Positions 1 through 38,604 of a DNA stretch of 38,604 bases are shown in pieces (within the stretch, counting starts at the first letter, position 1; each line of letters begins with the position of its first letter). Source of the stretch: Alphaproteobacteria bacterium (GTDB taxonomy: Bacteria; Pseudomonadota; Alphaproteobacteria; Acetobacterales; Acetobacteraceae); the NCBI GenBank assembly GCA_016869735.1, contig VGDL01000033.1, forward strand, positions 1 to 38,604, given 5' to 3'. The notes below the pieces were generated by a model. It was not told the DNA's origin. It worked only from the letters and a program-made list of their open reading frames with translations, and searched no databases. Position numbers and translations under genes: made by a program.

Positions 1-1077
1 GTGGGCGGTGCCTTTGGCGCCGAGACGCGCGCCGGCGCGCTGGATTTGACGCGCGCCACCCGTTCGCCTGGTTCTGCGCTCAAGCCTTTTCTTTATGCCA
101 TGGCCTTTGAACAGGGGCTTGTCAGGCCCGATACGCTGCTTTCTGATTTGCCGCGCCGCTTTGGCGCCTATGCGCCGGAGAATTTCGATCGCGGTTTTGT
201 GGGCCGCATCACGGCGGCCGAGGCTTTGCGGCTTTCGCTCAACCTGCCGGCGGTCGCGCTTTTGGATGGCATTGGTCCAGCGCGGTTTGCGGCATCGTTG
301 CGCTCTGCTGGGGCCGCGCCGGTGCTGCCGCGCGGGGTGGAGGCTTCTCTGCCGCTGGCGCTGGGCGGTGCGGGGACGAATTTGCGCGACATGGTTGGGC
401 TTTATGCGCTGTTGGGAAATGGCGGACGGGCAGGCGGGCTGCGCTTCACGCCTGGGCAGGGCGCTGGCGCGCCGGTGTTGGAAGCGCGTGCCGCCGCAGC
501 GGTGGCCGGGCTTTTGGTGCAGGAATTTCCGGGCGGCGGGCCGCGCGGCGTGGCCTGGAAGACCGGGACCTCCTGGGGCGGGCGCGATGCCTGGGCCTTT
601 GGTTTTGATGGCCGGCATGTCGCCGGGGTTTGGGTGGGGCGGCCCGATGGTACGCCAATTCCGGGCCTGACCGGGCGGGATGCGGCGCTGCCCATGCTCG
701 CGCGGGTTTTTGCGTTGTTGCCGGAGGCACCGTTGGAACGCGCCCCATCCCGGCCCGATGCGCCGGTGGCCGCCTTCGGCAGTGATCCCTTGCGCCTGCT
801 TTTCCCCCCACCTGGCGCTGTTCTGGCCGAAGGCGCAGGACCCGTGGTGCTGCGCGTTGCCGGCGGGCGGCGGCCGCTCACCTTTCTGGTTGATGGCGCG
901 CCGATTGCGCGGGATGCGGCGCGGCGCGAACTGGGCTGGACCCCGCCCGGCCCTGGCTTTTACCGCCTGGCGGTGATGGATGCCGAAGGCGCGCTGGTGG
1001 CCGCCGATGTGCGGGTTGCCACCCGCGACACCCCGCGCGCGGAGGGCGCGGTTCTGCGCCTGACGCCCGCCGAGTGA
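1..1077 (+). CDS. pbpC: Penicillin-binding protein 1C, C-terminal part (5' end outside window)
   Basis: This is the transpeptidase half of a bifunctional class A penicillin-binding protein that cross-links peptidoglycan in the periplasm. The reading frame is open at the left edge, so the N-terminal glycosyltransferase domain lies outside the window. The three active-site motifs are visible: S25-x-x-K28, S79-L-N81 and K187-T-G189. About 90 residues after the KTG box match the Ig-like C-terminal domain typical of PBP1C (roughly residues 255-345). The stop overlaps a possible GTG of the next frame. PBP1C rather than PBP1A/1B is inferred from the short transpeptidase domain and this C-terminal domain. 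The first codon shown is internal and is not a true start. Confidence 0.88.
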   Translation: MGGAFGAETRAGALDLTRATRSPGSALKPFLYAMAFEQGLVRPDTLLSDLPRRFGAYAPENFDRGFVGRITAAEALRLSLNLPAVALLDGIGPARFAASLRSAGAAPVLPRGVEASLPLALGGAGTNLRDMVGLYALLGNGGRAGGLRFTPGQGAGAPVLEARAAAAVAGLLVQEFPGGGPRGVAWKTGTSWGGRDAWAFGFDGRHVAGVWVGRPDGTPIPGLTGRDAALPMLARVFALLPEAPLERAPSRPDAPVAAFGSDPLRLLFPPPGAVLAEGAGPVVLRVAGGRRPLTFLVDGAPIARDAARRELGWTPPGPGFYRLAVMDAEGALVAADVRVATRDTPRAEGAVLRLTPAE

Positions 1078-1139
1078 TTCGGGGGCTTGCGCGCAAGGGG
1101 CGCTCGCCCGACCATAAGCCGAGAAAGACGGAGCAGAGC

Positions 1140-1985
1140 GTGGCGCAGTTCAAAGGCACTGAAAGATACGTCGCAACCCGAGAGCTGGAGGTCGCGGTCA
1201 ATGCTGCGGTGGCGCTGGAACGCCCGCTGCTGATCAAGGGCGAACCTGGCACGGGCAAGACCGTGCTGGCGCAGGAAATCGCCAAGGCGCTCGGCTATCC
1301 GCTGATTGAATGGCACATCAAATCCACCACCAAGGCGCAGCAGGGCTTGTATGAATATGATGCCGTGAGCCGGCTGCGTGATGGCCAGCTTGGCGATCCG
1401 CGCGTGCATGACATTGCCAATTACATTGTGCGTGGAAAATTGTGGGAAGCTTTTGAAGCCGACCATCCCGTGGTGCTGCTGATTGATGAAATAGACAAGG
1501 CCGATATCGAATTCCCGAACGATCTGCTGCTGGAGCTCGATCGCATGGAATTCTATGTCTATGAGCTGCGCCGCAATGTGAAGGCGCGGCATCGGCCGGT
1601 GGTGATCATTACGTCAAACAATGAAAAGGAATTGCCGGACGCGTTCTTGCGCCGCTGCTTCTTCCATTACATCCGCTTCCCGGATCGGGAGACGATGGAA
1701 AAGATCGTGCAGACGCATTTCCCGAATATCCGACAGGATTTGCTGCGCGAAGCACTGACGGTGTTTTTCGATGTGCGCAATGTGAATGAATTGAAGAAAA
1801 AGCCCGCCACATCCGAATTGCTGGATTGGCTGAAGCTGCTGACCATTGAAGATATGCCGCCTGAGGCGCTACGCAGCCAGGATGCCAAAACCGCGATCCC
1901 GCCGCTTTATGGGGCGTTGCTGAAGAACGAACAGGATGTGCATTTGTTCGAACGCCTGGCTTTTCTGACGCGGCGGAAGGTCTGA
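1140..1985 (+). CDS. MoxR-family AAA+ ATPase
   Basis: This is a cytoplasmic AAA+ ATPase of the MoxR type, a family that usually works as a chaperone with a VWA-domain partner to mature or insert metal centres in enzymes. It has a Walker A motif GEPGTGKT at residues 34-41, a Walker B segment VVLLIDEIDKAD and a sensor-like ITSNNE. The frame is open back to a GTG at 1074 that overlaps the pbpC stop. The GTG at 1140 is preferred because it has purine-rich sequence upstream and gives the usual family N-terminus beginning AQFKGTERYVAT. The VWA gene starts 30 bp downstream, the usual MoxR/CoxE pairing. The client is unknown, since no molybdenum or cox-type enzyme genes are present nearby. Confidence 0.88.
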   Translation: MAQFKGTERYVATRELEVAVNAAVALERPLLIKGEPGTGKTVLAQEIAKALGYPLIEWHIKSTTKAQQGLYEYDAVSRLRDGQLGDPRVHDIANYIVRGKLWEAFEADHPVVLLIDEIDKADIEFPNDLLLELDRMEFYVYELRRNVKARHRPVVIITSNNEKELPDAFLRRCFFHYIRFPDRETMEKIVQTHFPNIRQDLLREALTVFFDVRNVNELKKKPATSELLDWLKLLTIEDMPPEALRSQDAKTAIPPLYGALLKNEQDVHLFERLAFLTRRKV

Positions 1986-2015
1986 TGCGGCAGACGCACC
2001 GATAGGCGAGGCACG

Positions 2016-3200
2016 ATGTTCGCGCCCTTCATCATTGCGCTACGCGCGGCTGGTGTGCCGGCTTCCATTACGGAATATCTGGCGCTGCTGCGCGCGCTGA
2101 AAGCCGGCGTGGCGGGGTTTGATATTGAAGACTTCTACCATTTGTCGCGCGCGGCCTTGGTGAAAGATGAACGCCATCTGGACCGCTTCGACCGCGTTTT
2201 TGGGGAAATCTTCAAGGGCTTGGAATCACCGCCTGGCACAGCGGAAACCACGGTGGAAATCCCCGCCGAATGGCTGCGGAAAATGGCGGAGAAACTCCTG
2301 ACCGAGGAAGAACGCGCTCAGATCGAAGCGCTTGGCGGGTTCGACAAGCTGATGGAAACGCTCCGCCAGCGCCTGGCAGAACAAAAGGGCCGGCATCAGG
2401 GCGGATCAAAATGGATCGGCACCTCCGGCACATCGCCCTTCGGCGCCTATGGCTATAATCCTGAAGGTGTGCGGATTGGGCAGGAAGAAAGCCGCAATCG
2501 CCGCGCTGCCAAGGTATGGGACAAGCGCGTCTATAAGGATTTGGATGAGGATGAGGCGTTATCCTCTCGCAATATGAAGGTCGCTTTGCGCCGGCTGCGC
2601 CGCTTTGCGCGCACGGGTGCGGCGACAGAACTGGATGTGCCGGGCACGATTGGCGCCACGGCGCGCAATGGTGGGTCGCTTGATCTGCACATGGTGCCGG
2701 AACGGCGCAATGCGGTGAAGGTGCTGCTGCTGATGGATATTGGCGGTTCGATGGATGATCATATCCGCATCTGTCAGGAATTGTTTTCGGCAGCGCGCGG
2801 TGAATTCAAGCATCTGGAATTCTACTATTTCCATAATTGCCCCTATGAGAGGCTGTGGCGTGAAAATCGCCGCCGCAAGGAAACCGAGAAATCAACGCAA
2901 GAGGTCCTGCGCACCTATGGCCCGGATTGGCGGCTTGTGCTGGTGGGGGATGCCACCATGGGGCCTTATGAAATCTCTCAGCCTGGCGGTTCCGTTGAAC
3001 ATTGGAATGAGGAATCAGGCGTGGTCTGGATGGGGCGCCTGACGCGGCATTTCCGCCGCGCTGCCTGGCTCAATCCTGTGGATCAACAGCATTGGCGCTA
3101 TACCCATTCCATCGGCATGATGCAGGGGCTGATGGAAAACCGCATGCATCCGCTGACCCTGGCGGGGCTTGAATCCATGGCGCGGGAATTGGCGAAATGA
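2016..3200 (+). CDS. VWA domain-containing protein, CoxE-like
   Basis: This 394-residue protein is of the CoxE/VWA type, the expected partner of the MoxR ATPase just upstream. The N-terminal ~120 residues are helical. The VWA domain starts near residue 235 with the strand VLLLMDIGGSMDDH. The metal-ion site is read as D241-x-G243-x-S245, so the first serine of the classic DxSxS motif is glycine; I recall this from other CoxE-like proteins. No signal peptide or membrane segment is seen, so it is probably cytoplasmic. Together the two genes form a chaperone-like unit for an unidentified target. The family call is firm, the function is inferred. Confidence 0.85.
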   Translation: MFAPFIIALRAAGVPASITEYLALLRALKAGVAGFDIEDFYHLSRAALVKDERHLDRFDRVFGEIFKGLESPPGTAETTVEIPAEWLRKMAEKLLTEEERAQIEALGGFDKLMETLRQRLAEQKGRHQGGSKWIGTSGTSPFGAYGYNPEGVRIGQEESRNRRAAKVWDKRVYKDLDEDEALSSRNMKVALRRLRRFARTGAATELDVPGTIGATARNGGSLDLHMVPERRNAVKVLLLMDIGGSMDDHIRICQELFSAARGEFKHLEFYYFHNCPYERLWRENRRRKETEKSTQEVLRTYGPDWRLVLVGDATMGPYEISQPGGSVEHWNEESGVVWMGRLTRHFRRAAWLNPVDQQHWRYTHSIGMMQGLMENRMHPLTLAGLESMARELAK

Positions 3201-3245
3201 TCCGCGCGCCGCAATCAAATCATCGTAAGAAGGAAACGCTGTTTC

Positions 3246-4442
3246 ATGGCCACTAAGCCTCGTCTGCCGCGCGGGCGGCAATTTTTTGCCAATCCCGGCC
3301 CGACCAATATCCCTGATTCCGTGCTGCATGCGGTGGCGCATGTCACGGTTGATTTCAATGATCCTGCCTTCATCAAGGTCTATGAAAAGTGTGTGGCAGG
3401 CTTGAAGCGCGTACTGAAAACCGAACAGCAGATTTTCATGTATACGGGTTCTGGCCACGCTGCATGGGAAGCAAGCTTGGTCAATCTTTTCTCTCCGGGC
3501 GACAAGATTGCCATTATTGAAACCGGCCATTTTTCGCAGAATTGGGCGCAGATGGCTGAGGATTTGTCGCTTCAGGTTGAAACCATCGCTGCTGATTGGC
3601 GCCGTGGTCTGGATTTCGCAACGCTGCGCGCGGCGCTTGCCGCAGACAAGACGCATAGCATCAAGGCGGTCTGCGCGGTGCATAATGAAACCGCAACCGG
3701 TATGGTGCTGCCCCTGCAACAGGTGCGCGCCGTGATGAATGAGGTGGGGCACCCAGCCCTGCTGCTGAGCGATACCATTTCCTCACTTGGCTCGATTGAT
3801 TTTCGAATGGATGAATGGGGTGTGGATGTCGCCGTGGGCGGCAGCCAGAAGGGCTTGATGTTGCCTACCGGCATGTCCTTCACCGGTGTTTCAGCCAAGG
3901 CAATGGAAGCACACCAGACATCGCGCTTGCCGAAATCCTATTTCTCCTGGACCAAGATGCTGTCTCGGCCATTGAAATCCTTCATCGGCACCACGCCGAC
4001 CTCGCTTTTCTACGGGTTGGAAGAAAGCCTGCGGCTGCTGGAAGAAGAAGGGCTGGATGAGGTCTTTGCGCGCCATTCACGCCTTGCGGAAGCGGTGCGG
4101 CGCTGCGTACGCCATTGGTCCGGCAATGCCGGGCCGCAGCTTTTCAGTACCAATCCTGATCGAAATTCCGATACCGTAACGTCCATCCTGGTGCCCGAAG
4201 GCCATGATGCGGAAGCGGTGCGCCGCACCGCGCTACAAACCTTCAATGTCTCACTTGGCGGCGGGCTTGGACCTTTGGGTGGCAAGGTGTTCCGCATCGG
4301 TCATTTGGGTGATTTGAATGAGCCGATGATTCTGGGCACGCTTTCCGTTGTGGAAATGGCGCTGAAATTGAATGGCGTGCCGCACGCGCCAGGTGGTGTG
4401 GCGGCGGCGATGGAATATCTGGCGGAAGCCGCGCGTTCATGA
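3246..4442 (+). CDS. Class V aminotransferase, serine-glyoxylate/alanine-glyoxylate type
   Basis: This is a PLP-dependent fold-type I aminotransferase of 398 residues, the usual length for serine-glyoxylate aminotransferases. The N-terminal FFANPGPTNIP segment, SGHAAWEA near residue 70, cofactor-binding D176 in LLLSDTISS and Schiff-base K202 in GGSQKGLM fit the family. The expected reaction is transfer of an amino group from serine or alanine to glyoxylate, giving hydroxypyruvate or pyruvate plus glycine. It leads a four-gene run with an acyl-CoA ligase, a D-2-hydroxyacid dehydrogenase (which could reduce hydroxypyruvate) and an SDR. Substrate choice cannot be settled from sequence alone. Confidence 0.85.
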   Translation: MATKPRLPRGRQFFANPGPTNIPDSVLHAVAHVTVDFNDPAFIKVYEKCVAGLKRVLKTEQQIFMYTGSGHAAWEASLVNLFSPGDKIAIIETGHFSQNWAQMAEDLSLQVETIAADWRRGLDFATLRAALAADKTHSIKAVCAVHNETATGMVLPLQQVRAVMNEVGHPALLLSDTISSLGSIDFRMDEWGVDVAVGGSQKGLMLPTGMSFTGVSAKAMEAHQTSRLPKSYFSWTKMLSRPLKSFIGTTPTSLFYGLEESLRLLEEEGLDEVFARHSRLAEAVRRCVRHWSGNAGPQLFSTNPDRNSDTVTSILVPEGHDAEAVRRTALQTFNVSLGGGLGPLGGKVFRIGHLGDLNEPMILGTLSVVEMALKLNGVPHAPGGVAAAMEYLAEAARS

Positions 4443-4448
4443 ACTAAA

Positions 4449-4474
4449 AGGGGCGCGCCATGATACGCGCCCCT
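4449..4474 (+). terminator. Perfect 9-bp hairpin after the aminotransferase gene
   Basis: The arms 4449-4457 and 4466-4474 are exact reverse complements (AGGGGCGCG/CGCGCCCCT) with an 8-base loop. The hairpin starts 7 bp after the stop codon and lies upstream of the next ribosome-binding site. No T-run follows on the plus strand; an A-run precedes it. It may be a weak terminator, a processing site or an attenuator that lowers expression of the downstream CoA ligase. Confidence 0.45.
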
Positions 4475-4524
4475 GATTGACCAGACCGGCGCCATAAGCC
4501 GGCGGAGCAGGAGGAAGCAGGAAA

Positions 4525-6660
4525 ATGTCCATCACCCATCGCGGCGTCTATCGCCATGCTGATATGAAGCGGCTGTTCAACCCTGCATCCATCGCGGTGA
4601 TTGGTGCTTCGCCGCGCGCAGGGTCCTTCGCTGATCGCACCATCAGCGCGCTGTCCGGCTTTACGGGCCGGCTGCATCTGGTGAATAGCCGCTATGAAAA
4701 AATTGGCGAGCGCCCCTGCTACCCTTCTGTCGCCGCGCTGCCGGAAGTGCCTGATTGCTGCATTGTGGTTGCTGCCAAGGATGCGGTGAAAGAAATCGCA
4801 ACCGACTGCGCCAAGGCAGGTGTTGGTGGCGTGATGATCTATGCTTCTGGTTTTTCGGAAACCGGGCGGCCAGAGGATATCGCGGCACAGCAGCGCTTGG
4901 CCGCGATTGGCCGCGATGCGGGCATGCGTATTGTTGGGCCGAACTGCATCGGCATGTTGAATTTTGGCAGCAAGGCAGGCGTGACCTTCATGATCCCGCC
5001 ACCCATGGAAGCGCCGCTGCCGCATGCGCTGGGCCTGGTCAGTCAATCCGGCGCGCTTGGCTTTTCCTTGGCGCAGGCGGTGATGCGCGGCGTTTCCGTG
5101 AGCCATTTGCTCACCACCGGCAATTCTTCCGATATTGATGTCGCGGATTGCGTTTCCTTCCTGGCGGATGATCCAGGCTGCCGCGCAATTGCCTGCGTGT
5201 TTGAAGGTATGCCGGACCCGATGCGCTTCATTGAAGCGGCGCAGATTGCCGATGCTGCCGACAAACCCTTGATTGTTTTCAAACTAGGCACGGGCGAACA
5301 AGGTGCGGCAGCGGCGATGTCGCATACCGGGTCACTTGCGGGCTCCCAAGCTGCCTATCGCGCAGCGTTTGAACGGGCGGGCGCGATACTCGTGGATAAT
5401 TTCGAAGCCATGGTGGAAACCGCTGCCTTCATGGCGAAGGCACCCAAGCCCAAGGCGAGGGGTGTGGCAGTGGTGGCGGTCTCCGGCGGCGCAGCGATCA
5501 TGTCGGCGGACCGCGCCGAAGAACGCGGTATTCCGCTGCCACAGCCAACACCGCCGGTGCAGGCCATTCTTGAATCGCGCATTCCGGATTTCGGTTCCGC
5601 GCGCAATCCTTGCGATGTCACCGCGCAAGTTGCCAATGATCCGGAAAGCCTGACGGCGTGTGCTTCCGCTATGCTGGGGGAGGATCACTATGGCACACTG
5701 CTATACGCGCAGATTTATTCGACCGAGCTTTCAGCAAAGCGTCCTGGCGAATTGGCTGCTATTGCGGAACAGCATGACAAGCCGATTTGCGTGGTCTGGA
5801 CCACGGAATGGCTGGAAGGCCATGGCTCTCGTGAGGCTGAGCAAAACCCGCGTATTGGCCTGTTCCGTTCCATGGATCGTTGCTTTGCCACGCTGGATCA
5901 TTGGCATAAGCGTGAAGAACGGCGCGCTTCCGGCCCGCGGCAATATCAACGCCTGGCACGGCCCGAAGCCGCGCAGGAAGCAGCGAAGCTGATCAACGCC
6001 GCGCAGGATCGCACGCTGACAGAACGCGAAGCGAAGCAGGTGCTGGCGGCCTATGGCGTGCCCGTGGTGCCGGAACGCCTGACAACAACGGAAGATGAGG
6101 CGCTGGCCGCCGCCAAGGCACTCGGCTGGCCTGTCGCGATCAAGGTGGAAAGTCCGAATTTGCCGCATAAGACCGAAGCGGGTGTCATTCGCCTGAAACT
6201 GAAGGATGAAGCTGAATTGCGCGAAGCTTTCCGCGCTGTCATCGCCAATGCCAAGCACCATGCGCCCAATGCCCGTATCAATGGCGTGCTGGTGCAGCCC
6301 ATGGCGAAGCCGGGTGTGGAGGTCATGGTCGGCGCGCGGATTGACCCGATGATGGGGCCGCTGGTGGTGGCGGGCCTTGGTGGTGTGCTGGTGGAATTGA
6401 TGCGTGACTCTGCCCTCGCGCTCGCACCTGTCGCCAAGACGGAAGCGCGCGATATGTTGGGGCGCTTGAAGGGCCGCGCGGCGCTGGAAGGCTTCCGCGG
6501 TGCGCCGGCGGCCGATATGGACCGGCTTTCGGACATCATCGTCCGCCTTTCGGAATTCGCTGCCGATCAGCGTGACCTGATCACGGAGCTTGATGTGAAC
6601 CCCATCATCATTGCCGGCAGCGATGCTGTGGCGGTCGATGCGCTGATTGTGAAAGCTTGA
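4525..6660 (+). CDS. Acetate--CoA ligase family protein (NDP-forming acyl-CoA synthetase)
   Basis: This 711-residue single-chain ligase belongs to the ADP-forming acyl-CoA synthetase superfamily, related to succinyl-CoA synthetase. Order of domains: CoA-binding Rossmann domain from about residue 15 (IAVIGASPRAGSF), succinyl-CoA-ligase-like domains with the catalytic His region MSHTGSLAGS (H267), and a C-terminal ATP-grasp domain from about residue 490 (LTEREAKQVLAAYGVP, then VAIKVESPNLPHKTEAG). It links a carboxylic acid to CoA using ATP. An AGGAGGAA ribosome-binding site lies 8 bases before the ATG. The acid is unknown; neighbours suggest a short 2-hydroxy- or 2-oxo-acid. The next gene begins 9 bp after the stop, so these genes are probably cotranscribed. 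Confidence 0.87.
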   Translation: MSITHRGVYRHADMKRLFNPASIAVIGASPRAGSFADRTISALSGFTGRLHLVNSRYEKIGERPCYPSVAALPEVPDCCIVVAAKDAVKEIATDCAKAGVGGVMIYASGFSETGRPEDIAAQQRLAAIGRDAGMRIVGPNCIGMLNFGSKAGVTFMIPPPMEAPLPHALGLVSQSGALGFSLAQAVMRGVSVSHLLTTGNSSDIDVADCVSFLADDPGCRAIACVFEGMPDPMRFIEAAQIADAADKPLIVFKLGTGEQGAAAAMSHTGSLAGSQAAYRAAFERAGAILVDNFEAMVETAAFMAKAPKPKARGVAVVAVSGGAAIMSADRAEERGIPLPQPTPPVQAILESRIPDFGSARNPCDVTAQVANDPESLTACASAMLGEDHYGTLLYAQIYSTELSAKRPGELAAIAEQHDKPICVVWTTEWLEGHGSREAEQNPRIGLFRSMDRCFATLDHWHKREERRASGPRQYQRLARPEAAQEAAKLINAAQDRTLTEREAKQVLAAYGVPVVPERLTTTEDEALAAAKALGWPVAIKVESPNLPHKTEAGVIRLKLKDEAELREAFRAVIANAKHHAPNARINGVLVQPMAKPGVEVMVGARIDPMMGPLVVAGLGGVLVELMRDSALALAPVAKTEARDMLGRLKGRAALEGFRGAPAADMDRLSDIIVRLSEFAADQRDLITELDVNPIIIAGSDAVAVDALIVKA

Positions 6661-6669
6661 GGCAAAACC

Positions 6670-7626
6670 ATGAACAAGCCGCTTTTCCTGCTTTGGACCG
6701 ATGGCGCGGATGCCTATCGCAAGGCCATCACCGATGCGGGGCTTGACCAGCGCATCAGGCTTGAAGAATTGCCGCGCAACGCCACCCCAAGTGCGGAGCA
6801 AATGCAGGAAGCGGAAGCGATGCTGACCTGGGGGCCACCCGCCGGGACGCTGGCGCAAATGCCAAAGCTCCGCTGGGCGCAAGCCTTGACTGCCGGTGTG
6901 GAACATTGGTTGGCGCGGGCTGATCTGCCGCCTGGCCTGACGCTCACCTGCGCACGCGGCACGCATCGCGTGCAAATGCCGGAAAACATTCTGGGCACGC
7001 TGTTTCACATCACCAAACCCTATGCTGCGATTGTGGGTGACAATGCTGCCGCCACCTGGACGCGGCGCGTATCGTCAACGCTGGCCGGGCAAACGCTTGG
7101 TATTCTGGGGCTTGGTGCCATTGGGCAGGAATTGGCGCGCAAGGCATCAGCACTTGAAATGCGCGTGATTGGCACGCGCCGCGCTGGCGGCACGCTGGCG
7201 CATGTGGAACGCGTCTATTCACCGGCGGAAACCGATGAAGTGCTGGCGCAATCCGATTTTGTGGTGCTGCTGCTGCCGGCAACGCCGGAGACCGAGAACA
7301 TCATCTCTGCCGCGCGTCTGACGCGCATGAAGAAAACCGCCTGGCTGCTCAATTTTAGCCGGGGCGCCTTGATTGATGATGCAGCCTTGGTCGCCGCTGC
7401 AAAATCCGGCACCATTGCGGGCGCCATCCTTGATGTGTTCCGCCAGGAACCCTTGCCCAAGGATGATCCTTTTTGGGACACGGAAAACATCCTGGTACTG
7501 CCGCATATTGGCGGGCTGCATCCGGCGCGGGATTCCATGGTGGCGGCGCTGCTGGTTGAAAACCTGCGCCGCTTTCTGGATGGCGCGCCGCTCAAGGAAG
7601 TGGTGGACCGCAAGGTGGGTTACTGA
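6670..7626 (+). CDS. D-2-hydroxyacid dehydrogenase
   Basis: This 318-residue NAD(P)-dependent oxidoreductase belongs to the D-isomer-specific 2-hydroxyacid dehydrogenase family. The nucleotide-binding loop is GLGAIGQELARKA. Catalytic residues fit NFSRGALI (Arg), LDVFRQEPLP (Glu) and HIGGLHPA (His). The N-terminal catalytic part is short and divergent. The family reduces hydroxypyruvate, glyoxylate or other 2-oxoacids to D-2-hydroxyacids. Beside a serine-glyoxylate-type aminotransferase, a hydroxypyruvate or glyoxylate reductase is a reasonable guess. The gene is 9 bp after the CoA ligase and 5 bp before the SDR, which argues for one transcript. Confidence 0.85.
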   Translation: MNKPLFLLWTDGADAYRKAITDAGLDQRIRLEELPRNATPSAEQMQEAEAMLTWGPPAGTLAQMPKLRWAQALTAGVEHWLARADLPPGLTLTCARGTHRVQMPENILGTLFHITKPYAAIVGDNAAATWTRRVSSTLAGQTLGILGLGAIGQELARKASALEMRVIGTRRAGGTLAHVERVYSPAETDEVLAQSDFVVLLLPATPETENIISAARLTRMKKTAWLLNFSRGALIDDAALVAAAKSGTIAGAILDVFRQEPLPKDDPFWDTENILVLPHIGGLHPARDSMVAALLVENLRRFLDGAPLKEVVDRKVGY

Positions 7627-7631
7627 CCCCC

Positions 7632-8402
7632 ATGGCTTATCGGCCCTTCGATCTCAGCGGCAAGGTTGCGCTTATCACGGGCGGCAATTCCGGTATTGGG
7701 CTTGGCATGGCGCAAGCCCTTGCGGAAGCTGGCGCTGATATCGCGATTTGGGGCAGCAATGCCGCGAAAAATGCGGCCGCCTTGGAAAGCTTGCAATCAT
7801 TTGGCGTGCGCCTTCACGCACTTGCTTGCGATATCAGCGATGAAGCGGCGGTGGACAATGCCTTCGCGGAAACCGTTGCACAGCTTGGCCGCGTGGATGC
7901 CTGCTTCGCCAATGCCGGCACTTATGGTCATGCTTCGCGCTTCACCGCGCTTGATACCGCAGAATGGCAGCGCGTGATGCGCATCAATCTGGATGGCGCC
8001 TTCTTCACCCTGCGCGCCGCCGCGCGGCATATGGTGGAACGCGGCGGTGATGGTTCGCTGGTGGCCGCAGCCTCCCTCGCGGCCATTGAAGGCGCCGCGC
8101 GCAATGCGCATTACGGCGCCACAAAGGGCGCGCTGGTGGCCATGATCCACGCGCTGGCCGTTGAGATGGCCCGGCATGGCATTCGCGCCAATGCCATACT
8201 GCCCGGCTGGATCGAAACCGCCATGACCGCCGGCAATGTGGCGGATGAGCGTTTCAGCAGCGCCGTGCTGCCCCGCATCCCGGCCCGGCGCTGGGGTCAG
8301 CCCGCAGATTTCGGCGGCATTGCGGTTTATTTGGCCAGTGATGCTGCCGCCTATCATTCCGGCGATTGCCTGGTGATTGATGGTGGCTATTCCCTGTTCT
8401 GA
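7632..8402 (+). CDS. SDR family NAD(P)-dependent oxidoreductase
   Basis: This is a classical short-chain dehydrogenase/reductase of 256 residues. The cofactor motif is TGGNSGIG at residues 16-23, NAG appears in FANAGTYGH, and the active-site pair is Y161-x-x-x-K165 with a serine in AAASLAAIEG. The C-terminus WGQPADFGGIAVYLASDAA...GDCLVIDGGYSLF is typical of FabG-like family members. It is the last gene of the aminotransferase, CoA ligase and hydroxyacid dehydrogenase run. The substrate is unknown; a secondary alcohol or hydroxyacid of the same pathway is likely. Confidence 0.87.
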   Translation: MAYRPFDLSGKVALITGGNSGIGLGMAQALAEAGADIAIWGSNAAKNAAALESLQSFGVRLHALACDISDEAAVDNAFAETVAQLGRVDACFANAGTYGHASRFTALDTAEWQRVMRINLDGAFFTLRAAARHMVERGGDGSLVAAASLAAIEGAARNAHYGATKGALVAMIHALAVEMARHGIRANAILPGWIETAMTAGNVADERFSSAVLPRIPARRWGQPADFGGIAVYLASDAAAYHSGDCLVIDGGYSLF

Positions 8403-8453
8403 TACCCCCCTCTGGACCCCGGACCCCGGCTTGGGTTAGGAAGTCCATGCGTT

Positions 8454-8536
8454 GCCCCTGTGGCGGAACGGTAGACGCAGACGACTCAAAATCGTCCGCC
8501 CGTAAGGGCATGGGAGTTCGAGTCTCCCTGGGGGCA
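8454..8536 (+). tRNA. tRNA-Leu (anticodon CAA)
   Basis: The 83-nt sequence folds as a class II tRNA. The acceptor arm is GCCCCTG paired with TGGGGGC, followed by discriminator A8536. The anticodon arm is GACGA-CTCAAAA-TCGTC with anticodon CAA. The variable arm CGCCCGTAAGGGC is long, and the T loop contains TTCGAGT. The CCA end is not encoded. The D-loop GGCGGAACGGTAGACGC matches leucine tRNAs. No integrase or attachment-site repeat is seen beside it. Confidence 0.95.
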
Positions 8537-8565
8537 TTCCTTCACACCAGCGCGGTTTCTGGTCG

Positions 8566-8582
8566 TGTCCCTTCCCGGGACA
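8566..8582 (+). terminator. Possible tRNA terminator hairpin
   Basis: TGTCCC (8566-8571) and GGGACA (8577-8582) pair exactly around a 5-base loop about 30 bp after the tRNA. A short TTTT lies at 8591-8594, further away than in a standard intrinsic terminator. It also sits just past the stop of the convergent RHH gene. The role is a guess. Confidence 0.3.
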
Positions 8583-8596
8583 TGGCGGGGTTTTCG

Positions 8597-8824
8597 TCAG
8601 GTCGCTTTGCCTGAAGATGCGCGCAGCGCCGCAAGACGCAGCGCACTGGCCAGCGGCAAGCCTTGGGCCGCGCGTGCCGCATCCACTTTTGCGATCAAGG
8701 CTGAGAGGCTTTCGCCCCCTTGTGCCGCGGCTTCTTCCAGCACGGCCCAGAATTCCGCTTCAAGCGCGACCGAAGTTGCATGCCCGGCCAATCGGAAGGA
8801 GCGTTTGATCAGATGTTGCTGCAC
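8597..8824 (-). CDS. Ribbon-helix-helix domain protein (RHH_4 type)
   Basis: This is a 75-residue basic protein beginning with a GTG codon. The segment LIKRSFRLAGHATSVALEAEFWAVLEEAA matches the strand-helix start of the RHH_4 family, where the segment before GHATSVALE forms the DNA-contacting strand; the rest (LSALIAKVD) fits the second helix. Such proteins are predicted dimeric DNA-binding proteins of unknown regulon, common in alphaproteobacteria. It is convergent with the tRNA-Leu gene. There is no adjacent toxin-like ORF, so I do not read it as an antitoxin. The 232 bp upstream, to 9056, contain no gene I can support. Confidence 0.75.
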   Translation of the reverse strand: MQQHLIKRSFRLAGHATSVALEAEFWAVLEEAAAQGGESLSALIAKVDAARAAQGLPLASALRLAALRASSGKAT

Positions 8825-9056
8825 GCATGACCCCGAAAGCGGCGCCTTGCGGTGTGCTGGCGCTTTGGCGTGTTGATCACGGCACGCCGAGCCCCCGAAA
8901 GAGGAACCTGCGAAACGGCGCGCGCCTGATCATATCTGAATCGAATCATCATGTATCCGGCTGCGTTTTCCACTGTGATTGATCGTGTGCGGGGTGCGTG
9001 TTCCCTCAGCCATATCCGCTGGATTGGACCATGGCCGAACGACCATCACGGATACT

Positions 9057-9884
9057 CTAGCGATGAGCCAGAATCCGTGCCAGCCGGTCAAACTCGGCGA
9101 CAGAGAGCGTCTCGCCGCGCCTGTCCCCGGCAATGCCGGCTTGATCCAATAGCGCTTCGGCGCCGCCGAGTGACTTCAACGCCCCGCGCAGCATCTTGCG
9201 CCTTTGCCCGAAAGCTGCGGCGGTGAGTTTTTCCATAGCGGCGAAAAGCGCAGGCGGTGGGTCATCCTCATGCGGCGTAAAGCCGACCACGGCAGACCAC
9301 ACCTTGGGCGGCGGGCTGAAGGCGCCGGGCGGCAGGCGCAGCAGCAAATCGCAGCGGCAGCGCCATTGCGCCAGTACGGCAAGCCGCCCATAGGCCGGGG
9401 TGGCCGGGGCCGCCGTGATGCGTTCCGCCACTTCAAGCTGGAACATCAGCGTCATGCCTTCAAGCGCGGCAGCGCCGCGCAGCCAGCGCACCAGCAGTGG
9501 GCTTGCGACATTATAGGGCAGGTTGGCGATGATGCGCCGTGGCGCGGGCAGGGCGGCAGATTGGTCAATGCCAAGCGCATCGGCTTCCAACACGCGAAGC
9601 CGCGCGGGATAGGCCGCTACCAATTCCTGCAAGGCGATAACCGCACGAGAATCCAATTCCACCGCCAGCACCGAAGAGGCAGAGGTTTCCAATAGCGCGC
9701 GCGTTAGCCCACCCGGCCCCGGCCCCACTTCCAGCACATGTCGCCCGGTAAGATCACCAGCCAAGGCGGCGATTCGCGCGCAGATGGTCGGATCAAGCAG
9801 GAAGTGCTGGCCAAGCGCTTTGCGCGCATCAAGCCCATGCCGAGCAATGGTATCGCTGAGGCTCGGCAAGTCGGGCTTTGTCAC
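9057..9884 (-). CDS. rsmA: 16S rRNA (adenine(1518)-N(6)/adenine(1519)-N(6))-dimethyltransferase
   Basis: RsmA (KsgA) dimethylates two adjacent adenines in helix 45 of 16S rRNA late in 30S assembly. The 275-residue protein carries KALGQHFLLD near the N-terminus, the SAM motif EVGPGPGGLT, the catalytic NLPYNVAS motif and a C-terminal helical domain with FGQRRKMLRGAL. The frame is open upstream into surA, but the GTG at 9884, 4 bases after the surA stop, gives the expected N-terminus and family length. It is the last gene of the lptF-lptG-lptD-surA-rsmA run. In many proteobacteria pdxA sits between surA and rsmA; here it does not. Confidence 0.93.
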   Translation of the reverse strand: MTKPDLPSLSDTIARHGLDARKALGQHFLLDPTICARIAALAGDLTGRHVLEVGPGPGGLTRALLETSASSVLAVELDSRAVIALQELVAAYPARLRVLEADALGIDQSAALPAPRRIIANLPYNVASPLLVRWLRGAAALEGMTLMFQLEVAERITAAPATPAYGRLAVLAQWRCRCDLLLRLPPGAFSPPPKVWSAVVGFTPHEDDPPPALFAAMEKLTAAAFGQRRKMLRGALKSLGGAEALLDQAGIAGDRRGETLSVAEFDRLARILAHR

Positions 9885-9888
9885 GCCA

Positions 9889-11205
9889 TCAGCCTGGGCG
9901 CGCGGTGTTGCTGGTGCGGATTTCGATTTGGGCGCGGCGGCGCAAATCGCGCTGCAGCTGACGGGACAGCAATTCAATCCGGTCACGCAACAGGATATCG
10001 CGCGCCTGCTGCGGATTGGCTTCCGCCAGATTGCGGGCTTCACGCGCGCACACCATGAAAATCAGCGCTCCATCCACGGAAATGATCGGCTGGGTTGCGC
10101 GCCCGAGGGGCAGGCTGCCGAGAAGATCGCGCAATTCGGGTGGATTGATGTTATCCAAACGTATCGGGCCCGGATCAGCCGGGCGTGGGCTGCCACGCGC
10201 GGCGGCATCCATCGCATCACAGCCCCGCGCCTGGTCGGACAGGGTTTGGGCGCGTTGCAACTGCGCCAATTGCTGCGCCGTCGGGGCTTGCGGGTTCACC
10301 TGGCCTTCAAAGGGCAGGAAGACCTGGCGCATGGTCATCATGACCGCCATGTCGCGTCCTGAAATGCGCTTGTCGCGCAACTGGACGATTTCAAAACCAC
10401 CGGGCACGCGGATTGGGTTGCTGATGGCACCTTCGGGCATTTGCTTCAGGATAGTGGCGACAGCCGGATCAAAGCGATCCCCTGTCATCCAATCCATGGC
10501 GCCGCCTTGGATTGCGGATTGAGATTGGCTGAATTGCGCGGCCGCCATTGCAAACGGTACGCCTTGGCGCAGGCGCTGAATGACATCAGTCACGAAGCGG
10601 CGCACCTGTGCTTCCTGACCGGGATTTTCGACCGGGATGAAGATTTCGGATACCAGAAATTCAGGTTCCCCAAGCCGCGCGCGTTGGGCAGCGAGGAATT
10701 CATTCACCTCCGCCTCTGGAATATTGGCCTGTTCGCCAAGCATCCCACGCAGTAGCCGCGCCCAGCCGATCTGCGCGCGGATCTGATCATAAAGCACGCG
10801 TGGTTCAATGCCGGCGCGGCGCAGATTCTGCACCACCCCGCCGGACGGCAGCCCATTGCGACTTTCGATATTCGCGACCGAGCCCGCGATATCCTGATCC
10901 GTCACCGGGATGCGTCGGCGGCTGAGTTCCTGGATGCGCAGCCTTTCATCAATCAGCAGGCGCAGAATTTGATCCCCACCCTGCGCGCCGGCATCGCCGG
11001 TGACACCAGCCGAAAGGGCAAGCAAGCGGCGCCGGCTTTCGATTTCGCTCCGCGTCACGACATCACCATTCACTACGGCGACGATGCTATTGACGCTGCC
11101 GCCGGCAGTCTGTGCCAGAACGGGTTTGGGGTCAGCTTGCATCAACAAGGACGCCAGCAACACCAGCATCAGAAATGGTGTTCGGGAGAAGGTTACGGCG
11201 CGCAT
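9889..11205 (-). CDS. surA: Periplasmic peptidyl-prolyl isomerase/chaperone SurA
   Basis: SurA escorts outer-membrane proteins, including LptD, through the periplasm. The start at 11205 is chosen because AGGAGG lies 5 bases before the ATG and because it gives a clean signal peptide ending near PVLAQ. A longer frame begins at 11259, where ATGA overlaps the lptD stop, but would put 18 extra residues before the signal. After the signal come a SurA N-terminal domain (SIVAVVNGDVVTRSEIESR), one clear parvulin domain (FLVSEIFIPVENPG to VPGGFEIVQLRDKR) and a degenerate C-terminal region. Length is 438 residues. A single recognisable parvulin domain is common in alphaproteobacteria. Confidence 0.9.
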   Translation of the reverse strand: MRAVTFSRTPFLMLVLLASLLMQADPKPVLAQTAGGSVNSIVAVVNGDVVTRSEIESRRRLLALSAGVTGDAGAQGGDQILRLLIDERLRIQELSRRRIPVTDQDIAGSVANIESRNGLPSGGVVQNLRRAGIEPRVLYDQIRAQIGWARLLRGMLGEQANIPEAEVNEFLAAQRARLGEPEFLVSEIFIPVENPGQEAQVRRFVTDVIQRLRQGVPFAMAAAQFSQSQSAIQGGAMDWMTGDRFDPAVATILKQMPEGAISNPIRVPGGFEIVQLRDKRISGRDMAVMMTMRQVFLPFEGQVNPQAPTAQQLAQLQRAQTLSDQARGCDAMDAAARGSPRPADPGPIRLDNINPPELRDLLGSLPLGRATQPIISVDGALIFMVCAREARNLAEANPQQARDILLRDRIELLSRQLQRDLRRRAQIEIRTSNTARPG

Positions 11206-11255
11206 CAACGCCTCCTGCATATTGCCGCCTGTGGCGGGCGGGGTGGCCCAATAGC

Positions 11256-13517
11256 TCATAGCGCCCTCAATCCCAAATCGCCGATGGTTTTGAAGCCGAA
11301 GCGGAAAAGCAACACAGTAGCCCCTGGGTATGGGTCATTGGTCGCGGGGTTTTCAGCATAGCGCTTGATGAAACGGGTTTCAAAAATGAAGCACTCATCC
11401 TCATAGGTCGCGGATAAGCCCACGGATACCGGGCGATCCAGCTGTACATCCTGCCGGCCAAAAGCGGCAAAACGCCAGAAGCCCAACCGCTGGGAGGCGC
11501 CAAGATAGATTTCCTCACGCTGTGCCACGGGATTGAGATAAGGCGACGGTGGCGCTTGCAGATAACCAAGGGTGAAGGAAGTGTCATCCGCAGGTCGCAA
11601 TGTGCTGCTGATATCATAAGCGCGTGCGGCAAAGCTTTCTCCACCGCGTCGTGTACGGCCTGTCAGGTCAAGCCAGGAAGCGGGACGGAAGGTGAGCCGG
11701 CTAACCCAATCAGACGCACGATTTTCAAGCCCGCTATAGGGGTAGAAAGGCCCGCCATCGTCCTGGACGCGAAAGGACCGCCCCACAATCGCTTCCAACT
11801 GCCGATCCTGCGGCAGGAACCACGCGCCGCGCAGCGCCATATCGGCGCGGGTGCCGCCTTCCTGCCGATCACGCCCAGTGAAGCGATTGAGTGAAAACAG
11901 ATTTGCGTCAGTGAAGTCGAAAACGATGCTGTCCTCATTCGGGATCCGGTATTGGCTGCCGGTCATCGGACCGGTCACCAATTGGATACGCGGTTCGATA
12001 ACTTGGCGCCCCCAGTCGCCGCCATCGCGAAGGAAGGGCATGCGCCAATCAAGTGCGGTGCGGATATTGGCTGCGGCGTTTTGTCCGTTTGGGCTGCCGG
12101 TCGCGTAATTGGGCGCAAGGGTAATATCTTCAAAATCATAAGCCGCAACATCGCTTTGCGCGCGCAATGTCCAGATGCCGCCCATTTCATCCATCCGCAG
12201 CAGAGCGTAGCCGATGCGTGAAGACAACCGGCGCGTACTGGTGCCCGAGCCGCGGAAGATCGCAAAATTCCAAGTATCTACGGTAACGCGCCCACCAAGC
12301 GAATCCTCAGATGATTCCCAATCGGCATAGATATTGGGCAGAACAGCCGGAATACGATCAACATCATCGGTCCGGCGCAGGCCCTGATAGGCGCGGGTGT
12401 CGAAGCGCGCGAAACCTTCCTGGCCCCAGAAGCCTTCGGTGAATAGCGTTGTCGGCAAGAGACGCTGCGCACCATAGCGATAGATCCGCAGATATTGTTC
12501 GGAACTGGCGCGGTTCAGGTCAAAGCCCGCGCGCCAGGTCTCATCCAGTGAAAAGCGGCCCTTGGCGAAGATATGGCCGGCAAAGCCTTCTTCCGTGCCA
12601 TCGCGCCCATCCAAATAGCCGGCGGAGCTAAGCATTTCCACCTCGCCAGCATTGAAGCGGCGACGGTAATCTACCCCTAGATTGGGCGCGATCCGCGTGG
12701 AGGTTGTGGGCCGCAGCACAAGTTCCTGACTTTCATCAATTGCCCAGTAATACGGCGTTTCGATAAAGCCACCGAGATATTTGGTGACACCGAAGCTGGG
12801 GCTGAGGAAGCCTGATTGCCGAGCGGCAGAACCATCCGGGTGCTGGAAATAGGGCAGCCAGATCACCGGCACGCCCGCCATATCCAGCGAAGCGCCACGA
12901 TAACGCACTTGTTGTTCTGTGCGGTCCAAGGTTGCCGTGCGCGCGCGCAATTGCCAAAGGGGTGGCGCCAGCGGATCATCCTTGCAGGGATCACAGACAG
13001 AATAGACAACGCGTGAAAGGTCAAAAATAGACCCATCGGTGCGCCGCGCACCATTGGCGGCAATACGGCCACTCTGGAGCAAATATCCGCGCAGCCCTTC
13101 CAGCACACCATCACGCATCTGGTTGGACAAGACAGCGCTTTCCGCGAACATGACCTGCCCATCAGCTTCAATCAGCTGCACATTGCCGTTCGCCGTGGCG
13201 ACGCCCGTATTGCGGTTATAGGTCAGTTCATCGGCGCGCAGAATGCGCCCGCCCTGGAAGGCCTCCACACTGCCGCGCGCCACGACCAGGGCAGCGTTTT
13301 GGTCGTATTGCACTTCATCTGCCGTGAAAGTGACTGGCGCATTCTGCGAGGGCGCAGCAGGCGCGGCGGCGGCCGGTGCTGTGGTGCCTGCCGGCATGCT
13401 TGGTGCCACCGCAGTGGGTGAGGTGATGGGTGGCAACAGCGTGGCCTGTGCCAATGCTTGTTGCGACGCCAGGGCTATCGCCAAAAAGCAAAAAACTCTC
13501 CCAGCCTGGCGCTGCAT
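11256..13517 (-). CDS. lptD: LPS-assembly protein LptD
   Basis: LptD is the outer-membrane beta-barrel that, with LptE, inserts lipopolysaccharide into the outer leaflet. The ATG at 13517 is chosen over upstream ATGs because TTGAGG lies about 9 bases before it and it starts a standard signal peptide (MQRQAGRVFCFLAIALASQQALAQ is cleaved near ALAQ). An OstA/LptA-like beta-jellyroll follows (VTFTADEVQYDQNAALVVARG), then the barrel from around residue 190. Cysteines are visible in CDPCKDD of the N-terminal domain and in DECFIFETRF near the C-terminus, possibly for the inter-domain disulfide. The lptG stop is one base upstream. Confidence 0.93.
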   Translation of the reverse strand: MQRQAGRVFCFLAIALASQQALAQATLLPPITSPTAVAPSMPAGTTAPAAAAPAAPSQNAPVTFTADEVQYDQNAALVVARGSVEAFQGGRILRADELTYNRNTGVATANGNVQLIEADGQVMFAESAVLSNQMRDGVLEGLRGYLLQSGRIAANGARRTDGSIFDLSRVVYSVCDPCKDDPLAPPLWQLRARTATLDRTEQQVRYRGASLDMAGVPVIWLPYFQHPDGSAARQSGFLSPSFGVTKYLGGFIETPYYWAIDESQELVLRPTTSTRIAPNLGVDYRRRFNAGEVEMLSSAGYLDGRDGTEEGFAGHIFAKGRFSLDETWRAGFDLNRASSEQYLRIYRYGAQRLLPTTLFTEGFWGQEGFARFDTRAYQGLRRTDDVDRIPAVLPNIYADWESSEDSLGGRVTVDTWNFAIFRGSGTSTRRLSSRIGYALLRMDEMGGIWTLRAQSDVAAYDFEDITLAPNYATGSPNGQNAAANIRTALDWRMPFLRDGGDWGRQVIEPRIQLVTGPMTGSQYRIPNEDSIVFDFTDANLFSLNRFTGRDRQEGGTRADMALRGAWFLPQDRQLEAIVGRSFRVQDDGGPFYPYSGLENRASDWVSRLTFRPASWLDLTGRTRRGGESFAARAYDISSTLRPADDTSFTLGYLQAPPSPYLNPVAQREEIYLGASQRLGFWRFAAFGRQDVQLDRPVSVGLSATYEDECFIFETRFIKRYAENPATNDPYPGATVLLFRFGFKTIGDLGLRAL

Positions 13518-13518
13518 T

Positions 13519-14643
13519 CTAACCATCCTCAAGATGCAGCAGCAGTGCTGCCGCCAGTAGGAAACCGGCGCCTGCGGGCGCCCAGGCCGCCAATACCACA
13601 GGCAGCGTCCCGGCTTCACCAAATTCGCCGGTGATCTTGTTCAGCACGAAAAGGGCGAAGCCGGCGCTGACACCCCCTGCGATCATACGCGCCACCCCGC
13701 CGCGTCGGGCAGAACGCATGGAAAACCCGGCCGCCAGCAGCGCCATGGCGGTGGCAAGCAAGGGCAACGCCAATAGCGATTGGAAATGCAGCCGATGCCG
13801 AATGGCTGAAAATCCGGCATTTTCCAGCACCTTGATGAATTCCGGCAAGGCCCAAAGGCCGAGTGTATCTGGGCTTGCGAAGGAATTTTCGATCCGTTCC
13901 GGCGTCAATTCCGTTGTGAAATCCATGCCCTGCGGCGCGCCACCCATGCGATCTGCGCCGAAGATAACGGCGCTTTCAAAGCGCCAGCGCCCGGGTTGGA
14001 GCAAGGCCGAAGTGGCTTCGATACGCGCCAGGGGGCGATCTTCCGCTGAAAGGCGCCAAACGCTCACCTCAGCAAGACGGAGCGCTTCACCGGGACGCAA
14101 TTCTCGTGTTGCGATGGGCCGTCCAGAAATGATCGCAACACCTTGGGGCTGCAGCCCATCATCGGCTTGCCGCAGCCAAAGCCTGCCCCCGGCCAGCGCC
14201 GTGATGCCGCCCACATTGCGGAGATAAAGCTGGTCCAACCTTTCTGCCCGGGCCAACATGGCTGAAGACAAGGGCGAAAGGGCCATGCTGGCACCAAGAC
14301 CCAGCACCAGCGCCACAAGCACTGGGCCGGCCAAAAAACCCCAAGCCGAAATACCCGCCGCTCGCGCTACCACCAATTCGGAAAACCGCGTCAACCGCCA
14401 GAACGCAATGATGCCCCCCAGCAGCACGGCAAAGGGCAGGATCTGCATGGCCACATAAGGCAGCCGCAGACCCGCAATCTGAGAGACAAGCGCGAAATTG
14501 GCATCAGGCCGTGTCGCGGCGCGGCGCAGCAATTCAATCAGGTCAAACAAGGCAACCAGACAGGAAAGCGCCAGCACCATCAGCAAGGTCATGGCAGCAA
14601 AGCGCCGTGCCACATAGCCCATAAGCGTCAAAGGCAGGGTCAT
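13519..14643 (-). CDS. lptG: LPS export ABC transporter permease LptG
   Basis: LptG is one of the two inner-membrane permeases of the LptB2FG transporter that extracts LPS for the Lpt bridge. The protein has 374 residues starting MTLPLTLMGYVARRFAA. There are six predicted membrane helices: three in the first ~130 residues, a periplasmic beta-jellyroll domain in the middle, and three in the last ~100 residues, ending AAALLLHLEDG. The ATG at 14643 overlaps an in-frame TGA that would end lptF if the duplication at 14733-14878 were absent. With the duplication, lptF now stops 132 bp earlier, so translational coupling to lptG is probably weakened. Confidence 0.92.
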   Translation of the reverse strand: MTLPLTLMGYVARRFAAMTLLMVLALSCLVALFDLIELLRRAATRPDANFALVSQIAGLRLPYVAMQILPFAVLLGGIIAFWRLTRFSELVVARAAGISAWGFLAGPVLVALVLGLGASMALSPLSSAMLARAERLDQLYLRNVGGITALAGGRLWLRQADDGLQPQGVAIISGRPIATRELRPGEALRLAEVSVWRLSAEDRPLARIEATSALLQPGRWRFESAVIFGADRMGGAPQGMDFTTELTPERIENSFASPDTLGLWALPEFIKVLENAGFSAIRHRLHFQSLLALPLLATAMALLAAGFSMRSARRGGVARMIAGGVSAGFALFVLNKITGEFGEAGTLPVVLAAWAPAGAGFLLAAALLLHLEDG

Positions 14644-14732
14644 GGCAGCGCCCCTCGCGGCGGGGCGCTGCGCGGCAGGCCTGGGGCGCCGCCCAGCCAC
14701 CAAGCGGAAATCACACCTGGCAGGATGGCATG
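14640..14732 (-). pseudogene. Orphaned 3' end of lptF, out of frame
   Basis: If one copy of the adjacent 73-bp repeat is removed, the lptF frame continues through this stretch. It would encode 30 further residues beginning HAILPGVISAWWLGG and end at TGA 14642-14640, overlapping the lptG ATG. This tail looks like the second half of the last LptF membrane helix followed by a Pro/Arg-rich end. As sequenced, it is not translated as part of LptF. The reconstruction is direct from the sequence; that it was the ancestral form is inference. Confidence 0.75.
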
Positions 14733-14878
14733 CGCCCAGATCAGCCAGATCAAGCCATCCCGCCGCGCCGCAGCGTTACCAATGGTGAGGCCGAGCGCGA
14801 GCAGCCGCCCAGATCAGCCAAATCAAGCCATCCCGCCGCGCCGCAGCGTTACCAATGGTGAGGCCGAGCGCGAGCAGC
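14733..14878. repeat. 73-bp tandem duplication in the 3' end of lptF
   Basis: Copy 1 is 14733-14805 and copy 2 is 14806-14878. They are directly adjacent and differ at one base only (G14748 versus A14821). The period of 73 shifts the reading frame by one. LptF reads copy 2 in the correct frame and meets TAA (14778-14776) inside copy 1. A slipped-strand or recombination duplication is the simplest origin; an assembly error is possible, though the single mismatch argues for two real copies. Confidence 0.95.
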
Positions 14879-15846
14879 GCCACCATGATGCCAATGCCAA
14901 GCACGACGCCCGCCCCGCCGCCATGGCGGCGGAATTGCCCCGTCAGCGCCACCGCCAGCCCGACCAGCGCGAAGGAAAGTGCGGTCACGGGGCTGGCCAT
15001 GCGCTGATGCGCTTCTGCCCGGAAACGCCTGATGTCCCGTGGGCGCAGCCCCTCAGCCGGATCAGGGTCCAGCAATTCGCCGATGGATCTTTCGCGGCTG
15101 TCGCGGCTGCGGGTTTCCTCATTGCGCGCAACACGGGCAAGAACAACGCTGTTTTCGGAAAAGCTCAACACCGTCAGGCGTGGCGGTGCGCCGGCGGCGC
15201 CCTTTTCCATCTGCTGACGCACGCCATCATACAGCGTCACGCGCGGGCCTTCCGTGCCCTGGCCGATGCGCCCGGATTGCGCCAGGATTGTTACCGCGCC
15301 GGCGGCCTCGCGCTGGTCATGCACCAGAATGCCGCGCAGCGTGCCATCAGCTTCGCGCATGCGGGCATAAACGGTCAGATCACTGCCAAGGGTGGAAAAC
15401 ACCCCTTCCTGCAACAGCACGCCCACCAATTGGTTGCGAATTTCAAACTGCCATTGGCGGAAGGCGGAATGGCTGAGTGGCACAAGCCAGAAATTCAGCA
15501 TCGCCATCAACGCCACTACCAAAAGCCCCAGCGCCACGGCAGGGCGCGCGATTTGCCAATTGGAAAGCCCAGCCGCGCGCATCACGACCAATTCACGGTC
15601 GCCCGCCAGGCGCAAATGCACAAACAGCATCACGATGAAGGTCGTGATTGGTAGAATGACCGAAAAGAAGGATGGCAGCAAAAGGCTAGTCAATTCAAAA
15701 AACACCGCGAGTGACAGCCCGCGATCCAGTACCAATTCAATGAAGCGCAAGGATTGCGTCAGCCAGACAAGCGCCGCCAGCCCCACCGTGACGGCAAGCA
15801 GGGCCAGCGCAAGCTGGCGAAACAAATAGCGGTCGAGCAGGGTCAT
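14776..15846 (-). CDS. lptF: LPS export ABC transporter permease LptF, C-terminus altered by frameshifting duplication
   Basis: LptF is the second permease of LptB2FG. The ATG at 15846 gives MTLLDRYLFRQLALAL, the usual start; a GTG four codons upstream is also open. Membrane helices occur near residues 10-35, 45-75 and 95-120, a periplasmic domain follows, and two helices are visible in the last 80 residues (SPVTALSFALVGLAVAL and GAGVVLGIGIMVALLALGL). The sixth helix begins DGLIWLIWA and then breaks off into AARARPHHW because of the 73-bp duplication. The product is 356 residues instead of 377. LptF is normally essential, so this protein must still work, be complemented elsewhere, or reflect a sequence error. 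Confidence 0.85.
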   Translation of the reverse strand: MTLLDRYLFRQLALALLAVTVGLAALVWLTQSLRFIELVLDRGLSLAVFFELTSLLLPSFFSVILPITTFIVMLFVHLRLAGDRELVVMRAAGLSNWQIARPAVALGLLVVALMAMLNFWLVPLSHSAFRQWQFEIRNQLVGVLLQEGVFSTLGSDLTVYARMREADGTLRGILVHDQREAAGAVTILAQSGRIGQGTEGPRVTLYDGVRQQMEKGAAGAPPRLTVLSFSENSVVLARVARNEETRSRDSRERSIGELLDPDPAEGLRPRDIRRFRAEAHQRMASPVTALSFALVGLAVALTGQFRRHGGGAGVVLGIGIMVALLALGLTIGNAAARRDGLIWLIWAAARARPHHW

Positions 15847-15897
15847 AGGCCCAACCACCCTACCCGCTTGGCGCCCAAGCCGAAAGCGGCCTGGGCT

Positions 15898-17316
15898 TCA
15901 GGGCAGCACCTTGCCAGGATTCATGAGCCCCTGCGGGTCCAGCGCGGCCTTGATTTGTTGCATCACGGCAAGCTCCGCGCCGCCGCGCCACGCTTCCATC
16001 ATATCGGTCTTGAGCTGCCCGATGCCATGTTCCGCGCTGAAGGACCCATCCAAATCCCGCACCACTTCATTCACACAATCCATGATGTCATGGCTGCGCG
16101 CCAGGAAGGCGGCCGGGTCAGCGCCTTCGGGCTGCACCAGATTCACATGGATATTGCCATCCCCCATATGGCCGAAGGGCATGGGGCGAATGCCGGGCAT
16201 CAGTTTGCGGCAGGCTTCCGAGGCGCGTTCAATCAATTCCGGCACGCGGGAGACGGGGACAGAGACATCATTCTTCACCGAAGCGCCGGCCTTGCGCTGC
16301 GCTTCGGTGTGTTCTTCCCGAATGCGCCAAAGTGCCGCGCGCTGCGCTTCGCTTTCGGCAATCACGGCATCCACAACTTCGCCTGATTCCATCGCCGGTG
16401 CCAGCACAAGTTCCGCCAGGCCACGCAAATCCGCATCAGGGCGGGTGGAGGCCAAATCAATCAGCACGTAATGGGCGGCGGGTTCGGCCAAAGGCAGGGT
16501 CACGCCAGGGATCAGCCGCACCGTCAGGTCAACGCCATCGCCCGACATATATTCAAAGGCACGGATCGCGCTTTCGTCATTGTCCCGAAAGCGGCGGAAC
16601 AGGCCAAGGGCGGCATCGGCATCGCGGACGGCCGCGAAAATCACTTCACTGGCGCGGGGGCGGGCGAAAAGCTTCAAGACGGCGGCGGTAATGATGCCAA
16701 GCGTGCCCTCCGCGCCCACAAAAACATGGCGCAGCGCGTAGCCTGTATTGTCTTTGCGCAAACGCCTCAGCCCATGCCAGATGCGCCCATCGGGCAGCAC
16801 AACTTCAAGCCCCAGCATCAATTCCCGTGCATTGCCGTAGCGCACCGTATTGTTGCCACCGGCATTGGTGGAAAGCACGCCGCCGATCATGGCCGTGCCT
16901 TCGCCACCGAAGCTGAGCGGGAATAGGCAACCCGCAGCGGCGGCGGCTTCCTGCGCGGTTTTGACCACCACACCGGCTTCGGCCGTCATGGTCATATCCA
17001 CCGGGTCAAGATCGCGGATGCGGTTCATGCGCGCCAATGAGACAATCACCGCGCGCCCGGAAGCATCCGGCGTGGCACCACCCACCATGGAGGTATTGCC
17101 CCCCTGTGGCACAATGGCGATGCCGGCAGCGGCGCAAAGCTTAACCGCTTCGGCCAATTCGGCCGTATTGGCGGGGCGGAGCAGCGCCATGGCGCGGCCC
17201 TGATAAAGGCTCCGCCAATCCGCCAAAGCGGGCGCGAGATCGGTTGGATCGGTGAGCAGCCCGGCAGGGCCGAGCAGGCGGCCAAGCGCGGGAAGGAGTT
17301 GGGGGGAATCGGCCAT
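15898..17316 (-). CDS. FAD-binding oxidoreductase, D-lactate/glycolate/2-hydroxyglutarate dehydrogenase type
   Basis: This 472-residue flavoprotein belongs to the GlcD/DLD/D2HGDH group of FAD-linked oxidases (PCMH fold plus C-terminal cap). The FAD-binding segment contains IAIVPQGGNTSMVGGATP and GGVLSTNAGGNNTVRYGN. The C-terminal domain has the family's metal/substrate motifs GHMGDGNIHVN and SAEHGIG, and ends LMNPGKVLP. It oxidises a D-2-hydroxyacid to the 2-oxoacid, passing electrons to an acceptor that is not encoded here. It lies 51 bp upstream of lptF on the same strand and may be cotranscribed, but no functional link to LPS export is evident. Substrate is not assignable. Confidence 0.87.
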   Translation of the reverse strand: MADSPQLLPALGRLLGPAGLLTDPTDLAPALADWRSLYQGRAMALLRPANTAELAEAVKLCAAAGIAIVPQGGNTSMVGGATPDASGRAVIVSLARMNRIRDLDPVDMTMTAEAGVVVKTAQEAAAAAGCLFPLSFGGEGTAMIGGVLSTNAGGNNTVRYGNARELMLGLEVVLPDGRIWHGLRRLRKDNTGYALRHVFVGAEGTLGIITAAVLKLFARPRASEVIFAAVRDADAALGLFRRFRDNDESAIRAFEYMSGDGVDLTVRLIPGVTLPLAEPAAHYVLIDLASTRPDADLRGLAELVLAPAMESGEVVDAVIAESEAQRAALWRIREEHTEAQRKAGASVKNDVSVPVSRVPELIERASEACRKLMPGIRPMPFGHMGDGNIHVNLVQPEGADPAAFLARSHDIMDCVNEVVRDLDGSFSAEHGIGQLKTDMMEAWRGGAELAVMQQIKAALDPQGLMNPGKVLP

Positions 17317-17481
17317 AACCTGTTCAAACCCCCTTGCCTTGCGCGGTCAAGTTCCTCCCGCGCTCCACAATGATCTCGGCAGCGTTGCAGCGGGCCAATC
17401 CACCCTGACCCGGTCGCACAAAACCCGCGCAAGGGCGGCTGCCATGCCGCGCGGCGCCCTGGCCCAGCCCCCTTGCGCTGC

Positions 17482-17510
17482 TTGACAGGGTCTCCCTGGC
17501 TGCTGAGGTT
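17482..17510 (+). promoter_or_regulatory. Possible promoter (TTGACA) upstream of CoA transferase
   Basis: A perfect -35-like TTGACA lies at 17482-17487 in the 220-bp divergent gap between the FAD oxidase and the CoA transferase. The -10 region 17-18 bases later (GAGGTT/AGGTTT) is poor. The position 50 bp before the GTG start is suitable. This is suggestive only. Confidence 0.3.
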
Positions 17511-17536
17511 TTGGCCTGACGAGCGAGGATGCAATC

Positions 17537-18685
17537 GTGAAAGCTGCGCTGGATGGGCTGGTTGTTCTGGATCTGACGAATTTTCTCTCTGGCCCCTATT
17601 GCACCATGTTGCTCGGGGATTTGGGCGCTGATGTTATCAAAGTGGAACGCCCCGATGGCGGCGATGATGCGCGGCGCATGCCGCCCTTTGTGGATGGCCG
17701 CAGCCAGCCCTTTGCCGTCTGGAACCGCAACAAGCGCAGCATTACCGCGGATTTGAAACAGGCCGAGGATATTGAACTGGTACGCCAATTGGCGCTCCGC
17801 GCCGATTTGCTGGTGGAGAATTTCCGCCCTGGCACTCTCGCCCGACTTGGACTGGGGTGGGAGGCATTAAGTGCCGCCAATCCCCGCCTGATCTGGTGCG
17901 CGATTTCAGGTTTTGGCCAGACCGGCCCTTGGGCGGATCATGGCGGCTTGGATATGATGGCACAGGGCATGTCGGGCCTGATGGCCGGCAATGGCCCGCC
18001 GGATGGCGAACCTTATCGCCTGCCGATCACTATTACTGATGTGACGGCGGGCATGTTCTCCGCCATGTCGGTGCTGGCCGCCTTGCAGGCGCGCGAGAAA
18101 ACCGGGCAGGGCCAACGCATTGACCAATCCCTGTTCGAAGCGGGGGTGGCGCTTGGCGTTTATGAGGCCGCGCATGTTTTCGCCCATGGCACGCGCCCTT
18201 CGCGGCTTGGGCAATTGCATCGGGGATCGGCGCCCTATCGCGTGTTCCAGACCGCCGATGGCTACATTACGCTCGGCGCTTCCAAGGAGAAATTCTGGCA
18301 GGCGCTGTGCGGCATCATTGGCCGGGCAGAATTGGCGACCGATCCGCGTTTCAAGACCAATGCGGATCGCGTGGCCAACAACAACGCGCTGATCGCGATT
18401 CTGCAGGAAATTTTAGCAACACGCGGCAGCGCCGAATGGCTGGACGCGCTTGGCAAGGCGGGCATCCCTTCTGAGGCCGTGCTGTCTTATGACGAGGCTT
18501 TGGCCCATCCGCAGGGGCAGGCGCGTGGCTTGGTCAGCACATTTGAAGATCCCGAACGGGGCCCCATCCAGCATCTGGCGTCACCTCTCCGGCTGGAAGC
18601 CACGCCGGCGCGGATTGCCCGCCGGGCACCTGATTTGGGTGAACATAATGCCGAAATCCGCGCCTGGCTGTCGCAAAAAGCTTGA
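17537..18685 (+). CDS. CoA transferase, family III (CaiB/BaiF)
   Basis: This 382-residue protein transfers CoA between acyl-CoA and a carboxylic acid. The N-terminal LDLTNFLSGPYCTMLLGDLGADVIKVE and the NRNKRSITADLK segment are typical of the family. The expected catalytic aspartate is D139 in HGGLDMMAQGMSG. The start is GTG at 17537 with CGAGGA about 9 bases upstream. It is transcribed divergently from the FAD-linked oxidase and is followed by the cold-shock leader. Donor and acceptor acids cannot be told from sequence. Confidence 0.88.
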   Translation: MKAALDGLVVLDLTNFLSGPYCTMLLGDLGADVIKVERPDGGDDARRMPPFVDGRSQPFAVWNRNKRSITADLKQAEDIELVRQLALRADLLVENFRPGTLARLGLGWEALSAANPRLIWCAISGFGQTGPWADHGGLDMMAQGMSGLMAGNGPPDGEPYRLPITITDVTAGMFSAMSVLAALQAREKTGQGQRIDQSLFEAGVALGVYEAAHVFAHGTRPSRLGQLHRGSAPYRVFQTADGYITLGASKEKFWQALCGIIGRAELATDPRFKTNADRVANNNALIAILQEILATRGSAEWLDALGKAGIPSEAVLSYDEALAHPQGQARGLVSTFEDPERGPIQHLASPLRLEATPARIARRAPDLGEHNAEIRAWLSQKA

Positions 18686-18835
18686 CGCCGCCGGGGCGAA
18701 AATTGTCTGATTTCACCGGAATTTTCGTGCCGTGCCTTGCCGAGTGGTCGGCTTTCTGACCGCTATCGGGCCCGTCCGGGAAAACCGGAAAGAAGCGGCA
18801 GAGCATCTGCCGCGCCAAGAAAAGGGGCTCACATC
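18686..18835 (+). promoter_or_regulatory. Hairpin-rich leader of the cold-shock gene
   Basis: The 150-bp gap before the cold-shock gene contains four inverted repeats in a row. They are CGAAAATT/AATTTTCG (18697-18704 and 18720-18727), GCCGA/TCGGC (18739-18743 and 18748-18752), TCCGG/CCGGA (18775-18779 and 18785-18789), and GCGGCAGA/TCTGCCGC (18795-18802 and 18806-18813). The last is 8 bp with a 3-base loop and ends about 10 bases before AAGGGG. Cold-shock mRNAs often carry structured leaders that control translation with temperature. Here the structure is seen; the regulatory role is inferred. The first repeat could instead end the CoA transferase transcript. Confidence 0.5.
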
Positions 18836-19039
18836 ATGCCGAATGGCACTGTCAAATGGTTCAATGCCACCAAGGGATTTGGCTTCATCCTGCCCGATGA
18901 TGGCGGCAAGGATGTTTTCGTGCATATCACCGCCGTGCAGAAGGCGGGGCTGCAAGGGCTTAAGGATAACCAAAAGGTTGCCTTTGATGTCGCCGAGGAA
19001 CGCGGCAAGCCGGCGGCTATCAATCTGAAGGCGTTGTAG
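18836..19039 (+). CDS. Cold-shock protein (CspA family)
   Basis: This 67-residue single-domain OB-fold protein binds single-stranded RNA/DNA and melts mRNA structure. It begins MPNGTVKWFNATKGFGFI, containing RNP1 (KGFGFI), and continues with RNP2-like DVFVHI. The ATG at 18836 has AAGGGG 9 bases upstream and gives the normal Csp length; an upstream in-frame GTG-type extension to 18737 is rejected. A structured leader precedes it, and a strong hairpin follows the stop. A DEAD-box helicase, another RNA-structure factor, is encoded 0.5 kb away on the other strand. Confidence 0.95.
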   Translation: MPNGTVKWFNATKGFGFILPDDGGKDVFVHITAVQKAGLQGLKDNQKVAFDVAEERGKPAAINLKAL

Positions 19040-19052
19040 CTTTTTGCCGAAG

Positions 19053-19081
19053 GGGCGCGGGGCGGCTACCGCCGCGCGCCC
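19053..19081. terminator. 13-bp hairpin between convergent csp and DUF3830 genes
   Basis: The arms 19053-19065 and 19069-19081 pair over 13 positions with one G-G mismatch and a CTA loop. The hairpin lies between the csp stop (19039) and the convergent DUF3830 stop (19090), where a bidirectional terminator is expected. No U-run follows on either strand. Confidence 0.5.
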
Positions 19082-19089
19082 GCATGGGT

Positions 19090-19503
19090 TCAGCCGGCGC
19101 GGAAGGTGATTGGCTTGGCGCCTTCCCAGAGTACCGCCCGGCCTGTCTTGGCCAGGCGATCCAGGCCCTCACGGATCGTCAGGAAGTGGTTGCCGGCCAA
19201 TTGGCCCGCCTTGCTCGCAAAGCAGGTCGGGCCATAGGCGACCAGGATTTCCGTCTCGCTCATCGTGCCTGGATGCACAATGATCTGCCCGGGCGCGGGG
19301 TAGCTGGTTGCGTTTTCCCAGGGGATCGAGAGTTCGCGTTCACCCATCGGGATCCAGCAGGCCTCACCGGACCAGCGCACATGAATGATGCGATCCTGAT
19401 AGGGCAGCAGGGCGCGGAAGCGCGCACAGGTCTTGGGCGCGGCGGCGTCTTCAAAAAACGCCTCAAAAATCTCGCCACCAATATCAATGATGATGTCAGC
19501 CAT
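19090..19503 (-). CDS. DUF3830 family protein
   Basis: This 137-residue protein matches the DUF3830 family in pattern: LLPYQDRIIHVRWSGEACWIPMG, then PWENATSYPAPGQIIVHPG, then TEILVAYGPTCFASKAGQLAGNHF. Members have a cyclophilin-like fold and are of unknown function, often found near amidohydrolases or amino-acid catabolism genes. No signal peptide is present. Here it lies 44 bp downstream of the DEAD-box helicase on the same strand, so it may be cotranscribed, but I see no reason to link their functions. Confidence 0.8.
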   Translation of the reverse strand: MADIIIDIGGEIFEAFFEDAAAPKTCARFRALLPYQDRIIHVRWSGEACWIPMGERELSIPWENATSYPAPGQIIVHPGTMSETEILVAYGPTCFASKAGQLAGNHFLTIREGLDRLAKTGRAVLWEGAKPITFRAG

Positions 19504-19547
19504 CTGCTTCCCCCATGTAGCGCCGGCGCCATGCCAGCGCGCGCGGG

Positions 19548-21389
19548 TTACGCGACCCGGCCGCGCTTGCCAAGCCGGGGGGCACCGCCAGGACGCTTGC
19601 GGCCTTCCTGCCCGGGGGTGGGTTTGGCTTTCTTTTCAAAGCGCTTGGGTGGCTTGCCCGGTTTGCCGGGTTTGGGTGGCCTTGGGGTGGCGGCGTCCTT
19701 GACGGGCCTCGGCTCACGCACGGGCGCGGCGCGTTCCGGTTTGGGCGGTGCCTCGCGCGCGGCCTGCCGGAAGGGCTGCATGGGCTGGATCTGGATATCC
19801 TCTCGATCCTCGCCACTGTTTTGCCGGGCAGCGGCGGCGAAGCGTTCCGCGGCATAAGGCGCGATTTCCACCATGGTTTCCTGGCCCAGGATCCGGATGC
19901 GCCCGATTTCCTGACGTGTCAGATGCCCCCGCCGGCACAGGAAGGGCAGCAGCCAGCGCGGATCGGCATTGCCATTCCGCCCGATATTGAGCCGGAACCA
20001 CACGCCTTCCCCGCCGCGCGGCGCATCGGCATCGGGGGCTTCCCGCCGTGCTTCGCGCCTTTCGGGGCGTTGTTCGGCAATTTCCTCGGGCGCCGGCAAA
20101 GGCGCGCGCAGCATTTTTATCAGGGCCGCAGCCAGGGTTTCGCTGGTGATGGGGCTATCGGCCAGCAGGCGCTGCGCCAGTGCCAGATCTTCTTCTGACG
20201 CTTCTTCAGCCAGCACGCCGCGCGCCTGTTCCGCAAGCCGTTCCGCATCGCGGGCCAGCACCGCGTCCGCCGATGGCGCAGGCCCCCAGGTGGCAGCAAC
20301 CTTGGCCGCGCCGATCAGCCGTTCCGCCAGGCGGCGGCGCGGATGGGGCACCAGCAAAACACTGGTGCCTTTGCGCCCGGCCCGGCCTGTCCGGCCGCTG
20401 CGATGCAGCAGGGTTTCAGAATCCCGCGGCAATTCCGCGTGAATAACCAAATCCAATTCCGGCAAATCAATGCCGCGCGCCGCGACATCGGTCGCGACAC
20501 AAACACGAGACCGACCATCGCGCAGCGCCTGCAGGGCGCGCAGCCGTTCAGCCTGGGTCAATTCGCCGGAAAGCGCCACGGCGGGAAAGCCGCGCTCCGC
20601 CAGATTGCCATGCAGCCGGGCCACCGCCGCGCGTGTCGCGCAAAACACCATCGCGAGCGGCGGATTTTCCAGGCGGAGCAAATTCACCACCGCACGTTCA
20701 ATTTCATGCGGTGCGACCAGCATGGCGCGATAGGTGATATCGCCATGCGCTTCTCCGCCGCCGCCCACTTCAAGGCGCAAAGCATCGCGCTGATAGCTTT
20801 TGGCAAGTGCGGCAATGGCGCGCGGCACGGTGGCCGAAAACATCAGCGTGCGGCGTTCCGGCGGCAGGCGATCCAGGATTGCTTCCAATTCTTCCCGGAA
20901 GCCGAGGTCCAGCATCTCATCGGCTTCATCCAGCACCACAACGCGCAGCGCATCGGGCTTCAGATTGCCGCGTTCCAGATGATCACAAAGCCGGCCTGGT
21001 GTGCCGACAATGATATGCGCGCCGGCGAGCAATTGGCGCTTTTCCGCAATGGGATCCATGCCACCAACGCCAGAGGCGATGCGCCCGCCGGCGGGGGCGT
21101 AAAGCCAAGTAAGCTCGGCCTTCACTTGCAAGGCCAATTCGCGCGTGGGCGCGACCACAATGGCAAGCGGCGCGCCGGGTGGCGGCAGGCGGTCGGCACC
21201 GCCCAGCAATTCGGGCGCGATGGACAAACCAAAAGCAACCGTCTTGCCCGAGCCAGTCTGCGCCGAGACAAGCAAATCCCGTCCGGCAGAATCTTCGGCC
21301 AGGACCGCGCTTTGCACGGGGGTTGGCGCGGCGTAGCCACGAGAATTCAGCGCTGATTGCAGCGCGGCAGGGATACCGGAAAAGGACAT
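19548..21389 (-). CDS. DEAD/DEAH-box RNA helicase with DbpA-type RNA-binding domain
   Basis: This 613-residue ATP-dependent RNA helicase shows the full motif set: Q motif region TPVQ, motif I AQTGSGKT (43-50), Ia PTRELA, TPGR, DEAD, SAT and HRSGRTGRAG. After the RecA-like core comes a charged linker and a segment (VWFRLNIGRNGNADPRWLLPFLCRRGHLTRQEIGRI) that fits a DbpA-like RNA recognition domain. The last ~80 residues are a Pro/Lys/Arg-rich tail likely to bind RNA. The ATG at 21389 gives MSFSGIPAALQSAL, the expected start; the frame is open a further 36 codons upstream. Likely roles are ribosome assembly or mRNA decay, possibly in the cold. A CsdA-like role is only a guess. Confidence 0.9.
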   Translation of the reverse strand: MSFSGIPAALQSALNSRGYAAPTPVQSAVLAEDSAGRDLLVSAQTGSGKTVAFGLSIAPELLGGADRLPPPGAPLAIVVAPTRELALQVKAELTWLYAPAGGRIASGVGGMDPIAEKRQLLAGAHIIVGTPGRLCDHLERGNLKPDALRVVVLDEADEMLDLGFREELEAILDRLPPERRTLMFSATVPRAIAALAKSYQRDALRLEVGGGGEAHGDITYRAMLVAPHEIERAVVNLLRLENPPLAMVFCATRAAVARLHGNLAERGFPAVALSGELTQAERLRALQALRDGRSRVCVATDVAARGIDLPELDLVIHAELPRDSETLLHRSGRTGRAGRKGTSVLLVPHPRRRLAERLIGAAKVAATWGPAPSADAVLARDAERLAEQARGVLAEEASEEDLALAQRLLADSPITSETLAAALIKMLRAPLPAPEEIAEQRPERREARREAPDADAPRGGEGVWFRLNIGRNGNADPRWLLPFLCRRGHLTRQEIGRIRILGQETMVEIAPYAAERFAAAARQNSGEDREDIQIQPMQPFRQAAREAPPKPERAAPVREPRPVKDAATPRPPKPGKPGKPPKRFEKKAKPTPGQEGRKRPGGAPRLGKRGRVA

Positions 21390-21526
21390 GGGAAGTTTGA
21401 TCTCAGCAAAAAGCGAAACTTCCCTTGCGCCCCCGCGCCGTGCCGCGTCAAGCGCCATCCGCTTTTTGCCATTGATCCTGGCGCATGGCTGGGTCACGCT
21501 GATGCTGGTTCAAAAGGAGGAGCACC

Positions 21527-22138
21527 ATGCAAGAAGCCATCCTGTTTCCCGGCAAGGTTGAATGGTCCGGCGAAAATCCGGGGATTTCCCTGAAGGAGGA
21601 CCCGAGTGGCCCCTTCACGACGCTGGCGAGCTTTTTCCGTGTGGTGCTTTCCCCCCATGGCGCAGGCCATGCGCTGGTCCTGATGCAATCCCCGCATGAG
21701 GCGAACCCACCCGAAGGTTCAGCAAATTGGTGCCTGACGGATAATGAACCTCTCGCGCGCTGGCTGATTGCCGAATACCTCAGCCATTTCGGCGCCTATC
21801 GCGGCATTGCCGGGCTGGCGGGGCTGCGCTTCCGCAAGCTGGATGAGGTGAAAAGCGCGGGCGATCCGCGCAGCCATTACAGTGAAAGCGTGCGCGCGGG
21901 GGATATGACGGTTTCCATGGCGTGGCAGGGGCTGGGTGAGCCCTTTTGCTTCGCCTTTGCGCCCCCGCAATCGGCCACCGGCAAGCATGTAATGCCGAGC
22001 CTGTTCATCGGCTGCGAAAGCGCTGCTGTGACAGTGAATGGTATCCGTCGCCCCGGTGCGCCGATTCCGCGCGAAGTGGCGGGGCACAAGATCAGCACCG
22101 CCATGCTCGCCTTCAGTGAGACCTGGCTGCGCGTGTAG
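21527..22138 (+). CDS. Hypothetical protein
   Basis: I do not recognise this 203-residue protein. A strong AGGAGG lies 6 bases before the ATG, and codon use resembles that of its neighbours, so the gene is probably real. There is no signal peptide, membrane segment or nucleotide-binding motif. It is a mixed alpha/beta, mostly soluble protein with scattered aromatic residues (ARWLIAEYLSHFGAYRG; MAWQGLGEPFCFAFAPP). It is divergent from the DEAD-box helicase and convergent with the lyase gene, only 6 bp from its stop. Confidence 0.7.
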   Translation: MQEAILFPGKVEWSGENPGISLKEDPSGPFTTLASFFRVVLSPHGAGHALVLMQSPHEANPPEGSANWCLTDNEPLARWLIAEYLSHFGAYRGIAGLAGLRFRKLDEVKSAGDPRSHYSESVRAGDMTVSMAWQGLGEPFCFAFAPPQSATGKHVMPSLFIGCESAAVTVNGIRRPGAPIPREVAGHKISTAMLAFSETWLRV

Positions 22139-22144
22139 GCGCGC

Positions 22145-23101
22145 TTACGCCGCGCGATATTGCCGGAGCGATCCGGCATGCATGATCCGCCCTGCCAATG
22201 GGCGGCCAATGATGCGTTCCGCAAGCCGCGCGGCTTCAATCAGCCGGTCAAGATCAATGCCGGTTTCAATGCCCATCTCATGGCAGAGAAACACCATATC
22301 TTCCGTGCAGATATTCCCCGCCCCGCGCGCATCGCCATGGCCGGCAAAGGGGCAGCCGCCCAGGCCCGCCACGGAACTGTCAAACAGCGAAACGCCCATT
22401 TCCAGCGCGGCCAGCACATTGGCCGTGCCAAGCCCGCGCGTGTCATGCAGATGCAGCCCCACTTCCACATCGGGCAGCTTTTCGCGCAGCATGCCGACCA
22501 GGCGGCGCACCGCCTGCGGATTGGCCCAGCCCATGGTGTCCGCGAAATAGAGTTTCTTCAGGTTTATGCCGCGTTCCGCACAAACCCGATGCGCCCAGAG
22601 CAATTCCTGCACGGGTCTGTCGGGTGGAATTTCGCCTTCATAATTGCAGCCAAAGGCCGTCATGACCAAGGCGCGATCCACCGTGACACCGGCTTCGGCG
22701 TAAAGATCAAGCCAGCGTACCACGCGTTCGCGCATTTCAGTCGCGGTGCAGTTATTGTTGCGCTTGGCGAAGGCATCCGATGTGTAGAGGCTGATCTTGC
22801 CGACTAGATCAACACCTTGCGCGGCGCGGGCGCGATTGAAACCCTGTTCATTCAGCCAGAGCGCTTCATAACGCACGCTGGGGCGCTTTTTGATGGCGGC
22901 AAAGAATTCCGCTGAATCTATCATTTGCGGTACCGCCTTGGGGGAGACGAAGGACGCCACCTGAATGGCGGTAAGGCCGGTCTCGGCCAGCGCTTCCACC
23001 AGTGCGACGCGATCAGCGAGCGGATAGATCACGGGTTCGATCTGAAACCCCTCACGCGGGCCTTCTTCGTGGAAATGGACATGCTTTGGCAGATCGGACA
23101 T
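22145..23101 (-). CDS. HMG-CoA lyase-like protein (DRE-TIM metallolyase)
   Basis: This 318-residue TIM-barrel lyase is related to hydroxymethylglutaryl-CoA lyase, which splits 3-hydroxy-3-methylglutaryl-CoA into acetoacetate and acetyl-CoA. Seen motifs are PREGFQ (R16, E17), metal-binding H217/H219 in GLHLHD, C250 in the signature GLGGCPFAGHG, and N263. In the canonical enzyme the residue after the catalytic Arg is Asp (RDGLQ); here it is Glu, as in a distinct subfamily. The substrate may therefore be another branched 3-hydroxyacyl-CoA, such as a citramalyl-CoA-like compound. A family III CoA transferase lies across the divergent gap and could supply the CoA ester. Confidence 0.82.
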   Translation of the reverse strand: MSDLPKHVHFHEEGPREGFQIEPVIYPLADRVALVEALAETGLTAIQVASFVSPKAVPQMIDSAEFFAAIKKRPSVRYEALWLNEQGFNRARAAQGVDLVGKISLYTSDAFAKRNNNCTATEMRERVVRWLDLYAEAGVTVDRALVMTAFGCNYEGEIPPDRPVQELLWAHRVCAERGINLKKLYFADTMGWANPQAVRRLVGMLREKLPDVEVGLHLHDTRGLGTANVLAALEMGVSLFDSSVAGLGGCPFAGHGDARGAGNICTEDMVFLCHEMGIETGIDLDRLIEAARLAERIIGRPLAGRIMHAGSLRQYRAA

Positions 23102-23170
23102 GGCGGTTCCCCTTGGTGCGTGGCCGGTTCACATGCGTTCACCGGACACGCACCATAGCTTAGTTTGGTT

Positions 23171-23214
23171 GCATTTTCCGAGTGACCAAGTGAAGCCACT
23201 TGGCTTGAAAATGC
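23171..23214. repeat. Nested palindrome in the lyase/Bug divergent gap
   Basis: Two perfect inverted repeats are nested. The outer arms are GCATTTTC (23171-23178) and GAAAATGC (23207-23214). The inner arms are CCAAGTG (23186-23192) and CACTTGG (23197-23203) with spacer AAGC. It lies 70 bp from the lyase start and 97 bp before the Bug gene ATG. It could be the operator of a dimeric regulator for both directions, or a hairpin in either leader RNA. No regulator gene is adjacent. Confidence 0.6.
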
Positions 23215-23310
23215 TCCGCGCCGGCGTTGACAGCGCGGGCCTTCGCGATGACGCTTAGGCATGACTATGGCGCTGCAGGCGATGCCGCGCCAGAGCCAAG
23301 GGGAAACGCC

Positions 23311-24294
23311 ATGAAACACACCACGCTGCCGCGCCGCGCGGCGCTTTTGGGGGCTTTGGGCTTGGCTGGAGCCAGTAGCGCCGCGGCGCAACCGGCCGGG
23401 CGCTGGCCTGATCGGCCCATTCGCTTCATTGTTGCTTTCCCCGCCGGCAGCGGCACTGATGTCACCACCCGCAATTTCACCGATGCGCTGAGTGCGGAGC
23501 TTGGCCAACCCGTGGTCGTGGATAATCGCGGCGGCGCCAATGGCTTCATCGCATCAGAAGCCGTCGCGCGGGCGCGGCCTGATGGCTATACGTTTCTCTC
23601 CACGGCCAATACCACGCATGGGTCAAACCCGGCGTTGTTTCATCGCCTGCCCTATGATCCGGTGGCGGAATTTGCGCCGGTTGCGCTGATTGGTGTGGGT
23701 GTGCTGCTGGTGGTGGTGAATAATGATTTGCCGGTGCGCAGCATGCGTGAACTTGCCGATTATGTACGCGCCAATCCGGGCAAGCTCAATTTCGCCTCCG
23801 GCAGTGCCTCATCGCGCGTGGCCGGCGAAATGTTCAAATCCATGGCCGGGGTGGATATGGTGAATGTCACCTATCGGTCGAACCCGCTTGGCATCACGGA
23901 TGTGATCAGCGGTATGGCGCAGGTGATGTTTGTTGATGCCACAACTTCCATGCCGCAAGCGCGTGAAGGCCGCGTGCGCGCAATTGGTGTCACCAGCCGC
24001 CAGCGCGTTTCCATGATGCCTGATCTGCCGACGGTCGAAGAACAGGGCTTCCCGGGTTATGAAATGCTGTCCTGGAATGCGATGTACGCACCGGCCGGCA
24101 CGCCGCCCGAAATCGTCACGCGCGTGAATGGCTTGGTGAATGAGATCATGGCACGCCCGGCCGTACGCGATCGCCTGACCGCCAACGGCATGGTGCTGCG
24201 CCCGGGATCGCCCGATGATCTGGCGCGTTTCCAGGCAAGCGAGATCGAGAAATGGAAGCGCCTGGTGCGCGAAGCCGGAATTGAATTGCAATGA
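23311..24294 (+). CDS. Bug-family (TctC-like) periplasmic substrate-binding protein
   Basis: This 327-residue protein is an extracytoplasmic solute receptor of the Bug/TctC family, which captures carboxylates. The N-terminus MKHTTLPRRAALLGALGLAGASSAAAQ is a signal peptide with a twin-arginine pair. The mature part shows family segments WPDRPIRFIVAFPAGSGTDVT, VDNRGGANGFIASEAVARARPDGY and LPTVEEQGFPGYEMLSWNAMYAPAGTP. The ATG at 23311 follows AAGGGGA and fits the signal; the upstream frame to 23227 is rejected. No TctA/TctB membrane subunits are present in the window. The stop overlaps the next start as ATGA, so it is coupled to the CoA transferase. Confidence 0.9.
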   Translation: MKHTTLPRRAALLGALGLAGASSAAAQPAGRWPDRPIRFIVAFPAGSGTDVTTRNFTDALSAELGQPVVVDNRGGANGFIASEAVARARPDGYTFLSTANTTHGSNPALFHRLPYDPVAEFAPVALIGVGVLLVVVNNDLPVRSMRELADYVRANPGKLNFASGSASSRVAGEMFKSMAGVDMVNVTYRSNPLGITDVISGMAQVMFVDATTSMPQAREGRVRAIGVTSRQRVSMMPDLPTVEEQGFPGYEMLSWNAMYAPAGTPPEIVTRVNGLVNEIMARPAVRDRLTANGMVLRPGSPDDLARFQASEIEKWKRLVREAGIELQ

Positions 24295-25418
24295 CGGGCG
24301 TATTGTCTGGCGTGCGCGTGGTGGAGCTTGGCCAGGTGCTGGCCGGGCCTTTCGCGGGCGCGATTTTCGCCGATCTTGGCGCTGATGTGATCAAGGTGGA
24401 AAAGCCCGATGGCGGCGATGATGCACGCCGGATGGGCCCGGATTTCCGCCATGGTGATGCGCTGAATTTCCATGAATTCAATCGTGGTAAGAAATCCGTG
24501 ACGCTCGATCTGAAATCGCCCGCGGGGGTGGAGGCTTTGCATGGCTTGCTCACGCAGGCCGATATCATGCTGCATAATCTTCGCCCCGGCGCGGCGGAGG
24601 CTTTGGGGATTGGCGCGCAAGCTGTAACCGCGCGCCATCCGCATTTGATCTATTGTGAGATGTCGGCCTTTGGCCATGTTGGGCCGGAAAAGCTGCGCCC
24701 TGGCTATGAACCTCTGTTGCAGGCTTTTGGTGGGCTTTCTTCCATCACCGGGGAACCGGATGGACCGCCGGTGCGCATGGGGGCATCGGTGGTTGATCAG
24801 GGGACGGGGCTTTGGACCGTACTCGGTGCGCTTGCCATGCTGGAACGGCGCCACCGCACGGGGCAGGGTGGTGTGGTCAATACATCGCTGTTTGAAACGG
24901 CGCTGTTGTGGGCGGGGCAGAAGATCAGCGCCTATGTGAATATGGGCAAGCTGCCGGAACGCCATGCCTCCGGCCATCCCAATCTGACACCGTATGAGGC
25001 GTTCGATGCGGCTGATGGGCCAGTGTTGGTTTGTTGCGGCAATGACCGGTTGTTTGCGAAATTCGCGGCTGAATTGGGCCATGCGGAATGGGCGAGCGAT
25101 GAACGCTTTGCGACCAATCGCGCGCGCCTGAAACATAAGCCGCTGCTGCTGCCGATGATTGCGGCATTGATGCGCATCACGCCACGCGCCGAATGGTTGG
25201 AAAGGCTGACGCGGATTGGTGTGCCCTGCGCGCCGGTGAACAGCATCCCCGAAGTGTTGGCGGAACCTCAAACCCAGGCACTTGGCATGGTGCAGCCGGT
25301 GCCGAATGAGGATTTCTCCCTCGTCGCCATGCCGCTTTCCTTCAACGGTGAAAGGCCGCGCATGGCTGGGCCGGCGCCAAGGCTTGGCGCGCATAACAAG
25401 GAAATTTTGAAAAGCTGA
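24291..25418 (+). CDS. CoA transferase, family III (CaiB/BaiF)
   Basis: This is a 375-residue family III CoA transferase, translationally coupled (ATGA) to the Bug receptor. The N-terminus VVELGQVLAGPFAGAIFADLGADVIKVEKPDGGDDARRMGP and the RTGQGGVVNTSLFETALL segment are typical. At the position of the catalytic aspartate the sequence reads RPGYEPLLQAFGGL, with E140 in place of Asp, unlike the other family member at 17537, which has D139. With the receptor and the divergent lyase it suggests uptake, CoA activation and cleavage of one organic acid. Confidence 0.88.
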   Translation: MTGVLSGVRVVELGQVLAGPFAGAIFADLGADVIKVEKPDGGDDARRMGPDFRHGDALNFHEFNRGKKSVTLDLKSPAGVEALHGLLTQADIMLHNLRPGAAEALGIGAQAVTARHPHLIYCEMSAFGHVGPEKLRPGYEPLLQAFGGLSSITGEPDGPPVRMGASVVDQGTGLWTVLGALAMLERRHRTGQGGVVNTSLFETALLWAGQKISAYVNMGKLPERHASGHPNLTPYEAFDAADGPVLVCCGNDRLFAKFAAELGHAEWASDERFATNRARLKHKPLLLPMIAALMRITPRAEWLERLTRIGVPCAPVNSIPEVLAEPQTQALGMVQPVPNEDFSLVAMPLSFNGERPRMAGPAPRLGAHNKEILKS

Positions 25419-25658
25419 TCAGCCGACCAAGCGCGCGCGCCCTTTGGCGGTGACGCGTACTTGCATGTCAGCGGCACCATCACGCGCGGGTTCCAGCTGG
25501 ATCAGGCCTTCTTCCAAGGCATCTTCCCAGGCGGAAAGCCGGGGGCAATTGCTGCGCCAGGCATCCATGGTGTCAGCATAGCTGCGTGGGCGTTCTTCCA
25601 GCCAGCGCAGGAATTGCACCATCAGCGTGGTCGGGATAGCGGGGGCGTCTTGCAGCAT
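25419..25658 (-). CDS. Small conserved hypothetical protein
   Basis: This 79-residue protein starts at an ATG and ends directly against the convergent CoA transferase: the two stops share the palindrome TGATCA with no gap. The segment FLRWLEERPRSYADTMDAWRSNCPRLSAWEDALEEGLI looks like a helix-turn-helix or winged-helix-like fold, and the C-terminus MQVRVTAKGRARLVG resembles the beta-wing end of such small proteins. I recall similar unnamed proteins in alphaproteobacteria. DNA binding is possible but not shown. Confidence 0.6.
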   Translation of the reverse strand: MLQDAPAIPTTLMVQFLRWLEERPRSYADTMDAWRSNCPRLSAWEDALEEGLIQLEPARDGAADMQVRVTAKGRARLVG

Positions 25659-25689
25659 GGGCTCAGCCTAAATCCGCGGGCCGTGACGC

Positions 25690-26649
25690 TCAAGATGCCA
25701 GTATAGCCTCCACAATCTCCTGCACCTCCAAGGCTTCGCGCAGTGTTGCCAGCCGATGCGCCTCACCGCGCGTCATGGCGGCTACCTCGGCCAATTGGCC
25801 CTTCAGCACCAGGGGGCGCATTTTCTCATTGGGCAGCGCATCCGGTGCCTGCGCCCAAGTGCCATCCGCACCGAGCCTTTCGGCAAAGGACCAATCGCGC
25901 AGCCGGATCGCGCCATTCAGTGTCCAGGTATTGTGGTCATCCTTCGTGGTGGTGCCGACTGAGCCTTGCAGCGTGACCGGCACGCCAGCCGCCGTCAGCC
26001 GCGCCGTGATGGCGGTCTCCGCACCATCGCCGGGCGCGTAGGTAACCTGCGCCGCCATGAGCGTGAGCGGACCCAATTGCCGACGCGTGAGGAACAGAAA
26101 GTGGGAGACAACTTCGCGCGTAAACCCGCCCTCAGCGCGTTTAGCGAGCCAGCTTGCCGCGGACTGCTGCCAGCCGCGCGGCCAGGTCGGGAAGGCGACT
26201 TCGATGGCTAGGCTTTCCGGTGTCAGTGCCGCGCGCCAGGCGGAAAGCTGCGCCACGGCGGGCGATGACGCCATGGGGAAGTTCACCGCCGCGCGCGCGC
26301 CGGCTGCCTCAGCCCGTGCGACAAAAGCGCGCGCCTCATGAAGCGATGTCGCCAAAGGCTTTTCGATGAAAACGCTGCGGCCTGCGGCAATGGCGGCATC
26401 GGCCAATGGGATATGCGCGGCCGGGGGTGCGGCGATGTAGAGGCAATCACAGGCGGCGATGACCGCATCCGGAGTCGCCAACATACGCAGCGCGCCTGGA
26501 ATACCGGCCAGCCTTGTGGCAGCGGCGGGGGAGGGGTCCCAGACCGCAACAGGGGTGACGCTTTCGGCGGCATGTTCCAAGGCCGCGCGCAGCAAACGCT
26601 CACCCATAATGCCAAGGCCGATGATACCAAGCGTAACGGGTTGGGACAT
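25690..26649 (-). CDS. Gfo/Idh/MocA family oxidoreductase
   Basis: This 319-residue NAD(P)-dependent oxidoreductase has an N-terminal Rossmann fold (VTLGIIGLGIMGERLL), the family EKP motif in SVFIEKPLATS, and a C-terminal alpha/beta domain (GGFTREVVSHFLFL). The ATG at 26649 is preferred over an upstream in-frame start because AAGGA precedes it and the Rossmann strand follows at once. Typical substrates are sugars, inositols or amino-acid-like compounds; here there is no other sugar gene to narrow it. It is divergent from the next gene, 86 bp away. Confidence 0.85.
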   Translation of the reverse strand: MSQPVTLGIIGLGIMGERLLRAALEHAAESVTPVAVWDPSPAAATRLAGIPGALRMLATPDAVIAACDCLYIAAPPAAHIPLADAAIAAGRSVFIEKPLATSLHEARAFVARAEAAGARAAVNFPMASSPAVAQLSAWRAALTPESLAIEVAFPTWPRGWQQSAASWLAKRAEGGFTREVVSHFLFLTRRQLGPLTLMAAQVTYAPGDGAETAITARLTAAGVPVTLQGSVGTTTKDDHNTWTLNGAIRLRDWSFAERLGADGTWAQAPDALPNEKMRPLVLKGQLAEVAAMTRGEAHRLATLREALEVQEIVEAILAS

Positions 26650-26735
26650 GTGGCTGCTATCCTTGAAGGGCTTGTTCCAAAACCTGACTGCCATCACCAT
26701 GGCGGAACCGCAACCCGAAGGCCGGAAGGGCGCGC

Positions 26736-27482
26736 ATGATCCAGAAAATCCCAGAAGCGGGCTATCGCTTCATTCCTGGTGTCTATCAATACAGCGCAGG
26801 CGTCGCGGCGGAGCCGGGTTTTCGTCTGGAACGCGTGCGCTTTGCCGAAGCCGTGCCGCTGATGGCAGGTTTTGCGCGCATCGCGGCGCATCTGGAATCG
26901 CTTGGGCGGCCCAAACTGGCCTTTGCGGCGTGTGAATTACGCTCCCCAGCGCCATTTACCGAGGAAGGCTTCGCCGCCTTCAACCGTATTTATGGTGGTG
27001 TCTTGCAAGAATGGGGGCTGTTTCGCGATGGGGTGAACCCCGTGGCGCGCAGCAATGTCTGTCCGGAAATCGCCCCGCCGGCTGAGCCCTGCTTTCACGC
27101 CTTTGTCTATGCTGTGCCGGATGCCGGCGCCGCGCCTTCCTTCGCGGTGGCGGGCAGCGGTGAAGCGGCGGAAGGCAAGGGCGATTACCGCAGCAATACG
27201 GTGGCGCTTGGCGACACCTCGCCGGCGGGCATGCGCGCCAAGGCGCGCTGGGTGCTGGGCGAAATGGAACGCCGCATGGGTTTGCTTGGCGCTGATTGGC
27301 GCGGAACCACCGGCGTGCAGGCCTATACGGTGCATGACATGGGCGGGTTTTTTGCCGAGGAAATCGTCCGCCGTGGCGCCGCGCGCCATGGCCTGACCTG
27401 GCAATATTGCCGCCCGCCCGTGGTTGATCTGGAGTTTGAGATGGATTGCCGCGGCATCGCGCGGGAGTTTGTGATCGCATGA
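26736..27482 (+). CDS. Conserved protein, possibly CnbZ-like
   Basis: This is a 248-residue soluble protein without signal peptide or membrane helices. Conserved-looking segments are GYRFIPGVYQYSAGVAA, FAACELRSPAPFTEEGFAAFNRIY, NPVARSNVCPEI and GVQAYTVHDMGG. The duplicated layout, two alpha/beta halves each ending in an Arg-rich motif, is reminiscent of RidA-like folds. From memory, proteins of this type have been annotated as 2-amino-5-chloromuconate deaminase (CnbZ), but I cannot confirm this, and no aromatic pathway is nearby. Treat the function as unknown. Confidence 0.6.
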   Translation: MIQKIPEAGYRFIPGVYQYSAGVAAEPGFRLERVRFAEAVPLMAGFARIAAHLESLGRPKLAFAACELRSPAPFTEEGFAAFNRIYGGVLQEWGLFRDGVNPVARSNVCPEIAPPAEPCFHAFVYAVPDAGAAPSFAVAGSGEAAEGKGDYRSNTVALGDTSPAGMRAKARWVLGEMERRMGLLGADWRGTTGVQAYTVHDMGGFFAEEIVRRGAARHGLTWQYCRPPVVDLEFEMDCRGIAREFVIA

Positions 27483-27524
27483 TGGAAATCCGCGATAACG
27501 GCGCCAAAGCGCCGGGGGGCGATA

Positions 27525-28190
27525 ATGTCTGAAGCCCCCACCACCGAAACGGCCCCGGCGTTTGAATTCACTGAGGATTGGTTTTCACGCCATATCCCTA
27601 CATGGAATCGTATTCTGGCCGCTTTGAAACCCACGCGAATTTTGGAAATCGGATCCTTCGAAGGACGTTCAGCCTGCTATCTGATCGAACAATGTCCGAA
27701 GCTGGTGGATGGCCCTGTCTCAATTACCTGTGTCGACAATTGGCAGGGCGGCTTGGAACACAAAGCCGGAGGTTTTGTCGAGGCTGTCATGTCCGAGGTA
27801 GAGCGCCGCTTTGATTACAATACGCGGCTGGCGCTTGGGCGAAGCGCGGCGCCTGTGTCCTTGCGCAAGGAAAAACGGGATTCGCGTGACGCGTTGGCGC
27901 GCCTTATCGCATCCGGACAAGCGGAAAGCTTCGATCTTATCTACATTGACGGGTCGCATGAAGCCACGGATGTCTTGACGGATGCCGTTATGGCCTTCCC
28001 GTTGCTCCGCGTGGGAGGCACTCTGATTTTTGATGATTATGTCTGGTCTGACCAGGCCCCCCAAAGACGCGAGCCGTCGCGGATGCCGAAGCCCGCGATT
28101 GATGCTTTCGTGAATATCTTTCATCGCAAGCTGGCGCTCTATCAATGGCTGCCGCTTTGGCAGTTTTACGTTCAAAAAGTCGCTCCTTAA
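27525..28190 (+). CDS. Class I SAM-dependent methyltransferase
   Basis: This 221-residue protein has a Rossmann-type methyltransferase fold. Motif I is ILEIGSFEGRSACYL, an acidic residue follows in SITCVDNW, and the strand FDLIYIDGSHEATDVLTD followed by LRVGGTLIFDDYVW matches the Methyltransf_24/cephalosporin-hydroxylase-like group. Such proteins often modify sugars or small metabolites. Its acceptor is unknown. By eye the gene seems less GC-rich in third positions than neighbours, which might mean recent acquisition. It stands between two unrelated metabolic genes. Confidence 0.8.
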   Translation: MSEAPTTETAPAFEFTEDWFSRHIPTWNRILAALKPTRILEIGSFEGRSACYLIEQCPKLVDGPVSITCVDNWQGGLEHKAGGFVEAVMSEVERRFDYNTRLALGRSAAPVSLRKEKRDSRDALARLIASGQAESFDLIYIDGSHEATDVLTDAVMAFPLLRVGGTLIFDDYVWSDQAPQRREPSRMPKPAIDAFVNIFHRKLALYQWLPLWQFYVQKVAP

Positions 28191-28229
28191 GATGACGCCA
28201 AAACCCATGACGCCAATGGAAGAAACACC

Positions 28230-29534
28230 ATGCCCAATCCCCTGATCGAAGATCCTGGCCGCATCCGTGATCTTTCCGCTGCCATGGCGAAGGGTGAGAT
28301 CACCGCTGAAGCCCTGGTGCGCCGCTATCTGGACCGCATCGCTACCGTTGATGGCCAGGTGAAGGCCTGGATTCATGTGCTGGCCGATAGCGCGCTTGCC
28401 GAAGCCCGCGCGCTGGATGCGGAATGCAAGGCGGGCAAGCTGCGTGGCCCGCTGCATGGCATCCCGGTTGGTATCAAAGATGTGATTGATGTGCGCGGCC
28501 TGCCAACGCGCGCCAATAGCCCATCCCGTGCCGATATCGCACCTTCCAGCGCCGATGCCACGGTGGTGGCGCATTTGCGTGCAGCGGGCGCGATTATTCT
28601 CGGCAAGTTGCACACCACGGAATATGCCTTCTTCCAAAGCCTGCCGCCGACGCGCAACCCGTGGGATTTGGCGCGCACGCCGGGCGGGTCTTCCGCCGGT
28701 TCTGGCGCTGCGATTGCCGCCGGCATGGTGCCTTTGGCGCTTGGTACGCAAACCGCAGGCAGCGTCAATCGCCCGGCGGCCTATACTGGCGTGTGTGCGT
28801 TCAAACCCTCGACACTCGCGATTGGTGGGGTGGGGGTGGTGCCGCTTGCGCCTTCCTTCGACACTGTCGGCGCGTTTGGCGGAAGCGCACAGGATGCGGC
28901 TTACTTGGCTGCAGGCTACGCGGCGGATCATCTGCGGCTTGCCAGCCGCCCCGCCACCGCGCCACGCATTGTGCTGTTGCAGGACCCGCTGATCGAAAAG
29001 CTGCAAAAGCCTGCAACAGCGGCGCGTGTCGCAGCCCTTGCGGACCAGCTTGGCGCTGCCGGCCTTACGCTGCATCGCGCCAAGGCCGATGCCGGGTTTG
29101 AGGAAATGATCGCGCGCCATCGCCGCGTAATGCTGGCGGAGCTTGGCCGCACCCATGCCGGGCTGCCGCGCGACCGGATCGCGACTGCCGTTGCCGATGG
29201 CATCGCTGAGGGGCTGGCCATCCCCGATGCGGAATATCACTCTGCACTCCGTGACCTCGCTGGTTTTCGCGACCGCTTCTGGGCGGGGTTCAGACCGGAT
29301 GATTTCATCCTGACCCCCGCCGCGCCGGATGTGGCGCCGGATGCCGGCAGCACGGGCGATCCTTCCTTTGTCATCCCAACCACGGTGCTCGGCGGGCCGG
29401 TGGTGACATTGCGTGCGGGCCTTGCTGCCGATAGCGGCATGCCGGTGGGCGCGCTGCTATTCGGCCGACCGGGGGCAGATGCCGCCATGGCGTCCTTCCT
29501 GTTCTCGGCCAACGCTGCCGCGCTCGATCTTTAG
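28230..29534 (+). CDS. Amidase (amidase signature family)
   Basis: This 434-residue amidase-signature hydrolase has the Ser-cisSer-Lys triad: K83 in PVGIKDVIDV, S154/S155 in PGGSSAGSGAA and nucleophile S178 in TQTAGSVNRPAAYTG. The usual residue after GSV is Ile; here it is Asn. The family includes GatA, allophanate hydrolase and nitrile-pathway amidases. No GatB/GatC genes are adjacent and the ~430-residue length is shorter than GatA, so a catabolic amidase is more likely. No signal peptide is seen. Confidence 0.86.
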   Translation: MPNPLIEDPGRIRDLSAAMAKGEITAEALVRRYLDRIATVDGQVKAWIHVLADSALAEARALDAECKAGKLRGPLHGIPVGIKDVIDVRGLPTRANSPSRADIAPSSADATVVAHLRAAGAIILGKLHTTEYAFFQSLPPTRNPWDLARTPGGSSAGSGAAIAAGMVPLALGTQTAGSVNRPAAYTGVCAFKPSTLAIGGVGVVPLAPSFDTVGAFGGSAQDAAYLAAGYAADHLRLASRPATAPRIVLLQDPLIEKLQKPATAARVAALADQLGAAGLTLHRAKADAGFEEMIARHRRVMLAELGRTHAGLPRDRIATAVADGIAEGLAIPDAEYHSALRDLAGFRDRFWAGFRPDDFILTPAAPDVAPDAGSTGDPSFVIPTTVLGGPVVTLRAGLAADSGMPVGALLFGRPGADAAMASFLFSANAAALDL

Positions 29535-29631
29535 GCCCCAAAGCTTGCCCCGGCACGCCATTCGGCACATCTACAGGCTGGCAATGCTTTCGTGGTAGCA
29601 GGCCGTCTGTTTTCCGCGCGTAGGAGGCGTT

Positions 29632-30405
29632 TTGGGTTTCTGGGGTAAGATGTTGGGCGGTGTGGCCGGCTTCGCCATGGGTGGCCCGCTCGGTGCCATG
29701 GTGGGTGCGGCGCTTGGCCATGCGGCGGATGCCGGGGCGCTTGGCGGCAAGGGCGGCGCCATTTCTGCCGCCACACCTGACCTGATGGCGTTTTTCGGCA
29801 GCAAGGAAAACCTGTTTTCTTTCTCGGTCGTCGTGCTCTCCGCCAAGCTTGCGAAGGTGGATGGCCCGATCAAGCGCGAAGAAATCGCGGCCTTCCGCAA
29901 CCTGTTCCATGTGCCGGAAGAAGCGCTGGGTGAGGTCGGGCGCCTGTTCGATCAGGCACGCGAATCCGCTGATGGGTGGGAGCCTTTCGCGGAAAAACTG
30001 GGCGAGGCCTTCGCCGACAATAAGGCCATGCTGGAAGATGTGCTGGTGGCTTTGGTGCAGATTGCGCGCGCTGATGGCCCAGTCACGAAATCCGAAGGCG
30101 ATATGCTGCGCGGTATGCATGTGCGCTTTGGCTTGGATGCCGCCGCCTGGGAACGCGCCAAGGGCGGCACGCGCCGCGCCGCCGCGCCTGAAGCGCAGGG
30201 CGAAGACCCCTATTCCATGTTGGGCCTCACAAGACAGGCGAGTGATGAGGAAGTGCGCCTCGCCTGGCGCAAACTGATGCGGGAAAACCATCCGGATAGC
30301 CTGGCATCGCGCGGCGTGCCGCAAGAATTCGTCAAGCGCGCCACGGAACAAGTGGCGCAGATCAACGCCGCCTGGGACAGGATCAAGCGCGAGCGGGGCT
30401 TGTAG
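29632..30405 (+). CDS. TerB/J-domain co-chaperone, DjlA-like
   Basis: This 257-residue protein has a glycine-rich N-terminal hydrophobic segment (GFWGKMLGGVAGFAMGGPLGAMVGAALG), a TerB-like all-helical middle (about residues 60-165) and a C-terminal J-domain with the HPD motif (LMRENHPDSLASRG). This is the DjlA layout: a membrane-tethered partner that stimulates DnaK. The start is TTG at 29632 with AGGAGG 4 bases upstream. The next gene, a peptidoglycan amidase, starts 4 bases after the stop. This pair upstream of rnpB/mraZ is a recurring alphaproteobacterial arrangement as I recall it. Confidence 0.87.
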   Translation: MGFWGKMLGGVAGFAMGGPLGAMVGAALGHAADAGALGGKGGAISAATPDLMAFFGSKENLFSFSVVVLSAKLAKVDGPIKREEIAAFRNLFHVPEEALGEVGRLFDQARESADGWEPFAEKLGEAFADNKAMLEDVLVALVQIARADGPVTKSEGDMLRGMHVRFGLDAAAWERAKGGTRRAAAPEAQGEDPYSMLGLTRQASDEEVRLAWRKLMRENHPDSLASRGVPQEFVKRATEQVAQINAAWDRIKRERGL

Positions 30406-30409
30406 CGCC

Positions 30410-31087
30410 TTGCGCATCCGTGACGTGCCCAGCCCCAATCACGAAGCGCGCCCCGAGGGCGCGGTGATTGACACACTTGTTTTGCATTACACCGGCATGC
30501 ATTCCGGGCAGGAAGCGATGGCGCGGCTCTGCGACCCTGCCGCCAAGGTTTCCGCGCATTATGTGGTGGAAGAAGATGGCGCAGTATGTCGCTTGGTGGC
30601 GGAAACCCGCCGCGCCGCGCATGCCGGCATTTCACACTGGCGCGGCAGAACTGCGCTGAACGCGAACAGCATTGGGATTGAGATTGTGAATCCCGGCCAT
30701 GAATGGGGCTATCGCCCCTTCCCCGCGCTGCAAATGGCAGCCGTCTGTGATTTGTGTCTTGAGATCATGGGGCGCCACCCCATTGATCCGCGCAATGTGG
30801 TGGCACATTCGGATATCGCGCCCGATCGCAAGCAGGACCCTGGTGAGTTGTTTGATTGGCAGGGCTTGGCGGCGAATGGCGTTGGGCTTTGGCCGGGCGC
30901 TGATCCGGCGCCGGTGGAGGAGGCTGCGTTGCTGCCCCTGCTTGGTGCGATTGGCTATCGCACCGATTTGCCGCTTTCCGTTTTGCTGACAGCATTTCAG
31001 CGCCATTGGCTGCCCGGGCGCGCGGATGGGATTGCGGATGCGGCGACGCGGGCGCGGGTGGCGGCGGTGGCGAGCCTGTTTGCCTAG
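30410..31087 (+). CDS. N-acetylmuramoyl-L-alanine amidase (AmpD/AmiD-like)
   Basis: This 225-residue zinc amidase_2 protein cleaves the bond between muramic acid and the stem peptide. Zinc-binding H26 is in VLHYTG; other ligand or catalytic residues are in GISHWRG, NSIGIEIVNPG and VVAHSDIAPDRKQDPG. The last ~55 residues (LLPLLGAIGY...FQRHWLPGRADGIADAATRARV) look like a peptidoglycan-binding domain. The start codon is TTG at 30410. No signal peptide is apparent, so a cytoplasmic recycling role is likelier than a periplasmic one. Confidence 0.87.
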   Translation: MRIRDVPSPNHEARPEGAVIDTLVLHYTGMHSGQEAMARLCDPAAKVSAHYVVEEDGAVCRLVAETRRAAHAGISHWRGRTALNANSIGIEIVNPGHEWGYRPFPALQMAAVCDLCLEIMGRHPIDPRNVVAHSDIAPDRKQDPGELFDWQGLAANGVGLWPGADPAPVEEAALLPLLGAIGYRTDLPLSVLLTAFQRHWLPGRADGIADAATRARVAAVASLFA

Positions 31088-31091
31088 GCGC

Positions 31092-31658
31092 ATGCGCAAC
31101 GCCGCCGATATCGCTGATTTCATCGCGCATAACCCGCGCATGATGCGCTGCCTTGCGGTACTCGCCGCGCATGGACCTGCTGGCGCCTGGATTGGCGCAG
31201 GCTTTGTGCGTAATGCCGTATGGGATCATCTTTCCGGGCAGGATACGGAAGCCACGCCACTCGCTGATCTGGATGTGGTGTTTCACGATCCCGTCAATGC
31301 AACCGCTGAGCAGGATGCAGCGTACGAGGCCGCGCTGTGCGTCGCCGCGTCCGACCTTCTATGGTCCGTGCGCAATCAGGCGCGCATGCATGAAAGAAAC
31401 GGGCATCGTCCTTATCGCGATGTAGCCGATGCCCTGGCCCATTGGCCGGAAACCGCAACCGCAATCGCGGCGCGCCTTGCGCCAAAGGGCGTTGAGCTCC
31501 TCGCACCCTTTGGCGTTGAAGTTATGCTGGCGATGATTATTCGCCCAACACCGGCTTTTCGTACCAAGCCAGAAATTCTGCTGGCGCGGCTTGAAGCGAA
31601 GGGCTGGCTTGCCCGCTGGCCCAGGCTGCGCGTGGTCGGGCTTGGTGATTCCCCTTGA
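31092..31658 (+). CDS. Nucleotidyltransferase family protein (DUF925 type)
   Basis: This 188-residue protein fits the DUF925 nucleotidyltransferase-like family: WIGAGFVRNAVWDHLSG, then LADLDVVFHD (the DxD pair of the nucleotidyltransferase fold), RMHERNGHRPYRDVADALAHWPETATAIAARL, and a helical C-terminus ending AKGWLARWPRL. The ATG at 31092 lies 4 bases after the amidase stop. The substrate is unknown. Its stop codon overlaps a TTGACC that could be the -35 box of rnpB. Confidence 0.82.
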   Translation: MRNAADIADFIAHNPRMMRCLAVLAAHGPAGAWIGAGFVRNAVWDHLSGQDTEATPLADLDVVFHDPVNATAEQDAAYEAALCVAASDLLWSVRNQARMHERNGHRPYRDVADALAHWPETATAIAARLAPKGVELLAPFGVEVMLAMIIRPTPAFRTKPEILLARLEAKGWLARWPRLRVVGLGDSP

Positions 31659-31683
31659 CCACCCCACCCGCCTAGCCCCACAT
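31655..31683 (+). promoter_or_regulatory. Possible rnpB promoter
   Basis: TTGACC (31655-31660) is a good -35 box, 17 bases before a weak -10 (CCACAT, 31678-31683), ending 6 bases before the RNase P RNA 5' end. The -35 box overlaps the stop of the upstream gene. The spacing is right but the -10 is poor. Confidence 0.35.
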
Positions 31684-31688
31684 GCCCA

Positions 31689-32098
31689 TAGCGTCAGACG
31701 GCCGGGCGGCCGCTGGTTCGTGAGGTAATCACGGGCTGGAGGAAAGTCCGGGCTCCACGGGAATAGGGTGCCGGTTAATGGCCGGCGGGGGCGACCTCAG
31801 GGAAAGTGCCACAGAAATCAAACCGCCGCGGCGTGGCGACACCCCGCGGTAAGGGCGAAACGGTGCGGTAAGAGCGCACCGCGCCCCCAGCAATGGGGGT
31901 GGCAGGGTAAACCCCACCCGGAGCAAGGCCGAATAGGGGCGGACGGCGCGGCGCCGCAAGGCGCTGGCGCAAGGGCATTTCCGCCCTTCCGCCCGGGTTG
32001 GCCGCGCGAAGCTCGCAGCAATGCGGGCTCCAGAGGAATGGCCGTCCATGCCCCGCAAGGGGCAAGACAGAACCCGGCTTACAGGCCGTCTGACGCTA
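31689..32098 (+). ncRNA. rnpB: RNase P RNA, class A
   Basis: This is the catalytic RNA that matures tRNA 5' ends. The terminal helix P1 pairs TAGCGTCAGACGGCC (from 31689) with GGCCGTCTGACGCTA (to 32098). Conserved regions are present: GAGGAAAGTCCGGGCTCC (31739 on), the AAGGGCGAAACGGTGCGGTAAGAGCGCACC block near 31851, GGCAGGGTAAACCCCACC near 31909, and ACAGAACCCGGCTTACAGGCC (32067-32087). Overlapping reading frames in this region are spurious. The exact ends are set by P1 pairing and may be off by a few bases. Confidence 0.95.
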
Positions 32099-32130
32099 CT
32101 TTTCACCTTAACGCATTTTCATCAGCACCA

Positions 32131-32152
32131 AGCGCCCGCAACCCCGGGCGTT
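32131..32152 (+). terminator. Hairpin downstream of rnpB
   Basis: AGCGCCCG (32131-32138) pairs with CGGGCGTT (32145-32152), 8 bp with one G-T, around loop CAACCC, about 33 bases after the RNase P RNA end. No clear U-run follows. It may be the rnpB terminator. Confidence 0.4.
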
Positions 32153-32214
32153 ACTGCAAATTTATGCGCCAAATGCCTTCACAAAGACGTTTTTTGGCTT
32201 GTCGGCCCAGACTT

Positions 32215-32239
32215 TCCCATGGTATCCCATCTCATCCCA
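32215..32239 (-). promoter_or_regulatory. MraZ operator: three phased TGGGA boxes
   Basis: Read on the minus strand there are three TGGGA boxes, at 32239-32235, 32229-32225 and 32219-32215, with 5-base spacers, a 10-bp period. MraZ of Escherichia coli binds TGGGN direct repeats separated by 5 bases upstream of its own operon. A degenerate fourth box with the CCC core lies at 32246-32248 in phase. The site is 138 bp before mraZ, so autorepression of the dcw cluster is a reasonable inference. A weak -35/-10 pair (TTGTCG 32199, TATCCC 32223) would overlap it. Confidence 0.72.
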
Positions 32240-32296
32240 TTAAAACCCTAATGCGCTCGGGGGGGCGAGCGGGGTTCAAGCGGGATGGTCGGGCGA

Positions 32297-32324
32297 GCCG
32301 GCGGGGTCGGGGGGCCCCGTCGGC
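32297..32324 (+). other. Strong GC hairpin in the mraZ leader
   Basis: GCCGGCGGGG (32297-32306) pairs with CCCCGTCGGC (32315-32324) over 10 positions with one G-T wobble and an 8-base loop. It lies between the MraZ boxes and the mraZ start (52 bases away). It could slow or end transcription into the dcw cluster, but no U-run follows. Confidence 0.45.
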
Positions 32325-32376
32325 CGCTGAAACGCCCGGTCTTTGATAATGGCGCAAGGCAGGCGCGCGGGGGGCG

Positions 32377-32838
32377 ATGACCCAATTTCTGGGCACCCAT
32401 ATCGGCAAATTGGACCGCAAGGGGCGGATTTCCGTCCCTGCGCCCTTTCGTGCCGTTTTGGAGCGCGGCGGCGCCGAAGAACTGGTGCTGCGCCCATCCC
32501 ATCGCGCGCCCTGCATTGAAGCCTGGCCGGTCGCTGCTTTTGAATCGCTGGCCTCCGGGCTCGATCGGTTGGACGCCTTTTCCGATCGGGCGGATGATTT
32601 GGCCGCGGCCCTTTTCGCCGATGCGCATGCGGCGCGGGCCGATAATGAAGGGCGTCTGGTGCTGCCCGAAGCGTTGATTGCCTATGCGGCGCTTTCCGAT
32701 GCCATCGCCTGCGTGGGTGTGGGCCGGATTTTCCAGATTTGGGAACCGGAAGCGGCACGCCGGCGCACGGAAGAAGCCAGGCTGCGCGCGCGTGAACGCG
32801 GCCTGACCCTGCCGGCTGCTGCGGGACCCGCGCCATGA
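32377..32838 (+). CDS. mraZ: Division/cell wall cluster transcriptional repressor MraZ
   Basis: MraZ is a DNA-binding regulator of the dcw cluster. The 153-residue protein has two SpoVT/AbrB-like halves: [20 protein letters not shown] (6-25) and [17 protein letters not shown] (about 87-103). The C-terminal tail is Arg-rich. It is the first gene of mraZ-rsmH-ftsL-ftsI-murE-murF and overlaps rsmH by ATGA. Three TGGGA boxes upstream are its likely operator. Confidence 0.93.
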
Positions 32839-33782
32839 CTACAGAAGGGCATGTGCCGGTGATGCTGGCAGAAGTGCTGGCAACCCTCGCGCCCCAGGAT
32901 GGCGCGACTTATCTGGATGCGACTTTCGGCGGCGGCGGCTATGCCCGCGCCATTCTGGAAGCCGCCCCTGGCTGCACTGTTTTCGCGATAGACCGCGACC
33001 CGGATGCGATTGCGCGCGGTGCGGCGCTCGCACAGGCTTTCGCTGGTCGGTTGCATCTGGTGGAAGGCCGCTTCGGCGATATGCTCACGCTGCTGCGTGA
33101 TCGCGGCATTGCCACGCTTGATGGCGTGGTGATGGATCTTGGGGTTTCGTCTTTCCAATTGGATCAGGCGGAGCGCGGCTTTTCCTTCCGCGCCGATGGC
33201 CCGCTTGATATGCGCATGGAAAAATCCGGCCCCAGCGCTGCAGAGTTGGTGAATACCCTGCCGGAACGGGATTTGGCCGATATTATTTTCCGCTTTGGTG
33301 AGGAACGCTTCGCGCGGCGTATTGCGCGCGCCATTGTCGCGCGCCGCGCCGAGGCGCCCTTCACCACCACGGCGGATCTGGCCGCGCTTGTGCGCCGCGC
33401 CGTGCCGCGTGATCCTTCCGGCATTGATGGCGCAACCCGTAGCTTCCAGGCGTTGCGCATTGCGGTGAATGATGAATTGGGTGAAGTGGAACGCGGCATC
33501 ACGGCCGCCGTGGAATTGCTCGCGCCCGGTGGGCGATTGGTCGTTGTTGCCTTTCATTCCCTTGAAGATCGCATCGCGAAACAGGCGATGGCGGCGGCTT
33601 CCGGCCGGGGAGGGGCGTCACGCCATGACCCGGCGGCGCTATTTGGCCGCGCCAAACCCGGCTTTCATTTGCTGACGCCGCGCGCGCTGCGTCCGCAGGA
33701 ATCGGAGGCCAGCGCCAATCCGCGTGCGCGTTCCGCTAGGCTGCGTGGCATTGAACGCGTGATGCTGGAGCCTGCCGCATGA
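32835..33782 (+). CDS. rsmH: 16S rRNA (cytosine(1402)-N(4))-methyltransferase RsmH
   Basis: RsmH (MraW) methylates N4 of C1402 in the 16S rRNA decoding centre. The 315-residue protein begins [15 protein letters not shown] and has the SAM motif [14 protein letters not shown] (28-41), [16 protein letters not shown], the cap domain, and the C-terminal [13 protein letters not shown]. It overlaps mraZ and ftsL by four bases (ATGA) at each end. Confidence 0.95.
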
Positions 33783-34447
33783 TTCGCCCAGTGACACTTC
33801 TAAGCCTGATCGCCGCCGCAGGTGCTGGACTTTATTTGTACCAGGTGAAGCATTCTGTTTCCATGCTGGACCGCGAATTGCGCGAGGTGAATCGCCAGAC
33901 TGAACTGGTGCGCGAACGCACGCAGATTTTGCGTGCGGAATGGGCCCTGCTGAATGAACCGGATCGCCTGCGGCAAGTGGCGCAGCGGCATTTGGCGCTG
34001 GAACCCATGGCGCCGGCGCAATTCGTCCGTGAAGCAGAACTTGAACGCCGTTTGCCCAATGCACGGCCTTTCGCTGGCCCTCCTTCACTGTTTGGGCCGC
34101 CAGAAGCGCCCGCCAAGGTGCCGGAAGCGATCATGGTGCCTACACCTGTCGCCGAGGTGTCGGCGCCGGCGCCGCAAGGCGTGGCAAGCTCAGCGCCCGC
34201 GCCGCGCCGCGCCGTGGTTGAAGCGCCTCCGCGGTTGAATGCGGCGGTGACGCCGCCGCCCGTGTCACGCCCGGTACCGCCGCCAGCACCACCAAGGGTC
34301 ACGCCGGCGCTTCATGTCGCGCCCGCCGCGCCGCCACCGCCGGCCATTGTTGCCTCTGCGCTTGGCGGTGCAACCAGTGCGTTGCCGCCGCCTGTGCCCT
34401 TGTCGCGCCCCATCCCGGTGGGAGCCCCGCAAGGGGCATCCCGCTGA
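33779..34447 (+). CDS. ftsL: Cell division protein FtsL with long proline-rich tail
   Basis: FtsL is a bitopic membrane protein of the divisome, working with FtsB/FtsQ to activate FtsWI. The call rests on position between rsmH and ftsI, an N-terminal membrane helix (residues 4-23, [19 protein letters not shown]) and a coiled coil (about 26-62, [32 protein letters not shown]) followed by the FtsL-type LAxxHLxLxP pattern. At 222 residues it is about twice the usual length, because ~120 residues after the coiled coil are Pro/Ala-rich and of low complexity. Confidence 0.87.
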
Positions 34448-34463
34448 GTGAGCGCCGCGCAGC

Positions 34464-36380
34464 ATGAACGAAGCTTTCCCCCCTAATCCGCGCCAACCAT
34501 CACCCGATGCGCCGCCCGGCAATCGGCTGCAAGAAAGTGCGGTTCGGGAAAGCACAAGCCGCGCCCTGGTGCGCGTTTCGCAACCTGATCTGCTGCGCCA
34601 CGCCCAATTGGAAAAATCGCGCGGTCGCCTGTTGTTGGCGGCTTGCGGCTTCGCGGTTTTATTCGGTGCCGTGGCGGTAAAGCTTTCACTAGCCACTGTG
34701 TTTGACCCGGCAGAACCAAAGCGTGCCGCGATTCTTTCCCGTCCACCGGCACCGCCTGCAGAAACGCCGGTCTCCCGCGCGGCGGTGACGGACCGGAATG
34801 GCGAAGTGCTGGCGGTTTCCCTGCCCTTGACCGGGCTTTATGCCAATCAGCGGGAAATTGATAATCCTGTGGAAGTTGCCGACAAGCTGCGCCTTGTATT
34901 GCCGCAGCTTGATCGTGAAAGGCTGATTGCGCGCCTGACCGGTGACCGGCCTTTTTACTACATTGCCCGCGCGCTGACGCCACGCGAAATGCAGGCGGTG
35001 AATAATCTTGGCGTGCCGGGTTTGTATTTTGAGGATGCGGAGCGCCGCTTCTTCCCGCAGGGCCGCACTGCCGCGCATATCATTGGCGGCGTTGATGTGG
35101 ATGGTAATGGTATTGCCGGTGTCGAAAAATATTTCGACGAAAGGCTGCGCACGCTGCGCCGTGAAACGCTGCGGCTTTCGCTGGATATCCGTGTGCAATT
35201 GGCCTTGCGCGATGCCGTGCAGCACGCCATTACCGATTTTAACGGCATCGGCGGCGCCGGTGTGGTGATGGATGTGCAAAGTGGCGAGGTTCTCGCCATG
35301 GTGAGCTTGCCGGATTATGACGCCAATGATGTTGGTGCCGCGACCGCCGATGAACGCTTCAATCGCGTGACGGTGGGCGTTTATGAACCGGGTTCCACTT
35401 TCAAGCTGCTGACCGCCGCCATGGCATTGGATTTAGGCACGGTGCAGACCTGGAGCGGTTATGACGCATCGCGCCCAATTCGCGTTGGGCGGCATCAAAT
35501 CAATGATTATCGGGGCAAGAATCGCTGGCTCGCCCTGCCTGAGATCATGGCCTATTCATCCAATCTTGCGTCCGCACATATGGCTGCTGCCGTGGGGCCG
35601 GCGCGACATCGCGAATTCATGCAGCGCATGGGCATGACATCGCGCTTGGGGATTGAAATTCCGGAAACCGCGCAGCCGCTGGTGCCGGGGCAGAAAACCT
35701 GGCGCGAATTGAACACCATGACTATCGGCTTCGGCCACGGTATTTCCGTAACACCGCTGCATGTTGCGACCGCTGGCGCAACCTTGGTGAATGGCGGCAT
35801 TCTGCGCCAGCCAACCATTCTGGCGCAGCCCCCAGGGGTTGAACGCGAAGGGGTGCGCGTGATCGAACCGCGCACATCGGAAACCCTGCGCCGATTGATG
35901 CGCCTGGTGGTGACCGATGGGTCCGGCAAGGGCGCGGAAGTGCCAGGGTATTATGTCGGCGGCAAAACCGGCACGGCGCAAAAGACAGGGCCGCGCGGCG
36001 GCTATCTGGAAAACAAGCGCATCGCTGCCTTCATCGGCGCCTTTCCCATGCATGCGCCGCGCTATTCGGTTTACGTGATGGTGGATGAACCAAAGCCCAA
36101 TGCGCGCAGCCATGGTTTTGCGACAGCTGGCTGGGTGGCGGCGCCTGCGACGAATATGGTGATTTCGCGCATCGCGCCCATTCTTGGCATGCTGCCGGAA
36201 GCCCCCACGCCTGAAATTCAACGCGCCATCGCCATGCCGATGAATGGGCGCGGCGTGCCCGGTGCAGCGCCTGCCCCGCCTGCGGCCCCCACCGCCAATC
36301 GTCCACCGGCACGTCAAACAACGGAATCGCCGCCGCGCATCGCTGTTACTCAGCGCGAGGCCGCCCTTGCGCCTCGGTGA
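34464..36380 (+). CDS. ftsI: Septal peptidoglycan transpeptidase FtsI (PBP3)
   Basis: FtsI is the class B penicillin-binding protein that cross-links septal peptidoglycan. The 638-residue protein has a cytoplasmic N-terminal extension of about 54 residues, a membrane anchor (55-77), the dimerisation domain (AVTDRNGEVLAVSLPLTGLYANQ), and the transpeptidase with S311-T-F-K314, S365-S-N367 and K501-T-G503. After the catalytic domain comes a Pro/Ala-rich tail of about 50 residues. It lies 16 bp after ftsL and overlaps murE by 14 bp if the TTG start is used. Confidence 0.94.
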   Translation: MNEAFPPNPRQPSPDAPPGNRLQESAVRESTSRALVRVSQPDLLRHAQLEKSRGRLLLAACGFAVLFGAVAVKLSLATVFDPAEPKRAAILSRPPAPPAETPVSRAAVTDRNGEVLAVSLPLTGLYANQREIDNPVEVADKLRLVLPQLDRERLIARLTGDRPFYYIARALTPREMQAVNNLGVPGLYFEDAERRFFPQGRTAAHIIGGVDVDGNGIAGVEKYFDERLRTLRRETLRLSLDIRVQLALRDAVQHAITDFNGIGGAGVVMDVQSGEVLAMVSLPDYDANDVGAATADERFNRVTVGVYEPGSTFKLLTAAMALDLGTVQTWSGYDASRPIRVGRHQINDYRGKNRWLALPEIMAYSSNLASAHMAAAVGPARHREFMQRMGMTSRLGIEIPETAQPLVPGQKTWRELNTMTIGFGHGISVTPLHVATAGATLVNGGILRQPTILAQPPGVEREGVRVIEPRTSETLRRLMRLVVTDGSGKGAEVPGYYVGGKTGTAQKTGPRGGYLENKRIAAFIGAFPMHAPRYSVYVMVDEPKPNARSHGFATAGWVAAPATNMVISRIAPILGMLPEAPTPEIQRAIAMPMNGRGVPGAAPAPPAAPTANRPPARQTTESPPRIAVTQREAALAPR

Positions 36381-37827
36381 TCTCATGCGCGGATGGTGTG
36401 GTGCTGAAGCCGATGCTGCGCTTCGGGTGACAGGCGTCACCGCCGATAGCCGCGCCGTGCGACCTGGGATGGTTTTTGCGGCGCTGCCCGGCGCAACAAT
36501 AGATGGGCGCAGCTTCATCGCCGATGCAGTGGCGCGCGGTGCGAGTGCCATTCTGGCACCCGAAGGCACAGCTTGGCCGGCAGAAGCGCCGGCGCGCCCA
36601 CTGATAACCAGCGCCGATCCGCGTCGTGCCTTGGCGCTGATGGCCGCTGCGTTTTACGGTGCGCAGCCGGATTGCGTGGTTGCCATCACGGGCACCAATG
36701 GCAAGACCAGCAGCGTGGATTTCCTGCGGCAAATCTGGCGCGATGCCGGGCGCAAGGCCGCATCACTCGGCACGCTGGGTCTGATTGCGGAAGGCGTGCC
36801 GGCAGGGCCATCACTGACCACGCCTGATCCGTTGAAGCTGCATGAAAGCCTCTCGCGCCTTGCGCATGATGGTGTGGCTGCGCTTGCGATGGAAGCATCC
36901 TCGCACGGGATTGATCAGCGCCGGCTGGATGGTGTCAGGCTTGCAGCGGCGGGGTTTACCAATCTGACGCGCGATCATCTGGATTATCATGGCAGCATGG
37001 CAGCCTATCGCGCGGCCAAGCTGCGGCTATTTGATGTGATCCTGCCGGAAGGCGCGCCGGCAATTGCCATGGCGGATATGGAAGCCGAGACGCTGACGGC
37101 GTTGCGCGACATAGCGGCGCGGCGCAGGCTTGATTTGCAATTGGTGGGTGCCGGCGGTGATGCGCTAGCCTTGGAAGCGGCACGCCCATTGCCGGAAGGG
37201 CAGGCACTAGTATTCCGATTTGCCGGCGCGCGGCATGAAATATTGCTGCCTTTGCCGGGCCGTTTTCAGGCCGACAATGCGCTACTGGCCGTGATGCTGG
37301 CGCTGGCCACAGGTATCACGGAACCCGTGGCGATGGCCGCGCTGGCACGATTGCAGGGCGTGCGCGGGCGCATGGAACGCGCCGCGGTATTGCCCAATGG
37401 TGCGGCGATTTATGTGGATTACGCGCATACGCCAGATGCGCTGACGCGGCTTTTGGCAGCACTTCGTCCGCATGTTGCGGGGCGCTTGCATGTGCTGTTC
37501 GGCGCCGGCGGGGATCGCGACCCCGGCAAGCGCCCGCTGATGGGGCAAGCAGCGGCGGAGGCGGCGGATCGCGTTTGGATCACGGATGACAATCCGCGCA
37601 GTGAAAACCCTGCTGCCATTCGCGCAGCGGTCATTGCTGGCTGCCCGGAAGCCGTGGATGCCGGCACGCGCGAGCAGGCCATTGCCAAGGCGATGGGCGT
37701 GCTCGGCCCTGGTGATGTTTTGGCTGTCGCCGGCAAAGGGCATGAAACTGGCCAGGAAATCGCGGGTAGGATTCATCCTTTTGATGATGTCGCGGTGGTG
37801 CGCCAGCTTGCGGGCCTTCTGCCATGA
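36367..37827 (+). CDS. murE: UDP-MurNAc-L-alanyl-D-glutamate--2,6-diaminopimelate ligase
   Basis: MurE adds meso-diaminopimelate to UDP-MurNAc-L-Ala-D-Glu in the cytoplasm. The protein has the Mur ligase layout: N-terminal UDP-binding domain (VTADSRAVRPGMVFAAL), ATP loop GTNGKTS (109-115), and the C-terminal domain with D408-N-P-R411, the motif of DAP-type enzymes (lysine-type enzymes differ). The TTG at 36367 is chosen because GAGG lies 6 bases upstream and it gives the usual N-terminus RLGDLMRG; the ATG at 36385 has no ribosome-binding site. The stop overlaps murF by ATGA. Confidence 0.92.
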   Translation: MRLGDLMRGWCGAEADAALRVTGVTADSRAVRPGMVFAALPGATIDGRSFIADAVARGASAILAPEGTAWPAEAPARPLITSADPRRALALMAAAFYGAQPDCVVAITGTNGKTSSVDFLRQIWRDAGRKAASLGTLGLIAEGVPAGPSLTTPDPLKLHESLSRLAHDGVAALAMEASSHGIDQRRLDGVRLAAAGFTNLTRDHLDYHGSMAAYRAAKLRLFDVILPEGAPAIAMADMEAETLTALRDIAARRRLDLQLVGAGGDALALEAARPLPEGQALVFRFAGARHEILLPLPGRFQADNALLAVMLALATGITEPVAMAALARLQGVRGRMERAAVLPNGAAIYVDYAHTPDALTRLLAALRPHVAGRLHVLFGAGGDRDPGKRPLMGQAAAEAADRVWITDDNPRSENPAAIRAAVIAGCPEAVDAGTREQAIAKAMGVLGPGDVLAVAGKGHETGQEIAGRIHPFDDVAVVRQLAGLLP

Positions 37828-38604
37828 CGTCGCTTTGGACCAGCGCCGAATTGCGCGCGGCAACCAGTGGGACGCTAGCGGCTGAAAGTGCGGTGACTGG
37901 TGTTTCGATTGATAGCCGCAGCATCGCACCGGGCGATGTCTTTATCGCTCTGCGTGACCAACGCGATGGGCATGAATTTGTCGCGGATGCGCTGACGCGT
38001 GGCGCAACATTGGCCATGGTGGATCATACGCCACCCGGGGTGGTGGATACGGCGAAGCTGCTTTGTGTGGCGGATACGCTTGTGGGTCTTACGGCGCTGG
38101 GTGCGGCAGGGCGTGCGCGCGCTGCGGCGCGCGTGGTGGGTGTGACGGGCAGTGTCGGCAAGACCACTACCAAGGAAATGTTGCGCGTGGCGCTAGGCGC
38201 CTTTGGCGCCACGCATGCCTCGGCGGCTTCACACAATAATCACTGGGGTGTGCCGCTGACACTCGCGCGATTGCCGCGTGACGCGGCTTACGCCGTGATT
38301 GAAATGGGCATGAATAATCGCGGCGAAATCGCGCCCTTGTCGCGGCTTGCGCGCCCTGAGATCGGCATCATCACCTCAATCGGCACGGCGCATATCGGCC
38401 AGCTTGGCGGCCAGGCGGAGATTGCGGCTGAAAAGGGTGATATCATTGCCGGCATCGCGCCGGGCGGCACGGCGATTCTGCCGCCCGATAGTGCCTTTCT
38501 GCCGGAACTGATTGCCCGCGCGCATGATGCGGGTTTGCAGGTGATGACGCATGGGGAAGCCGAAGGCGCCGATGTGCGGCTGCTATCCTATCAGGCATTA
38601 CCGG
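37824..38604 (+). CDS. murF: UDP-MurNAc-tripeptide--D-alanyl-D-alanine ligase, 5' part (runs off right edge)
   Basis: MurF adds D-Ala-D-Ala, the last cytoplasmic step on the stem peptide. The ATG at 37824 overlaps the murE stop (ATGA) and the frame is open to the end of the window, 260 codons. N-terminal domain: VSIDSRSIAPGDVFIAL; ATP loop G106-x-x-G-x-x-G-K113-T-T; then SHNNHWGVPLTLARL and VIEMGMNNRGEIAPLSRLARP, all typical of MurF. The C-terminal domain lies outside the window. Confidence 0.93.
   Translation, partial: MTSLWTSAELRAATSGTLAAESAVTGVSIDSRSIAPGDVFIALRDQRDGHEFVADALTRGATLAMVDHTPPGVVDTAKLLCVADTLVGLTALGAAGRARAAARVVGVTGSVGKTTTKEMLRVALGAFGATHASAASHNNHWGVPLTLARLPRDAAYAVIEMGMNNRGEIAPLSRLARPEIGIITSIGTAHIGQLGGQAEIAAEKGDIIAGIAPGGTAILPPDSAFLPELIARAHDAGLQVMTHGEAEGADVRLLSYQALP

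Follow-up and report, generated by a model that had tools for sequence, protein, structure and literature searches.

The window analysed here, a stretch of 38,604 nucleotides, is contig 33 of a genome (G000) assembled into 131 contigs, with a size of 3.25 Mb and a completeness of 99%. No 16S rRNA gene was found in G000, by a search that was positive in only 9 of 14 control genomes, and G000 is therefore probably a MAG. The minus strand of the window carries, in this order, genes that we take to encode a FAD-linked oxidase, LptF, LptG, an LptD-like protein (a frame of 788 codons), a SurA-like protein and an RsmA-like protein, all names except those of LptF and LptG being putative. The lptF product matches the Pfam family LptF_LptG (PF03739; E-value 3.1e-72, 244 bits against a cut-off of 27.9) over residues 10–351 and profile positions 1–338 of 353, in agreement with the gene identity proposed in the sequence-only reading of this DNA. 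It shares both this family match and the lptF–lptG order with LptF, the permease subunit of the LPS exporter LptB2FG. An LptF search of G000 gave three matches, of which the two listed both lie at the window locus. The features of the locus are as follows:

14776..15846, minus strand: lptF as assembled, short form; open frame of 356 codons from ATG plus TAA, or 360 codons from an upstream GTG
14806..14878, minus strand: copy 1, the 5′ copy of a 73-bp unit, translated in frame with lptF; base 58 of the unit is T
14733..14805, minus strand: copy 2, the 3′ copy of this unit, translated in another frame; base 58 of the unit is C
14776..14805, minus strand: the nine foreign codons AARARPHHW, followed by TAA as stop, wholly within copy 2
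14643..14732, minus strand: stranded last 30 codons of lptF (HAILPG...GALP), in a frame other than that of the rest; the C-termini of relatives are homologous
13519..14643, minus strand: lptG, intact; PF03739, E-value 2e-58; one-frame match to the relatives G005, G020 and G015

Tandem Repeats Finder (minimum score 50) placed the sole array of the window at 14733–14878, with a period of 73 and 2.0 copies, and our own scan found the two copies of the unit to be identical at 72 of 73 bases, as had been read from the letters; for 72 matching bases in adjacent units chance is no explanation, the likeness being far beyond it. The single difference is a transition at unit base 58 of the coding (minus) strand, where the 5′ copy has T and the 3′ copy has C; read in the lptF frame, it is synonymous. 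The end of copy 1 coincides with a codon boundary (..LIWA), after which copy 2 reads AARARPHHW and TAA, while the normal lptF tail, HAILPGVISAWWLGGAPGLPRSAPPRGALP, is present in a different frame with its stop at 14640–14642; the translation agrees with the earlier description of a frame change at the junction and of 30 residues replaced by nine. The further claim, that removal of one copy restores a 377-codon frame whose stop overlaps the lptG start, is borne out both by arithmetic (a body of 968, a unit of 73 and a tail of 90 bases make 1131 bases, or 377 codons) and by the relatives, since 377 codons is the lptF length in 16 of the 16 loci tried, L013, known to be shorter, having been excluded beforehand. 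In the window, lptG adjoins lptF and its ATG (14641–14643) shares bases with the stop codon that ends the long frame of lptF; a stop/start overlap of the two genes is common to most of the relatives listed.

A single copy of the unit was found in all 17 close-relative loci that were aligned (16 genomes; 91–94% protein identity), which indicates that one copy is ancestral. The ancestry of the single-copy form, already argued for in the sequence-only reading, is thus supported by sequence comparison, and a long C-terminus (381–388 residues in alignment numbering) in 28 of 29 lptF loci supports it as well, the exception being G023. These 29 loci come from 29 of 34 same-genus genomes; three others (G001, G014 and G017) matched but lay outside the C-terminus comparison, and G009 gave no lptF match. 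At unit base 58, 16 of the 17 close-relative loci have C, the state of copy 2, and L004 has T, the state of copy 1. Among wider relatives, an LptF match was obtained in 92 of 99 and none in seven. The closest lptF records, in a search that may omit the window's own genome and very near ones, are MAGs labelled Roseomonas sp., Rhodospirillales, Alphaproteobacteria or Asaia bogorensis, some of them naming a lake, and the more distant records belong to Neoroseomonas and Caldovatus.

Two side observations were made in the course of this comparison. The MAG G013 contains two different lptF loci (L005/L033 and L047), 94% and 92% identical to that of the window, which suggests a mixed bin, and a distant LptF match (38%) at G097:C1:2471582-2472562 has one internal TAG. 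G018 was considered as a nearer relative, its first 86 LptF residues being 98.8% identical, but its neighbouring oxidase (94.1%) is no nearer than those of other relatives; the contigs of G018 are broken inside lptF and lptG. No closer relative that could serve as a tie-breaker was found among the same-genus genomes.

As assembled, the gene is predicted to give a product without the second half of TM6 and without the LptF C-terminal tail. It differs from LptF of LptB2FG in that the final 30 residues are swapped for nine alien ones and the last hydrophobic segment is gone. The best 19-residue Kyte–Doolittle mean from residue 333 is 0.34 in the window, compared with 1.68 in L004 and L012 and 1.38 in G023; the earlier statement that most of TM6 is lost holds at the level of hydropathy, where the disappearance of the last hydrophobic peak speaks against a sixth segment in the predicted protein. 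PMC4986956 gives LptF six predicted membrane segments and places its C-terminus in the cytoplasm, PMC5548808 reports that growth of E. coli stops on depletion of LptF and LptG, and PMC6854846 reports LptF and LptG substitutions in Pseudomonas isolates. The titles and abstract openings of the lptF papers listed report no natural truncated lptF. Given the loss of the last hydrophobic segment and the arrest of E. coli on depletion, the short LptF would be expected to have little function, if any.

The short LptF might nevertheless work, if this clade can do without the tail of LptF and without the C-terminal half of TM6. G023 bears on this. In this genome a deletion extends over the lptF 3′ end and the lptG 5′ end (L013/L044), so that LptF stops at 366, is 15 residues shorter and ends in ...HAILPGGGALPPWRC, the lptG start and first residues being deleted too; the stop of the short lptF overlaps an in-frame ATG of lptG (L044:3540-3610, L013). 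The sequence-only reading had named close relatives with a naturally short LptF as evidence that would speak against it. G023 answers to this only in part: its LptF is short, but through another kind of deletion, which takes the start of lptG with it. A second, independent loss of the LptF end, together with the first lptG residues, speaks for a tolerated truncation. Against it, all of the 29 loci except that of G023 have kept the long C-terminus, and the tail appears to be under constraint; moreover, G023 keeps a hydrophobic last segment, which the window form does not (1.38 and 0.34, as above), and as G023 is a MAG and G000 probably one, both lesions could be assembly errors. We consider a functional short LptF improbable on these grounds.

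Another lesion was noticed in G008, where lptG has a one-base frameshift between residues 109 and 121 (L046:about 3960-4000). A lesion hot spot in lptFG was considered, but three affected loci (lptF of the window, the lptF/lptG deletion of G023 and the lptG frameshift of G008) among the 18 close ones, i.e., the 17 from 16 genomes and the window, are too few to claim one. Those parts of the adjacent oxidase and LptD-like genes that these 18 loci include showed no lesion.

A search for LpxC, LptC and LptB found all three in G000, with open frames, and the organism thus still appears, from its gene content, to be built for LPS synthesis and export. This argues against the idea that lptF is broken because LPS export was lost for good in an LPS-less lineage. 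The broken lptF would fit that idea, but the rest of the locus speaks against it: lptG is intact, the LptD-like frame matches relatives in one frame and there is little decay downstream of the lesion, and of all the readings weighed here we regard this one as the least credible. Slippage in a direct tandem repeat whose period is not a multiple of three can change the reading frame, and the duplication could be imagined as a reversible switch in which gain and loss of a copy toggles lptF in part of the population. Its repeat type is the appropriate one, but the repeat is absent in all 17 close-relative loci, the two copies are not identical and lptF is a housekeeping gene whose depletion, with that of lptG, halts E. 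coli as cited above; such a switch is very improbable. Taken as one proposition, that the C-terminal half of TM6 and the LptF tail are dispensable in this Acetobacteraceae clade, as the independent lesions here and in G023 might imply, or that a revertible lptF allele exists in a sub-population, is unlikely.

A more serious possibility is that two alleles of a single-copy locus, the T and C variants, were assembled in tandem and that the real lptF is intact. The copies differ by one silent transition, as strain alleles would; G000 is probably a MAG, and strain mixtures can distort MAG assembly; there is no microhomology precisely at the junction; and the stranded tail is still conserved, as in a truly intact gene. 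The assembly itself points the other way. A comparison of 80 contig ends, from 40 of the 131 contigs, gave three pairs that overlap end to end, each by exactly 127 bp. Ten pairs of ends have a terminal suffix of 127–287 bp in common, these being forks or repeats and not end-to-end overlaps. Uniform 127-bp overlaps are a mark of de Bruijn assembly with a word of 127; an unmerged join would then leave about 127 bp, and a 73-bp unmerged overlap is not an expected artefact, the length of the repeat having no match in that of the overlaps. On this evidence of the assembly word, the sequencing reads probably carried the junction of copies 1 and 2. Neither the window nor the 20 stretches counted contain any N bases.

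An array scan of G000 (60 stretches with 1,218,604 bases, or 37% of the genome with the window included; period 20–500, identity at least 90%) gave nine array rows, of which only that in lptF has a period not divisible by three, and a control scan of nine stretches from three relatives (180,000 bases) gave a single array, of period 56, derived from a dispersed repeat. The absence of a second such period in 1.22 Mb indicates that this assembly rarely makes arrays of this kind; a frequent assembly artefact is not supported, on this count and on that of the 127-bp contig overlaps. Over the block that the window has in common with G005 (about 9.06–19.5 kb of the window) and with G020 and G015 (up to about 19.05 kb), one frame suffices for the match of each long gene but lptF; in G015 the border of the stretch compared cuts the LptD-like gene. 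Apart from the rows over the duplication, one antisense frame of G005 at 9613–10231 matches in two pieces. With all this considered, an assembly of two alleles in tandem is less likely than a real duplication.

The dispersed repeat, of 56–60 bp and with a common core of about GTGAATCNGCCGCTY, occurs in tandem twos and threes in G000 and G005. A pattern built from it matched G000 at 12 places (seven exactly, five with a single mismatch), none of them in the window, and the reversed control gave 0 matches. Sites of the repeat are:

L072:1745-1864 (G000:C3), dispersed repeat
L078:about 3767-3935 (G000:C9), dispersed repeat
L094:678-789 (G005:C55), dispersed repeat

The duplicated unit of lptF is itself divergent. 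In comparison with 16 relative loci, it has 9 private bases in 60 conserved columns, versus 34 in 805 for the gene body and 3 in 70 for the tail; it ties as the most divergent 73-base window of lptF, a value reached by 0.8% of the windows of that size. The private bases are mostly synonymous and common to both copies. Clusters of private bases in 73-base windows of the 16 relative loci reach 9 in L005, 8 in L016 and L019, and 7 in L047, and the coincidence of a divergent cluster with the unit, noticed after the fact, is only suggestive; the divergence may be due to chance, to a short exchanged tract or to a property of the lineage. No donor for the unit was found in 397 family genomes, with two candidates scored per genome, in a search that missed the single-copy lptF of G007; among the matches listed, the best over at least 68 of 73 bases was 80% identical, and shorter pieces were 100% identical over up to 22 bases.

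Short intragenic tandem duplications form by template slippage or switching. The duplication in the window resembles them in being head-to-tail, near identical, present in one genome only and absent from relatives; in contrast to them, there is no microhomology precisely at its junction, one base differs and the frame is broken in a gene essential in E. coli. On balance, a recent, private mutation in the one assembled genome is the reading we favour, and we consider it somewhat more likely than not. Under such a mutation, a 73-bp stretch of lptF would have been copied twice in this lineage during replication or repair, and the resulting frame shift would stop translation inside the second copy. 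The exact junction has 0 bp of microhomology, as do 55% of random placements, but a 5-bp match, GGCGC, is present at the two boundaries one base out of register with the junction; the chance of at least five matching bases within one base of it is 0.029 in random placements. We infer that the event may have been an error-prone template switch, with GGCGC at both boundaries and the substitution 15 bases from the junction; one such switch would explain the duplication, its period and the substitution together. In the stranded tail of 30 codons, the differences from 16 relative loci add up to 136 synonymous and 52 nonsynonymous ones, a nonsynonymous fraction of 0.28, versus 0.20 in the 100 codons upstream and 0.15–0.16 in the unit, these sums counting related sequences many times; the tail thus still looks constrained, although out of frame, and the lack of strong decay would make the lesion recent.

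Several points count against a recent private mutation. Constraint on the tail is also what an intact gene would show; the one-base difference between the copies argues against a fresh duplication unless the event was error-prone or two strains are involved; microhomology is lacking precisely at the junction; G000 is probably a MAG; and the period of 56 in the one array of the control stretches from relatives is not divisible by three either. If the mutation is real, the allele would be segregating or short-lived, since the lesion would be costly in a gene that is essential in E. coli and one copy of a direct tandem repeat can later be deleted.

The duplication is not a new kind of system and has no dedicated function; it would be a recent one-off lesion in a known LptF. 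If the lesion is not real, it illustrates why read support should be sought before an essential gene in a fragmented assembly is taken to be broken. A real lesion in growing cells would mean either that part of a permease helix supposed to be indispensable is not needed, or that a costly allele can persist in nature.
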